From Candidatus Sulfopaludibacter sp. SbA3 (lineage in GTDB: Bacteria; Acidobacteriota; Terriglobia; 20CM-2-55-15): a stretch of DNA of 40,678 bases. Below, piece by piece: positions 1-40,678 of the stretch. Location of the stretch: contig CAMBFR010000024.1 of assembly GCA_945865815.1 (NCBI GenBank), positions 1 to 40,678 of the forward strand, read 5' to 3'. Position numbers and translations under genes: made by a program. Each line of letters starts with the position of its first letter. Within the stretch, counting starts at the first letter, position 1. A model generated the notes under the pieces. The model was not told the DNA's origin, did no database searches, and saw only the letters and a program-made list of their open reading frames with translations.

Positions 1-1
1 C

Positions 2-160
2 TCGCCGCTGTTCCCGGTCCAGCTTCTGGGCGGCAGCCAGAGCAACTTTCATCAACAATACGACGTTGCCCGGGACGGCCGCTTTCTCATCAATGGTACT
101 GAAGACACGGAAACCGCTCCCATCGTGCTGCTCCTGAACTGGCATCCCCCCGAGAATTGA
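2..160 (+). CDS. C-terminal end of a PD40/WD40-type (TolB-like propeller) protein, partial
   Basis: The first bases encode the last 52 residues of a protein whose start lies outside the window, ending at TGA 158-160. The tail carries the pattern YDVARDGRFLIN followed by a run ending LLLNWHPPEN. This pattern closes many acidobacterial proteins that end in PD40/WD40-like beta-propeller repeats, often fused behind a Ser/Thr kinase. The match to that family is from memory of its typical C-terminus; the rest of the protein cannot be seen, so kinase fusion is only inferred. The next gene is convergent, with 83 bases between them. Confidence 0.6.
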   Translation, partial: SPLFPVQLLGGSQSNFHQQYDVARDGRFLINGTEDTETAPIVLLLNWHPPEN

Positions 161-243
161 TCGCCGGAGACCCAACGCGGCCGAATGCCGGAGGCTGGTC
201 CGTCTATCGCGCCACGCGGGTCTCCGAAGGGATGCGGTAATTT

Positions 244-627
244 CTACCGCCCCAGGACGTCGCTGCGGACGCTTTCGGCGAGCGCAGCGACCTGAGCGAT
301 CAAGCCGCTCCCGACACCGAGTTCCGTGAGCGTCTGTCCCAGGTTTTCAACGACCGCGTCGAAGTGCGAATCGTTGAGCCCCCGCTCCACCAGGTGGGCA
401 TGGCCCTTCCGCATGTCGAGTCCGGTGTAGTTGGTAGGGCCGCCGAAGACCATCGTGAGAAACGCCTTCTGTTTGCCGATCTGCTTCTTCATATCGACGC
501 CTTCAAAGAAGTGTTTGATGCGATCGTCCGCGAGAACCTTCTGGTAGAAACGATCGACCGCGGCTTCAACCGCGGGCTTTCCGCCCAGCTGCTCATATAA
601 GGTGACCTGCGGTGTCTGTGTGCTCAT
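244..627 (-). CDS. glbN: Group 1 truncated haemoglobin (trHbN)
   Basis: A 127-residue protein of normal length for group 1 truncated haemoglobins, haem proteins that bind O2 and NO in the cytoplasm and often act in NO detoxification. Visible family marks are LYEQLGG near residue 11, the FY pair at 27-28 (Tyr B10 in the distal pocket), KAFLTMVFGGP at 54-64, and GHAHLVERGL around 75, where His76 aligns best with the proximal haem ligand. The C-terminal helix SHFDAVVENLGQTLTELGV is typical. The gene stands alone, divergent from the kinase gene with 276 bases between them. The start is the only sensible ATG before the family's first helix. Physiological role is inferred from the family only. Confidence 0.93.
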   Translation of the reverse strand: MSTQTPQVTLYEQLGGKPAVEAAVDRFYQKVLADDRIKHFFEGVDMKKQIGKQKAFLTMVFGGPTNYTGLDMRKGHAHLVERGLNDSHFDAVVENLGQTLTELGVGSGLIAQVAALAESVRSDVLGR

Positions 628-886
628 TGATGAAAAACTCCTCGTTGGATATTTGGTCCGTACCGGTCTTGCAAGTCACGCACCAGATGGAAGTGACTAT
701 ACATCAGACGTGTAAGGACCTGATCCTGTCGATCTGAAACGTGACCGACGGGCCGCAAAATGACAGAGAGTCATATGACCACGATTTTCTCCAACCCGAT
801 CGCGACAGCGAGTCTCGGCATGAGGTAAAGCCGGGCTGAGGGAGCGCGCAAAAAGTGAAAACCCTGAATCCGTGACGAACTTCGGC

Positions 887-892
887 TAGAAT
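887..892 (+). promoter_or_regulatory. Possible -10 box (TAGAAT) of the kinase gene
   Basis: TAGAAT lies 11 bases before the ATG at 904, and no Shine-Dalgarno sequence is visible in between. The spacing would give a transcript with a leader of only a few bases. No convincing -35 box was found, so this is a weak call. Confidence 0.3.
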
Positions 893-903
893 CCGTCATC
901 GTT

Positions 904-3069
904 ATGGCTCTCTCGCCCGGAACACAACTCGGACGCTACGAAATCCTCGGCATCATCGGCGCCGGCGGGATGGGCGAGGTCTACAAGGCGAGGGACACGC
1001 GGCTGGAGCGTATCGTCGCAGTGAAGGTTTGCCACGAGCAGTTCTCCTCGCGTTTTGAACGCGAGGCGCGCGCAATCGCACAGTTGAACCATCCGAACAT
1101 ATGCCAGTTGTACGATGTGGGTCCGAACTACCTTGTCATGGAGTACATCGAGGGCAGGCCGCTGGAAGGTCCGCTGCCGCTCGATCGGGCGCTGAAATAC
1201 GCGGCGCAGATCTGCGATGCGCTCGAAGCCGCGCATCGGAAGGGCATCGTGCACCGGGACCTGAAACCCGCCAACATTCTCGTGACATCCGGCTACGTGA
1301 AGCTTCTCGATTTCGGACTGGCTCAACTCGGCGCGGCGCCGATGTCGCCCGAGGACGTTACGGGAACATTCGGCCTGACCCAGGCCGGAACGATTCTCGG
1401 CACGGCCGCCTACATGTCGCCGGAGCAGGCCGAGGCGAAACCGATCGATGCGCGCTCCGACATCTTTTCATTCGGCGCCGTCCTGTACGAAATGCTGAGC
1501 GGACGGCGCGCATTCAACGGCAGCTCTTCCGTCGCGATAATGGCCGCCGTCCTGCACAAGGATCCGGAACCGATCGAAGCCCCGCGAGAGCTGGAGGACA
1601 TCATTACCCGGTGCCTGCGCAAGTCCTCCGGCCTGCGTTTCCAGTCCGCCGAGGAACTTCGCGCGGCGCTCGGCGCCGTTCCCGCGCCGAAGCCGGCGGC
1701 GCAACAGGCATCGGTCGCAGTCCTGCCTTTCGCGAACATGAGCCGCGATCCCGACGATGAGTACTTCAGCGACGGCCTCGCCGAGGAAATCATCAACGCG
1801 CTTGTCAAAATTCCTGGACTAAAAGTCATTGCCCGCACATCCGCCTTCGCCTTCAAGGGCCAGAACACGGATATTCGCAAGATCGCGGAAATCCTCGGCG
1901 TCGCCAACGTTCTTGAAGGAAGCGTGCGCCGCGCGGGAAATCGAATCCGCGTTACGGCGCAATTGATCGCGGCGGCGGATGGAAGTCATCTCTGGTCGGA
2001 ACGGTACGACCGTCAGATGGAAGATGTTTTTGCCTTGCAGGATGAAATCGCGTTGGCGATTGCGTCCGAATTCAAGATCAAATTTGCGCCGGCTCCGGCC
2101 GAGCGGCAGCGGCGGCAGCCCAGCCTGCAGGCATATGAGGCGTATCTTCGCTATCGGCAGTATCAGTGGGCGTTCACGCCGGAAGCGCTCCGGCGAAGCC
2201 GTGAATGCCTGGAACACGCCATCGCGCTCGATCCCGAATTTGCGCTGCCCTACACCGGCATGGCGGACCACTACTTCGCATCTTGCAGCATTGGAAACGC
2301 CGCCGAACTCGTACCGCTCGCGCGCCGCTTCGCCGAACGCGCTTTGGAATTGGATCCGGATCTGCCGGAAGCGCAGGGGATGCTGGGTGTACTGGCCGGA
2401 TTCTGGAAACGGGACTGGAAAGAAGCGGAGCGTTGGTTTCGGCAGGCGGTTTCTCGAAACACCATTCCGTGGCATGTCCGCAGCTGGCACTCGACGTTCT
2501 ACCTCCTTCCGTTAGGACGGCTGGAAGAGGCTCGGCGGGAAGCAGAGCGCGCCCTCGAAGACAACCCCCTCAGCCAGATCCTGTACTATTGCATGGCCTA
2601 CGTGCTGGAGGGCGCCGGACTGGAAGCGGAGGCCCGTGAGGCCCTGAAAAAGGCGGTCGAACTCGATCCCCAGTTCTGGATTGGTTTCTACGGACTCGGT
2701 TTGCACCATGCCGTCCACGGAAGGTTGGATGAGTCGCGGAGGGCAATGGAAAAGGCCTATGCGTTCAATCCTCATCCCTATACGATCGGCGCCCTGGCTG
2801 GAGTGCTTCGAAGCACGGGAGACAGTGTGCAATCCGAAGCCCTCCTCGGACAACTGACTTCCGGTTCGCCCGAGGCTTCCGTCGCACTGGCCAACTTTCA
2901 TTTTGTTCGAGGCGAGTTCGGCGATGCCGTCGATTACATCGGAAAGGCGATCGATGAGAGATATGCCTTCCTCGCCAATTTCCTCGTCTTCCCACATGCG
3001 GCGCGGCTTCGTGACGCCGCCGGATGGCCGGCGTTGATGACGAAGCTCAACCTTCCGTCCTCACGATAA
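904..3069 (+). CDS. Eukaryotic-like Ser/Thr protein kinase with TolB-like region and TPRs
   Basis: A 721-residue protein with an intact Hanks-type kinase domain at about residues 11-260: Gly-rich loop GAGGMGEVYKA, ATP-binding Lys41, HRDLKPAN with catalytic Asp119, DFG at 136-138 and the activation segment GTAAYMSPEQ. Residues about 268-390 match the TolB/adenylate-cyclase-associated region (VAVLPFANMS, FSDGLAEEI, GSVRRAGNRIRVTAQL, LWSERYDR). The remaining part, about 400-700, is a string of helical TPR-like repeats. No transmembrane helix is obvious, so the protein is probably cytoplasmic and regulates partners by phosphorylation with the TPR part as docking surface. Substrates are unknown. 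It precedes the Oar-like receptor gene by 162 bases but there is no proof of co-transcription. Confidence 0.92.
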   Translation: MALSPGTQLGRYEILGIIGAGGMGEVYKARDTRLERIVAVKVCHEQFSSRFEREARAIAQLNHPNICQLYDVGPNYLVMEYIEGRPLEGPLPLDRALKYAAQICDALEAAHRKGIVHRDLKPANILVTSGYVKLLDFGLAQLGAAPMSPEDVTGTFGLTQAGTILGTAAYMSPEQAEAKPIDARSDIFSFGAVLYEMLSGRRAFNGSSSVAIMAAVLHKDPEPIEAPRELEDIITRCLRKSSGLRFQSAEELRAALGAVPAPKPAAQQASVAVLPFANMSRDPDDEYFSDGLAEEIINALVKIPGLKVIARTSAFAFKGQNTDIRKIAEILGVANVLEGSVRRAGNRIRVTAQLIAAADGSHLWSERYDRQMEDVFALQDEIALAIASEFKIKFAPAPAERQRRQPSLQAYEAYLRYRQYQWAFTPEALRRSRECLEHAIALDPEFALPYTGMADHYFASCSIGNAAELVPLARRFAERALELDPDLPEAQGMLGVLAGFWKRDWKEAERWFRQAVSRNTIPWHVRSWHSTFYLLPLGRLEEARREAERALEDNPLSQILYYCMAYVLEGAGLEAEAREALKKAVELDPQFWIGFYGLGLHHAVHGRLDESRRAMEKAYAFNPHPYTIGALAGVLRSTGDSVQSEALLGQLTSGSPEASVALANFHFVRGEFGDAVDYIGKAIDERYAFLANFLVFPHAARLRDAAGWPALMTKLNLPSSR

Positions 3070-3231
3070 ATCGGTATTCGTCACACGAAGAGAACCTTGA
3101 AGGCTTCCCAGTTGAGCCTGCCTTTCTGGCTCCGCTTCGAGACAGAGGATGGTGTAGTGGCCCAAAGCATTGATCATTGGCTCGGTGGCGATGTAGGCTA
3201 CCGCAAACGTCTGGTGGATTCGGAGGAAATC

Positions 3232-6200
3232 ATGAAGCGTGTTGTGGTTGTCATGGCGGTTCTGACTGTTCTTCTTTCTATTTGCGATTCTACGTTCGCC
3301 CAGGTGAACGCGCGGCTCGGCGGCACGGTCGCCGATGCGACGGGAGCGCTGATACCGGGAGTCGAAGTCACGGCTCGGAATGTCAACACCGGGATTACCG
3401 ATACCCGAGTCACCAATGAAACCGGCAACTACGAATTCCCCAGCCTGCAACCCGGCGCCTACACGCTGTCGGCCTCCCTGCCGGGATTCCAGGCCGCGGC
3501 ATATAACAACGTGCAACTGAGCCAGGGACAACAGGTGCGGCTGAACTTCACGCTGCAGGTGGGCGCGGTGGCGCAGGCCGTGGAGGTTATTGCGGAAGCC
3601 AATACAGCGCTGGCGACCACATCCTCGTCAGTGGGAGGTGTGCTTCCCGAGGCGGAAGTGCGGAGCCTGCCTCTTTCGAATCGTAACGTGCTGGACCTGG
3701 TGCGAACCACGGCGGCCGGCGCCGTCGGCGACAACTTTGCCGGAGCGCGAATGAGCCAGCTCAACACGACGCGCGACGGCTTGCCGACAATGGACGGCCG
3801 CTACAACGACTGGAACGGAGCTTACTCCGCGATTTTCACAAGCCCCGATCTGGTGGAGGAAGTTCAGGTCATCGTCAACAGTATCGATGCGGCATCGGGA
3901 CGCGGCTCGGGACAGGTCCGCATGCAGACGCGCGCGGGCACGAACGATCTCCACGGAGCGGTTTTCTACTCGAACAGGAACTCGGCGCTCAACTCTCAGG
4001 GTTGGTTCCAGAATCTCGTGGGCGCCCGCAAGAGCTATCAGAATCGTAACCAGTACGGCGGCCGGCTGGGCGGGCCCATCATCAGGAACAAGGCGTTTTT
4101 CTTCGTCCTGGTGGATCAGCAGCGATACGTGGAAAAGCAGAATGTCATCGCCACCGTGTTAACCAGCCAGGCGCGCCAGGGAGTCTTCCGGTATTTGACC
4201 GAGGGCGCCACGGGGGCCGGAGGCGGCGCCAACCGTCGAAACGGCAATGCGTTCTCGACGACGCGGTCGGTCGATCTGGCGGGCAATGTGCTGGGGGCGA
4301 ATCCCGCCAACGGCGCGCCATTATTCCTGAATTCCTTTAATCTTTTCAGCGACGTTCGAGATCCGAACCGCACTCGGATCGATCCCGTGTGGGTGGGACC
4401 CCAGTATCTGTCCCGCATGCCCCTGCCCAACGACTGGACCGTCGGCGACGGGCTCAACACGGCCGGTTACCGCTGGCTTCGCCGGCATCCCGGCAGCGAC
4501 AGTTCCACAGGAAACGATCCCAATACGAACCGCGACCACCTCAGTGCCCGTCTCGACTATCAAATTGACTCGGGCAACAAAATCACATTTACAACGAGCC
4601 GCGAAGCGGACTGGGGCGTGACCGACCAAACCGGTCTTCCCGCTTTTCCCGGCGGCTACTTTGGTGAGATCCGGCGCTTTCCGGATCTTTACACCGGAAG
4701 CTGGACATCGTCTCTTTCATCAAGCGTCCTGAACGAACTGAGAGTCGGCACGAAGCGGGACTCCTGGTTCGGCTGGTCGCCTTTCCATGTGGGATGCTGC
4801 GTGCGCGGAAAAGGGGAGGACCAGATCAGCGAAATATCGAAGGAAGCCCTGGCCACCTTCCCCCAGATCCGCGGAAAACTCTTCTATCCCGAGCCGACGC
4901 TCGGCCTTGGAAACTATGCGCCCTTCGGGCGGGCGGGCGCGGCGCCGCGGTTCAACCCAAGCCCGCTCTGGCAGTTTGCCGACACGCTGAGCTGGATCAA
5001 GGGCGCCCACTCCTTTCAGGGAGGCTTTGAATTCATTCGCACCGGCTCGGGGCAAAATAATTCGGGCGGCATCGCCACAGCGTATCCGCACGCGATTCTG
5101 GGGGTGGGCAACATACCGGTTCCCAATATCAACACGACGAACTTCCGGGGACTGAACACCAACGATGTGACGACCGCGCAGGATCTTCTCGCCAACCTCG
5201 CCGGAACCGTCGCGGATATCAGCGAAAAATTCTGGACGAACTCTCCGGACCAGACCAGCTTTCAGAACTACACCGGCGACACGGTATTCGTGGTGCGCAC
5301 CTACCGTCAGAACGACTGGGCGTCGTTTTTCAAGGACAACTGGAGAGTCACCCAGAACTTCACTTTGAATCTCGGTGTGCGCTACGACAAGTACGGAGTT
5401 CCTTATGACATTACGGGCATGGGCCAGCGTGTACGAGGCGGACAGGCCGGCATGTTCGGCATTTCCGGCAGAGACTTTTCGGCGCTGTGGAATCCCAATG
5501 CAACAGGAGGCGCTCTGACAACGGTGGAATTCGCGGGCAAGCACTCGCCCAACCCCGGCGTATTGCCGTTCAAAAACGATTGGAACAACTTCGCCCCGTC
5601 GGTCGGTTTCAGCTGGTCGCTGCCATGGTTCGATCGGCCCACCGTTTTTAGAGGCGGATACGGCATCAACTATGCGGGCGCTCCGGCATACCAGCAGTAC
5701 GGAAGGGAAATCGGCGCCCTGCCGGGTTCGCAGGTTCAGGTCATATACGCCCCCTCGTCATATCTCGACATCGGCGGCGTTAACTCGACGATTCTGCCGC
5801 TCTCGACAGGCGGCGCCCGGCCCGATGACGCCGTTCCATTAACCAATCGGACGACGTCTCTCACCTCGTTCGCCGACGAACGTACGATTCAGTACAGCCA
5901 GAATTTCAATCTCTCTGTCCAGCGTGAGTTGGCCCGGAACCTCACGCTCGAGGTGAGTTATGTCGGCAACAAGGGCTCGAAGCTCTGGGGACCCATCGAA
6001 CTGAACGAGCCCAATATCTTCGAGAACGGGATCCTCGAGGCGTTCAACGTCACCAGAACGGGCGGAAACGCCCCGCTCTTCAGCCGGATTCTCATGGGAC
6101 GCAACGTTCCCGGCGCCGGCGTGGTGAACGGCACCACGCTCACGGGCTCGGACGCCCTGCGGCGCTATACGACCACCAACCAGTGGATCGCCAATGGCGA

Positions 6201-7191
6201 AGCCGCGAATTTCGCGAACTGGCTTAACAGTACCTCGGCCCTGACGGGACAAAACGGCGGCCTCCTGAAGAACGGAGGGCTGCCCGAGAACTTTATCGTG
6301 GTGAATCCGCAGTTCGGCGTGGCGGCGCTGCACGGAAACAACGACAGTTCCATCTATCATTCCCTTCAGACCGAAGTGACAAAACGGTTGTCAGAAGGTT
6401 TTACGGGCCGCTTCGGCTATACGTGGGCCAAGAACCTCGGCAATTCCGCCGTTGGCAACGCCCAGGCCAGCAGCAACACTTCGACGACTCGAGATCCACG
6501 AAACCGAAGTCTGCAACGGGGACTGGTCACATTCGACCGCAAGCACCAGCTTCGCGGACACGCCACATGGGAGTTGCCCTTCGGGCCCAATCACATGCTG
6601 CTGGGCAATAGTCCGTCCTGGGTCAGCCGAATCGTCGAGGGCTGGCAGGTCTCGGGCATTTTTTCCTGGAACTCCGGCGATCCGCTGGAATTCATCTCGA
6701 CGCGGCGCACGTTGGCGTCGCGAGCCAACTCCAACACGGCGGACCTGGTTGGGAGCCTGCCGAAGGATGCCGGGAATGTCCGCGTTCAGAATGGTTTCGT
6801 CGAATATTTCGAAAACCTCCGGACACAGCGCGGTCCCCTGCCCAACTTTGGCGGCGACGCGGCGCTCCCCGGAAGATTCAGCAACCAGGTTGTGGTCGAC
6901 AGTGCCGGAAACATCATTCTTCAGAATCCGCAGCCTGGAACGACCGGGAACACGGCCCTGAACCTTGCGGGCATCCAGGGGCCCGGAAGTCTCGGGCTCG
7001 ACTTGTCGTTGAGCAAAAGCGTAAAGATCGGCGAAGGCAGGAATTTCACAGTGCGCGCGGATGCAATCAATGCGCTGAACAAGCCGCAATGGGGAAACCC
7101 CAATACGGACATCAACTCCGCGTCCTTCGGGCGCATTACTACGGCAACCGGCGCGAGAACATTTACGATAAATGCCCGCGTGGATTTCTGA
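3232..7191 (+). CDS. Oar-like TonB-dependent outer-membrane receptor
   Basis: A 1319-residue outer-membrane protein. The chosen ATG at 3232 follows a GGAGGA ribosome site and begins a clear signal peptide (MKRVVVVMAVLTVLLS...FAQ); the frame is open 135 bases further upstream but without signal or ribosome site. Residues about 25-105 form a carboxypeptidase-regulatory-like Ig fold (GTVADATGALIPGVEV, TNETGNYEFPSLQPGAYTL). A plug-like region follows (LPLSNRNVLDLVR), with QVRMQTRAGTNDLHGAVFY around 225-245. The rest is barrel, ending in aromatic F. Such proteins are abundant in Acidobacteria and are thought to import polymers or siderophore-like ligands using TonB energy; the ligand here is unknown. 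A palindromic repeat lies 20 bases past the stop. Confidence 0.92.
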   Translation: MKRVVVVMAVLTVLLSICDSTFAQVNARLGGTVADATGALIPGVEVTARNVNTGITDTRVTNETGNYEFPSLQPGAYTLSASLPGFQAAAYNNVQLSQGQQVRLNFTLQVGAVAQAVEVIAEANTALATTSSSVGGVLPEAEVRSLPLSNRNVLDLVRTTAAGAVGDNFAGARMSQLNTTRDGLPTMDGRYNDWNGAYSAIFTSPDLVEEVQVIVNSIDAASGRGSGQVRMQTRAGTNDLHGAVFYSNRNSALNSQGWFQNLVGARKSYQNRNQYGGRLGGPIIRNKAFFFVLVDQQRYVEKQNVIATVLTSQARQGVFRYLTEGATGAGGGANRRNGNAFSTTRSVDLAGNVLGANPANGAPLFLNSFNLFSDVRDPNRTRIDPVWVGPQYLSRMPLPNDWTVGDGLNTAGYRWLRRHPGSDSSTGNDPNTNRDHLSARLDYQIDSGNKITFTTSREADWGVTDQTGLPAFPGGYFGEIRRFPDLYTGSWTSSLSSSVLNELRVGTKRDSWFGWSPFHVGCCVRGKGEDQISEISKEALATFPQIRGKLFYPEPTLGLGNYAPFGRAGAAPRFNPSPLWQFADTLSWIKGAHSFQGGFEFIRTGSGQNNSGGIATAYPHAILGVGNIPVPNINTTNFRGLNTNDVTTAQDLLANLAGTVADISEKFWTNSPDQTSFQNYTGDTVFVVRTYRQNDWASFFKDNWRVTQNFTLNLGVRYDKYGVPYDITGMGQRVRGGQAGMFGISGRDFSALWNPNATGGALTTVEFAGKHSPNPGVLPFKNDWNNFAPSVGFSWSLPWFDRPTVFRGGYGINYAGAPAYQQYGREIGALPGSQVQVIYAPSSYLDIGGVNSTILPLSTGGARPDDAVPLTNRTTSLTSFADERTIQYSQNFNLSVQRELARNLTLEVSYVGNKGSKLWGPIELNEPNIFENGILEAFNVTRTGGNAPLFSRILMGRNVPGAGVVNGTTLTGSDALRRYTTTNQWIANGEAANFANWLNSTSALTGQNGGLLKNGGLPENFIVVNPQFGVAALHGNNDSSIYHSLQTEVTKRLSEGFTGRFGYTWAKNLGNSAVGNAQASSNTSTTRDPRNRSLQRGLVTFDRKHQLRGHATWELPFGPNHMLLGNSPSWVSRIVEGWQVSGIFSWNSGDPLEFISTRRTLASRANSNTADLVGSLPKDAGNVRVQNGFVEYFENLRTQRGPLPNFGGDAALPGRFSNQVVVDSAGNIILQNPQPGTTGNTALNLAGIQGPGSLGLDLSLSKSVKIGEGRNFTVRADAINALNKPQWGNPNTDINSASFGRITTATGARTFTINARVDF

Positions 7192-7210
7192 GGTTTGGGG
7201 CGTGCGCAAA

Positions 7211-7273
7211 GACTCCCCTCCTGGATTAGGAGGGGAGCCGTTCGCGGTTTTTTTAGCGAACGGCGGGGTGGCG
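7211..7273. repeat. Palindromic interspersed repeat unit (CCACCCC/CCCCTCCT family), copy 1
   Basis: Two adjacent hairpins: CTCCCCTCCT-GGATT-AGGAGGGGAG (7213-7237, perfect 10-base stem) and GCCGTTCGC...GCGAACGGC (7237-7264, perfect 9-base stem), then GGGGTGGC. Read on the minus strand it starts CCACCCCG and ends with the CCCCTCCT hairpin, the same order as the units at 13991-14099. It lies in the spacer between the receptor and YkgJ-type genes and could stop transcription, although no T run follows the first stem. Confidence 0.75.
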
Positions 7274-7328
7274 TCCAATCCATTGATGCTGCGAAGCCAC
7301 CCTGTAGATATTCGCGCCGCGCATCGAT

Positions 7329-8642
7329 TTGAATGAGCGCTACGCGGGCATCCATGCAGTGACTACCCGCTTTGAGTATCCAGAAGACGTGTTGTTCACG
7401 TGCACGCGCTGCGGCGACTGCTGCCGTTCCGGAAACGTCTTGCTTGGACCCGGCGAGGAAGAGCGGCTGCGTACACTCGATTGGCGTGGCCGCGAAGCGG
7501 ACCTCGAAGGCGTACCTGCCGTGGTTTCAACGACCGCAGGCGATAGGCGGGTGCGCCGTCTGGCGCGCCGCGAGGACGGCGCCTGCATATATCTCGGCGC
7601 CGACCAGCTCTGCCAAATCCACCGCCATTTTGGCGGCGACGCCAAACCGCTGATGTGCAGGCTCTACCCTTTTGCTTTCTACCGGCTCGCCGAACGCCTT
7701 GCGGTCGACTGCTCTTTCTCGTGCCGTTCGATCTCGGAGGGTAGCGGCGCCTCTCTCGCTGAGAGGGTGCCCGAGTGGACGGCCCTGCTCGGTGAAGGTA
7801 CTGCTCATGAAGAGACACCGCACCGCCTCACGCGCCAGCGCACTCTTTCCGGCGAATTGCTATGGGAGTTCGAGCACTATCTACTCGGCTTCCTCGCCGA
7901 CCAAAGCCTGTCTCTATTCGACCGCGTCCGATGCTGTCTCCAGTTCGTTCGACTGGCAACGACCGGCGATCCGGTCACGCCATCGGCAGCGAAGCTGCGG
8001 GAGGCGATTGGCGCCGGCCTGCCGCGACAGATTGCCGGCATCCCCCGGGGCAGCGGCATGGACCGAACGCAGCGCCTCATTTTTTATCACTGGCTCTTCC
8101 TCGCCCTCAATCCTTCGCCGGCCAACACCGACCTGCTTTCCGGGCCCGGCCTTCGCAAAGAGGACCAGCGGCGCCTCGCCGCCGCGCAGCGTTTCGTAAG
8201 CCAGCAGGGCGCGTGGATAGATAACCGCGAACTCCCTGTCACGTGGCGGCAGATCGCAGCCGTTGACGCGGCCGTAGTCACGGCGCACAGTTCGTCCTTA
8301 CTCGAGCGCTATCTCGCTGCGAAGATCATCGGCCAGCGGTTTCTTGTCGCCTACAACGAAGAACTTCCGCTCGTCGAGGCCGTGCCACTCTTCCTGCTCA
8401 GCTACCCGATGGCCATCTGGACCGCCCGCGCGCTCGCCGCCGAGCGCGGCGCCGCAGCGGCAGCCGAACGAGACCTGCGCCAGGCGCTCGTCCTGCTCGA
8501 CCGCACTCTCGGCCAGATCTCGCTCGCGTCGCTTCCTGCGAAGGTGAAGAAAGCCTGGCATTTTGTCGTCGAGGAGACGGATCTGGTGGTGGAGACTACC
8601 AACGAGCTCGTTGGGTTGGACGCTGACCCGGCAGAACCCTGA
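7329..8642 (+). CDS. YkgJ-type cysteine-cluster protein
   Basis: A 437-residue protein with the YkgJ/Fe- or Zn-chelating cluster near its N-terminus: CTRCGDCC (Cys25, 28, 31, 32), then a second group at about 84-115 (CIYL, CQIHRHF, KPLMCRLYPFAF). This arrangement of cysteines is diagnostic for the family, which is thought to bind a metal or Fe-S cluster; the biochemical role is not settled. The long C-terminal region, about 150-437, is helical and not recognised. The start is TTG at 7329 with no clear ribosome site; GTG at 7359 is an alternative that keeps the whole cysteine cluster. It is convergent with the DUF2007 gene, 3 bases away. Confidence 0.8.
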   Translation: MNERYAGIHAVTTRFEYPEDVLFTCTRCGDCCRSGNVLLGPGEEERLRTLDWRGREADLEGVPAVVSTTAGDRRVRRLARREDGACIYLGADQLCQIHRHFGGDAKPLMCRLYPFAFYRLAERLAVDCSFSCRSISEGSGASLAERVPEWTALLGEGTAHEETPHRLTRQRTLSGELLWEFEHYLLGFLADQSLSLFDRVRCCLQFVRLATTGDPVTPSAAKLREAIGAGLPRQIAGIPRGSGMDRTQRLIFYHWLFLALNPSPANTDLLSGPGLRKEDQRRLAAAQRFVSQQGAWIDNRELPVTWRQIAAVDAAVVTAHSSSLLERYLAAKIIGQRFLVAYNEELPLVEAVPLFLLSYPMAIWTARALAAERGAAAAAERDLRQALVLLDRTLGQISLASLPAKVKKAWHFVVEETDLVVETTNELVGLDADPAEP

Positions 8643-8645
8643 TTC

Positions 8646-9026
8646 TTATATGTCGGAGATTTCCCCGTCCTCGGCGTCGATGGCCAGTTCCCCACGGTCT
8701 GCCTTTCTCAGCAAATCACGCGCGGTGCTCGCAAGCTCCTCCGGCACCAGAATCTGCAGAGTTGCAATTCCCGTGATCTGGATTCCATACACGTTCCGAA
8801 GCGCTTCGCCCTGGATCACCGCGGGAATGCCATTCCCTTCCAGGAAGGAACACATCTGATCGGCATCCAGTTGTCCCTGCGCGGTTGCCACGGCAACGTA
8901 GGCGGAGTCGGCGGTATCTCCAGGGCTGACGAGATCTGCCGCAAGATGATCGACCAGTGGGATGTCGCAGTCGCTGCACCGGGTGAATCCCGGCCGGTAC
9001 TCCATCCTGCATTGGGGACAAAACAT
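8646..9026 (-). CDS. Zinc-ribbon protein with DUF2007-like signalling domain
   Basis: A 126-residue protein. The ATG at 9026 is chosen because it follows a GGAG site and begins the zinc ribbon MFCPQCRMEY...CSDCDIPL (Cys-x2-Cys twice). After a short linker, the stretch around residues 45-110 (YVAVATAQGQLDADQMCSFL, then ALRNVYGI and LQILVPEELAS) matches DUF2007, a small ferredoxin-like fold proposed to be a signal-transducing or binding domain. The acidic C-terminus has no recognisable motif. The frame is open further upstream but that extension has no family character. Function is unknown. Confidence 0.75.
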   Translation of the reverse strand: MFCPQCRMEYRPGFTRCSDCDIPLVDHLAADLVSPGDTADSAYVAVATAQGQLDADQMCSFLEGNGIPAVIQGEALRNVYGIQITGIATLQILVPEELASTARDLLRKADRGELAIDAEDGEISDI

Positions 9027-9049
9027 CAAGGTCTCCGTTTCGCTTATTC

Positions 9050-9412
9050 CTAAGATTCCGTCGCGGCGAGCGACGTGAGCATGCGTTTGAGCGCCACGAG
9101 GCGATAGCTCTCCAGCAGCAACTCTTGTACCTCGGACCACTTGAAGGGCTGGCTGATTTTCATGCAGGTCCAGCCCTTGCTTGCGCCGTATGGAGACTTG
9201 AAGAATCTGGAGTCTCCAAGCAGGAGTTGCTGCAGCGGCAACTTCACCTTGAAGCAGATGCAGCGCTCGCCGCGGTATTCATCCAGCACGGCGAAGGTTT
9301 TCTTTCCAGCCTGAAAAGTCGGGTTGCCGAACGTCAGCACTTCATGCGTTTCCGGCCAGGCCAGGCAGGTCTGCCGCAATTTTTTCAGCACGGTTTCTTT
9401 GGTTTTAGGCAC
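9050..9412 (-). CDS. MmcQ/YjbR family protein
   Basis: About 120 residues with the features of the YjbR/MmcQ fold: WPETHEVLTFGNPTFQAGKKTFAVLDEY and ICFKVKL in the first half, then PYGASKGWTCMKI and a C-terminal helix pair ending SYRLVALKRML. The family has a double-wing structure and is often called DNA-binding, though in most members this is not shown. The start is uncertain: GTG at 9412 gives the usual family length; an ATG at 9466 would overlap the divergent cupin gene start and adds a non-family stretch. It is divergent from the cupin cluster with 43 bases between them. Confidence 0.72.
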   Translation of the reverse strand: MPKTKETVLKKLRQTCLAWPETHEVLTFGNPTFQAGKKTFAVLDEYRGERCICFKVKLPLQQLLLGDSRFFKSPYGASKGWTCMKISQPFKWSEVQELLLESYRLVALKRMLTSLAATES

Positions 9413-9455
9413 GAGTGGACTTATGCTACGACATCGTTTCCACAAGGAGAAGACA

Positions 9456-10583
9456 ATGCAGAACAAACTTACGTGGACTGTTCTCGCGCTTTTGGCTGGG
9501 GTGTCGATCTCAGTAGGGGCTCTGGCACAAGCGCGCGGTCAGGCGGCTCCGGCGGCCAGGCCTGCCCCGCCGAACATGCCCGGAACTTTCACCTTCATCC
9601 CCAAGGCGGACCTTGAGGCCGTGATGGGTCCCACAAGAGGCGACCGGCCCGCGCGGCTGGTCAACGTCAGTGGCGGCGCCAACATGGGTGCGTACATTCT
9701 GCATTACCCGCCTATGAAGAACCCGACGCCGCCGTCCAGCTTCTACCACAGCGAAATCAGTGAATTGTATTACGTGATACGGGGCGAAGGCTCCGCTCTG
9801 CTGGGTGGCGAATTAGAGAATCCAACGTGGCGCCCAACCAATACGACGAGCTTCAAGCAAGTTAGCGGACCCGGCGTTGCTGGCACGCTGAAGGGCTACA
9901 GGACCCAGAAATGGGGACCGGGCGACATCGTTATCGTTCCAGCCGGGGTTCCTCATACGCTCGGCTTCGAGGTCACGGTAACGAATGACATCCTGCGAGT
10001 AGTCATCGATCCAAAGAGGGCCTTGGGCCTGGTTACGAGCCGCGCCCAGTCCCTGGCCCTGGCTCAGGCGCAGGAGCCGGCGGAACGTGACACGGCTCCT
10101 CCGCGGTCCGGTCCTGCGAAAATGCCGGGCGAAGCCACTTTCATTTCAAGAACCGACGTTCAGGCCCAGATGGGACCGACGCGGGGAGACCGGCCGATAC
10201 GCGTCGTCCCGATCGGCAACAATGCCAACCTTGGCGCATTCATCCTCCACTACGAAACCATGAAGAACGAACTGCCTGTGAACAGCTTCTACCACACCGA
10301 AATTTCCGAGCTCTACCACGTGATACGAGGTTCGGGAACGGCCTTGCTTGGCGGTGAGATGGAAAAGGCGACATGGGACGACTCCGGAAGCGAAGCAATC
10401 ACACAGGTCCGGGGCCCCAGCGTAAACGGCACGATGAAGAACTATCAAACCGTAAAGTGGACGGCCGGAGACACGATCATTGTCCCGGCCGGCGTTCCAC
10501 ACTCGATGGGATTCGAAGTAACGGAACGAACCGACATCCTGCGAGTCGTGTTTGATCCCAAAAAGAATATTCGTCTTAAATAA
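9456..10583 (+). CDS. Secreted protein with two tandem cupin domains (cupin gene 1)
   Basis: A 375-residue protein beginning with a signal peptide (MQNKLTWTVLALLAGVSISVGALAQ), ATG at 9456 behind AAGGAGA. Two homologous halves each open with a MPGxxTFI lead-in and MGPTRGDRPxR, and carry cupin motif 1 (FYHSEISELYYVIRGEG, FYHTEISELYHVIRGSG) and motif 2 (VPAGVPHTLGF, VPAGVPHSMGF). The His and Glu residues expected to hold a metal are present in both. Cupins include many metal-dependent enzymes and sugar binders; nothing in the sequence fixes the substrate. It is first of three tandem paralogues with 12-21 base spacers, so an operon is likely. Location is periplasmic or extracellular. Confidence 0.85.
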   Translation: MQNKLTWTVLALLAGVSISVGALAQARGQAAPAARPAPPNMPGTFTFIPKADLEAVMGPTRGDRPARLVNVSGGANMGAYILHYPPMKNPTPPSSFYHSEISELYYVIRGEGSALLGGELENPTWRPTNTTSFKQVSGPGVAGTLKGYRTQKWGPGDIVIVPAGVPHTLGFEVTVTNDILRVVIDPKRALGLVTSRAQSLALAQAQEPAERDTAPPRSGPAKMPGEATFISRTDVQAQMGPTRGDRPIRVVPIGNNANLGAFILHYETMKNELPVNSFYHTEISELYHVIRGSGTALLGGEMEKATWDDSGSEAITQVRGPSVNGTMKNYQTVKWTAGDTIIVPAGVPHSMGFEVTERTDILRVVFDPKKNIRLK

Positions 10584-10595
10584 AAGGAGAAAAGC

Positions 10596-11693
10596 ATGCG
10601 GAACAAAGTAATCATGCTAAGCGTTTGCGCCCTGGCCCTTGCGATGCCTCTGGCCGCCCAAAGACCGGCGCCGGCCAGCATGCCGGGCAATTTCACCTTC
10701 ATTCCAAAAGCCGACCTTGAAGCAATGATGGGACCGACGCGAGGGGACCGCGCAGTGCGAGTGGTTCCGATCGCGGGCGGGGCGCAGCTTGGCGCCTTCA
10801 TCCTGCATTACGAAAAAATGAAGGCGGAGGGGCCCAACAGCTTCTATCACGGCGAAATCGACGAACTGTATTACGTGATACGGGGCGAAGGGACCGCATT
10901 GCTGGGTGGCGAACTGGAAAACAACCCGGTGTGGAACGACCCCAGCGCTCTTAATTTCAAGACCATCACCGGACCGACAGCGAGTGGAAGGATGAAGGGG
11001 TACACGATGCAAAAATGGTCGGCGGGCGACGTTATTATCGTTCCCGCCGGCGTTCCGCACATGATTGGATGGGAAGTCACTGTACCCAACGACATCCTCC
11101 GGGTCGTGGTGGATCCCAAGAGCAGATTGAACAAAATTTCAAGCCGCGCGGAAGCGGTGGCCCAGGCTGGGCTGCAGGCGCCGGCGCCAACTCAACCCGC
11201 CGCGGCTCCTCGGCCCGCCGCTCCGAACATGCCCGGTACGTTCACATATATTCCGAAAGCAGACCTTGAAGCCCTGATGAAGGGAAATATCGGCGACACG
11301 CCGGCGCGCGTGGTACCGACCGCGAATGGTTCCAAACTCGGCGCGTTCGTCCTTCACATGGAACCCAGGAAACATGCCGGCGGCCCGGTAACCAGCTTCT
11401 ATCACAGCGAAGTCACAGAGCTTTACTATGTGGTCCGCGGTGGAGGCACGGCAATGATGGGCGGCGAACTGGAGAAAGCAACCTGGGACGACTCGAATAG
11501 CGCCTCCATCAGGAACGTACGCGGACCGAGCGTCAATGGAACGATGAAGAATGCCCAACAGATGAAGTTCGCGGCGGGCGACGCTTTCATTGTCACCCCG
11601 GGCATACCCCATTCGGTAACCTACGAAGTGAACGAAACAACCGACATTATTCGAGTCGTCGTCGATCCAAAGGGTTCTTTGACACTTAAGTAG
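10596..11693 (+). CDS. Secreted protein with two tandem cupin domains (cupin gene 2)
   Basis: A 365-residue paralogue of the preceding gene, starting 12 bases after its stop behind AAAGGAGAAAAGC. A short signal peptide (MRNKVIMLSVCALALAMPLAAQ) is followed by two cupin halves joined by an Ala/Pro linker near residues 190-210. Motif 1 is FYHGEIDELYYVIRGEG in the first half and FYHSEVTELYYVVRGGG in the second; motif 2 is VPAGVPHMIGWE and VTPGIPHSVTYE, so the second half has lost the usual Pro-Ala-Gly order but keeps the His. The second half also has KGNIGD where other halves have GPTRGD, indicating divergence. Function is unknown; it is probably made together with its neighbours. Confidence 0.85.
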   Translation: MRNKVIMLSVCALALAMPLAAQRPAPASMPGNFTFIPKADLEAMMGPTRGDRAVRVVPIAGGAQLGAFILHYEKMKAEGPNSFYHGEIDELYYVIRGEGTALLGGELENNPVWNDPSALNFKTITGPTASGRMKGYTMQKWSAGDVIIVPAGVPHMIGWEVTVPNDILRVVVDPKSRLNKISSRAEAVAQAGLQAPAPTQPAAAPRPAAPNMPGTFTYIPKADLEALMKGNIGDTPARVVPTANGSKLGAFVLHMEPRKHAGGPVTSFYHSEVTELYYVVRGGGTAMMGGELEKATWDDSNSASIRNVRGPSVNGTMKNAQQMKFAAGDAFIVTPGIPHSVTYEVNETTDIIRVVVDPKGSLTLK

Positions 11694-11714
11694 AAATAAT
11701 AAGGAGTGCTCCAG

Positions 11715-12323
11715 ATGCGAAATATTGTGATGCCGGGGCTTGTTGCCCTGATCCTTGCCCTCGTTATGACTTATGCCCCGGCCAGCGGACAGGCGCAGCA
11801 GGGCCAGGCGCCGCCTTCCTCGGGCAGGCCGGCCCCGCCGAACATGCCCGGGAACTTCACATTCATCCCAAAGGGAGCCCAGGACGCGACGCTCAAGGCA
11901 ATCATCGACGGTGCTCCGCAGGACCAGGCGGTTCGCATGGTCGATACACCTCTGGGTCATCTCGGCGCCTACGTCCTCCACTATGAACCGCGGACGCCGG
12001 CGCCCGGCGCACCGGCGAACGCGTTCTTTCACAGCGACATCGCGGAGCTTTACGTTGTAACGAAGGGCGCCGGAACGATTCTTCTGGGCGGCGAACTCGC
12101 CAATGCAACGTGGGGCGACCCGAACGGCCGGGCGGTTAAAGAGATCAGCGGCCCGACGGCGAACGGCCGGATGTCGGGAAGTTATACGACACAGAAGATT
12201 GCGGCCGGCGACGTGTTTATTGTTCCGCCGGGTGTCCCGCACGCAATGGGATACGAAGTGACGACACCTCTGGAAATACTCCGAATCGTCATCGATCCCA
12301 AGAGACTTCTACCCGCAAAGTGA
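11715..12323 (+). CDS. Secreted single-cupin protein (cupin gene 3)
   Basis: A 202-residue protein with one cupin domain. ATG at 11715 sits 8 bases behind AAGGAG; a GTG at 11706 overlaps that site and is unlikely. The signal peptide is MRNIVMPGLVALILALVMTYAPASG, then a Pro/Gln-rich linker and the shared lead-in MPGNFTFIPKG. Motif 1 is FFHSDIAELYVVTKGAG and motif 2 VPPGVPHAMGYE, with the His and Glu residues kept. It carries an insertion APGAPANA before motif 1 relative to the other copies. It ends the cupin run; msrP follows after 51 bases with what looks like its own promoter. Confidence 0.85.
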   Translation: MRNIVMPGLVALILALVMTYAPASGQAQQGQAPPSSGRPAPPNMPGNFTFIPKGAQDATLKAIIDGAPQDQAVRMVDTPLGHLGAYVLHYEPRTPAPGAPANAFFHSDIAELYVVTKGAGTILLGGELANATWGDPNGRAVKEISGPTANGRMSGSYTTQKIAAGDVFIVPPGVPHAMGYEVTTPLEILRIVIDPKRLLPAK

Positions 12324-12346
12324 GGGTCGTGAATTGCGCGCTGGAG

Positions 12347-12352
12347 TACAAT
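12347..12352 (+). promoter_or_regulatory. Possible -10 box (TACAAT) before msrP
   Basis: TACAAT lies 22 bases before the msrP start and is followed by CAGGAGAG, the ribosome site. A matching -35 box is not clear. It would give msrPQ a promoter separate from the cupin operon. Confidence 0.4.
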
Positions 12353-12374
12353 AGACGCACTCAGGAGAGAAACC

Positions 12375-13334
12375 ATGTTGATTAAACGAGCATCCGATAT
12401 CGCTTCGTCCGAGATTACCTCCGAGGGGCTTTACCACAACAGGCGCGAGTTCATCAAAACGGCGTCGGCGGCCGTCGCGGCGGCCGCGACCGGAATGCTC
12501 CTTCCAGCATGCACTGAGGCAGCCGTGCCCCAACTCCCCGGCAAGCAACTCGGCAAGTACGACACGAATGAGAAGATGTCGCCGTACGAAGACGTCACGA
12601 CCTACAACAACTTCTATGAATTCGGCACCGGCAAGGACGAACCCGCGAAACTGTCGCGGAATTTCAAGCCGCTGCCATGGACTGTGGCTGTTGAGGGCAT
12701 GGTCAAGAAGCCGGCAGTCTACTCGTACGAGGACCTGATCAAAGGGCTCACCATGGAAGACCGCATCTATCGCATGCGGTGCGTTGAAGCGTGGTCCATG
12801 GTCATTCCGTGGCTCGGATTCCCGCTTGCCGACCTGATCAAGAAGCTCGAACCGCTGCCTTCGGCAAAGTACGTCGAATTCACGACACTGAACGCTCCGG
12901 ATCGCATGCCGGGCCAAAAACCATCATTCTTCGGCGGCGGCCTGAAGTGGCCCTACGTCGAAGGTCTCCGTATGGACGAGGCAACGAATCCGCTGACGAT
13001 TCTTGCCACGGGCCTCTACGGCAAGGCGCTGCCGAATCAGAACGGCGCACCGATCCGCCTGGTCACTCCCTGGAAGTACGGATTCAAGGGGATCAAGTCG
13101 ATCGTAAAGATTCGCTTCGTTGACAAGGAGCCTGTCAACACCTGGAAACTGACCGGTCCGAGCGAGTACGGTTTCTACGCCAACGTGAACCCCACGGTCG
13201 ATCATCCGCGCTGGAGCCAGGCGACCGAGCGCCGGCTGGGCGAATTCTTCAGGCGGAAGACTTTGATGTTCAATGGCTACACCGAACAGGTAGCCCAAAT
13301 GTATTCCGGCCTGGACCTGCGTAAAAACTATTAG
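12375..13334 (+). CDS. msrP: Protein-methionine-sulfoxide reductase catalytic subunit MsrP
   Basis: A 319-residue molybdopterin enzyme of normal length for MsrP (YedY), which reduces methionine sulfoxide in oxidised periplasmic proteins. A twin-arginine signal is visible (NRREFIK at 22-28 followed by an Ala-rich stretch), ending in LLPAC at 42-46, which could also serve as a lipobox. The Moco-binding Cys136 lies in [11 protein letters not shown], and the family blocks [33 protein letters not shown] and [12 protein letters not shown] are intact. The stop TAG overlaps the GTG start of msrQ by one base, the usual arrangement with its membrane partner. It follows three secreted cupin genes, so this stretch serves the cell envelope. 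Confidence 0.95.
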
Positions 13335-13969
13335 TGGGTCGAAGTTTCAATCGTTGGTGGGTCATCAAGCCAGCGGTCTTCATGGTGTGCCTGGGACCGC
13401 TGGCATGGCTGATCTGGGCAGCCTTCACCGATAACCTCAGCGCCAACCCGATTGATGACATCACGGATACTACGGGCCGCTGGACGCTCCGCTTCCTCCT
13501 TATAACTCTCAGCATCACTCCGTTACGGAAGATCACTGGATGGACGAGTTTGATCCGGTTTCGGAGAATGCTCGGCCTGTTCGCGTTCTTCCACAGCATC
13601 CTTCATTTCACGACCTGGATCCTGCTCGACAAGTTTTTCGACATAGACGAGATGGTCAAGGACGTTGCGCTTCGGCCATTCATTACAGCCGGATTCACGG
13701 CATTCGTCCTGATGATTCCGCTGGCGGTGACATCCACGAAGAAGTGGATCAGCAGGCTCGGAGGCCGCCGCTGGCAGGCGCTGCACCGCCTGATTTACGT
13801 CAGCGCAATCGGAGGTGTGCTGCATTACACCTGGCTCGTCAAACTCGACTGGACGTATCCGTTCCAATACGCTGCCGTGCTGGCCGTGCTCCTGGGCTAC
13901 CGCATATGGACCGCGTTTCAATCCCGGCTTGCATCGAACAATCGTGGAGCGCTGCGCGAGCATCTATAA
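13334..13969 (+). CDS. msrQ: Haem-binding membrane subunit MsrQ
   Basis: A 211-residue integral membrane protein of the MsrQ (YedZ) family that passes electrons from the quinone pool or cytosolic flavin to MsrP. It has about six hydrophobic segments and the family blocks GRWTLRFLLITLSITPLR, RRMLGLFAFFHSILHF and RWQALHRLIYVSAIGGVLHY, whose histidines are the haem ligands in relatives. The start is GTG at 13334, coupled to the msrP stop. The short hydrophilic C-terminus is ordinary. A palindromic repeat begins 22 bases past the stop. Confidence 0.94.
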   Translation: MGRSFNRWWVIKPAVFMVCLGPLAWLIWAAFTDNLSANPIDDITDTTGRWTLRFLLITLSITPLRKITGWTSLIRFRRMLGLFAFFHSILHFTTWILLDKFFDIDEMVKDVALRPFITAGFTAFVLMIPLAVTSTKKWISRLGGRRWQALHRLIYVSAIGGVLHYTWLVKLDWTYPFQYAAVLAVLLGYRIWTAFQSRLASNNRGALREHL

Positions 13970-13990
13970 CGTGGCTTCGCACCGTTCCGT

Positions 13991-14099
13991 ACCACCCCGT
14001 CTGCGCCTTCGGCGCAGCCACCCCTCCTAAGACAGGAGGGGAATTCGGGACTCCCCTCCTGTTTTAGGAGGGGAAGCGGCCGAAGGCAGCGGGGTGGTA
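13991..14099. repeat. Two palindromic repeat units in inverted orientation (CCACCCC/CCCCTCCT family), copies 2 and 3
   Basis: The outer ends are ACCACCCCG (13991-13999) and CGGGGTGGT (14090-14098). Inside are a CTGCGCC-TTC-GGCGCAG hairpin (14001-14017), a CCCCTCCT...AGGAGGGG hairpin (14021-14041) and a second one (14053-14074), with CCGAAGGCAGC mirroring the left hairpin. Each half matches the single unit at 7211-7273. The element fills the space between the convergent msrQ and DUF559 genes and ends 2 bases before the DUF559 stop. Confidence 0.8.
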
Positions 14100-14100
14100 A

Positions 14101-14472
14101 CTAACTTCCGATTAAATTCTGCCTGATGGTTTCGAGAACACCTTCGAGGTTTTCGAAAATCCAGCGGTTCTCAAAGCGGAGAACCCGAATGTTGAGCCTA
14201 TTCAGATACTCCGTTCTGCTTGCATCCTTCTCCGAACCGATGAACTCGAGGTGTTCCTGACCATCGAGTTCGACGGCCAACCGATGTTCGGCACAGTAGA
14301 AGTCGAGAACGTAGGGACCAATACTGTGCTGCCTACGGAACTTCTTACCGTCCAGTTGCGAACGTTGAAGACTCTTCCACAGCACAGCTTCCGCTGAGGT
14401 CAACGCGTTACGGAGTCCGGTCCGCCGCCCTTTCAGCTGTTTGAAATTGCTCGCAGGCTTCCGGGGATTCAT
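14101..14472 (-). CDS. DUF559 domain protein (Vsr-like endonuclease fold)
   Basis: A 123-residue protein matching DUF559, a very-short-patch-repair-like PD-(D/E)xK nuclease fold. Visible marks are RRTGLRNALTSAEAVLWKSL, FRRQHSIGPYVLDFYC (Asp of the active site), LAVELDGQEH (Glu and the following His), and RLNIRVLRFENRWI. Length is normal for stand-alone members. Genes of this family occur scattered, often next to short palindromic repeats as here. No nuclease activity is proven for the family. The stop abuts the repeat at 13991-14099 and the start is 3 bases from the stop of the TolC-type gene, so it may share that transcript. Confidence 0.88.
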   Translation of the reverse strand: MNPRKPASNFKQLKGRRTGLRNALTSAEAVLWKSLQRSQLDGKKFRRQHSIGPYVLDFYCAEHRLAVELDGQEHLEFIGSEKDASRTEYLNRLNIRVLRFENRWIFENLEGVLETIRQNLIGS

Positions 14473-14475
14473 TTC

Positions 14476-15795
14476 TCACCACGACACCCCCACGGCGCGC
14501 CGATATTCGATTTCGGCGCTCCTCACGCCAAACAGCGCATTGACATGGCGAAATCGGGCGGCGGCGAGGGCGGCCTGAGCGCTGATCACATCGACCTGTG
14601 TTGTGACCTGGGCCTCGAATCGCAGACGAGATAGCGCCAGTTCCTCTTCGGCCAGCCTCAGCGACTGCTCGGAAGCGCGCAGCAACTCCCGGGCGGATGC
14701 GAAGGCTTCAACGGCGACTCTGACGTCGACTTCAATCTGATCGCGAACATCCTTGGCTCGAATCTCGGCCTGACGAAGTTGACTCTGCGCCGTCTCGCGA
14801 TGAGCGGCGCGCCGGCCTCCCTCGAAAAGCGGCACATTCACCTGGATTCCCACGGTTCGGGTGGGAATGAAGACGCTTCGGTTACCGCTATTGCCGTAGT
14901 CCGCAAATGCCCGAATACTCGGCAGCGCCTCGGCATGCGCAGCGCCTAGTGTAAGCCGGGCCGCGGCCAGCCGACTTTCCTCCGACCGCAGCTCCGGCCG
15001 GTTTCGAAATGCCGTTGCGACAGCCTCAGCGGCGGGTGAAGCCTCGAAGACGCCGGAGGCCAGCGGATCCGTCAACTCAACGCGAACATCAAGGCTGTCG
15101 CCAATAGCGCGCAACAATCGCAGCTCCGAGGTCCGCGCCTGATCGCGGGATTCCACCAGTTCATACTGGTCGGTCGCAAGCCGCGCCTGGGCGCGCGTAA
15201 CATCGAGACCCGTACCCACGCCGGCCTCTCTTCGATCATTCGCCAGTTTGAGCAGCGTCTCGTCCAGGGCGATCTGCGCGGTCACCGACTCCTCTCTCGC
15301 ACGCGCGCGCTGAACGCCGAAGTACAGTGTTGCTACCATTGCTGCGACACGATTTCTGACAGCCAGTGTGTCCGACTCCGATGATCCGGCCGATTCCCGC
15401 GCTGACCGATATCGGCGAATAAGCGTGAGATCCAGTACGGGCTGGGAGTAAACAAATCGCGCATCCAGATTGCTGAATGGCCCGCCCATGTGTGGAATGC
15501 CCGGGAAATCCAGTCCGCGCGATCCAAGATTGATCGTCTGGTTGGTGAAACCCACGGAGCCGCCGACATTCGGAAGCAACACCGAGTACTGTTCTTTGAC
15601 CCGTGAGGACGCCTGGATCCGGACTTCTTCGGCGATGCCGACATCCGCATTGCTTTCGAGAGCTGCCCGTATTGCATCATTCAACGTCAGCGTTCGCTGC
15701 TGGCCCTGCTGGCCCTGCTGCCCCTGCGACGCTGCGGCGGCTGGTAGGCAGATCATCGTCAGGATCACCAATTGAAAAACAGCTTTCATCCACAT
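14476..15795 (-). CDS. TolC-family outer-membrane efflux protein
   Basis: A 439-residue protein with a signal peptide (MKAVFQLVILTMICLPAAAAS) and two repeats of the TolC outer-membrane-factor fold: LTLNDAIRAALESNADV at about residue 36, VRNRVAAMVATLYFGVQRAR, GTGLDVTRAQARLATDQYEL, then RPELRSEESRLAAARLTLG, GIQVNVPLFEGGRR and a long helical C-terminal part. Three GQQ repeats follow the signal peptide. These proteins form trimeric channels with an inner-membrane pump, but no membrane-fusion protein or pump gene is adjacent. The ATG at 15795 has a GAGGG site 7 bases away. Divergent from the VWFA gene, 51 to 60 bases away. Confidence 0.92.
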   Translation of the reverse strand: MWMKAVFQLVILTMICLPAAAASQGQQGQQGQQRTLTLNDAIRAALESNADVGIAEEVRIQASSRVKEQYSVLLPNVGGSVGFTNQTINLGSRGLDFPGIPHMGGPFSNLDARFVYSQPVLDLTLIRRYRSARESAGSSESDTLAVRNRVAAMVATLYFGVQRARAREESVTAQIALDETLLKLANDRREAGVGTGLDVTRAQARLATDQYELVESRDQARTSELRLLRAIGDSLDVRVELTDPLASGVFEASPAAEAVATAFRNRPELRSEESRLAAARLTLGAAHAEALPSIRAFADYGNSGNRSVFIPTRTVGIQVNVPLFEGGRRAAHRETAQSQLRQAEIRAKDVRDQIEVDVRVAVEAFASARELLRASEQSLRLAEEELALSRLRFEAQVTTQVDVISAQAALAAARFRHVNALFGVRSAEIEYRRAVGVSW

Positions 15796-15855
15796 AAATT
15801 GACCCTCACTTCGAGATATCCGCTATCATACCGGTCCTGACCCGGGATGGTTCCA

Positions 15856-16725
15856 ATGAACTGCTTTCTGCTGTTGGCGTTGTTGTTCCAGTTCACGCTT
15901 TCCGTCGATGTGGACCTTGCGGTCTTCAATCTCTCCGTTACCGACAGAAGCGGCAGGCCTGTCCCCGGCCTGACTCCGAACAACTTTCGAATCCTCGAAG
16001 ACGGCGCGGAACAACAGATCCGGATTTTCGAGCCTGAAGACAGCCCCGCCACAGTGGGTCTCGTCATCGACAACAGTGGAAGCATGGTCAAAAAGCGTGC
16101 AGAAACGGTGAAAGCCGCAAACGCCTTTGTGGCGGCGGTTCACCCTCAAGACGAGGTTTTCATCGTCAATTTCAACCGGCGCACGTGGTTCGGGCTGCCG
16201 GCGTCAATGCCATTTACCAGCAGTGTCCAGCAGCTTCGCACTTCCCTGCTTACGACCGGGGCCGAAGGGACCACCGCACTTTATGACGCCGTCCAGGCAG
16301 GGCTGAAACACCTTGAAAAGGGAACCCGGCAGCGAAAGGCTCTTGTCGTTCTCAGCGATGGCGGCGACAACGCAAGCCTTACCACACTGGATGAAATCAG
16401 ACGGACGGCGGCTCAATCGAGCGCCACCATCTACGCCATTGGCCTCTACGATCGTAATGAGAGGAACCGGCAGCCCGAAGTGTTGCGGGACCTGGCAAGA
16501 TCGACTGGAGGGCGCGCCTACTTTCCGACTCGTTCTGTGGCTTTGCACGAAGTGTGGCGCGATATTGCCGGTGACCTTCGGGGTCAGTACACCATCGCAT
16601 TCGCCTCAAACAACGGCAGCCACGACGGTTCCTTCCGAAATGTCAAAATCACTGCCGTCGACAATCGAGGCCGGCCACTGGAAGTTCGCACTCGCGCGGG
16701 CTACACAGCCCCAGTACCCAATTAG
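15856..16725 (+). CDS. Secreted VWFA-domain protein (acidobacterial VWFA-related family)
   Basis: About 289 residues with a signal peptide (MNCFLLLALLFQFTLS), then an Ig-like strand region (FNLSVTDRSGRPVPGLTPNNF) that is the standard lead-in of the acidobacterial VWFA-related family. The von Willebrand A domain begins near residue 70 with the MIDAS motif DNSGS, followed by TTALYDAV and LSDGGDN, all needed for metal binding. Such proteins are exported and probably mediate metal-dependent adhesion or assembly; the partner is unknown. ATG at 15856 follows GGGATGG; ATG at 15847 is an alternative giving 292 residues. No neighbouring gene explains its role. Confidence 0.87.
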   Translation: MNCFLLLALLFQFTLSVDVDLAVFNLSVTDRSGRPVPGLTPNNFRILEDGAEQQIRIFEPEDSPATVGLVIDNSGSMVKKRAETVKAANAFVAAVHPQDEVFIVNFNRRTWFGLPASMPFTSSVQQLRTSLLTTGAEGTTALYDAVQAGLKHLEKGTRQRKALVVLSDGGDNASLTTLDEIRRTAAQSSATIYAIGLYDRNERNRQPEVLRDLARSTGGRAYFPTRSVALHEVWRDIAGDLRGQYTIAFASNNGSHDGSFRNVKITAVDNRGRPLEVRTRAGYTAPVPN

Positions 16726-16730
16726 CGTGA

Positions 16731-16736
16731 TAGAAT
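16731..16736 (+). promoter_or_regulatory. -10 box (TAGAAT) giving a leaderless bacilliredoxin transcript
   Basis: TAGAAT ends 6 bases before the ATG at 16743, so transcription would start at or next to the A of the start codon. No ribosome site is visible upstream. The same arrangement is seen at fabG (25547). Confidence 0.45.
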
Positions 16737-16742
16737 TCCCAC

Positions 16743-17174
16743 ATGCCATACCCTGATTTTCTTATTCAACCGATGCGTGATGAATTAACCCGCCTGGGTG
16801 TCGAAGAAACCCGGACACCCGAAGCGCTTGATGCTGTAGTCAGCAATACGAAAGGCACGGTGATGGTCATCGTGAACTCCGTATGCGGGTGCGCAGCAGG
16901 ACGAGCCCGGCCAGGCGTCGCGATGGCTCTGAAAAATGCCATTGTCCCGGACAAAGTAGTGACCGTATTTGCCGGCGGCGACATCGAAGCGACGGAGCGC
17001 GCCCGGGGTTATTTCAAAGGATATCCACCATCTTCGCCCGCCGTCGGGCTGTTGCAGAACGGCGAGATTGTTTACATGCTGCAGCGGCATCAGATCGAAG
17101 GCCGCGAGGCGCCCGAAATCGCGAAGGACCTGACAGACGCGTTCAGCAAGTTCTGCGCGCCAGCTTTAAAGTAG
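16743..17174 (+). CDS. BrxA/BrxB family bacilliredoxin
   Basis: A 143-residue protein of the YphP/YqiW (BrxA/BrxB) family, normal length. These thioredoxin-fold proteins remove bacillithiol or similar thiols from oxidised proteins and may isomerise disulfides. The active-site Cys-Gly-Cys is at 48-50 in VNSVCGCAAGRARP, and the blocks MPYPDFLIQPMRDEL, DKVVTVFAGGDIEATERARGYF and PPSSPAVGLLQNGEIVYMLQRHQIEGR are characteristic. It appears to have a leaderless promoter. Its stop is 12 bases before the large palindrome that separates it from the convergent oxidoreductase gene. Confidence 0.93.
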   Translation: MPYPDFLIQPMRDELTRLGVEETRTPEALDAVVSNTKGTVMVIVNSVCGCAAGRARPGVAMALKNAIVPDKVVTVFAGGDIEATERARGYFKGYPPSSPAVGLLQNGEIVYMLQRHQIEGREAPEIAKDLTDAFSKFCAPALK

Positions 17175-17186
17175 ATTCGCGGACAG

Positions 17187-17262
17187 AAAAAATGGGGCCT
17201 GACGGGTGAATTCCTTTTTTCTCATTTGAAAAAGGGAATTCACCCGTCAGGCCCCATTTTTT
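17187..17262. repeat. Long palindromic element with 28-base perfect arms, bidirectional terminator-like
   Basis: The left arm 17187-17214 begins AAAAAATGGGGCCTGACGGG and is the exact reverse complement of 17235-17262; the 20-base centre is itself partly paired (TTTTTT...AAAAAG). A-run and T-run flank the GC-rich stem on both sides, so it can act as an intrinsic terminator for either convergent gene. The stop codon of the oxidoreductase gene (TGA, 17249-17247) lies inside the right arm, and the last five residues of that protein are encoded by it. It looks like an inserted REP-like or miniature element. Confidence 0.85.
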
Positions 17263-20200
17263 TGAAGCAGGTAATCCAGCCAAAGATTGGATAGTTTTTC
17301 CTGAACCGTATTCTGGCGAAGACGTGTGTTCAGGTTCCGGAAATCGACGTGGTCCATGAGCTGATCCTGGTTTAGGCAGGAAAAGATGATCGTTTCTTTT
17401 CCGGTCGCGGGATCGATGTGCCTCTGCAGGCACTGCGCGCACACTTCCTTCATCATGCACTGCATTGGAGAGTTGATACTGGCGATCGCCACGTGACCGG
17501 GCTGCAATAGCGGCTGTAGCACGCCGTGGCGCGCGTCTTTCACCGCCGCCATCATCCGGTCGGACCCGATCGCGATAATGCGATTCACTCCCGACAGCGG
17601 AACCAGCGGCTCGCCCAGTTCTCCGCGGCCGTATGTCACCATCGCCTGGACGATATTCCCCCGGAAGTGATGATCCTGCGGACGCTGGGGCTCGATTGCC
17701 GCGCCCATATCCGTGCTCCAGATGACCTGATCTGTTGCGGCCTCGATATCCTCCCGTTTGAAAAGATCCTCGCCTTTCTTGTATCCGGCGAAGTAGATGA
17801 CGCGATTCCCCTTTTCGCGCATCTCCTTGGCTATCGAAAAGAGGACCGCGTTTCCCAGCCCGCCTCCGGCGAGCAGCACATTCTCCGATGGTTCGATTTC
17901 CGTTGGCGCGCCCGTAGGACCCATAACAACGACGGGCTCTCCTGGACGCAGATGGGCGCACAAGCGCGACGAAACCCCGAGTTCGAGCGCAATCAGCGAC
18001 AGCAGGCCCTTTTCCCGATCAACCCATGCGCCGGTCAGCGCTATGCCTTCCATCAGCAGCCGCGTGCCATTCGCGCTCCGGGCGTGGGTTTCGTAGTTCT
18101 GAAGCCGGTAGAACTGTCCTGGCCGAAATCGCCGCGCCGCGGCAGGAGCCCTGACGATTACTTCCACAATGGTTGCCGTCAGCCTTCGAACCTCTTCGAC
18201 CCGCGCAACCAGTTCGTCATCGAGCCTGGCCGTGAAGTCTCTCCAACCAAGATCACGTTCCTGCTGCCCGTCTTCATCGAGCGCGGAAATCTCGTCTTGA
18301 AAGAGCGCGACCACATGAGGATAGAAGTCCCGGGCAGACGCCATGGCCTTGACCACGTTGCCCGCATAGACCGGATGATTGTCACCGTAGTAACTGATAA
18401 ACCGGCCGTCTTTAGCATACGAAGTAAGGCAGCCGCCGCGGGCTCCCTCGGCTACCGGTTCAAGCGAAAATGTGCCGTCGCCATTGGGGCGCGCGCAATG
18501 TGGAGCAAAAAATTTCTTCCTCTTATCGAGCTGGAACGTGCCTGCGTGTTCTTTCTCGTACGTAATGTTCGGTGTCGTTCCTGCAGCCACCATCACCGCG
18601 CGGGCAGGCAGGTCAAGAACGCGATCCTTACCCTTGAAGCGCAGCGCCTGAACATGATTGAAGTCATCGACGATGGCCTCCTCGGGGGACAAACCCTCGA
18701 TAAAGGAGATTCCTTCCTCCAGAGCCTTGATCACTTCCTCATGGTTCAAACGATACGCGGGCGAATCGACCAGCCGCTTGCGATAAACGATTGAAACTCC
18801 GCCCCACGCCCGTACCAATGGCACGAAATTCGGATTCTCCCCGGCGGCCGTAGCGCGGGCGCGTTCGGCTCTGACGGCAGCGCCATGAGCGAGAAACTCT
18901 CGCAGGATTTCGCTTTCCTGCTTGTCGAAGCACGCAAGGAGCGCATCCTGGCCCATTTGCTCGGTGAGCCGCTCGTATCGCTCCAGGGTCTTCTCGACCT
19001 GCACGGGGTAATACGCGAAAAGCTCTGTGGCCGTGTCGATGGCAGTGAGGCCGCCGCCGATTACAAGGGCGGGCAGCCTCACCTGGAGATTCGCAAGCGC
19101 GGACCGTTTAAAGGCGCCGGTCAACTGCAGGGCCATCAGAAAATCCGAGGCTTTACGAATGCCACAGGCAAGATTGTTCTTTATGTCGATGATCGTGGGA
19201 CGGCCTGCACCGGCCGCAATGGCAATGTGGTCAAAACCCCGTTCCCACGCATCGTCTATGGTCAACGTGCCGCCGAACCGGACTCCCCCGTACATTCGAA
19301 GAAGGTCGCGGCGGGCCAGCGTGAGGTGGAGGAGGGTAAGGAAATTCTTGTCCCAGCGAACGGTGATTCCGTATTCGGACACGCCGCCGAATCCCTCCAG
19401 GATACGTTCATCCAGAGGACGATAGAAATCCGGCCACGACCGGATCGGCTGGGGAGCCGTGCCCGGACTTCCGGTGAGCTGTTCGTCGAGGGGTTCGATC
19501 TTGAGGCCATCCACGCCCACGACACCAAATCCTTCGTTGAGCAGATAGTGGGCCAGCGTGTATCCCGCCGGCCCCATGCCCACGACCAGGACGTTCTTCC
19601 CGTTGTATGGCAGCGGAAACGAACGCGCGATATTCAACGGATTCCAGCGGGTCAGCAGGCCGTAGATTTCGATACCCCACGGCAGATTCAATGTATCGGT
19701 GAGGACGCCCGTTTCGATTTGCGGAATATTCACCGGTTCCTGTTTCTGATAGATGCACGCCTTCATGCAGTCGTTGCAGATGCGATGTCCGGTGCCTGGA
19801 CACATCGGATTGCTGATCATCACCAGAGCCAGCGCGCCGACGGCATCGCCGTTCTTGCGCAGGAAGTGCATTTCAGAAATCTTTTCGTCGAGTGGGCAGC
19901 CATCCAGGGGAATGTCGAGAGGGTTTATGACGATCTTGCCCTCGGCGTCTTTGATCCCTTTCGTGCACGTATCCTTGTCGCGCTCATGGCAGAGAATGCA
20001 GTAGTGAATTTCGCTGAGAACCTCGCGCGGACTCATGCGGGCATCGGTAAGAGCGAACCCGTCACGGCGCCTTAATCGCCCATCGGGGCCGATCAAAGAT
20101 TCGGGCAGACTGGGACTTGGGCGCTGCATCTGAACAAGATTGAAATGTTCAATGGACTCGGGAAACCGGAAGCTTGCCCAGTGCCTGAACGCGGGATCGT

Positions 20201-20855
20201 GAAGCCGCGGCGCAACCCACTGTTTGAGAGTCTCAATCCAGCCGGTCACATTTTCGAGCGAAGCCCCGCCAAGGCTGTTCAGAAAACCGGACACGCGCTC
20301 GCGCTCGAGATCGGTGCCCTTATCGCCGAGAGCACGCTCGGCATCGAGCAGTTTTACGGCGGCGACGGCGGTAGCGAGCTCAGGATCGCGAACCGGCTCC
20401 GCTCCTTCTGCGGCGGCGGCCCGGAGACGCTGGACCTGCGCTTCCAGAGCTACGGAATCCTCGGCCGGACGGATTTTCTTCAGCGAAGAAATGACGCGGC
20501 GCCTGACGAAATCGATCTTGAACCGAAAGACCGGATTCTGGTCGGCAGTCAAGGCGGCGAGTTGCCCGGCTTCTTTCTCGACAGCGAACAACCGGACAAC
20601 AAACTGGCTGACGTGCGCCGCCATCGCCACAAGCAATGCCGAAATTTCAATGGCGCTGTGGGGGCCAGCCGGGTTGCGGCGGTAAGCCTCCCATGCGGCA
20701 AACAGCTCCGGATTCGCCGCGGCGACCTCGCAATCAAAGATGTCGAGAAGTTCCTTAAGCCTGTCGGATTTATAGAGATCGGCGTAAGCAAAGCCGGGGA
20801 TACCCAACCGGAGGTCGGCAGGCGCTCCGGTATATCTCGTCTGGGGTGTTTTCAT
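17247..20855 (-). CDS. Nfn-like fused flavin/iron-sulfur oxidoreductase (GltD/NfnB-like plus PyrK/NfnA-like)
   Basis: A 1202-residue protein. Residues 1 to about 275 are helical and unrecognised. About 280-370 hold eight cysteines (286, 289, 297, 320, 352, 360, 363, 367) like the Fe-S region before GltD/NfnB. Residues about 420-850 are a two-dinucleotide-fold flavoprotein (VVGMGPAGYTLA at 424-435, VIGGGLTAIDTA at 598-609, VMVAAGTTPN at 754-763). About 885-1180 resemble the NfnA/PyrK module: RPGQFYRLQNYE (FAD), LLAGGGLGNAVLFSIAKE (NAD(P)) and Cys1133, 1139, 1142, 1160 for a 2Fe-2S cluster. A soluble NAD(P)H/ferredoxin-type electron transfer or bifurcation role is inferred. The C-terminus is formed by an inserted palindrome. 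No operon partner. Confidence 0.82.
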   Translation of the reverse strand: MKTPQTRYTGAPADLRLGIPGFAYADLYKSDRLKELLDIFDCEVAAANPELFAAWEAYRRNPAGPHSAIEISALLVAMAAHVSQFVVRLFAVEKEAGQLAALTADQNPVFRFKIDFVRRRVISSLKKIRPAEDSVALEAQVQRLRAAAAEGAEPVRDPELATAVAAVKLLDAERALGDKGTDLERERVSGFLNSLGGASLENVTGWIETLKQWVAPRLHDPAFRHWASFRFPESIEHFNLVQMQRPSPSLPESLIGPDGRLRRRDGFALTDARMSPREVLSEIHYCILCHERDKDTCTKGIKDAEGKIVINPLDIPLDGCPLDEKISEMHFLRKNGDAVGALALVMISNPMCPGTGHRICNDCMKACIYQKQEPVNIPQIETGVLTDTLNLPWGIEIYGLLTRWNPLNIARSFPLPYNGKNVLVVGMGPAGYTLAHYLLNEGFGVVGVDGLKIEPLDEQLTGSPGTAPQPIRSWPDFYRPLDERILEGFGGVSEYGITVRWDKNFLTLLHLTLARRDLLRMYGGVRFGGTLTIDDAWERGFDHIAIAAGAGRPTIIDIKNNLACGIRKASDFLMALQLTGAFKRSALANLQVRLPALVIGGGLTAIDTATELFAYYPVQVEKTLERYERLTEQMGQDALLACFDKQESEILREFLAHGAAVRAERARATAAGENPNFVPLVRAWGGVSIVYRKRLVDSPAYRLNHEEVIKALEEGISFIEGLSPEEAIVDDFNHVQALRFKGKDRVLDLPARAVMVAAGTTPNITYEKEHAGTFQLDKRKKFFAPHCARPNGDGTFSLEPVAEGARGGCLTSYAKDGRFISYYGDNHPVYAGNVVKAMASARDFYPHVVALFQDEISALDEDGQQERDLGWRDFTARLDDELVARVEEVRRLTATIVEVIVRAPAAARRFRPGQFYRLQNYETHARSANGTRLLMEGIALTGAWVDREKGLLSLIALELGVSSRLCAHLRPGEPVVVMGPTGAPTEIEPSENVLLAGGGLGNAVLFSIAKEMREKGNRVIYFAGYKKGEDLFKREDIEAATDQVIWSTDMGAAIEPQRPQDHHFRGNIVQAMVTYGRGELGEPLVPLSGVNRIIAIGSDRMMAAVKDARHGVLQPLLQPGHVAIASINSPMQCMMKEVCAQCLQRHIDPATGKETIIFSCLNQDQLMDHVDFRNLNTRLRQNTVQEKLSNLWLDYLLQKNGA

Positions 20856-21000
20856 ACTGCGTGTTGAGACTCTAAGCCTGGGTAGGGTGTGCCGTTATTC
20901 AAGCTTTGCTGTCCCGCCGTCATCCTCCGCGCGTGGTGTAAGACAGGTCATTCTAGCAGGAAAGACACGGTTTGGGACCGATCGCCGGGCTAAAAAACGG

Positions 21001-21435
21001 CTAAACAATCTGATCCAGATGATGGCGCATATGCACCACGTAGTCGGCCATGATGAACTCCAGGTCGACATCCTGTCCATCGGGGGCCCGCCACTTGTTT
21101 TTCAGGCATTTGGGATCGACGTGCCGGATAACAAAGGCCAGGTGGCGGTTGTAGGTTTCCCACATCCCAACCACGTCCGGCCAGGCCCGGTCCTGATAAT
21201 GCTGAACGCTCACCCAGCCGTCCTGCTCGTAGCCGGGCAATTCCAGCCGCTGGCCCAATTGCAGTCTTACGAATCGCTGGTGATTATTTGCCGCGGAGTC
21301 GATGAGGTGTCCGAGAATTTCCTTCTTCGACCATTTTCCAGGGCCCGGGCGCAGGGAGGCATTGTTTTCATCAATCGCGCGCAGGCGGTCTGAGACTTTC
21401 AATACGGATTCAAGTTCTTCAGCAATCGATTTCAT
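21001..21435 (-). CDS. DinB-family protein
   Basis: A 144-residue four-helix-bundle protein of the DinB/YfiT-like superfamily: an N-terminal helix (MKSIAEELESVLKVSDRLRAID), PGKWSKKEILGHLIDSAANNHQRFVR with the first metal-ligand His, and the C-terminal YVVHMRHHLDQI with the others. These proteins bind a divalent metal and include thiol-dependent transferases; the substrate here is unknown. Its ATG overlaps the stop of the small GtrA-like gene in ATGA, so translation is coupled and it belongs to the HD hydrolase cluster. Confidence 0.9.
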   Translation of the reverse strand: MKSIAEELESVLKVSDRLRAIDENNASLRPGPGKWSKKEILGHLIDSAANNHQRFVRLQLGQRLELPGYEQDGWVSVQHYQDRAWPDVVGMWETYNRHLAFVIRHVDPKCLKNKWRAPDGQDVDLEFIMADYVVHMRHHLDQIV

Positions 21436-21563
21436 AACGTAAATCTCCCTGAAACCCGGAACACGATCCGGTCACTGGCAAAAAAGTTTACAAGCGAACA
21501 CGCCCCGATGGCGAGAACGTTCGCCATGTCGACCTTCAGCCAGTACAGCAGCGCGAGATTCAC
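21432..21563 (-). CDS. Small GtrA-like membrane protein (43 residues)
   Basis: A 43-residue frame starting with GTG at 21563, overlapping the phosphatidyltransferase stop (GTGA), and ending with TGA overlapping the DinB start (ATGA). The sequence ALLYWLKVDMANVLAIGACSLVNFFASDRIVFRV matches the C-terminal half of GtrA proteins, ending in the usual N-F-x5-[IV]-F pattern. GtrA proteins are normally about 130 residues with four membrane helices and take part in moving lipid-linked sugars. This one has one clear membrane segment, perhaps two. Either a decayed GtrA kept as a spacer or a working micro-protein; the double overlap favours translation. Confidence 0.55.
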   Translation of the reverse strand: MNLALLYWLKVDMANVLAIGACSLVNFFASDRIVFRVSGRFTL

Positions 21564-22141
21564 GGAAGCCTCTCCTCGCGATAGAGCCTGACCGTATTGC
21601 GGATCACGGACACGATGAACACTGCCGTGATGCCCACAATCGCCACCACCGCGCCCACGTCGCACAGAAGATATCGCGTGCCGGCAATGGTAGCGGTGCT
21701 TCTGAACATCAGCGCGATGTTCCCAATGGCAAGAACGACGCGAAGCTCTGTTGGCCCCCAGATGCCGAACGACAAGTGGAATACGCCGGTGGCGTAGGTG
21801 GCGAGGTAGAGCTCGATGGAAAGGAGAAAGTACGCGATTATCAGGGCCATCGCGACGGTCCCGGTCATGTAGCCGGAAAGGCCAAGGCCGCCGATCAGGA
21901 ACAGGGCCCCGACGGCATCGGCTACATGATCAATGTAGAAGCCGTAGCGCGGCCGTTGCCTGTCGCGGAGGCGCGCAACCGTGCCGTCCAGGCTGTCGCC
22001 GAACCAGTTGATGGCCAGGCACACGGTCGCGGCGGCAAACGCCCATGGCGTCAATTGAGCGAAATAATAGGAAATGCCGGCGGCGGCCATGCCGAGAAAA
22101 CCGAGCGCGGTTAAGTGGTCGGAATTGACCCGCGCGGGCAT
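21560..22141 (-). CDS. CDP-alcohol phosphatidyltransferase family protein
   Basis: At least 193 residues with about six membrane helices and the CDP-alcohol phosphotransferase motif DGTVARLRDRQRPRYGFYIDHVAD near residues 51-74, whose Asp residues bind the metal and CDP-linked substrate. It transfers a phospho-alcohol head group in lipid synthesis; the alcohol is not evident. The ATG at 22141 probably begins inside the protein: the same frame upstream reads LLTPLEKKALRWLAER, typical of the family's N-terminus, and opens at an ATT at 22231 preceded by GGAGGG. Overlaps the GtrA-like gene by GTGA and follows the HD gene closely. Confidence 0.85.
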   Translation of the reverse strand: MPARVNSDHLTALGFLGMAAAGISYYFAQLTPWAFAAATVCLAINWFGDSLDGTVARLRDRQRPRYGFYIDHVADAVGALFLIGGLGLSGYMTGTVAMALIIAYFLLSIELYLATYATGVFHLSFGIWGPTELRVVLAIGNIALMFRSTATIAGTRYLLCDVGAVVAIVGITAVFIVSVIRNTVRLYREERLP

Positions 22142-22251
22142 GCGTTCGGCCAGCCATCGGAGAGCCTTTTTTTCGAGGGGCGTCAGCAGGCTTTGCTGCT
22201 GACGCGCCGCTGATTTGAAAGTTGAACTAATATTCTGCCCTCCGGGCGCCT

Positions 22252-22839
22252 CTACAGACTCTTGAAAAACCCTTTACCGGCCGCGTCTTCCAGCAGCGCC
22301 CGAGTCCATTCCCACAACTTGGCGGAGCCCTCGCTCATGGCGGTATTCCGGGCTATGACGAGGTCCTTGCTGATCCCGTGTTCCTTCCACGACCCGCCGT
22401 TGGTGTGGTAGTTGTGAAGTTGCGGAACCAGGCGATCGAGCGCGTATGCGAACTTTGCTTCCGGCGTGTCACGCCTCTCGAATTCATCCCAGAGCAGGCG
22501 CAACTCCGCGCCCTGGTCGGCAGGCAGGATCGCAAACAGGCGGTCCGCGGCGGCGCGCTCGCGCTCTTCCTTTCCCACCATTGCGGCGCTGTCGTACACG
22601 AAAGTATCGCCGGCATCGATCTCGACAATGTCGTGGATAAGAACCATCCTGATCACTCGCGAAACGTCCACCGGCTCATTCGAATACTCGGCCAGCAGAA
22701 CCGCCATCATGGCGAGATGCCAGCTGTGTTCCGCGGTGTTCTCGTTGCGGTTCGAGTCAATGAGGTAGGTGCGCCTGAGGACACTCTTCAGCTTGTCGAT
22801 TTCGACGATGAATCGAATTTGCCGCTCGAGTCGTTCCAT
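22252..22839 (-). CDS. HD-domain phosphohydrolase (YfbR/HDDC2-like)
   Basis: A 195-residue HD hydrolase. Metal-binding residues are visible: His38 in ENTAEHSWHLAMMA, His69-Asp70 in MVLIHDIVEIDAGD and a later Asp in ALDRLVPQLHNY. The domain order and length match the HDDC2/YfbR group, which includes 5'-deoxynucleotidases that dephosphorylate dNMPs. Whether the substrate is a nucleotide is not shown. It heads the run that includes the phosphatidyltransferase, the GtrA-like protein and DinB. The ATG at 22839 is 3 bases from the stop of a methyltransferase fragment. Confidence 0.9.
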   Translation of the reverse strand: MERLERQIRFIVEIDKLKSVLRRTYLIDSNRNENTAEHSWHLAMMAVLLAEYSNEPVDVSRVIRMVLIHDIVEIDAGDTFVYDSAAMVGKEERERAAADRLFAILPADQGAELRLLWDEFERRDTPEAKFAYALDRLVPQLHNYHTNGGSWKEHGISKDLVIARNTAMSEGSAKLWEWTRALLEDAAGKGFFKSL

Positions 22840-22842
22840 GGC

Positions 22843-23127
22843 CTATGATCCCACACCGCAACGCACGAGAATTCCCGGCTCGTTGGAAAAGGCGCTCTGT
22901 TCGAGAGCGAAGCCGGAAGGCCATCGGGAATCGGGATAACCGGGGCTGGGGCCCTGCCCATCCGGATTTGTCCAGATGTCGGCGGCGACCTGGCAATTAT
23001 GAAACCAGGGGCCAAGCTCCCGAATTTTGCTGATAATGGATTCGCGTTCGTCCAGGGTTACGGTACGCGCGGAGTCCATGGAACAGAACTGGTGGCCGCG
23101 GAGACCGGATATGATTTTGTCGATCAT
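22843..23127 (-). pseudogene. N-terminal fragment of a CmoB-like methyltransferase
   Basis: A 94-residue frame. The part IISKIRELGPWFHNCQVAADIW resembles the N-terminus of CmoB-like class I methyltransferases (LGPWFHN block), and a short PGYPDSRW segment follows. The SAM-binding motif that should come next is absent: the frame runs into unrelated sequence and stops just before the HD gene. The natural protein would be over 200 residues, so this is probably a 3'-deleted remnant. It could still be translated. The resemblance rests on one short block. Confidence 0.4.
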
Positions 23128-23154
23128 CTTAGAGTCTTAAGGTCCAGGCGCTGA

Positions 23155-23925
23155 ATGGAAAACATTCTACGATCTCTCGGTCCGGCAAACATCGTACTTG
23201 ATCTTGGCTGCGGCGGATCCAGCTTCAGATACTCCAATTACGAGTGCCGCGTGCTCGCTGTTGATGTCGTACTGAACGCGGCGCAGATTGATCGCAGCAG
23301 TCCGCGATTCCAGTACGTCCTTGCAACGTCTTCCAATCTGCCGATCGCCGCCGGTTCCGTGGACGCCGTGGTCTGTAATCATACGATGGAGCACTTCCAG
23401 GACTACACACTCGTTCTCGCCGAAATTGGCCGGGTTCTCAAGCCGCATGGAATGCTCTGGGTCTCGGTGCCCGATGGCCATGGCTTCGACGATACGCTTT
23501 ATCGGTTTTTATTCAACGGTGGAGGCCACGTAAACCGGTTCACGCGCGATGTCCTTATCCGCGAAGTGGAGAGTCTGTCCGGGTTGCGGGTGATCCAGGT
23601 GATTGACCTGTTCAGCGGCTTCGTCTATGTAAGAAGGTCCGTGATCAAACAGGCTGTCAACGTCCTCACACGGACGCTCGACAGGTACACCGGACTGCGC
23701 ACCAGCCGCTACGGATGGGGCTTTGTATTCGCGCGCGGAGACGTCGAATTGCCGGCGCTGCCACCTTCTTACTTCAATGTCTGTGGAAACTGCGGGGCCG
23801 GACAGGGAGCGATCGAGTTAAAGGAAAGAGGACGCGTAAAACAGTCGATGGGCATACCAACCTACAGCTGCCTGAACTGCGGAGCACACAGCATATTCTT
23901 CAAACCGCCTCCCGGCTTGTCCTGA
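23155..23925 (+). CDS. Class I SAM-dependent methyltransferase with C-terminal zinc ribbon
   Basis: A 256-residue protein. Motif I is VLDLGCGGSSF at about 14-24; the acidic residue of motif II is in VLAVDVVL; NHTMEHFQDY and VLKPHGMLWVSVPDG are motifs of the Methyltransf_11 type. A C-terminal ribbon with CGNCGAG and CLNCGAHS is likely to bind zinc and is unusual for this family. Target is unknown. The last 26 bases overlap the convergent methyltransferase gene. No ribosome site is obvious before the ATG. Confidence 0.8.
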   Translation: MENILRSLGPANIVLDLGCGGSSFRYSNYECRVLAVDVVLNAAQIDRSSPRFQYVLATSSNLPIAAGSVDAVVCNHTMEHFQDYTLVLAEIGRVLKPHGMLWVSVPDGHGFDDTLYRFLFNGGGHVNRFTRDVLIREVESLSGLRVIQVIDLFSGFVYVRRSVIKQAVNVLTRTLDRYTGLRTSRYGWGFVFARGDVELPALPPSYFNVCGNCGAGQGAIELKERGRVKQSMGIPTYSCLNCGAHSIFFKPPPGLS

Positions 23926-24982
23926 CGCAGAACTCCGGCGTCAGGTGTTTGTGGACTCTTGTCCTGGCCACCGGTCTCTTCGACATCGCTGCCATGATAT
24001 GAGTCGGTTTCAACCGGCCGCTCTCGATCCCGGCAACATCGATCGCATGGACCCGATCAATGAATGCGCGATCCCATTCGTTCTCCGGATTGAAATTGTG
24101 ACCAAACGCGCGATCGATAAAAATATCGATAACATTGCCGAAAACCACGAACGTGTCGAAGTGAAAATAGGTTTTCAACAGCGGAAGGACGTCTTGAGCC
24201 CGGATTCCCTCGAATCCCGTAATTGCGCAATCCCAGTTCTCGTACTCCTTCTCGAATCGCTTCAGGCTATGGTTGTATTTGTACTTGTCCGGCAGTTCCT
24301 TCCATAGTTCCTGCACAAGCCGCAGTGCTTCAGGCCACCGCTGATGCCCATTCCGGCCGATCATGTCGTCGGTCATGAAGAGCCCCTCCGGATGCAGCGC
24401 GGCTTGAATCCGGACAAAGAGAGCCTCGAGTTCAAGAACGTGATGAAGGGACTGGAATGCGAGAATCACCCGGTAGTCATGCGCCGGCTTCCAGCGGTTG
24501 ATGTCGAAAGCCTTGAACGTAAAGTGACCGGCAACCCCTTTTGCCTCCGCGGCGGCCTTCGCCCGCAGCAACAATTCCGGATTGAGATCCAAACACTCGA
24601 AGGAAAAGTTCCGAATTCCAACTTCGAGCAGCCATTCCGCAATGTTGATGTCGGGGGCGCACTCTCCCGCTCCAACGCTGGCAATCGCCACAGTCTCAGA
24701 CGGATGGGCGCGGCAAATCTCCGCAATCCGTATTCGAAAGAACTCGATTGCATTCGTGAAGCCGAAAGGTTCGAGCATGGGGATAAGATATTTATCGGAC
24801 CAGTAACGCGAGATCGGCGGCAGATCCTGCACGTTCGCGCAGTTCGTAAATGATTCGAGTTCCGCATCCACTCGCGTGTTATAAGCGAAATACCTGCCGA
24901 ACAGCGCGCGGAAGGCCGCGCGCAGCCGGCGTAACGGAGGATGCAGCGGGCGTGGAATCCACCTCTTCAGCGTCTCTTTCAC
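23900..24982 (-). CDS. Class I SAM-dependent methyltransferase
   Basis: About 360 residues. A positively charged N-terminus (KETLKRWIPRPLHPPLRRLRAAF) precedes the methyltransferase core: VAIASVGAGECAPDINIAEWL as motif I, FECLDLNPELL as motif II, and ILAFQSLHHVLELEALF with LHPEGLFMTDDMIGRNG. The core resembles methyltransferases found beside glycan or lipid genes, but no substrate is suggested here. The start is taken as GTG at 24982, behind AGGGG; a TTG at 25027 would add 15 residues and overlap the region of the divergent gene. The 3' end overlaps the convergent gene by 26 bases. Confidence 0.78.
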   Translation of the reverse strand: MKETLKRWIPRPLHPPLRRLRAAFRALFGRYFAYNTRVDAELESFTNCANVQDLPPISRYWSDKYLIPMLEPFGFTNAIEFFRIRIAEICRAHPSETVAIASVGAGECAPDINIAEWLLEVGIRNFSFECLDLNPELLLRAKAAAEAKGVAGHFTFKAFDINRWKPAHDYRVILAFQSLHHVLELEALFVRIQAALHPEGLFMTDDMIGRNGHQRWPEALRLVQELWKELPDKYKYNHSLKRFEKEYENWDCAITGFEGIRAQDVLPLLKTYFHFDTFVVFGNVIDIFIDRAFGHNFNPENEWDRAFIDRVHAIDVAGIESGRLKPTHIMAAMSKRPVARTRVHKHLTPEFCVRTSREAV

Positions 24983-25051
24983 AGTTCCCCTGCTTGCAGC
25001 ATGGCACGAGCCTTCGGCCGAGGACAAGCCGCGTGGTATTCTGCGGCGATC

Positions 25052-25525
25052 ATGCGGAGGATTGACCGCCTGGATCTCATTACACTTCCGCTGCGAACCG
25101 CGGTTTTGCTGGTTCTCCTGCTCTCGGCCTATTACCTCGGATACGGTTCGCCGGTGCAGGAATGGCGCAAGGAGTCGCCGGGCCTCGGCGTGGTTGCGAA
25201 ATACACGCGCAATGGAAGGCCGTGGAGAATATTCTACGATCGCGACCTCGATCGAAAATGGGATCAGTGGATCGACGAGCGAGGCGGCGGGCCATACATC
25301 GTCAGCATCGACGACGACCGCGACGGCAAACCCGACCGTGACGAAGACGAGTTTGGAGCCGCGATGTCCTCCTGGCGGGCGGCGGAACTGAGGGCCCGCA
25401 AATCATTCATTGAGTTCGTCTGGAATCCCACGCAACTTGAGTACGTCGCCCTTGCGCTGCTGCTGTACACCATGTTCGAATTTGCCGTCCGGTCCGTCAC
25501 CCAGAACAGAGATGAGCCAACTTAG
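25052..25525 (+). CDS. Small membrane protein with acidic EF-hand-like loops, unknown
   Basis: A 157-residue protein not recognised as a named family. An N-terminal membrane helix (LPLRTAVLLVLLLSAYYLGY) and a C-terminal one (YVALALLLYTMFEFAV) bracket a soluble part. That part contains two acidic runs, YDRDLDRKWDQW and DDDRDGKPDRDEDEF, which resemble EF-hand or dockerin calcium loops. The ATG at 25052 is favoured because it starts just before the first helix; the frame is open upstream but overlaps the divergent methyltransferase. The soluble domain probably faces the periplasm. Calcium binding is inferred from the spacing of Asp residues only. Confidence 0.6.
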   Translation: MRRIDRLDLITLPLRTAVLLVLLLSAYYLGYGSPVQEWRKESPGLGVVAKYTRNGRPWRIFYDRDLDRKWDQWIDERGGGPYIVSIDDDRDGKPDRDEDEFGAAMSSWRAAELRARKSFIEFVWNPTQLEYVALALLLYTMFEFAVRSVTQNRDEPT

Positions 25526-25546
25526 CGAGAATCTCTCCCCGTAGGT

Positions 25547-25552
25547 TACAAT
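25547..25552 (+). promoter_or_regulatory. -10 box (TACAAT) giving a leaderless fabG transcript
   Basis: TACAAT ends 7 bases before the fabG ATG at 25560, leaving no room for a leader or ribosome site. A clear -35 was not found. The bacilliredoxin gene has the same arrangement. Confidence 0.45.
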
Positions 25553-25559
25553 CACGCAA

Positions 25560-26288
25560 ATGTTGTTCGAAGGTAAGGTTGCAATTGTTACTGGTGGAAG
25601 CCGCGGCATCGGGCGGGCCATCGTGCAGGCGCTGGCTGGCGAGGGCGCCAACGTAGCGTTCACGTACGCGCAGAATAAGGCGCAGGCCGACGAAGTGGCG
25701 AATGGCAATACAGTTATCGGCTTTCAGGCAGACGTTACGAACTTCGCCCAGGCCAAAGACCTCGTGAAACAGGTCAAAGAGCGCTTCGGCCGCATCGACA
25801 TTCTGGTAAATAACGCGGGCATCACGCGCGACAAACTTATCGCGATGATGAGTGAAAAAGACTGGGACGATGTGATCGATACCAATCTCAAGGGCATCTT
25901 CAACATCACCAAGCCGGTTGTCAGCGCGATGCTGCGGCAAAGGTCCGGCACCATCCTTAACATTACGTCGATCAGCGGAATTGTTGGAATGGCGGGCCAG
26001 ACCAATTACTCGTCGTCAAAGGCGGGGATGATCGGATTCACGAAGGCCCTTGCCAAAGAACTTGCCAAGGCCAACATAACGGTTAACGCACTTGCCCTCG
26101 GTTTTGTGGAAACCGATATGACCTCAGTCCTCAATGAGCAATATCGGGCAAAGGCGCTGGAACAGATTCCGCTCGGCCGTTTCGGCAAAGCCGAAGAGAT
26201 GGCGCAGGTCGCGTTGTTCATGCTTTCTCCGAAGGCAAGCTACATGACCGGGCAGGTCCTGCAACTGGATGGCGGCCTGGCCATGTAG
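25560..26288 (+). CDS. fabG: 3-oxoacyl-ACP reductase FabG (short-chain dehydrogenase)
   Basis: A 242-residue classical SDR of normal FabG length. It reduces 3-oxoacyl-ACP with NADPH in fatty acid elongation. Cofactor motif GGSRGIGRA is at 11-19, NNAGITRD near 82, the Ser in NITSISGIVGMAGQ near 137, and the catalytic YSSSK near 150. The C-terminus MTGQVLQLDGGLAM is typical of FabG. No acyl carrier protein or other fab genes adjoin, so it could serve another 3-hydroxy/oxo pathway; the sequence itself fits FabG closely. Convergent with dcd, 12 bases away. Confidence 0.88.
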   Translation: MLFEGKVAIVTGGSRGIGRAIVQALAGEGANVAFTYAQNKAQADEVANGNTVIGFQADVTNFAQAKDLVKQVKERFGRIDILVNNAGITRDKLIAMMSEKDWDDVIDTNLKGIFNITKPVVSAMLRQRSGTILNITSISGIVGMAGQTNYSSSKAGMIGFTKALAKELAKANITVNALALGFVETDMTSVLNEQYRAKALEQIPLGRFGKAEEMAQVALFMLSPKASYMTGQVLQLDGGLAM

Positions 26289-26300
26289 GCGGGCAACGCC

Positions 26301-26855
26301 TTACGTCTTCGGTCCTTCGATCTTCGTCTGATCCTGATACTTTCCTTTTCTATCCTTATAAGAAATCGCGCAGGGCTCATCCGACTGAAAAAAAAGCACC
26401 TGGCACAATCCTTCGTTTGAGAAAACGCGGACCGGCCTGGCTGTCGTGTTCGCAATGGATACGGTGACAAACCCTTCCCATTCCGGTTCGAACGGCGTGA
26501 CGTTCACCAGAACACCGGCGCGCGCGTAAGTGGACTTCCCCACACAGAGTGTGAGCACATCGCGAGGTATTCGAAGGAACTCCAGGGTTCGCCCTAACAC
26601 ATAGCTATTAGGCGGGATATCGCAGAACGGGCCCCGATGATCGCGGTAGTACTCCGGCGGTATGTCCTTCGGATTGATGGTGACATCCGGAGGTGGAACA
26701 AAAATTTTGTATTCATCGGCCAACCGCAAATCGTAGCCATAGGACGACAGGCCGTAAGAGATTGTGCCCTTTGCAACCTGGCCGGCGCTGAAGGGATCGA
26801 TCATCCTGTTTTGTTCGGCCATTCTGCGAATCCATGAGTCGGCTTTAATTGGCAT
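26301..26855 (-). CDS. dcd: dCTP deaminase
   Basis: A 184-residue protein matching dCTP deaminase over its full length; it converts dCTP to dUTP for thymidylate synthesis. Blocks seen are IDPFSAGQVAKGTISYGLSSYGYDLRLA, the signature KSTYARAGVLVNVTPFEPEWEGFVTVSIANTT containing the catalytic Glu, and the C-terminal lid GKYQDQTKIEGPKT. The ATG at 26855 has an AGGGA site 9 bases upstream. It is divergent from the HU gene. Confidence 0.95.
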   Translation of the reverse strand: MPIKADSWIRRMAEQNRMIDPFSAGQVAKGTISYGLSSYGYDLRLADEYKIFVPPPDVTINPKDIPPEYYRDHRGPFCDIPPNSYVLGRTLEFLRIPRDVLTLCVGKSTYARAGVLVNVTPFEPEWEGFVTVSIANTTARPVRVFSNEGLCQVLFFQSDEPCAISYKDRKGKYQDQTKIEGPKT

Positions 26856-26919
26856 TGCTTCAGGTCCCTGTTGGATGGTAAAAAGTATTGGTTACAAAAG
26901 AGATAGAGGAGGATTTTCA

Positions 26920-27186
26920 GTGATCAAACTCGATCTTGTGAACCAGATCGTCGAGCGGACGGGTGTGAGCAAGACGAAAGCGGAACAAGCGGTCGATACC
27001 ATCTTCAACAGCATGAAAGATGCCCTGAAGGCCAATGATCGTATTGAGTTGCGCGGGTTCGGCGTGTTTTCGGTAAAGCCTCGAAAGACCGGCATCGGCC
27101 GCAATCCGCGGACTGGCTCCGAAGTGAACATTCCCCCCGGCAAAGCCGTTCGATTCAAACCCGGTAAAGACTTGCAGTCGCTTTAG
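26920..27186 (+). CDS. HU/IHF family DNA-binding protein
   Basis: An 88-residue histone-like protein. GTG at 26920 follows a strong GAGGAGG site 7 bases away; the longer open frame upstream overlaps dcd and lacks family sequence. The family signature GFGVFSVKPRKTGIGRNPRTG forms the beta-arm that enters the minor groove, and KAVRFKPGKDL is the usual C-terminal end. It bends and compacts DNA as a dimer. HU and IHF subunits cannot be told apart with certainty here. The M50 protease gene follows after 19 bases, so co-transcription is possible. Confidence 0.92.
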   Translation: MIKLDLVNQIVERTGVSKTKAEQAVDTIFNSMKDALKANDRIELRGFGVFSVKPRKTGIGRNPRTGSEVNIPPGKAVRFKPGKDLQSL

Positions 27187-27205
27187 ATAAGCCGTAAATC
27201 GTTTC

Positions 27206-28183
27206 ATGAGTAGTAGTTTTGAGCCGTTGGATGGCGCCCCTCGCCAACGCGATGACGTTCCATCGGAGCTGGCGCAAATCGCCGACACCGTATTCCTCGA
27301 AGAGCGCCCCGAACGGTTCCCGTGGCTGAACGTCGTTTTGTTTCTCGTCACCTGCCTGAGCACGCTCGTCGTTGGAGCCGTTCAGATGGACGCGTTTACC
27401 AACACAATCGGCAACCGCGCGGGCGGCCTATTCGGAGAAATCCTCCGTTCACCTTCGCTGCTGCTGGCAGGTCTTCCCTTCTGCCTGGCCATCATGACCA
27501 TTCTACTGGCGCATGAGATGGGGCATTACCTTGCATGCCGATACTACGGGATCTCGGCCAGCTTGCCGTACTTCATTCCATTTCCGAGCATCATCGGAAC
27601 CATGGGAGCATTCATTAGGATCCGGTCGCCAATCCATCATCGCTCGGCCCTGCTCGATGTCGGTGTCGCCGGCCCCATAGCCGGATTTGTTCTGGCCATT
27701 CCCGCGCTCGTCATCGCAATGCCCCTCTCCCGAATGCAGGTGCTCGACGGCACTGAAGGGTTTTTTACATTGGGAGAACCGCTGATTTTTAAACTCATCG
27801 CCGCCGTCATGGGCATGACTCCACCGGAGGGTATGGATCTGATGATTCATCCAATCGGCCTGGCGGCATGGTTTGGATTTTTCGCGACAGCTATGAATCT
27901 CTTGCCTGTCGGCCAACTCGACGGAGGCCACATCGCTTATGCGCTGTTCGGCCGTTTCCACAAACGAGTCTCCCAGGGATTCCTGTTCACTCTGGTGCCG
28001 CTCGGCATCTTCTATTGGCAAGGCTGGTTACTCTGGACGGCGATCCTCCTGTTCATCGGACTGCGCCATCCGGTAACGATGGATGATTCCGCGCCTCTCA
28101 GCCGCCGCCATGTCTGGCTGGGCTGGATCGCGCTGGCTATGCTTATCCTCTGCTTCACCCCGATGCCGTTTTCCATCGGCTAG
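27206..28183 (+). CDS. M50-family intramembrane metalloprotease (site-2 protease-like)
   Basis: A 325-residue membrane protein with about six to seven helices. HEMGH at 103-107 supplies two zinc ligands and the catalytic Glu; NLLPVGQLDGGHIAYALFG around 231-249 supplies the Asp ligand (LDG motif). The block FIPFPSIIGTMGAFIRIRSPI is conserved in this subgroup, which resembles plant and cyanobacterial EGY-type proteases. Such enzymes cleave membrane-anchored regulators. No PDZ domain is present. The cytoplasmic N-terminus of about 40 residues is unrecognised. Substrate unknown. Confidence 0.9.
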   Translation: MSSSFEPLDGAPRQRDDVPSELAQIADTVFLEERPERFPWLNVVLFLVTCLSTLVVGAVQMDAFTNTIGNRAGGLFGEILRSPSLLLAGLPFCLAIMTILLAHEMGHYLACRYYGISASLPYFIPFPSIIGTMGAFIRIRSPIHHRSALLDVGVAGPIAGFVLAIPALVIAMPLSRMQVLDGTEGFFTLGEPLIFKLIAAVMGMTPPEGMDLMIHPIGLAAWFGFFATAMNLLPVGQLDGGHIAYALFGRFHKRVSQGFLFTLVPLGIFYWQGWLLWTAILLFIGLRHPVTMDDSAPLSRRHVWLGWIALAMLILCFTPMPFSIG

Positions 28184-28207
28184 CGCCTGACTATCAGCGC
28201 TCCGTCT

Positions 28208-28579
28208 CTACTCATGGCCCGCGTGCCTGTCAGCCGGCGCCGCCGCCGTGGCTTTACCGTCCGCGGCCGGACGCGCAGCTACGCCAATCCTCACCTCTTC
28301 CGCCGCAAACATTTTCATCTTCTCGTCCATCTTCGCGTCGATCACAACGCGAGTTCCGACCTTCAGTTCCGCGCCGGTGGCTGTTTTTTCGGCTTTCAGG
28401 TATTTCGTTGTCTTTCCCATCATGACCATGACGGATTTGCCGTCTTGTTGTTTTATCGTGACGTGATCTCCCTGAACGGCGGTAATCGTCCCCATGATGT
28501 GCGTGGCATCACCATGCGCCAAGAGCAGGACGCTTGATGTGAGGATCGTCAGTGAGCAAGCGATGAAATGTCTGAACAT
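28208..28579 (-). CDS. Secreted DUF5666-like small OB-fold protein with His-rich tail
   Basis: A 123-residue exported protein: signal peptide MFRHFIACSLTILTSSVLLLAHG, then a compact all-beta region (HIMGTITAVQGDHVTIKQQDG, GTRVVIDAKMDEKMKMFAAEEVRIG) like DUF5666 proteins, and an Ala-rich tail ending DRHAGHE. The His and Met residues fit metal binding, and the gene is last in the leftward copper-type cluster, 23 bases after the cytochrome gene. Binding of copper is inferred from context. Exact family assignment is uncertain. Confidence 0.65.
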   Translation of the reverse strand: MFRHFIACSLTILTSSVLLLAHGDATHIMGTITAVQGDHVTIKQQDGKSVMVMMGKTTKYLKAEKTATGAELKVGTRVVIDAKMDEKMKMFAAEEVRIGVAARPAADGKATAAAPADRHAGHE

Positions 28580-28602
28580 TGTGTTTTCTCCCTGGATTAA
28601 AG

Positions 28603-29220
28603 TCAGTCGTGTGTGTGCCCGGGCGCCGGCAGCGGGCTGTCGTCACCCTCCAGAAATCTGCGTATTGCTTCTTCTTCCTCCAACTCGTGAGCACTTTTCG
28701 GATTCATGCTCTTCATTTTCTCCAGCTCTTCGGGACTGATATTCGGCAGACGCCGGATAAAATGCACGAGCTTCCAACTGTCGAGATCCGGATCTCCGGC
28801 GGTTCCCACGCCAAAAGCGGGCATGCCGGTCAAACGGATTCCATTGTGAATGACGTAGAACAGTTCTCCATCCGTCATTTCCTGCGTATCAGGATGACGC
28901 ATATCCGGTGGCTTTGGGTAGAGCCCCTTTCCGATGGAGGTGTCCCCGCTGCCGTCGTTAGCGTGACAATAGGCGCAGTGGTCCGCGAAATGAGCCATTG
29001 CCTCGGCCACAACTTCTTCGGTGGCTGCAACGGGATTCTGCATCTCCTTCGCGATTCTGGGAATTGCCAGGCTTCGGACACGGCGCGCCACAAAAGTCTC
29101 GATTGCGGTGGGCTCTTCGCGCGCGCTGAATCCACGGCCTATGATCAGCCAGCCCGCAATCAGGATGCCCGCTATTATAGTGATGACGCTCGCTAGTGCA
29201 ACCCTGGTCCTAGCGGCCAT
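28603..29220 (-). CDS. Membrane-anchored cytochrome c
   Basis: A 205-residue class I-type cytochrome c. An N-terminal helix (VALASVITIIAGILIAGWLIIG) likely anchors it in the inner membrane. Haem attachment CAYCH is at 82-86, and Met133 in TGMPAF is the probable second ligand. DGELFYVIHNGIRLTGMP and DLDSWKLVHFIRRLP are typical of the single-haem domain. The C-terminal tail is charged and ends in GHTHD. It starts 3 bases after the DUF1775 gene, so it shares that operon. A role passing electrons from the copper oxidation system is plausible but unproven. Confidence 0.9.
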   Translation of the reverse strand: MAARTRVALASVITIIAGILIAGWLIIGRGFSAREEPTAIETFVARRVRSLAIPRIAKEMQNPVAATEEVVAEAMAHFADHCAYCHANDGSGDTSIGKGLYPKPPDMRHPDTQEMTDGELFYVIHNGIRLTGMPAFGVGTAGDPDLDSWKLVHFIRRLPNISPEELEKMKSMNPKSAHELEEEEAIRRFLEGDDSPLPAPGHTHD

Positions 29221-29223
29221 AGG

Positions 29224-29688
29224 CTATCCTTTCTTCTTTACCATCGTCACCGGACCGGGCGCCCTTGAACTTTCCGGTCCCGTCCATTCCGAGCGCGTGC
29301 CGTCCTCATAGATCTGGATTACTTTCCATTCAAGCTTCATTTCCATCGCCGGATTCCTGGCTTCGAAATAGAAGTCCCTATATTCCGCGAATGGGATTGA
29401 TCCTCCGCTCCACACAGCTCCTGTTATCCTGCCCTGCGTGTCTTTCTTCTGATCGATCCTCCAGCCAGGCGAGGCCTCGAGCGAGATCACACTTACCGCA
29501 ACCGGAAACTCGATCTCCAGCCGAACTGTCGGCGACTGCCTCTCGGTCGGAACCCGCATACTGTAACGTTCCGTAGCCCCCGTTGCAGCTTCGGTTGGGG
29601 AGATGCGAACGTGGCCGAAGGCCGAGGACGCGAGCACCAGCGCGGCAACGACTAAAAGGCAACTAATCCCTGGTTGACGAGTTTGCAT
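29224..29688 (-). CDS. YcnI-like copper-binding protein (DUF1775)
   Basis: A 154-residue exported protein. ATG at 29688 follows GGAGGG; a longer frame upstream has no signal. The signal peptide (MQTRQPGISCLLVVAALVLASSAFG) would be cut to leave His26 as the mature first residue, as in YcnI, where an N-terminal His together with a Glu and Trp binds copper. RYSMRVPTERQSPTVRLEIEFP, SPGWRIDQ and GAVWSGGSIPFAEYRDFYFEARNP fit DUF1775. No C-terminal anchor is evident. The start overlaps the upstream gene by 26 bases and the cytochrome gene follows after 3 bases. Copper role inferred from family and context. Confidence 0.82.
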   Translation of the reverse strand: MQTRQPGISCLLVVAALVLASSAFGHVRISPTEAATGATERYSMRVPTERQSPTVRLEIEFPVAVSVISLEASPGWRIDQKKDTQGRITGAVWSGGSIPFAEYRDFYFEARNPAMEMKLEWKVIQIYEDGTRSEWTGPESSRAPGPVTMVKKKG

Positions 29689-30124
29689 TGTTCCCTCCAA
29701 CGTTGGTTGTAAATACGTGATCGCCGTTCTCTCCTGCAATCTGGATTTTCACAACTTCATAGCTGCGGTCCCGCTGCTGCTTGGCGAGGAACGTCGAATT
29801 CTTAACCTGCTCAGAAGTTGACAAAAAGCGGCCGGCAAACTCGATCATGGAAAGTTGAGATGCAGCCTTCTTCTTGTCCACTTCGGCAAGGACAAACATG
29901 TGCCTGTCATCCTCCGGCCGGTGAATCAGCATGTATTTGCCGCGTCTGACAAGCTGATTCCCAATCTTGACGTCGGTTCCGATGCTCACTTCGCCGGTCT
30001 TGCTGACTTTGAAGGTTCTATCCGTTGGGCCCTCCCCATGATCACCGTCGTGGAGGGCTGTGAGCGATCCAGTACCAAGGAAAGCGGCGCATAGAGCGAT
30101 ACCGGCGCTTCGATTGAATCTCAT
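29663..30124 (-). CDS. Secreted protein of unknown family, paralogue of 33518-33982
   Basis: A 153-residue exported protein: signal peptide MRFNRSAGIALCAAFLGTGSLTA, then HDGDHGEG, which could bind metal. The body (FKVSKTGEVSIGTDVKIGNQ, VRRGKYMLIHRPEDD) and the end YEVVKIQIAGENGDHVF resemble the protein encoded at 33518-33982, showing an in-cluster duplication. No known domain was recognised. Its ATG overlaps the TolC-type stop (ATGA) and its stop overlaps the DUF1775 gene, so expression is coupled to both. Function unknown; periplasmic role in copper handling inferred from context. Confidence 0.75.
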   Translation of the reverse strand: MRFNRSAGIALCAAFLGTGSLTALHDGDHGEGPTDRTFKVSKTGEVSIGTDVKIGNQLVRRGKYMLIHRPEDDRHMFVLAEVDKKKAASQLSMIEFAGRFLSTSEQVKNSTFLAKQQRDRSYEVVKIQIAGENGDHVFTTNVGGNNANSSTRD

Positions 30125-31482
30125 GATGTCTCCTCGATCTCCAGATTAACACTGTCCGTGGAGGGATTTTCAGAACCAAGTCCAGGCGCGCTCAAACCGC
30201 CCTGCAGGAGCAAACTCTGAATGTCTACGGCTCGACGCCACATGCCGATCAACGCGTTGTCATAGTCTTCCTGAAGCTGCAGCAACGTTCGTTGAGCGAT
30301 GAGCGCCTGCGGATACGCGGCGGCCATCTGGCGGAAACCTGCCAGATAAAGATCGTAGGCGCGCCTTGCGCGAGGCAACATTTCATTACGGTATCGCTCA
30401 ACGATGTTTCGCGTGTCCTGGTAATTTCGGAATGCGGCAGCCAGGCGGCTCCGCAGTGACAACTGTACCCGCTCAATTTCCCGTTGCGCCCGCGTGAGGT
30501 TGCCGCGGGCGGCCTCAACGTTCCCCTGATTGCGGTTGAACAGGGGAATTTCGACTCCAATGGCGAACGACCCCTGTCTGCCGATGGCGCGCGGGCCGGG
30601 TTCAAGGCGCTCGCGGTTATAGTGTGCGCCCGCCTGGATCTGGAGATTGGGAATGGATTGCCGCTGCGCTCGTCTTACCGCATATTCGGCTCTGACAATA
30701 TCGGCGTTTGCCGCCTTTACTTCAGGACTATCGCGCAGAAGGGCCGCCATGGCAGATCCCAGGTCGAGTACGGGAATCTGCTCAAGGTCGCCGGCGAGAG
30801 GCTGCATTTCGAGAGAGCCATCGCCGGCGGCGGACGCAAGTTGACTCCAAACCTGCTGTTGCTCATTCCGGGCTGCGATCACGGCTAATTCGGCGCGCTG
30901 CTGCTCGATCTCGATTTCCAGCACGTCCGGCAAGTCCGCCTGACCCACATTACGCAGTTGGCCCGACGTGACAACGGCCTCCTCAACAAGAGCCGCGAGC
31001 CTTGTGCGTACTTCCAATTTCCGTTGAACAGCCAACGCCTGATAGAACAGTGCGCGGACTGTATTCAGAACTCTGAGTTTTTGCGCTTCCGCCTGCGCTT
31101 CCGCCTTGATGATTTCCTGTTCCGCTATTCTCTTGTTCAGCGCCAGCTTTCCCCCAAGCACAATGTCCTGCTGGACGATGAGACCGTACTCACCGCCATT
31201 GATGACGGGACCGTTGCTGATTTCGTCACCCGTAACCGCGACGGTTGGGTTCGGGTAAGCGCCTGCTTGACGGCGCCTGCCCCGGGCCGACTGAATCGCC
31301 GCTTCAGCCTGCGCCAGCGTGGGATTCTTTTCGAGCGCGATCCTTTCGATGTCTTCGAGGCGAAGGGCGGCGCCGGCAGGGACCTGGACTCCAGGAGAAT
31401 TCTGAGCGGCAGAAACCGAAAACGGCATAGCCAGAAGTATCAGGAAAGCAGCCGGCCCGATGGTTGGTGATAGACGATTCAC
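30121..31482 (-). CDS. TolC-family outer-membrane factor (CusC/CzcC-like)
   Basis: A 453-residue protein with a signal peptide (MNRLSPTIGPAAFLILLAMPFSVSA) and the outer-membrane-factor repeat: LRLEDIERIALEKNPTLAQAEAAI, GRRRQAGAYPNPTVAVTGDE, then SPEVKAANADIVRAEYAVRRA and GVEIPLFNRNQGNVEAARGN. The PNP and IPLFNRNQG blocks are common in heavy-metal CzcC/CusC members. The expected partners, a membrane-fusion protein and an RND pump, are absent. ATGA overlaps join it to the multicopper oxidase before it and the secreted protein after it. It could pair with a pump encoded elsewhere. Confidence 0.92.
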   Translation of the reverse strand: MNRLSPTIGPAAFLILLAMPFSVSAAQNSPGVQVPAGAALRLEDIERIALEKNPTLAQAEAAIQSARGRRRQAGAYPNPTVAVTGDEISNGPVINGGEYGLIVQQDIVLGGKLALNKRIAEQEIIKAEAQAEAQKLRVLNTVRALFYQALAVQRKLEVRTRLAALVEEAVVTSGQLRNVGQADLPDVLEIEIEQQRAELAVIAARNEQQQVWSQLASAAGDGSLEMQPLAGDLEQIPVLDLGSAMAALLRDSPEVKAANADIVRAEYAVRRAQRQSIPNLQIQAGAHYNRERLEPGPRAIGRQGSFAIGVEIPLFNRNQGNVEAARGNLTRAQREIERVQLSLRSRLAAAFRNYQDTRNIVERYRNEMLPRARRAYDLYLAGFRQMAAAYPQALIAQRTLLQLQEDYDNALIGMWRRAVDIQSLLLQGGLSAPGLGSENPSTDSVNLEIEETS

Positions 31483-32903
31483 TGCCCAGCCTCCTTGCTC
31501 TTTTTCATTTCCATGATCTTGTCGTAGAGATCATGAGGCAGAACGCGTACGAGGGTCATCATTCCCATCATGGAACCCGTCCAGTCTTTCCGCAAGCCGA
31601 ACACTTCCGGCTTGTTGGCTACTACCTGGTCCATCGGCATCCACATGTCCTGAGGAAATCCCGGGACCTTCTGAGCGTTTTCACTGGTCATGCCGGGCAT
31701 GACGTGACCTTCATGTTCTGCTGATGGCGGGTTTTGCGGCTGCGCCGATACGGATTGGAGCGGGCCAGACGCGGCCATCAGGCCAGCTGCGCCGCCGACC
31801 AATGGCGAGGCAGGCCGTTCGCGATCCGCCGCCAGGCCGAGGCCTCGCCCGAGGCCCGGACCAAGATCCTCATCCAAAGCATTGCCCTGGCGGACGATTC
31901 CCATACCTTCTTCCATTCCAAGGCCCGTGCGGGAGCCCGCGCCGAGGTGCGACATCGGTCCGACCATCGACACCATCTGGTTCATCATGTGATGGGGCAA
32001 ATGGCAGTGCAGCATCCAGTCCCCGATATATTTCGCCTCGAATTCAACGTCGCGAGCCTGCGCCACTCCGACGAGCACCGTGTTTTGCCGAACCCACGCC
32101 GACTCGGGAATCCGTCCACTTTCCGTGCCGGTGACAAGGAACTGGTTTCCATGGAGGTGCATCGGATGGTGGTCCATGCCAAGATTCACAAAGCGGATTC
32201 GGACTCGTTCGCCATGCTTCACGAGCATCGGCGTCGTCGCGGGACCTGCCTTACCATTGATCGTCAACCAGTTGAATTCCATCGAAAGCGTGTTGGGTAC
32301 CGTGTTGTTCGGGAGGAGCGCCCATTCCTGAAGAACGAGGCCGAAGTCGCGGTCCACTCGCGGCCTGTGGGCGTCTTTGGGATGGATGATGAACAATCCG
32401 ATCATCCCCATCATTTCCTGCATGGCGAAATGGGAGTGGTAGAAGTACGTTCCGTTCTGTTGGACCGTGAACTCGTACGTGTGCGCGCCGCCTGGTGGAA
32501 CCGGGTCCTGGCCGAGACCGGGCACGCCATCCTGGTCCATCGGAATTTCCAGACCGTGCCAGTGAACGGTGGTCATTTCAGGCAGGTTGTTGTGAAACAT
32601 CACGCGCACCCTGTCGCCCTCGTTCACCTCGATGGTCGGCCCTGGCACGCTTCCGTTGTAACCCCACGCATCGACCACTTTTCCGGGGAGGAATTCTGTT
32701 CGCACGACCTCCGATATGAGGTGGAATTCCTTAACGCCGTCCACCACTTGAAACGGAAGCTTGGGCAGATCCGGCGCCTCGAAGCCGCCGCTGGGCGTGT
32801 TCTCTGTTTCCGCTTGTTCCTGCGCTCCGCCCGCGCGGGGCAGTATAAATAATCCTGTTCCCAGCGATGCCAGTTTCGCGATGAAACTTCTCCTGTCACT
32901 CAT
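31479..32903 (-). CDS. Tat-exported multicopper oxidase
   Basis: A 474-residue copper protein. The N-terminus MSDRRSFIAKLASLG is a Tat-type signal. Copper motifs are in order: HWHG (114-117), HSH (156-158), HPMHLHG (246-252) and HCHLPHH (299-305) with type-1 Cys300. The oxidase core ends near 320; the following 150 residues are Gly/Met-rich and not recognised, with HEGHVMPGM and MDQVV. The core length is shorter than three-domain CopA/CueO, closer to two-domain types. It likely oxidises Cu(I) or phenolics in the periplasm. ATG follows AGGAG; the stop overlaps the TolC-type start. Confidence 0.92.
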   Translation of the reverse strand: MSDRRSFIAKLASLGTGLFILPRAGGAQEQAETENTPSGGFEAPDLPKLPFQVVDGVKEFHLISEVVRTEFLPGKVVDAWGYNGSVPGPTIEVNEGDRVRVMFHNNLPEMTTVHWHGLEIPMDQDGVPGLGQDPVPPGGAHTYEFTVQQNGTYFYHSHFAMQEMMGMIGLFIIHPKDAHRPRVDRDFGLVLQEWALLPNNTVPNTLSMEFNWLTINGKAGPATTPMLVKHGERVRIRFVNLGMDHHPMHLHGNQFLVTGTESGRIPESAWVRQNTVLVGVAQARDVEFEAKYIGDWMLHCHLPHHMMNQMVSMVGPMSHLGAGSRTGLGMEEGMGIVRQGNALDEDLGPGLGRGLGLAADRERPASPLVGGAAGLMAASGPLQSVSAQPQNPPSAEHEGHVMPGMTSENAQKVPGFPQDMWMPMDQVVANKPEVFGLRKDWTGSMMGMMTLVRVLPHDLYDKIMEMKKSKEAGQ

Positions 32904-32966
32904 GAAAGAAACTCCTGAACGAAATTGTCTTAATGAAGAAACGCGACGTGTTCTTTCAGGACGGGA

Positions 32967-33326
32967 TCAAATTCGGAGTACGAGTTTCAGCGCACCTGGA
33001 GGCGTCGAGCTTTGAAGAGGGATGTCCGCACTGAACCATGCCTCCACTGGGACATATTGAAACTGGACGGCTGGAATAATCCATTGGAGAGCAGTCAGTA
33101 GCGAGGCGCACTTGACAGCCGGCCCGCCCTTGGACTCGATTGCCGGCCCCTGACCGCACGAATCGGAGTCATGATTCGAGGGTTTCTCGTTGACCGGAGA
33201 GTTGGCTCCTTCGTGACACGCCGGCTTCGCACTCGCAGGCGCCGCGACATCCGATGCCGCATAGAAATGGGTGGCCACGCACGAGCCCCCGCATTGCAGG
33301 TGCATTAGAATCACGGCGATGAGCAC
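32967..33326 (-). CDS. Small secreted Cys/His-rich protein, unknown
   Basis: A 119-residue protein with a short hydrophobic N-terminus (LIAVILMHL) followed by cysteines at 12, 16, 37, 57 and 73 in patterns QCGGSC, ACHEG and SCGQGPAIESK. Similar small proteins occur beside copper resistance genes, from memory, but no named family was assigned. Start GTG at 33326 is uncertain because no ribosome site is close; the frame is open further upstream. It is the first gene of the leftward copper operon, 63 bases before the multicopper oxidase, and faces the operator-like palindromes. Confidence 0.6.
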   Translation of the reverse strand: MLIAVILMHLQCGGSCVATHFYAASDVAAPASAKPACHEGANSPVNEKPSNHDSDSCGQGPAIESKGGPAVKCASLLTALQWIIPAVQFQYVPVEAWFSADIPLQSSTPPGALKLVLRI

Positions 33327-33422
33327 GGAGCACAGACTCTTCAGTGGGTTGCCACCTCTAAAAATTTCTCAGAGCATAGCACCTGCGGCGGGCGGTCGTC
33401 CACAGCCATGGCGGAGCGCGCC

Positions 33423-33441
33423 TTGCGACGGATTGTCGCAA
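33423..33441. promoter_or_regulatory. Operator-like palindrome O1, TTGCGACGGATTGTCGCAA
   Basis: A 7-5-7 inverted repeat with perfect arms. Its core GCGAC-N5-GTCGC recurs 61 bases further right at 33486. It lies about 45 bases upstream of the likely leftward promoter (TATGCT at 33378-33373), in the divergent region of the copper-type cluster. Confidence 0.6.
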
Positions 33442-33485
33442 CCTTCACTTCGGGCGGTGGCACAAGGATTGCATAACCTGGATTG

Positions 33486-33500
33486 GCGACGAATCGTCGC
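33486..33500. promoter_or_regulatory. Operator-like palindrome O2, GCGACGAATCGTCGC
   Basis: A 7-1-7 perfect inverted repeat sharing the GCGAC-N5-GTCGC core with O1. It sits 17 bases before the ATG at 33518, just upstream of the AGGGAGA ribosome site, where a bound repressor would block the rightward operon. Confidence 0.6.
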
Positions 33501-33517
33501 TGCCAGGGAGAAAAGCC

Positions 33518-33982
33518 ATGAGAAACATTCTTGGGGCTTCAACATGGATCGCGGTAGTGGCGGGTTTACTGTTGGGTGCAGGCGTTCTAATCGCCGCGCA
33601 GAACCAACACAAGACCACGCCGATGGCGGTGGGACCGAAAGGTGACGTCGTATTCACCACTGAAACCAGGGTCGCCGATATAACGCTAAAGCCGGGACGA
33701 TACTACCTAGAGCATCGCGTCGAAGGCACGCTTCAGCCGAGAAGAGTGGCAGGTCATTATCTTCACTTCACGCAAGTGACGGCGGAGGAACACCAAAAGC
33801 GCCAGGGCGCTCGCAATGCGATAGGTGAATACACGGTGGCTCATCCCGGAGAAATCCAGTGCGAGTTGGAGGCGCTGACAAAAAAGGCGAAAAAAACCAC
33901 AGTCTTTACGGCGACAGAAAATGGGGTCCACCGCATCACACGAATTGAGATCGCGGGAGAAGATGTGGCCCACATCTTTTGA
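33518..33982 (+). CDS. Secreted protein of unknown family, paralogue of 29663-30124
   Basis: A 154-residue exported protein: signal peptide MRNILGASTWIAVVAGLLLGAGVLIAAQ, then VGPKGDVVFTTETRVADITL, LKPGRYYLEHRVEG and HRITRIEIAGEDVAHIF. These align with the protein at 29663-30124, including the closing V/H-x-I-x-x-I-x-IAGE-x-x-x-H-[VI]-F pattern, though identity elsewhere is low. A Lys/Glu-rich insert and KAKKTTVF precede the end. Family unknown. Start ATG follows AGGGAGA. It is the first rightward gene of the divergent copper region, directly behind palindrome O2. Confidence 0.8.
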   Translation: MRNILGASTWIAVVAGLLLGAGVLIAAQNQHKTTPMAVGPKGDVVFTTETRVADITLKPGRYYLEHRVEGTLQPRRVAGHYLHFTQVTAEEHQKRQGARNAIGEYTVAHPGEIQCELEALTKKAKKTTVFTATENGVHRITRIEIAGEDVAHIF

Positions 33983-34007
33983 TTGGTAAAGCACGAGTCC
34001 TTGTGAT

Positions 34008-34024
34008 TACAGGCTTGCCCTGTA
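34008..34024. promoter_or_regulatory. Inverted repeat TACAGG-CTTGC-CCTGTA before the second multicopper oxidase
   Basis: A perfect 6-5-6 inverted repeat 45 bases before the ATG at 34070, with TTGTGA just upstream that could be a -35 box. Possible internal regulator site; no matching second copy was found. Confidence 0.3.
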
Positions 34025-34069
34025 TCGGTACCTCCCGGTGTTGTTGCAGGCTGGCCCGAGGAGGTTGTG

Positions 34070-34945
34070 ATGAGAGCGTTCGTTCTGTCATGTTGTTCAA
34101 TATTGCTGCTTGCCGTGGCGGCGCGTGGTGAAGAACGGCAATTTGTGCTCGTTGCGTCGGTTACACCGTGGCAAATCGCCCCAGGGCGGACCGTCCTCGC
34201 CTACTCGTATAACCAGACAGTGCCGGGCCCGGAAATTCGCGGCAACGCTGGAGATGTTTTTCGCATCACGCTCGTGAACAACTTGCCGGTTTCAACGACG
34301 ATTCACTGGCACGGGGTGCCGGTTCCAAACGGCATGGACGGTGTGCCTGGGGTCACAGGCCCCGTGGTGTATCCCGGGCAAACCTTTATCTATGTCTTCC
34401 AGGCTCCTTCACCTGGAACCTACTGGTACCACCCACACGCGAACAGCGGGAGCCAGATCTCGCTTGGGCTTTACGGCCTGTTGATTGTTGACCCTCCCGC
34501 AGACGCGCCTCGTAAATATGACCGTGAAGTTTCCATGGTCATCGGTGAGTACGGAGGCATGATGGGCGGCGGAATGACTGGAAGGGACGGAATGGGCGGG
34601 ATGGCCGGCAGCGCCGCAAGCACCCTTCTGATAAACGGCAAAACGGCTCCCGCCATTCCCGATTTGCGCGTCCGCTACGGCGAACGCGTTCTATTCCGGA
34701 TGGTCAACACGGGCAATATGGTCCACCCCATGCATGTTCACGGCCTCCATTGGACCATCGTGGCGACCGATGGATTCGAGCTGCAGGCGCCATATAAGAA
34801 GGATACGGTTCCGATCAACGCCGGGGAACGTTATGACGGCATTCTCGAAGCCGACAACCAGGGAGTTTGGATGGTCCACTGCCACAATCTGGACCACGTT
34901 ACCGATTCACCCACAGGGCTCGTCTTCAACCTTGTCGTGGAGTAA
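34070..34945 (+). CDS. Two-domain multicopper oxidase with Met-rich loop
   Basis: A 291-residue exported copper oxidase. ATG at 34070 follows GAGGAGG. Signal peptide is MRAFVLSCCSILLLAVAARG. Copper motifs: HWHG (79-82), HPH (121-123), HPMHVHGLH (219-227) and HCHNLDH (270-276) with type-1 Cys271. Residues 163-178, GGMMGGGMTGRDGMGG, form a Met-rich loop like those that feed Cu(I) in cuprous oxidases. The length fits two-domain, trimer-forming oxidases. The substrate may be Cu(I), but other reductants are possible. The P-loop ATPase follows after 15 bases, so they probably share a transcript. Confidence 0.92.
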   Translation: MRAFVLSCCSILLLAVAARGEERQFVLVASVTPWQIAPGRTVLAYSYNQTVPGPEIRGNAGDVFRITLVNNLPVSTTIHWHGVPVPNGMDGVPGVTGPVVYPGQTFIYVFQAPSPGTYWYHPHANSGSQISLGLYGLLIVDPPADAPRKYDREVSMVIGEYGGMMGGGMTGRDGMGGMAGSAASTLLINGKTAPAIPDLRVRYGERVLFRMVNTGNMVHPMHVHGLHWTIVATDGFELQAPYKKDTVPINAGERYDGILEADNQGVWMVHCHNLDHVTDSPTGLVFNLVVE

Positions 34946-34960
34946 CGTCGCGGAGGCTGC

Positions 34961-35662
34961 ATGAGCAAAGGAACGACTGTACGCTGCCAATGTCCGCACA
35001 CGGCGCATCCGCCTCGACTTGTCGTCCTTACAGGAGGTCCGGGCGCCGGTAAAACTGCTGTGCTGGAAATCGTACGGCGAAATTTCTGCGAGCACATCGC
35101 GGTCTTGCCCGAGGCGGCGAGCATCATATTTGGCGGCGGCTTCTGGCGGAAAGATACGGGCCCGGCAAGAAGAGCTGCGCAGCGAGCGATATATCACGTT
35201 CAACGGGAGATGGAACGGCTTGTCATGGAAGAACGTCAATCTGCGGTCGCCCTCTGCGATCGTGGCACTCTGGATGGACTGGCCTACTGGCCCGATTCGG
35301 AAGATCAGTTTTGGCGGGAAGTGGGTACGAATCGCGAAACCGAACTCGCCCGTTACTCTGCGGTTATCCAATTGAGAACGCCGACCGCCGGTGGAGGATA
35401 CAACCATGAGAATCCGATCCGAATCGAGTCTCACATTCAGGCGAGCGAACTCGATGAGAAGATACTGCAAGCCTGGGAGGGTCACACTCATCGCTTGATT
35501 GTCGAGACCACAGCCGACTTTCTCGCGAAGGCAAAACACGCTGTGGATCTGATTCGTGACGAGGTTCCGGACTGCTGCAAGAAGCACATGGTAGGAGATT
35601 TCAAGGAACAACCGCCGCTGGGCGATCGGCATGTGGAACTTGAATCCATTCCAGATAGTTAA
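34961..35662 (+). CDS. AAA_28-type P-loop ATPase
   Basis: A 233-residue cytoplasmic protein. Walker A is GGPGAGKT near residues 26-33; a Walker B-like ALCDRGTLDGLAYW is near 100-113. The combination with RTPTAGGGYNHENPIRIES and LIVETTADFLAKAKHAVDLI matches the AAA_28 group, whose members resemble nucleotide kinases and are of uncertain function. CQCPH at the N-terminus and CCKKH near the C-terminus could bind metal. It has a GGAGG site and follows the multicopper oxidase by 15 bases, an odd partner for periplasmic copper genes. Confidence 0.8.
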   Translation: MSKGTTVRCQCPHTAHPPRLVVLTGGPGAGKTAVLEIVRRNFCEHIAVLPEAASIIFGGGFWRKDTGPARRAAQRAIYHVQREMERLVMEERQSAVALCDRGTLDGLAYWPDSEDQFWREVGTNRETELARYSAVIQLRTPTAGGGYNHENPIRIESHIQASELDEKILQAWEGHTHRLIVETTADFLAKAKHAVDLIRDEVPDCCKKHMVGDFKEQPPLGDRHVELESIPDS

Positions 35663-35700
35663 CAATTCCGCCAAATCTCAAGTAGATAGGCAGGTACAAC

Positions 35701-35844
35701 GTGAAGAAAAACGCGATGTCTCGAAAGGAAATTTGCGACGGAAATCAGGAGTTCACGGTTGAAACTGTGATCGCGAGGGAGATTCGCTCCCGGCCTTGTG
35801 ACGCCATCATTCGAGGCACGTGGCGCAATCAAAACCTCGATTAA
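35701..35844 (+). CDS. Possible 47-residue open frame, unrecognised
   Basis: GTG at 35701 opens a frame of 47 residues (start MKKNAMSRKEIC, end RNQNLD) in the 281-base gap between the ATPase and the Met-rich protein genes. The upstream AGG is weak as a ribosome site and no family is seen. It contains two cysteines and no signal peptide. It may be chance; the rest of the gap shows only the ribosome site of the next gene. Confidence 0.22.
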   Translation: MKKNAMSRKEICDGNQEFTVETVIAREIRSRPCDAIIRGTWRNQNLD

Positions 35845-35943
35845 GACACGGAAGGACTCTGAAATGCAGCAGAGACTAACGGAGCTCGGCGTCCCCGAGG
35901 AGCATCGGAAGAACGAATAGAACGAATAACCTGGAGGTTTCAA

Positions 35944-36318
35944 ATGAAGGTCCGAGCAGGTTTCTCTACTGTGTTGGCGGCAGCACTGTTGCTGTTCACT
36001 GTTCAGGGCCGGGCACAGCAGCAGGCTCACCACCCCGAAGGCAAACAACAGGAATCGATGCCCCCCACGGGCGGCATGATGACTCAGCACGAACAGATCC
36101 GGAAGCTGGTCGGCCAACTGATGCAAAGCCTGGGTGAAATCCGCGGAGAGAAGAACCCGCAGAAGCTCGAACGCAAACTGGCCGAGCACGGCGCTGTGCT
36201 GGAGCAGTTCGAGGCTGCCATGAAGAAACAGTCGGCAGCCATGAGCGATCACATGAAGAACTGCCCAATGATGAAGTCGGGCATGATGAATTCCGGGCCT
36301 CAACAGGAAAAGGAATAG
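35944..36318 (+). CDS. Small secreted Met/His-rich protein
   Basis: A 124-residue exported protein with a signal peptide (MKVRAGFSTVLAAALLLFTVQGRA). The mature part has QQQAHHPEGK, then a predicted helix or coiled coil (HEQIRKLVGQLMQSLGEIRGEKNPQKLERKLAEHG), and ends in HMKNCPMMKSGMM. Met, His and one Cys are arranged as in periplasmic copper-binding proteins, but no named family was recognised. Start ATG follows GGAGG by 7 bases. The HtrA protease gene begins 46 bases later, so both may serve envelope copper stress. Copper binding is inferred from composition and context. Confidence 0.75.
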   Translation: MKVRAGFSTVLAAALLLFTVQGRAQQQAHHPEGKQQESMPPTGGMMTQHEQIRKLVGQLMQSLGEIRGEKNPQKLERKLAEHGAVLEQFEAAMKKQSAAMSDHMKNCPMMKSGMMNSGPQQEKE

Positions 36319-36364
36319 CGGCGGACAGCATGGCCCGAGTGGATAGCCACGTAAGGAAGCAGAC

Positions 36365-37429
36365 ATGACACACCTGATCCGAACGGCCGCGATAGTTCTC
36401 GCAATGGTTATTCCACTGCTTGCACAATCTGCGCGGACTGCCGACGAAGAAAACACGATTTCGATTTTCAAGCGAAGTCAGAAGGCCATAGTTCACATTA
36501 ACGTGAGCGTGCAGGAAACACGGGAACTCGAAAAGCGAACCTCCAATGAGGCCGTCGGCAGCGGGTTCCTTGTGGACAGCGAGGGACACATCCTCACGAA
36601 CTACCACATCGTCGAGGCCAGCAACCGTATCGAAGTCTACTTGCCTGGTGGCCGTCGAACGATTGCCCGGCTCGTGGGAACCGCGCCCAGCCTGGATCTG
36701 GCGTTGGTCAAAGTAGAGATAACTGCCGGGGACGGCATAGAGCCGCTCGAGCTTGGGGATTCCGACGAGCTTGACGTAGGCCAGAAGGTCATCGCCGTCG
36801 GGCATCCACTGGCTTTTCACAACAGTCTCACGGTTGGCGTGGTGAGCGCGCTCAACCGATCGGTTCCCGGAGTTCCTCCGGAGCTCGACGGCAGTCTGAT
36901 TCAGACAGATGCCGCAGTGAACCCCGGCAATAGCGGCGGCCCTTTGCTGGACTCCAGCGGCCGAGTAATCGGAATCACCACTGCTCGAATTGCTCAAGCG
37001 CAGAACATGAGCTTTGCCATTCCGGTCAACGCCGCCAGGCATGTGATCCCGGACCTCATCACGATGGGCCATCCCTACCGCCCGGGCCTCGGCATCGACG
37101 GCGTCCAAGTAACACCGGAACTGGCGGTTCTCTTCGGATTGCCTGTTTCTGCGGGGTTCCTGATCGAATATGTATCTCCAGGAAGCATTGGTTTCACAAT
37201 CGGGCTCCGTTCCGGAGGGCGAGTGATCGTACTCGGCGAGGCCGCATACGTCATCGGGGGAGACATCATCACGGCAATCGATGGCAAGGAGGTATCGAGG
37301 CCGGCCGATATGGCGAAGGTCTTTCTCGAAGCGCATCCCGGCCGGACGCTACAGCTTACGATATTTCGGGACGGAACATTTCAAACGCTCAACGTGCCTC
37401 TTATGGAGATGCACCCGAAATGGCAATGA
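36365..37429 (+). CDS. HtrA/DegP-like serine protease
   Basis: A 354-residue exported protease of the S1C family. Signal peptide MTHLIRTAAIVLAMVIPLLAQS is followed by the trypsin-like domain with His81 (TNYHIVE), Asp111 (SLDLALVKV) and Ser190 (GNSGGPL), all present. One PDZ domain follows (SAGFLIEYVSPGS, GGDIITAIDGKEV) where DegP has two. It degrades or refolds damaged periplasmic proteins. The usual LA loop is short, as in DegS-like members, but there is no obvious membrane anchor beyond the signal peptide. It ends the rightward copper-type run. Confidence 0.92.
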   Translation: MTHLIRTAAIVLAMVIPLLAQSARTADEENTISIFKRSQKAIVHINVSVQETRELEKRTSNEAVGSGFLVDSEGHILTNYHIVEASNRIEVYLPGGRRTIARLVGTAPSLDLALVKVEITAGDGIEPLELGDSDELDVGQKVIAVGHPLAFHNSLTVGVVSALNRSVPGVPPELDGSLIQTDAAVNPGNSGGPLLDSSGRVIGITTARIAQAQNMSFAIPVNAARHVIPDLITMGHPYRPGLGIDGVQVTPELAVLFGLPVSAGFLIEYVSPGSIGFTIGLRSGGRVIVLGEAAYVIGGDIITAIDGKEVSRPADMAKVFLEAHPGRTLQLTIFRDGTFQTLNVPLMEMHPKWQ

Positions 37430-37439
37430 CAGATTCATT

Positions 37440-37660
37440 GAGATAAGGAAGATCTGATCATGTACGCGCTATTTGCAAAGAACTGAAGGAAGCCTACTTC
37501 GAGTTGTACCAGTCTGAGAAGTCTCTCCGGACAATCGGCCAGAACCGGCAGTTGGCAATGGGATCTGGTCGATTGGACTGCCTCGCTATTGGAGCGATCG
37601 CTGCGGGTGCTCGAAACGATGAAACCCATACGGCAGCGGTGGGCAGGATAGCCGAATGAC
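37440..37660 (+). pseudogene. Possible decayed gene, unrecognised
   Basis: The spacer after the protease carries two stretches that look coding but lie in different frames: ICKELKEAYFELYQSEKSL, then two frames over SWQWDLVDWTASLLERSLRVLETMKP and IRQRW before TAG. No frame is open throughout with a start. This fits a small helical protein broken by an indel, though chance cannot be excluded. Confidence 0.25.
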
Positions 37661-37661
37661 A

Positions 37662-38546
37662 TTACCGCTTAACGCTCTGCAAGAACTGCAGCAGCGTTTC
37701 CGCAGTTGGGGTGAGCAACTTCTGCCTCCTGTGAATGATCCCGATCGGGCGTACGAGTTCCCGCATTTCCAGTGGAATTGCCGCGATCATGCCCGCTTCC
37801 ACCTCGTGCGTCACGCTTGGCTTTGGCAGAATGCTGACGCCCGCTTGAATCGCAATCGCCTGCTTGATGGTCTCGATATTGTCGAATTCCATGGCGACAT
37901 TCACTCTCACGCCACGCTGACGCAACGCTTTGTCGATGGCCTTCCGGATCGGGAGGCTGCCCTCAAACGCCACGAATTTATCGGCTTCAAAATCTTTCGG
38001 CGAAACAATCCTGCGTCTGGCCAGGCGGTGCGACCGGTGACAGACGAATACCATCGGCTCGGAATGCCACGGAATGACAGTCAGGGAACGGTGCGGTTGC
38101 GGAAACGAAAGAATCCCGAGGTCTGCTTCGTCTCCAATCACGGCATCCACAACGGCATCGGGGTGCAGATAGGCCAACCGGATCTTCGCCTGTGGATAGC
38201 GGGTTGTGAACTGCTGGGTGTAGAAACCCATGTCGTGAAGACCAACTGAATAAATCACGGCGACGCGGACCGACCCGTTCACAAGCGTACGCTGCGCGGT
38301 TATTTCGGCCTTGGCCTTCTCGAAGTCATCAAGCAGCGTCAGGCATGCGTCAAAGAATTTTTTGCCTTCGGGCGTGACCATGAATGGCCGCTTTGTGCGG
38401 TCTATCAGCTGTACACCAAGCTCATCTTCAAGTTGGCGGACAGCCTGGCTCGCTGCCGATTGGGAGATGCGGTGCGCTGCCGCGCCAAGAGAAAAGCTGG
38501 AAGAGCGGATGACATCGCAATAGAGGCTGAGCGTATCGAGGTTCAT
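37662..38546 (-). CDS. LysR-family transcriptional regulator
   Basis: A 294-residue regulator of normal LysR length. The winged helix-turn-helix occupies residues 1-60 (SFSLGAAAHRISQSAASQAVRQLEDELGVQLIDRT). The effector domain follows from about 90 (GSVRVAVIYSVGLHDMGFY, DLGILSFP, IKQAIAIQAGVSILPK). The effector is unknown. It resembles nitrogen- or sulfur-type LysR proteins only loosely. It lies downstream of the beta-barrel and ammonium transporter genes on the same strand, separated by a perfect palindrome, and may control them or nearby genes. Convergent with the protease region. Confidence 0.9.
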   Translation of the reverse strand: MNLDTLSLYCDVIRSSSFSLGAAAHRISQSAASQAVRQLEDELGVQLIDRTKRPFMVTPEGKKFFDACLTLLDDFEKAKAEITAQRTLVNGSVRVAVIYSVGLHDMGFYTQQFTTRYPQAKIRLAYLHPDAVVDAVIGDEADLGILSFPQPHRSLTVIPWHSEPMVFVCHRSHRLARRRIVSPKDFEADKFVAFEGSLPIRKAIDKALRQRGVRVNVAMEFDNIETIKQAIAIQAGVSILPKPSVTHEVEAGMIAAIPLEMRELVRPIGIIHRRQKLLTPTAETLLQFLQSVKR

Positions 38547-38608
38547 GACACCCTCAGAATAGACATTAGTATTACTTATGTAAATCGGTTCGTGATGGAG
38601 GCTGGCTA

Positions 38609-38654
38609 ATATGAGAGACAGGAATTGACCGCGGTCAATTCCTGTCTCTCATAT
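38609..38654. repeat. Perfect 46-base palindrome, REP-like
   Basis: Each 23-base arm reads ATATGAGAGACAGGAATTGA and then CCG; the two meet at CG with no loop. It lies 10 bases past the stop of the beta-barrel gene and 62 bases before the LysR start. It could stop transcription, although it lacks a T run. Its GGAATT core recalls the GAATTCC in the element at 17187. Confidence 0.8.
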
Positions 38655-38664
38655 CAAGGGCGGC

Positions 38665-39762
38665 TTAGTTTACTCCGCCGATAACGTAAACAAATCCGAG
38701 CGTGAAAGTATCCTGCGAGTCTTCGAATCCCGTGCTGGTGTCGAAGAATGGCGTATTGGAGACATCCCGCCGCCACTCGGTGCGCCAGATCATGTTGTTC
38801 ACGATCCGAAGTTCGGCAGTGAGCGTGCCTTCCTTCAACTCCTGAGCGGTTCCGGTCGTGAAACCGTTTACGTCGTCATAATATTCAAAGCGGCCGCCGA
38901 ACTTGAAACGGTCGGTCACGTTCACACGCGCGTAGCCGGCTATTCCACGCCAGACAACTTTCTTGCCGGTTGCGTCCTTGTCCGTGCCGTAGTCGTAATT
39001 GGCTATGAGGCCGAGCCTCTTGTAGTTCACGGCGAGGGTGCTGTCGGACAGGTAACGCTTCGCATTGGGGTCCGCGCCTTCAGCGCCGAACATGTAGTTC
39101 TGTGTAAGCGTAACGCTGCCTGTGGGCTTGATCGTCGCGTGCAAGCCAACCGTCTTCTGGCTGTTATTGTCGACGGCGTTGTTCCAGCCGTTGGAGACGG
39201 ACGTACCGGCTATGAATTTGTCGTGAATGGGGAAATTGGCGTGCACGCCAAGGTGATAATACGGAATCGCCCACGAAAACAGCAGGCCTCGCGAGTAGTT
39301 CCAGTTGGCATGGGTCTCGATGACTTCGGCGCCATGCTTTGTTACGTATTTACCGCCGTCGATCTGAATACCGTTGGGCGCCAGATAGGTAACATAAGCT
39401 TCCTGGATGTGCTGATAGACATCCGTCCCGCCCGGCTCGACGCCATGGATCGCCTTGGCGGCGTCGCCGTAGTTCAGGTCGATCTTGAAGCCGAGCGGCG
39501 CCGCAGCGCGCGCTATCGAAAGCTCGACAAGGTTCAGATTCATTGAATTGTGATTGAAATTGAAGTTGTAGAGCGAGTTCTTCGCGCTGGGCGGCTTGTT
39601 CAGGTTGTAGGTGTAGTACCCGTCGATGAAGCCGTTGAGCGTCAGCCCATCAAGAAACGTCGGCGGCGGTGTCTGCGCACTGGCAGTGTTTGTGGAAAAC
39701 ACGAACATCAACAAAGCTAGAGCAAGTGTGAGATTCAAACGCATCCGAGTCGATGATTTCAT
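38665..39762 (-). CDS. Outer-membrane beta-barrel protein (BBP2-like porin)
   Basis: A 365-residue exported protein. Signal peptide MKSSTRMRLNLTLALALLMFVFSTNTASA, then a barrel of alternating strands (LTLNGFIDGYYTYNLNKP, FKIDLNYGDAAKAIHG, DGGKYVTKHGAEVIETHANWNYSRG, FKFGGRFEYYDD) ending FTLGFVYVIGGVN. The family often adjoins ammonium transporter and PII genes, as here, which suggests a role as a pore for nitrogen compounds; this is inferred from context. The transporter gene precedes it on the same strand with 98 bases between, so they may be co-transcribed. Confidence 0.85.
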   Translation of the reverse strand: MKSSTRMRLNLTLALALLMFVFSTNTASAQTPPPTFLDGLTLNGFIDGYYTYNLNKPPSAKNSLYNFNFNHNSMNLNLVELSIARAAAPLGFKIDLNYGDAAKAIHGVEPGGTDVYQHIQEAYVTYLAPNGIQIDGGKYVTKHGAEVIETHANWNYSRGLLFSWAIPYYHLGVHANFPIHDKFIAGTSVSNGWNNAVDNNSQKTVGLHATIKPTGSVTLTQNYMFGAEGADPNAKRYLSDSTLAVNYKRLGLIANYDYGTDKDATGKKVVWRGIAGYARVNVTDRFKFGGRFEYYDDVNGFTTGTAQELKEGTLTAELRIVNNMIWRTEWRRDVSNTPFFDTSTGFEDSQDTFTLGFVYVIGGVN

Positions 39763-39860
39763 TGTTGCTATCCTCCAGATAGGTTAAAGGTTGCAGGCGG
39801 ATCCAAGTCGACCCGCCCGGTTCTATGGACTATTTAACGAGTTACCGGAACTGCTGAACC

Positions 39861-40678
39861 CTACGCGCCTCTGCCGTGTTCAGCATATTCTGACGGCTTG
39901 GACCCTCCGAAAACATAAGCCTCCATGGCATGTTCTCCGATGTCCAATCCTTCGACTTCTTCTGCCGCGCTGACGCGGAGACCCAGCGTGGCCTTAATCA
40001 GACTCCAGGCAATGATCGATACGACGACCGTGCCGATGCCGACCGCCGCGATCCCCAGAGTCTGCGTACCAAGCTGTCCGGCGCCATGCCCGTAGAAAAG
40101 TCCCGTTGTCGTTGAGAACAGCCCCACCGAGAACGTGCCCCACACGCCATTGACCAGGTGGACGGAGAGTGCCCCGACGGGGTCATCCACCTTGATCTTG
40201 TCGAAGAACAAAACACCGAAGACGACGAGCGCGCCGCCGATGGCGCCAATGATGATGGAACCGGTCATGGTGGTCTGTGCGCAAGGCGCGGTGATTGCCA
40301 CCAGCCCAGCCAGCGCGCCGTTGAGCATCATACTCAGGTCGGGTTTTCCCAGCACGAGCCATGCGATGAGGGTTGCGACAACCATTCCCGCTGCCGCGGC
40401 CATGTTGGTATTGATCGCGACAGTCGAAATGGCAGCAGGATCTGCAGCCATTGTGCTGCCCGGATTAAATCCAAACCAGCCAAGCCACAGAATGAATGTA
40501 CCCATCACGCAATAACCCATGTGATGCCCGGGAATCGGAATGATGCTGCCGTCCTTTGCGTACTTGCCGATCCGGGGACCGAGCATCATGGTGCCGACGA
40601 GCGCCGCCCAGCCGCCAATGCTATGGACGACCGTCGATCCCGCGAAATCGAAGAAACCTCTCGCCGCCAGCCAGCCTC
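39861..40678 (-). CDS. amt: Ammonium transporter, 5' end cut by window edge
   Basis: The 3' part (about 272 codons) of an Amt/MEP/Rh transporter. The frame continues to the window end and reads [21 protein letters not shown] before the internal ATG at 40589, which is not the true start. Family blocks: [67 protein letters not shown]. His in STVVHS and VHLVNG match the twin-His pore. The cytoplasmic tail [12 protein letters not shown] is the usual PII-binding end. It carries ammonium across the inner membrane. The missing first part holds the other pore residues. Confidence 0.95.

Follow-up and report, generated by a model that had tools for sequence, protein, structure and literature searches.

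The window, i.e., the whole stretch of 40,678 nucleotides that was analysed, carries a copper cluster whose two halves diverge from an intergenic region of 191 bp. The rightward operon begins with a gene for a 154-aa protein without a Pfam match (33518..33982, + strand; 86% identical in the sister genome G001), and its second gene encodes a multicopper oxidase (34067..34945, + strand; Cu-oxidase_3, E 1.5e-35). In the leftward operon, the first gene encodes a small protein (32967..33326, - strand), the reading frame of which was also found in G001, and a further multicopper oxidase is encoded at 31479..32903 (- strand; Cu-oxidase_3, E 1.6e-40). Pfam matches in the remainder of the leftward cluster (28208..31482, - strand) identified an outer membrane efflux protein, a DUF1775 protein and a cytochrome c-type protein, which are accompanied by small proteins. 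About 3 kb past the copper cluster, a LysR-type regulator gene (37662-38546, - strand) is located near porin-like and ammonium-transporter-like genes. It was rejected as a partner of the motif described below, as the motif is absent from its vicinity.

Two palindromes of the form GCGAC-N5-GTCGC are present in the divergent intergenic region at 33425-33439 and 33486-33500, with their starts 61 bases apart, in agreement with the original prediction. Site 1 (33423..33441, no strand assigned), the proposed enhancer site, reads TTGCGAC-GGATT-GTCGCAA and has 7-bp arms around N5. Site 2 (33486..33500, no strand assigned) is a perfect 7-1-7 palindrome, GCGACGA-A-TCGTCGC, and both sites match the motif exactly. 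As also described before, site 2 adjoins the ribosome site of the rightward operon, with AGGGAG just 3' of it and the ATG at 33518, 17 bp past its end. Across the entire window, GCGACNNNNNGTCGC has two exact copies and none besides these. At least one exact site was obtained in 7 of 20,000 dinucleotide shuffles of the 191-bp region and two sites in 0 of 20,000, while shuffles of the whole window contained 0.15 exact sites on average. The palindromes resemble operators of a regulator encoded outside the cluster, as had been proposed. Conservation was assessed in a single comparison with one sister genome (G001, 81% complete), in which site 1 is largely kept with one arm change (GTGACGAATTGTCGC) and site 2 is no longer symmetrical (GCGGCGAACCGTAGC). 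Conservation in the orthologous divergent region was thus borne out for site 1, but not for the palindrome of site 2.

Between the two sites lies a feature that the original prediction overlooked. The sequence TGGCACAAGGATTGCA (33458..33473, + strand) is a near-perfect -24/-12 box of the GG-N10-GC type that matches 11 of 12 consensus positions and is directed into the rightward operon. Boxes scoring as high occur twice in 200 kb of this genome, TGGCACAAGGATTGCA included; when the intergenic region was shuffled, 9 of 4000 sequences reached its score. All 16 of its positions are identical in G001, as compared to 7 of 16 for the 16 bases immediately upstream. The assignment of the putative promoter to the sigma-54 class is well supported, and RpoN is encoded in the genome (three RpoN domains in L006:138-1697). 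From the position of the box, transcription is predicted to start at about 33484, which places the centre of site 1 at about -52 and the beginning of site 2 about 2 bases past the start.

Site 2 may serve as a further binding site of the activator, may exert repression once it is occupied, or may encode a hairpin at the 5' end of the RNA. On the last reading, site 1 would be the sole operator, and site 2 would be the DNA of a stem-loop by which the rightward transcript is protected or its translation tuned; this is considered rather unlikely. The foot of the hairpin coincides with the predicted start, and a hairpin folds in both genomes despite the differing sequence (-11.3 and -12.8 kcal/mol; z -1.8 and -1.9). 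However, these z-scores are weak, the predicted hairpins of the two genomes pair different bases, and site 2 of the window is an exact match to the DNA motif.

The distribution of the motif was determined by pattern searches of the whole genome and in 583 kb of fetched sequence. The bare form GCGAC-N5-GTCGC was rejected as a genome-wide signal, with 10 exact copies as compared to 24 for the reversed-pattern control and 7 of the 10 inside genes. The three intergenic exact copies have a common centre, GCGACRRATYGTCGC, and this refined form was counted three times in the genome, always intergenic, and not at all in the control. Another refined form with free outer arm bases, YGACRRATYGTCG, occurs eight times as compared to two control matches, an enrichment that is descriptive and no independent test because the pattern was drawn from the sites on which it is counted. 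Three of these eight sites are coding and five are located in promoter regions, namely two in the window and one each upstream of a cytochrome oxidase (cox) operon (C40), upstream of an operon that encodes a DUF6644 membrane protein (C48) and in a further divergent region (C20). As for the frequency of the motif, the bare form is about as common as expected at random, which speaks against the original prediction; for the refined form, this is not the case. In 150 relatives, the exact refined motif was found at 28 sites outside this genome as compared to 9 control matches, mostly within open reading frames. A relaxed form of the motif was absent from the fetched stretches around distant homologues (L030-L034) of the 154-aa protein.

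The arrangement of site and box was found to recur. A sigma-54-like box 15-220 bp downstream of the site is present in four of four promoter regions, as compared to 1 of 34 coding-site controls. The boxes score 11 of 12 in the window and at C48, 10 at C20 and 9 at the cox operon, where the box is weak. The spacing from site to box is 111 bp at the cox operon, 110 bp at the orthologous cox operon of the relative G003 and 110 bp at C48. In comparison, site 1 of the window is nearer to its promoter, and site 2 is downstream of the start. The site at the cox operon (COX2, E 3.4e-14) has an orthologous copy in G001, where it again adjoins the DUF6152-like gene, and a diverged copy in G003. Allowing up to two mismatches, the stretches with cox operons from other family members (L082-L087) gave a single site, which is distant from the cox genes; these operons do not test the motif because they are of a different cox type (60-64% identical). 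A matrix derived from the sites detected no additional strong site-plus-box combination in the 583 kb of fetched sequence. One site of interest among the 28 in relatives, located where a multihaem cytochrome gene begins (G111; L088:4924), was not counted as support, as its sigma-54-like box is upstream and not downstream.

At C48, the operon behind the palindrome and a good sigma-54 box (L213:1119-3335) comprises genes for DUF6644-type membrane proteins and a desaturase-like gene. The site at C20 lies between a kinase/response-regulator gene pair and divergent genes for a multihaem cytochrome and an MtrB/PioB porin (L155:9652-12895; porin E 3.6e-118), which likely form an outer-membrane electron conduit. 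Sharing of the sites by four promoter regions points to one common activator. This is probably an enhancer-binding protein of the two-component type whose gene is located in another part of the genome. That the copper promoter is under sigma-54 control by some enhancer-binding protein appears quite probable.

The C20 response regulator (L155:6805-8214) combines a receiver domain (PF00072), a sigma-54 AAA+ domain (PF00158) and an HTH_8 domain (PF02954), and the GAFTGA loop is visible in its translation. Its divergent region carries GTGACAAATTGTCGT, which shows differences from the two sites of the window in the outer arms, together with a sigma-54-like box in each direction. The orthologue in G003 (85%) adjoins a cytochrome c gene, and a weaker site, GTGACTTCTTGTCGC, is present upstream of its kinase gene. 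Searches of the genome for Fis-type HTH domains yielded nine proteins of the enhancer-binding type and a single standalone Fis-like protein. The latter has 85 aa and is encoded beside a purC-like gene (L133:1477-1734). Around the other eight enhancer-binding-protein genes, the fetched sequence contained no intergenic motif, and matches with up to two mismatches occurred only inside open reading frames.

The sensor kinase at C20 (L155:8211-9254) is without a Pfam sensor domain. Near its N-terminus, a C-x-G-C-M-H-E-G motif is conserved between this kinase and that encoded at L189:7001-8059 (CLGCMHEG and CMGCMHEG), and this is a possible metal or redox sensing site. The kinase alignment, when used to scan GTDB contigs, matched one close relative (70%), on a contig of an acidobacterial MAG, and otherwise distant kinases. 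Distant relatives of the C20 response regulator (53-54%) end clusters of 9- and 16-haem cytochromes in L190 (G032) and L191 (G025). In these two stretches, a conserved GCGACAATTTGTCCG, about 5.5 kb away, precedes an iron-sulphur/membrane-protein operon.

On the basis of site, box and gene linkage, we favour with moderate confidence the view that the palindromes are enhancer sites for an activator of the NtrC family, most likely that of the C20 kinase/activator pair. The Fis-fold helix-turn-helix dimer of this enhancer-binding protein would read GCGAC-N5-GTCGC, and the phosphorylated and bound activator would drive sigma-54 RNA polymerase at TGGCACAAGGATTGCA, switching on the rightward copper operon. 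The cytochrome oxidase, DUF6644 membrane-protein and MtrB/PioB-type conduit operons would be further targets of this activator. The activator would most likely be the C20 response regulator, encoded with its sensor kinase divergently from the conduit genes, and the signal may be copper or redox. Given sigma-54 control, the C20 regulator is a fairly probable candidate for the activator; this assignment is drawn from linkage, because in G001, where site 1 and the cox site are kept, the search for a C20 orthologue was negative (best E 1.2e-100 as compared to 1.4e-259 in G003).

Another of the nine enhancer-binding-type proteins of this genome might bind the enhancer sites instead, which is held to be unlikely. 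The retention of site 1 and the cox site in G001, in spite of the C20 orthologue not being detected, would fit such an activator. However, G001 is just 81% complete, and among the retrieved neighbourhoods only that of the C20 gene pair has an intergenic motif.

Binding of the sites by a redox response regulator of the RegA/PrrA type, or by the standalone Fis-like protein, is considered very unlikely. The RegA site found by ChIP at the cbb3 oxidase genes of R. capsulatus is GCGACCGTTCGTCGC, i.e., a nearly identical palindrome with the same arms at a cytochrome oxidase operon, and the RegB/RegA (PrrBA) system of Rhodobacter further resembles the one proposed here in its Fis-type DNA-binding domain and its redox and respiratory targets (PMC5359404). 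The standalone Fis-like protein is likewise encoded in the genome analysed. In contrast, no RegA or RegB above the family cut-off was found there (best 71/250 and 84/350 bits, respectively). RegA is without an AAA+ sigma-54 domain, and neither RegA nor the Fis-like protein explains the sigma-54 boxes, because such boxes need an AAA+ activator. Hardly any credence is given to a repressor of the BlaI/MecI/CopY type, the analogy drawn in the original prediction: one BlaI-family protein is encoded (E 1.4e-23), but its gene, the only one of this family, is unlinked on another contig (C33) with no good motif match nearby, known CopY/BlaI operators are even-length palindromes of the TACA type, and the sigma-54 boxes would be left unexplained.

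For control by an NtrC-family activator, two systems of Myxococcus xanthus offer comparisons. NmpR binds GCGCA-N5-TGCGC and regulates an oxygen-utilisation regulon, and the 5-5-5 geometry of such palindromes has been described as typical of NtrC-like regulators (PMC11841059). NmpR and the system proposed here are alike in having 5-bp arms around N5 upstream of sigma-54 promoters, respiratory targets and two-component control, but differ in the arm sequence; moreover, NmpR sites are paired upstream of the promoter, usually 14-15 bp apart (PMC11841059), whereas the sites of the window flank the promoter at a distance of 61 bp. CorSR exerts two-component sigma-54 control over a copper cluster with a multicopper oxidase among its genes (PMC3707914). 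It is encoded within its own cluster and CorS has a periplasmic sensor (PMC3707914), whereas the cluster described here is without a regulator and the candidate C20 kinase is without a recognised sensor domain.

No sigma-54 regulon of Acidobacteria was found in searches of open-licence papers. We tentatively suggest that an undescribed regulon of this kind may exist, in which one activator and its sensor kinase, the latter with a CxxCMH motif at the N-terminus, would control a terminal oxidase and an outer-membrane electron conduit together with periplasmic copper oxidases. The analysis provides a testable promoter and a testable candidate regulator for a copper cluster that has no regulator of its own. 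If the proposed regulon is real, it would couple the supply of copper to electron flow, both respiratory and extracellular, and the prediction is that an MtrB/PioB-type conduit would be switched in concert with oxygen respiration and copper handling in this uncultured acidobacterial lineage.
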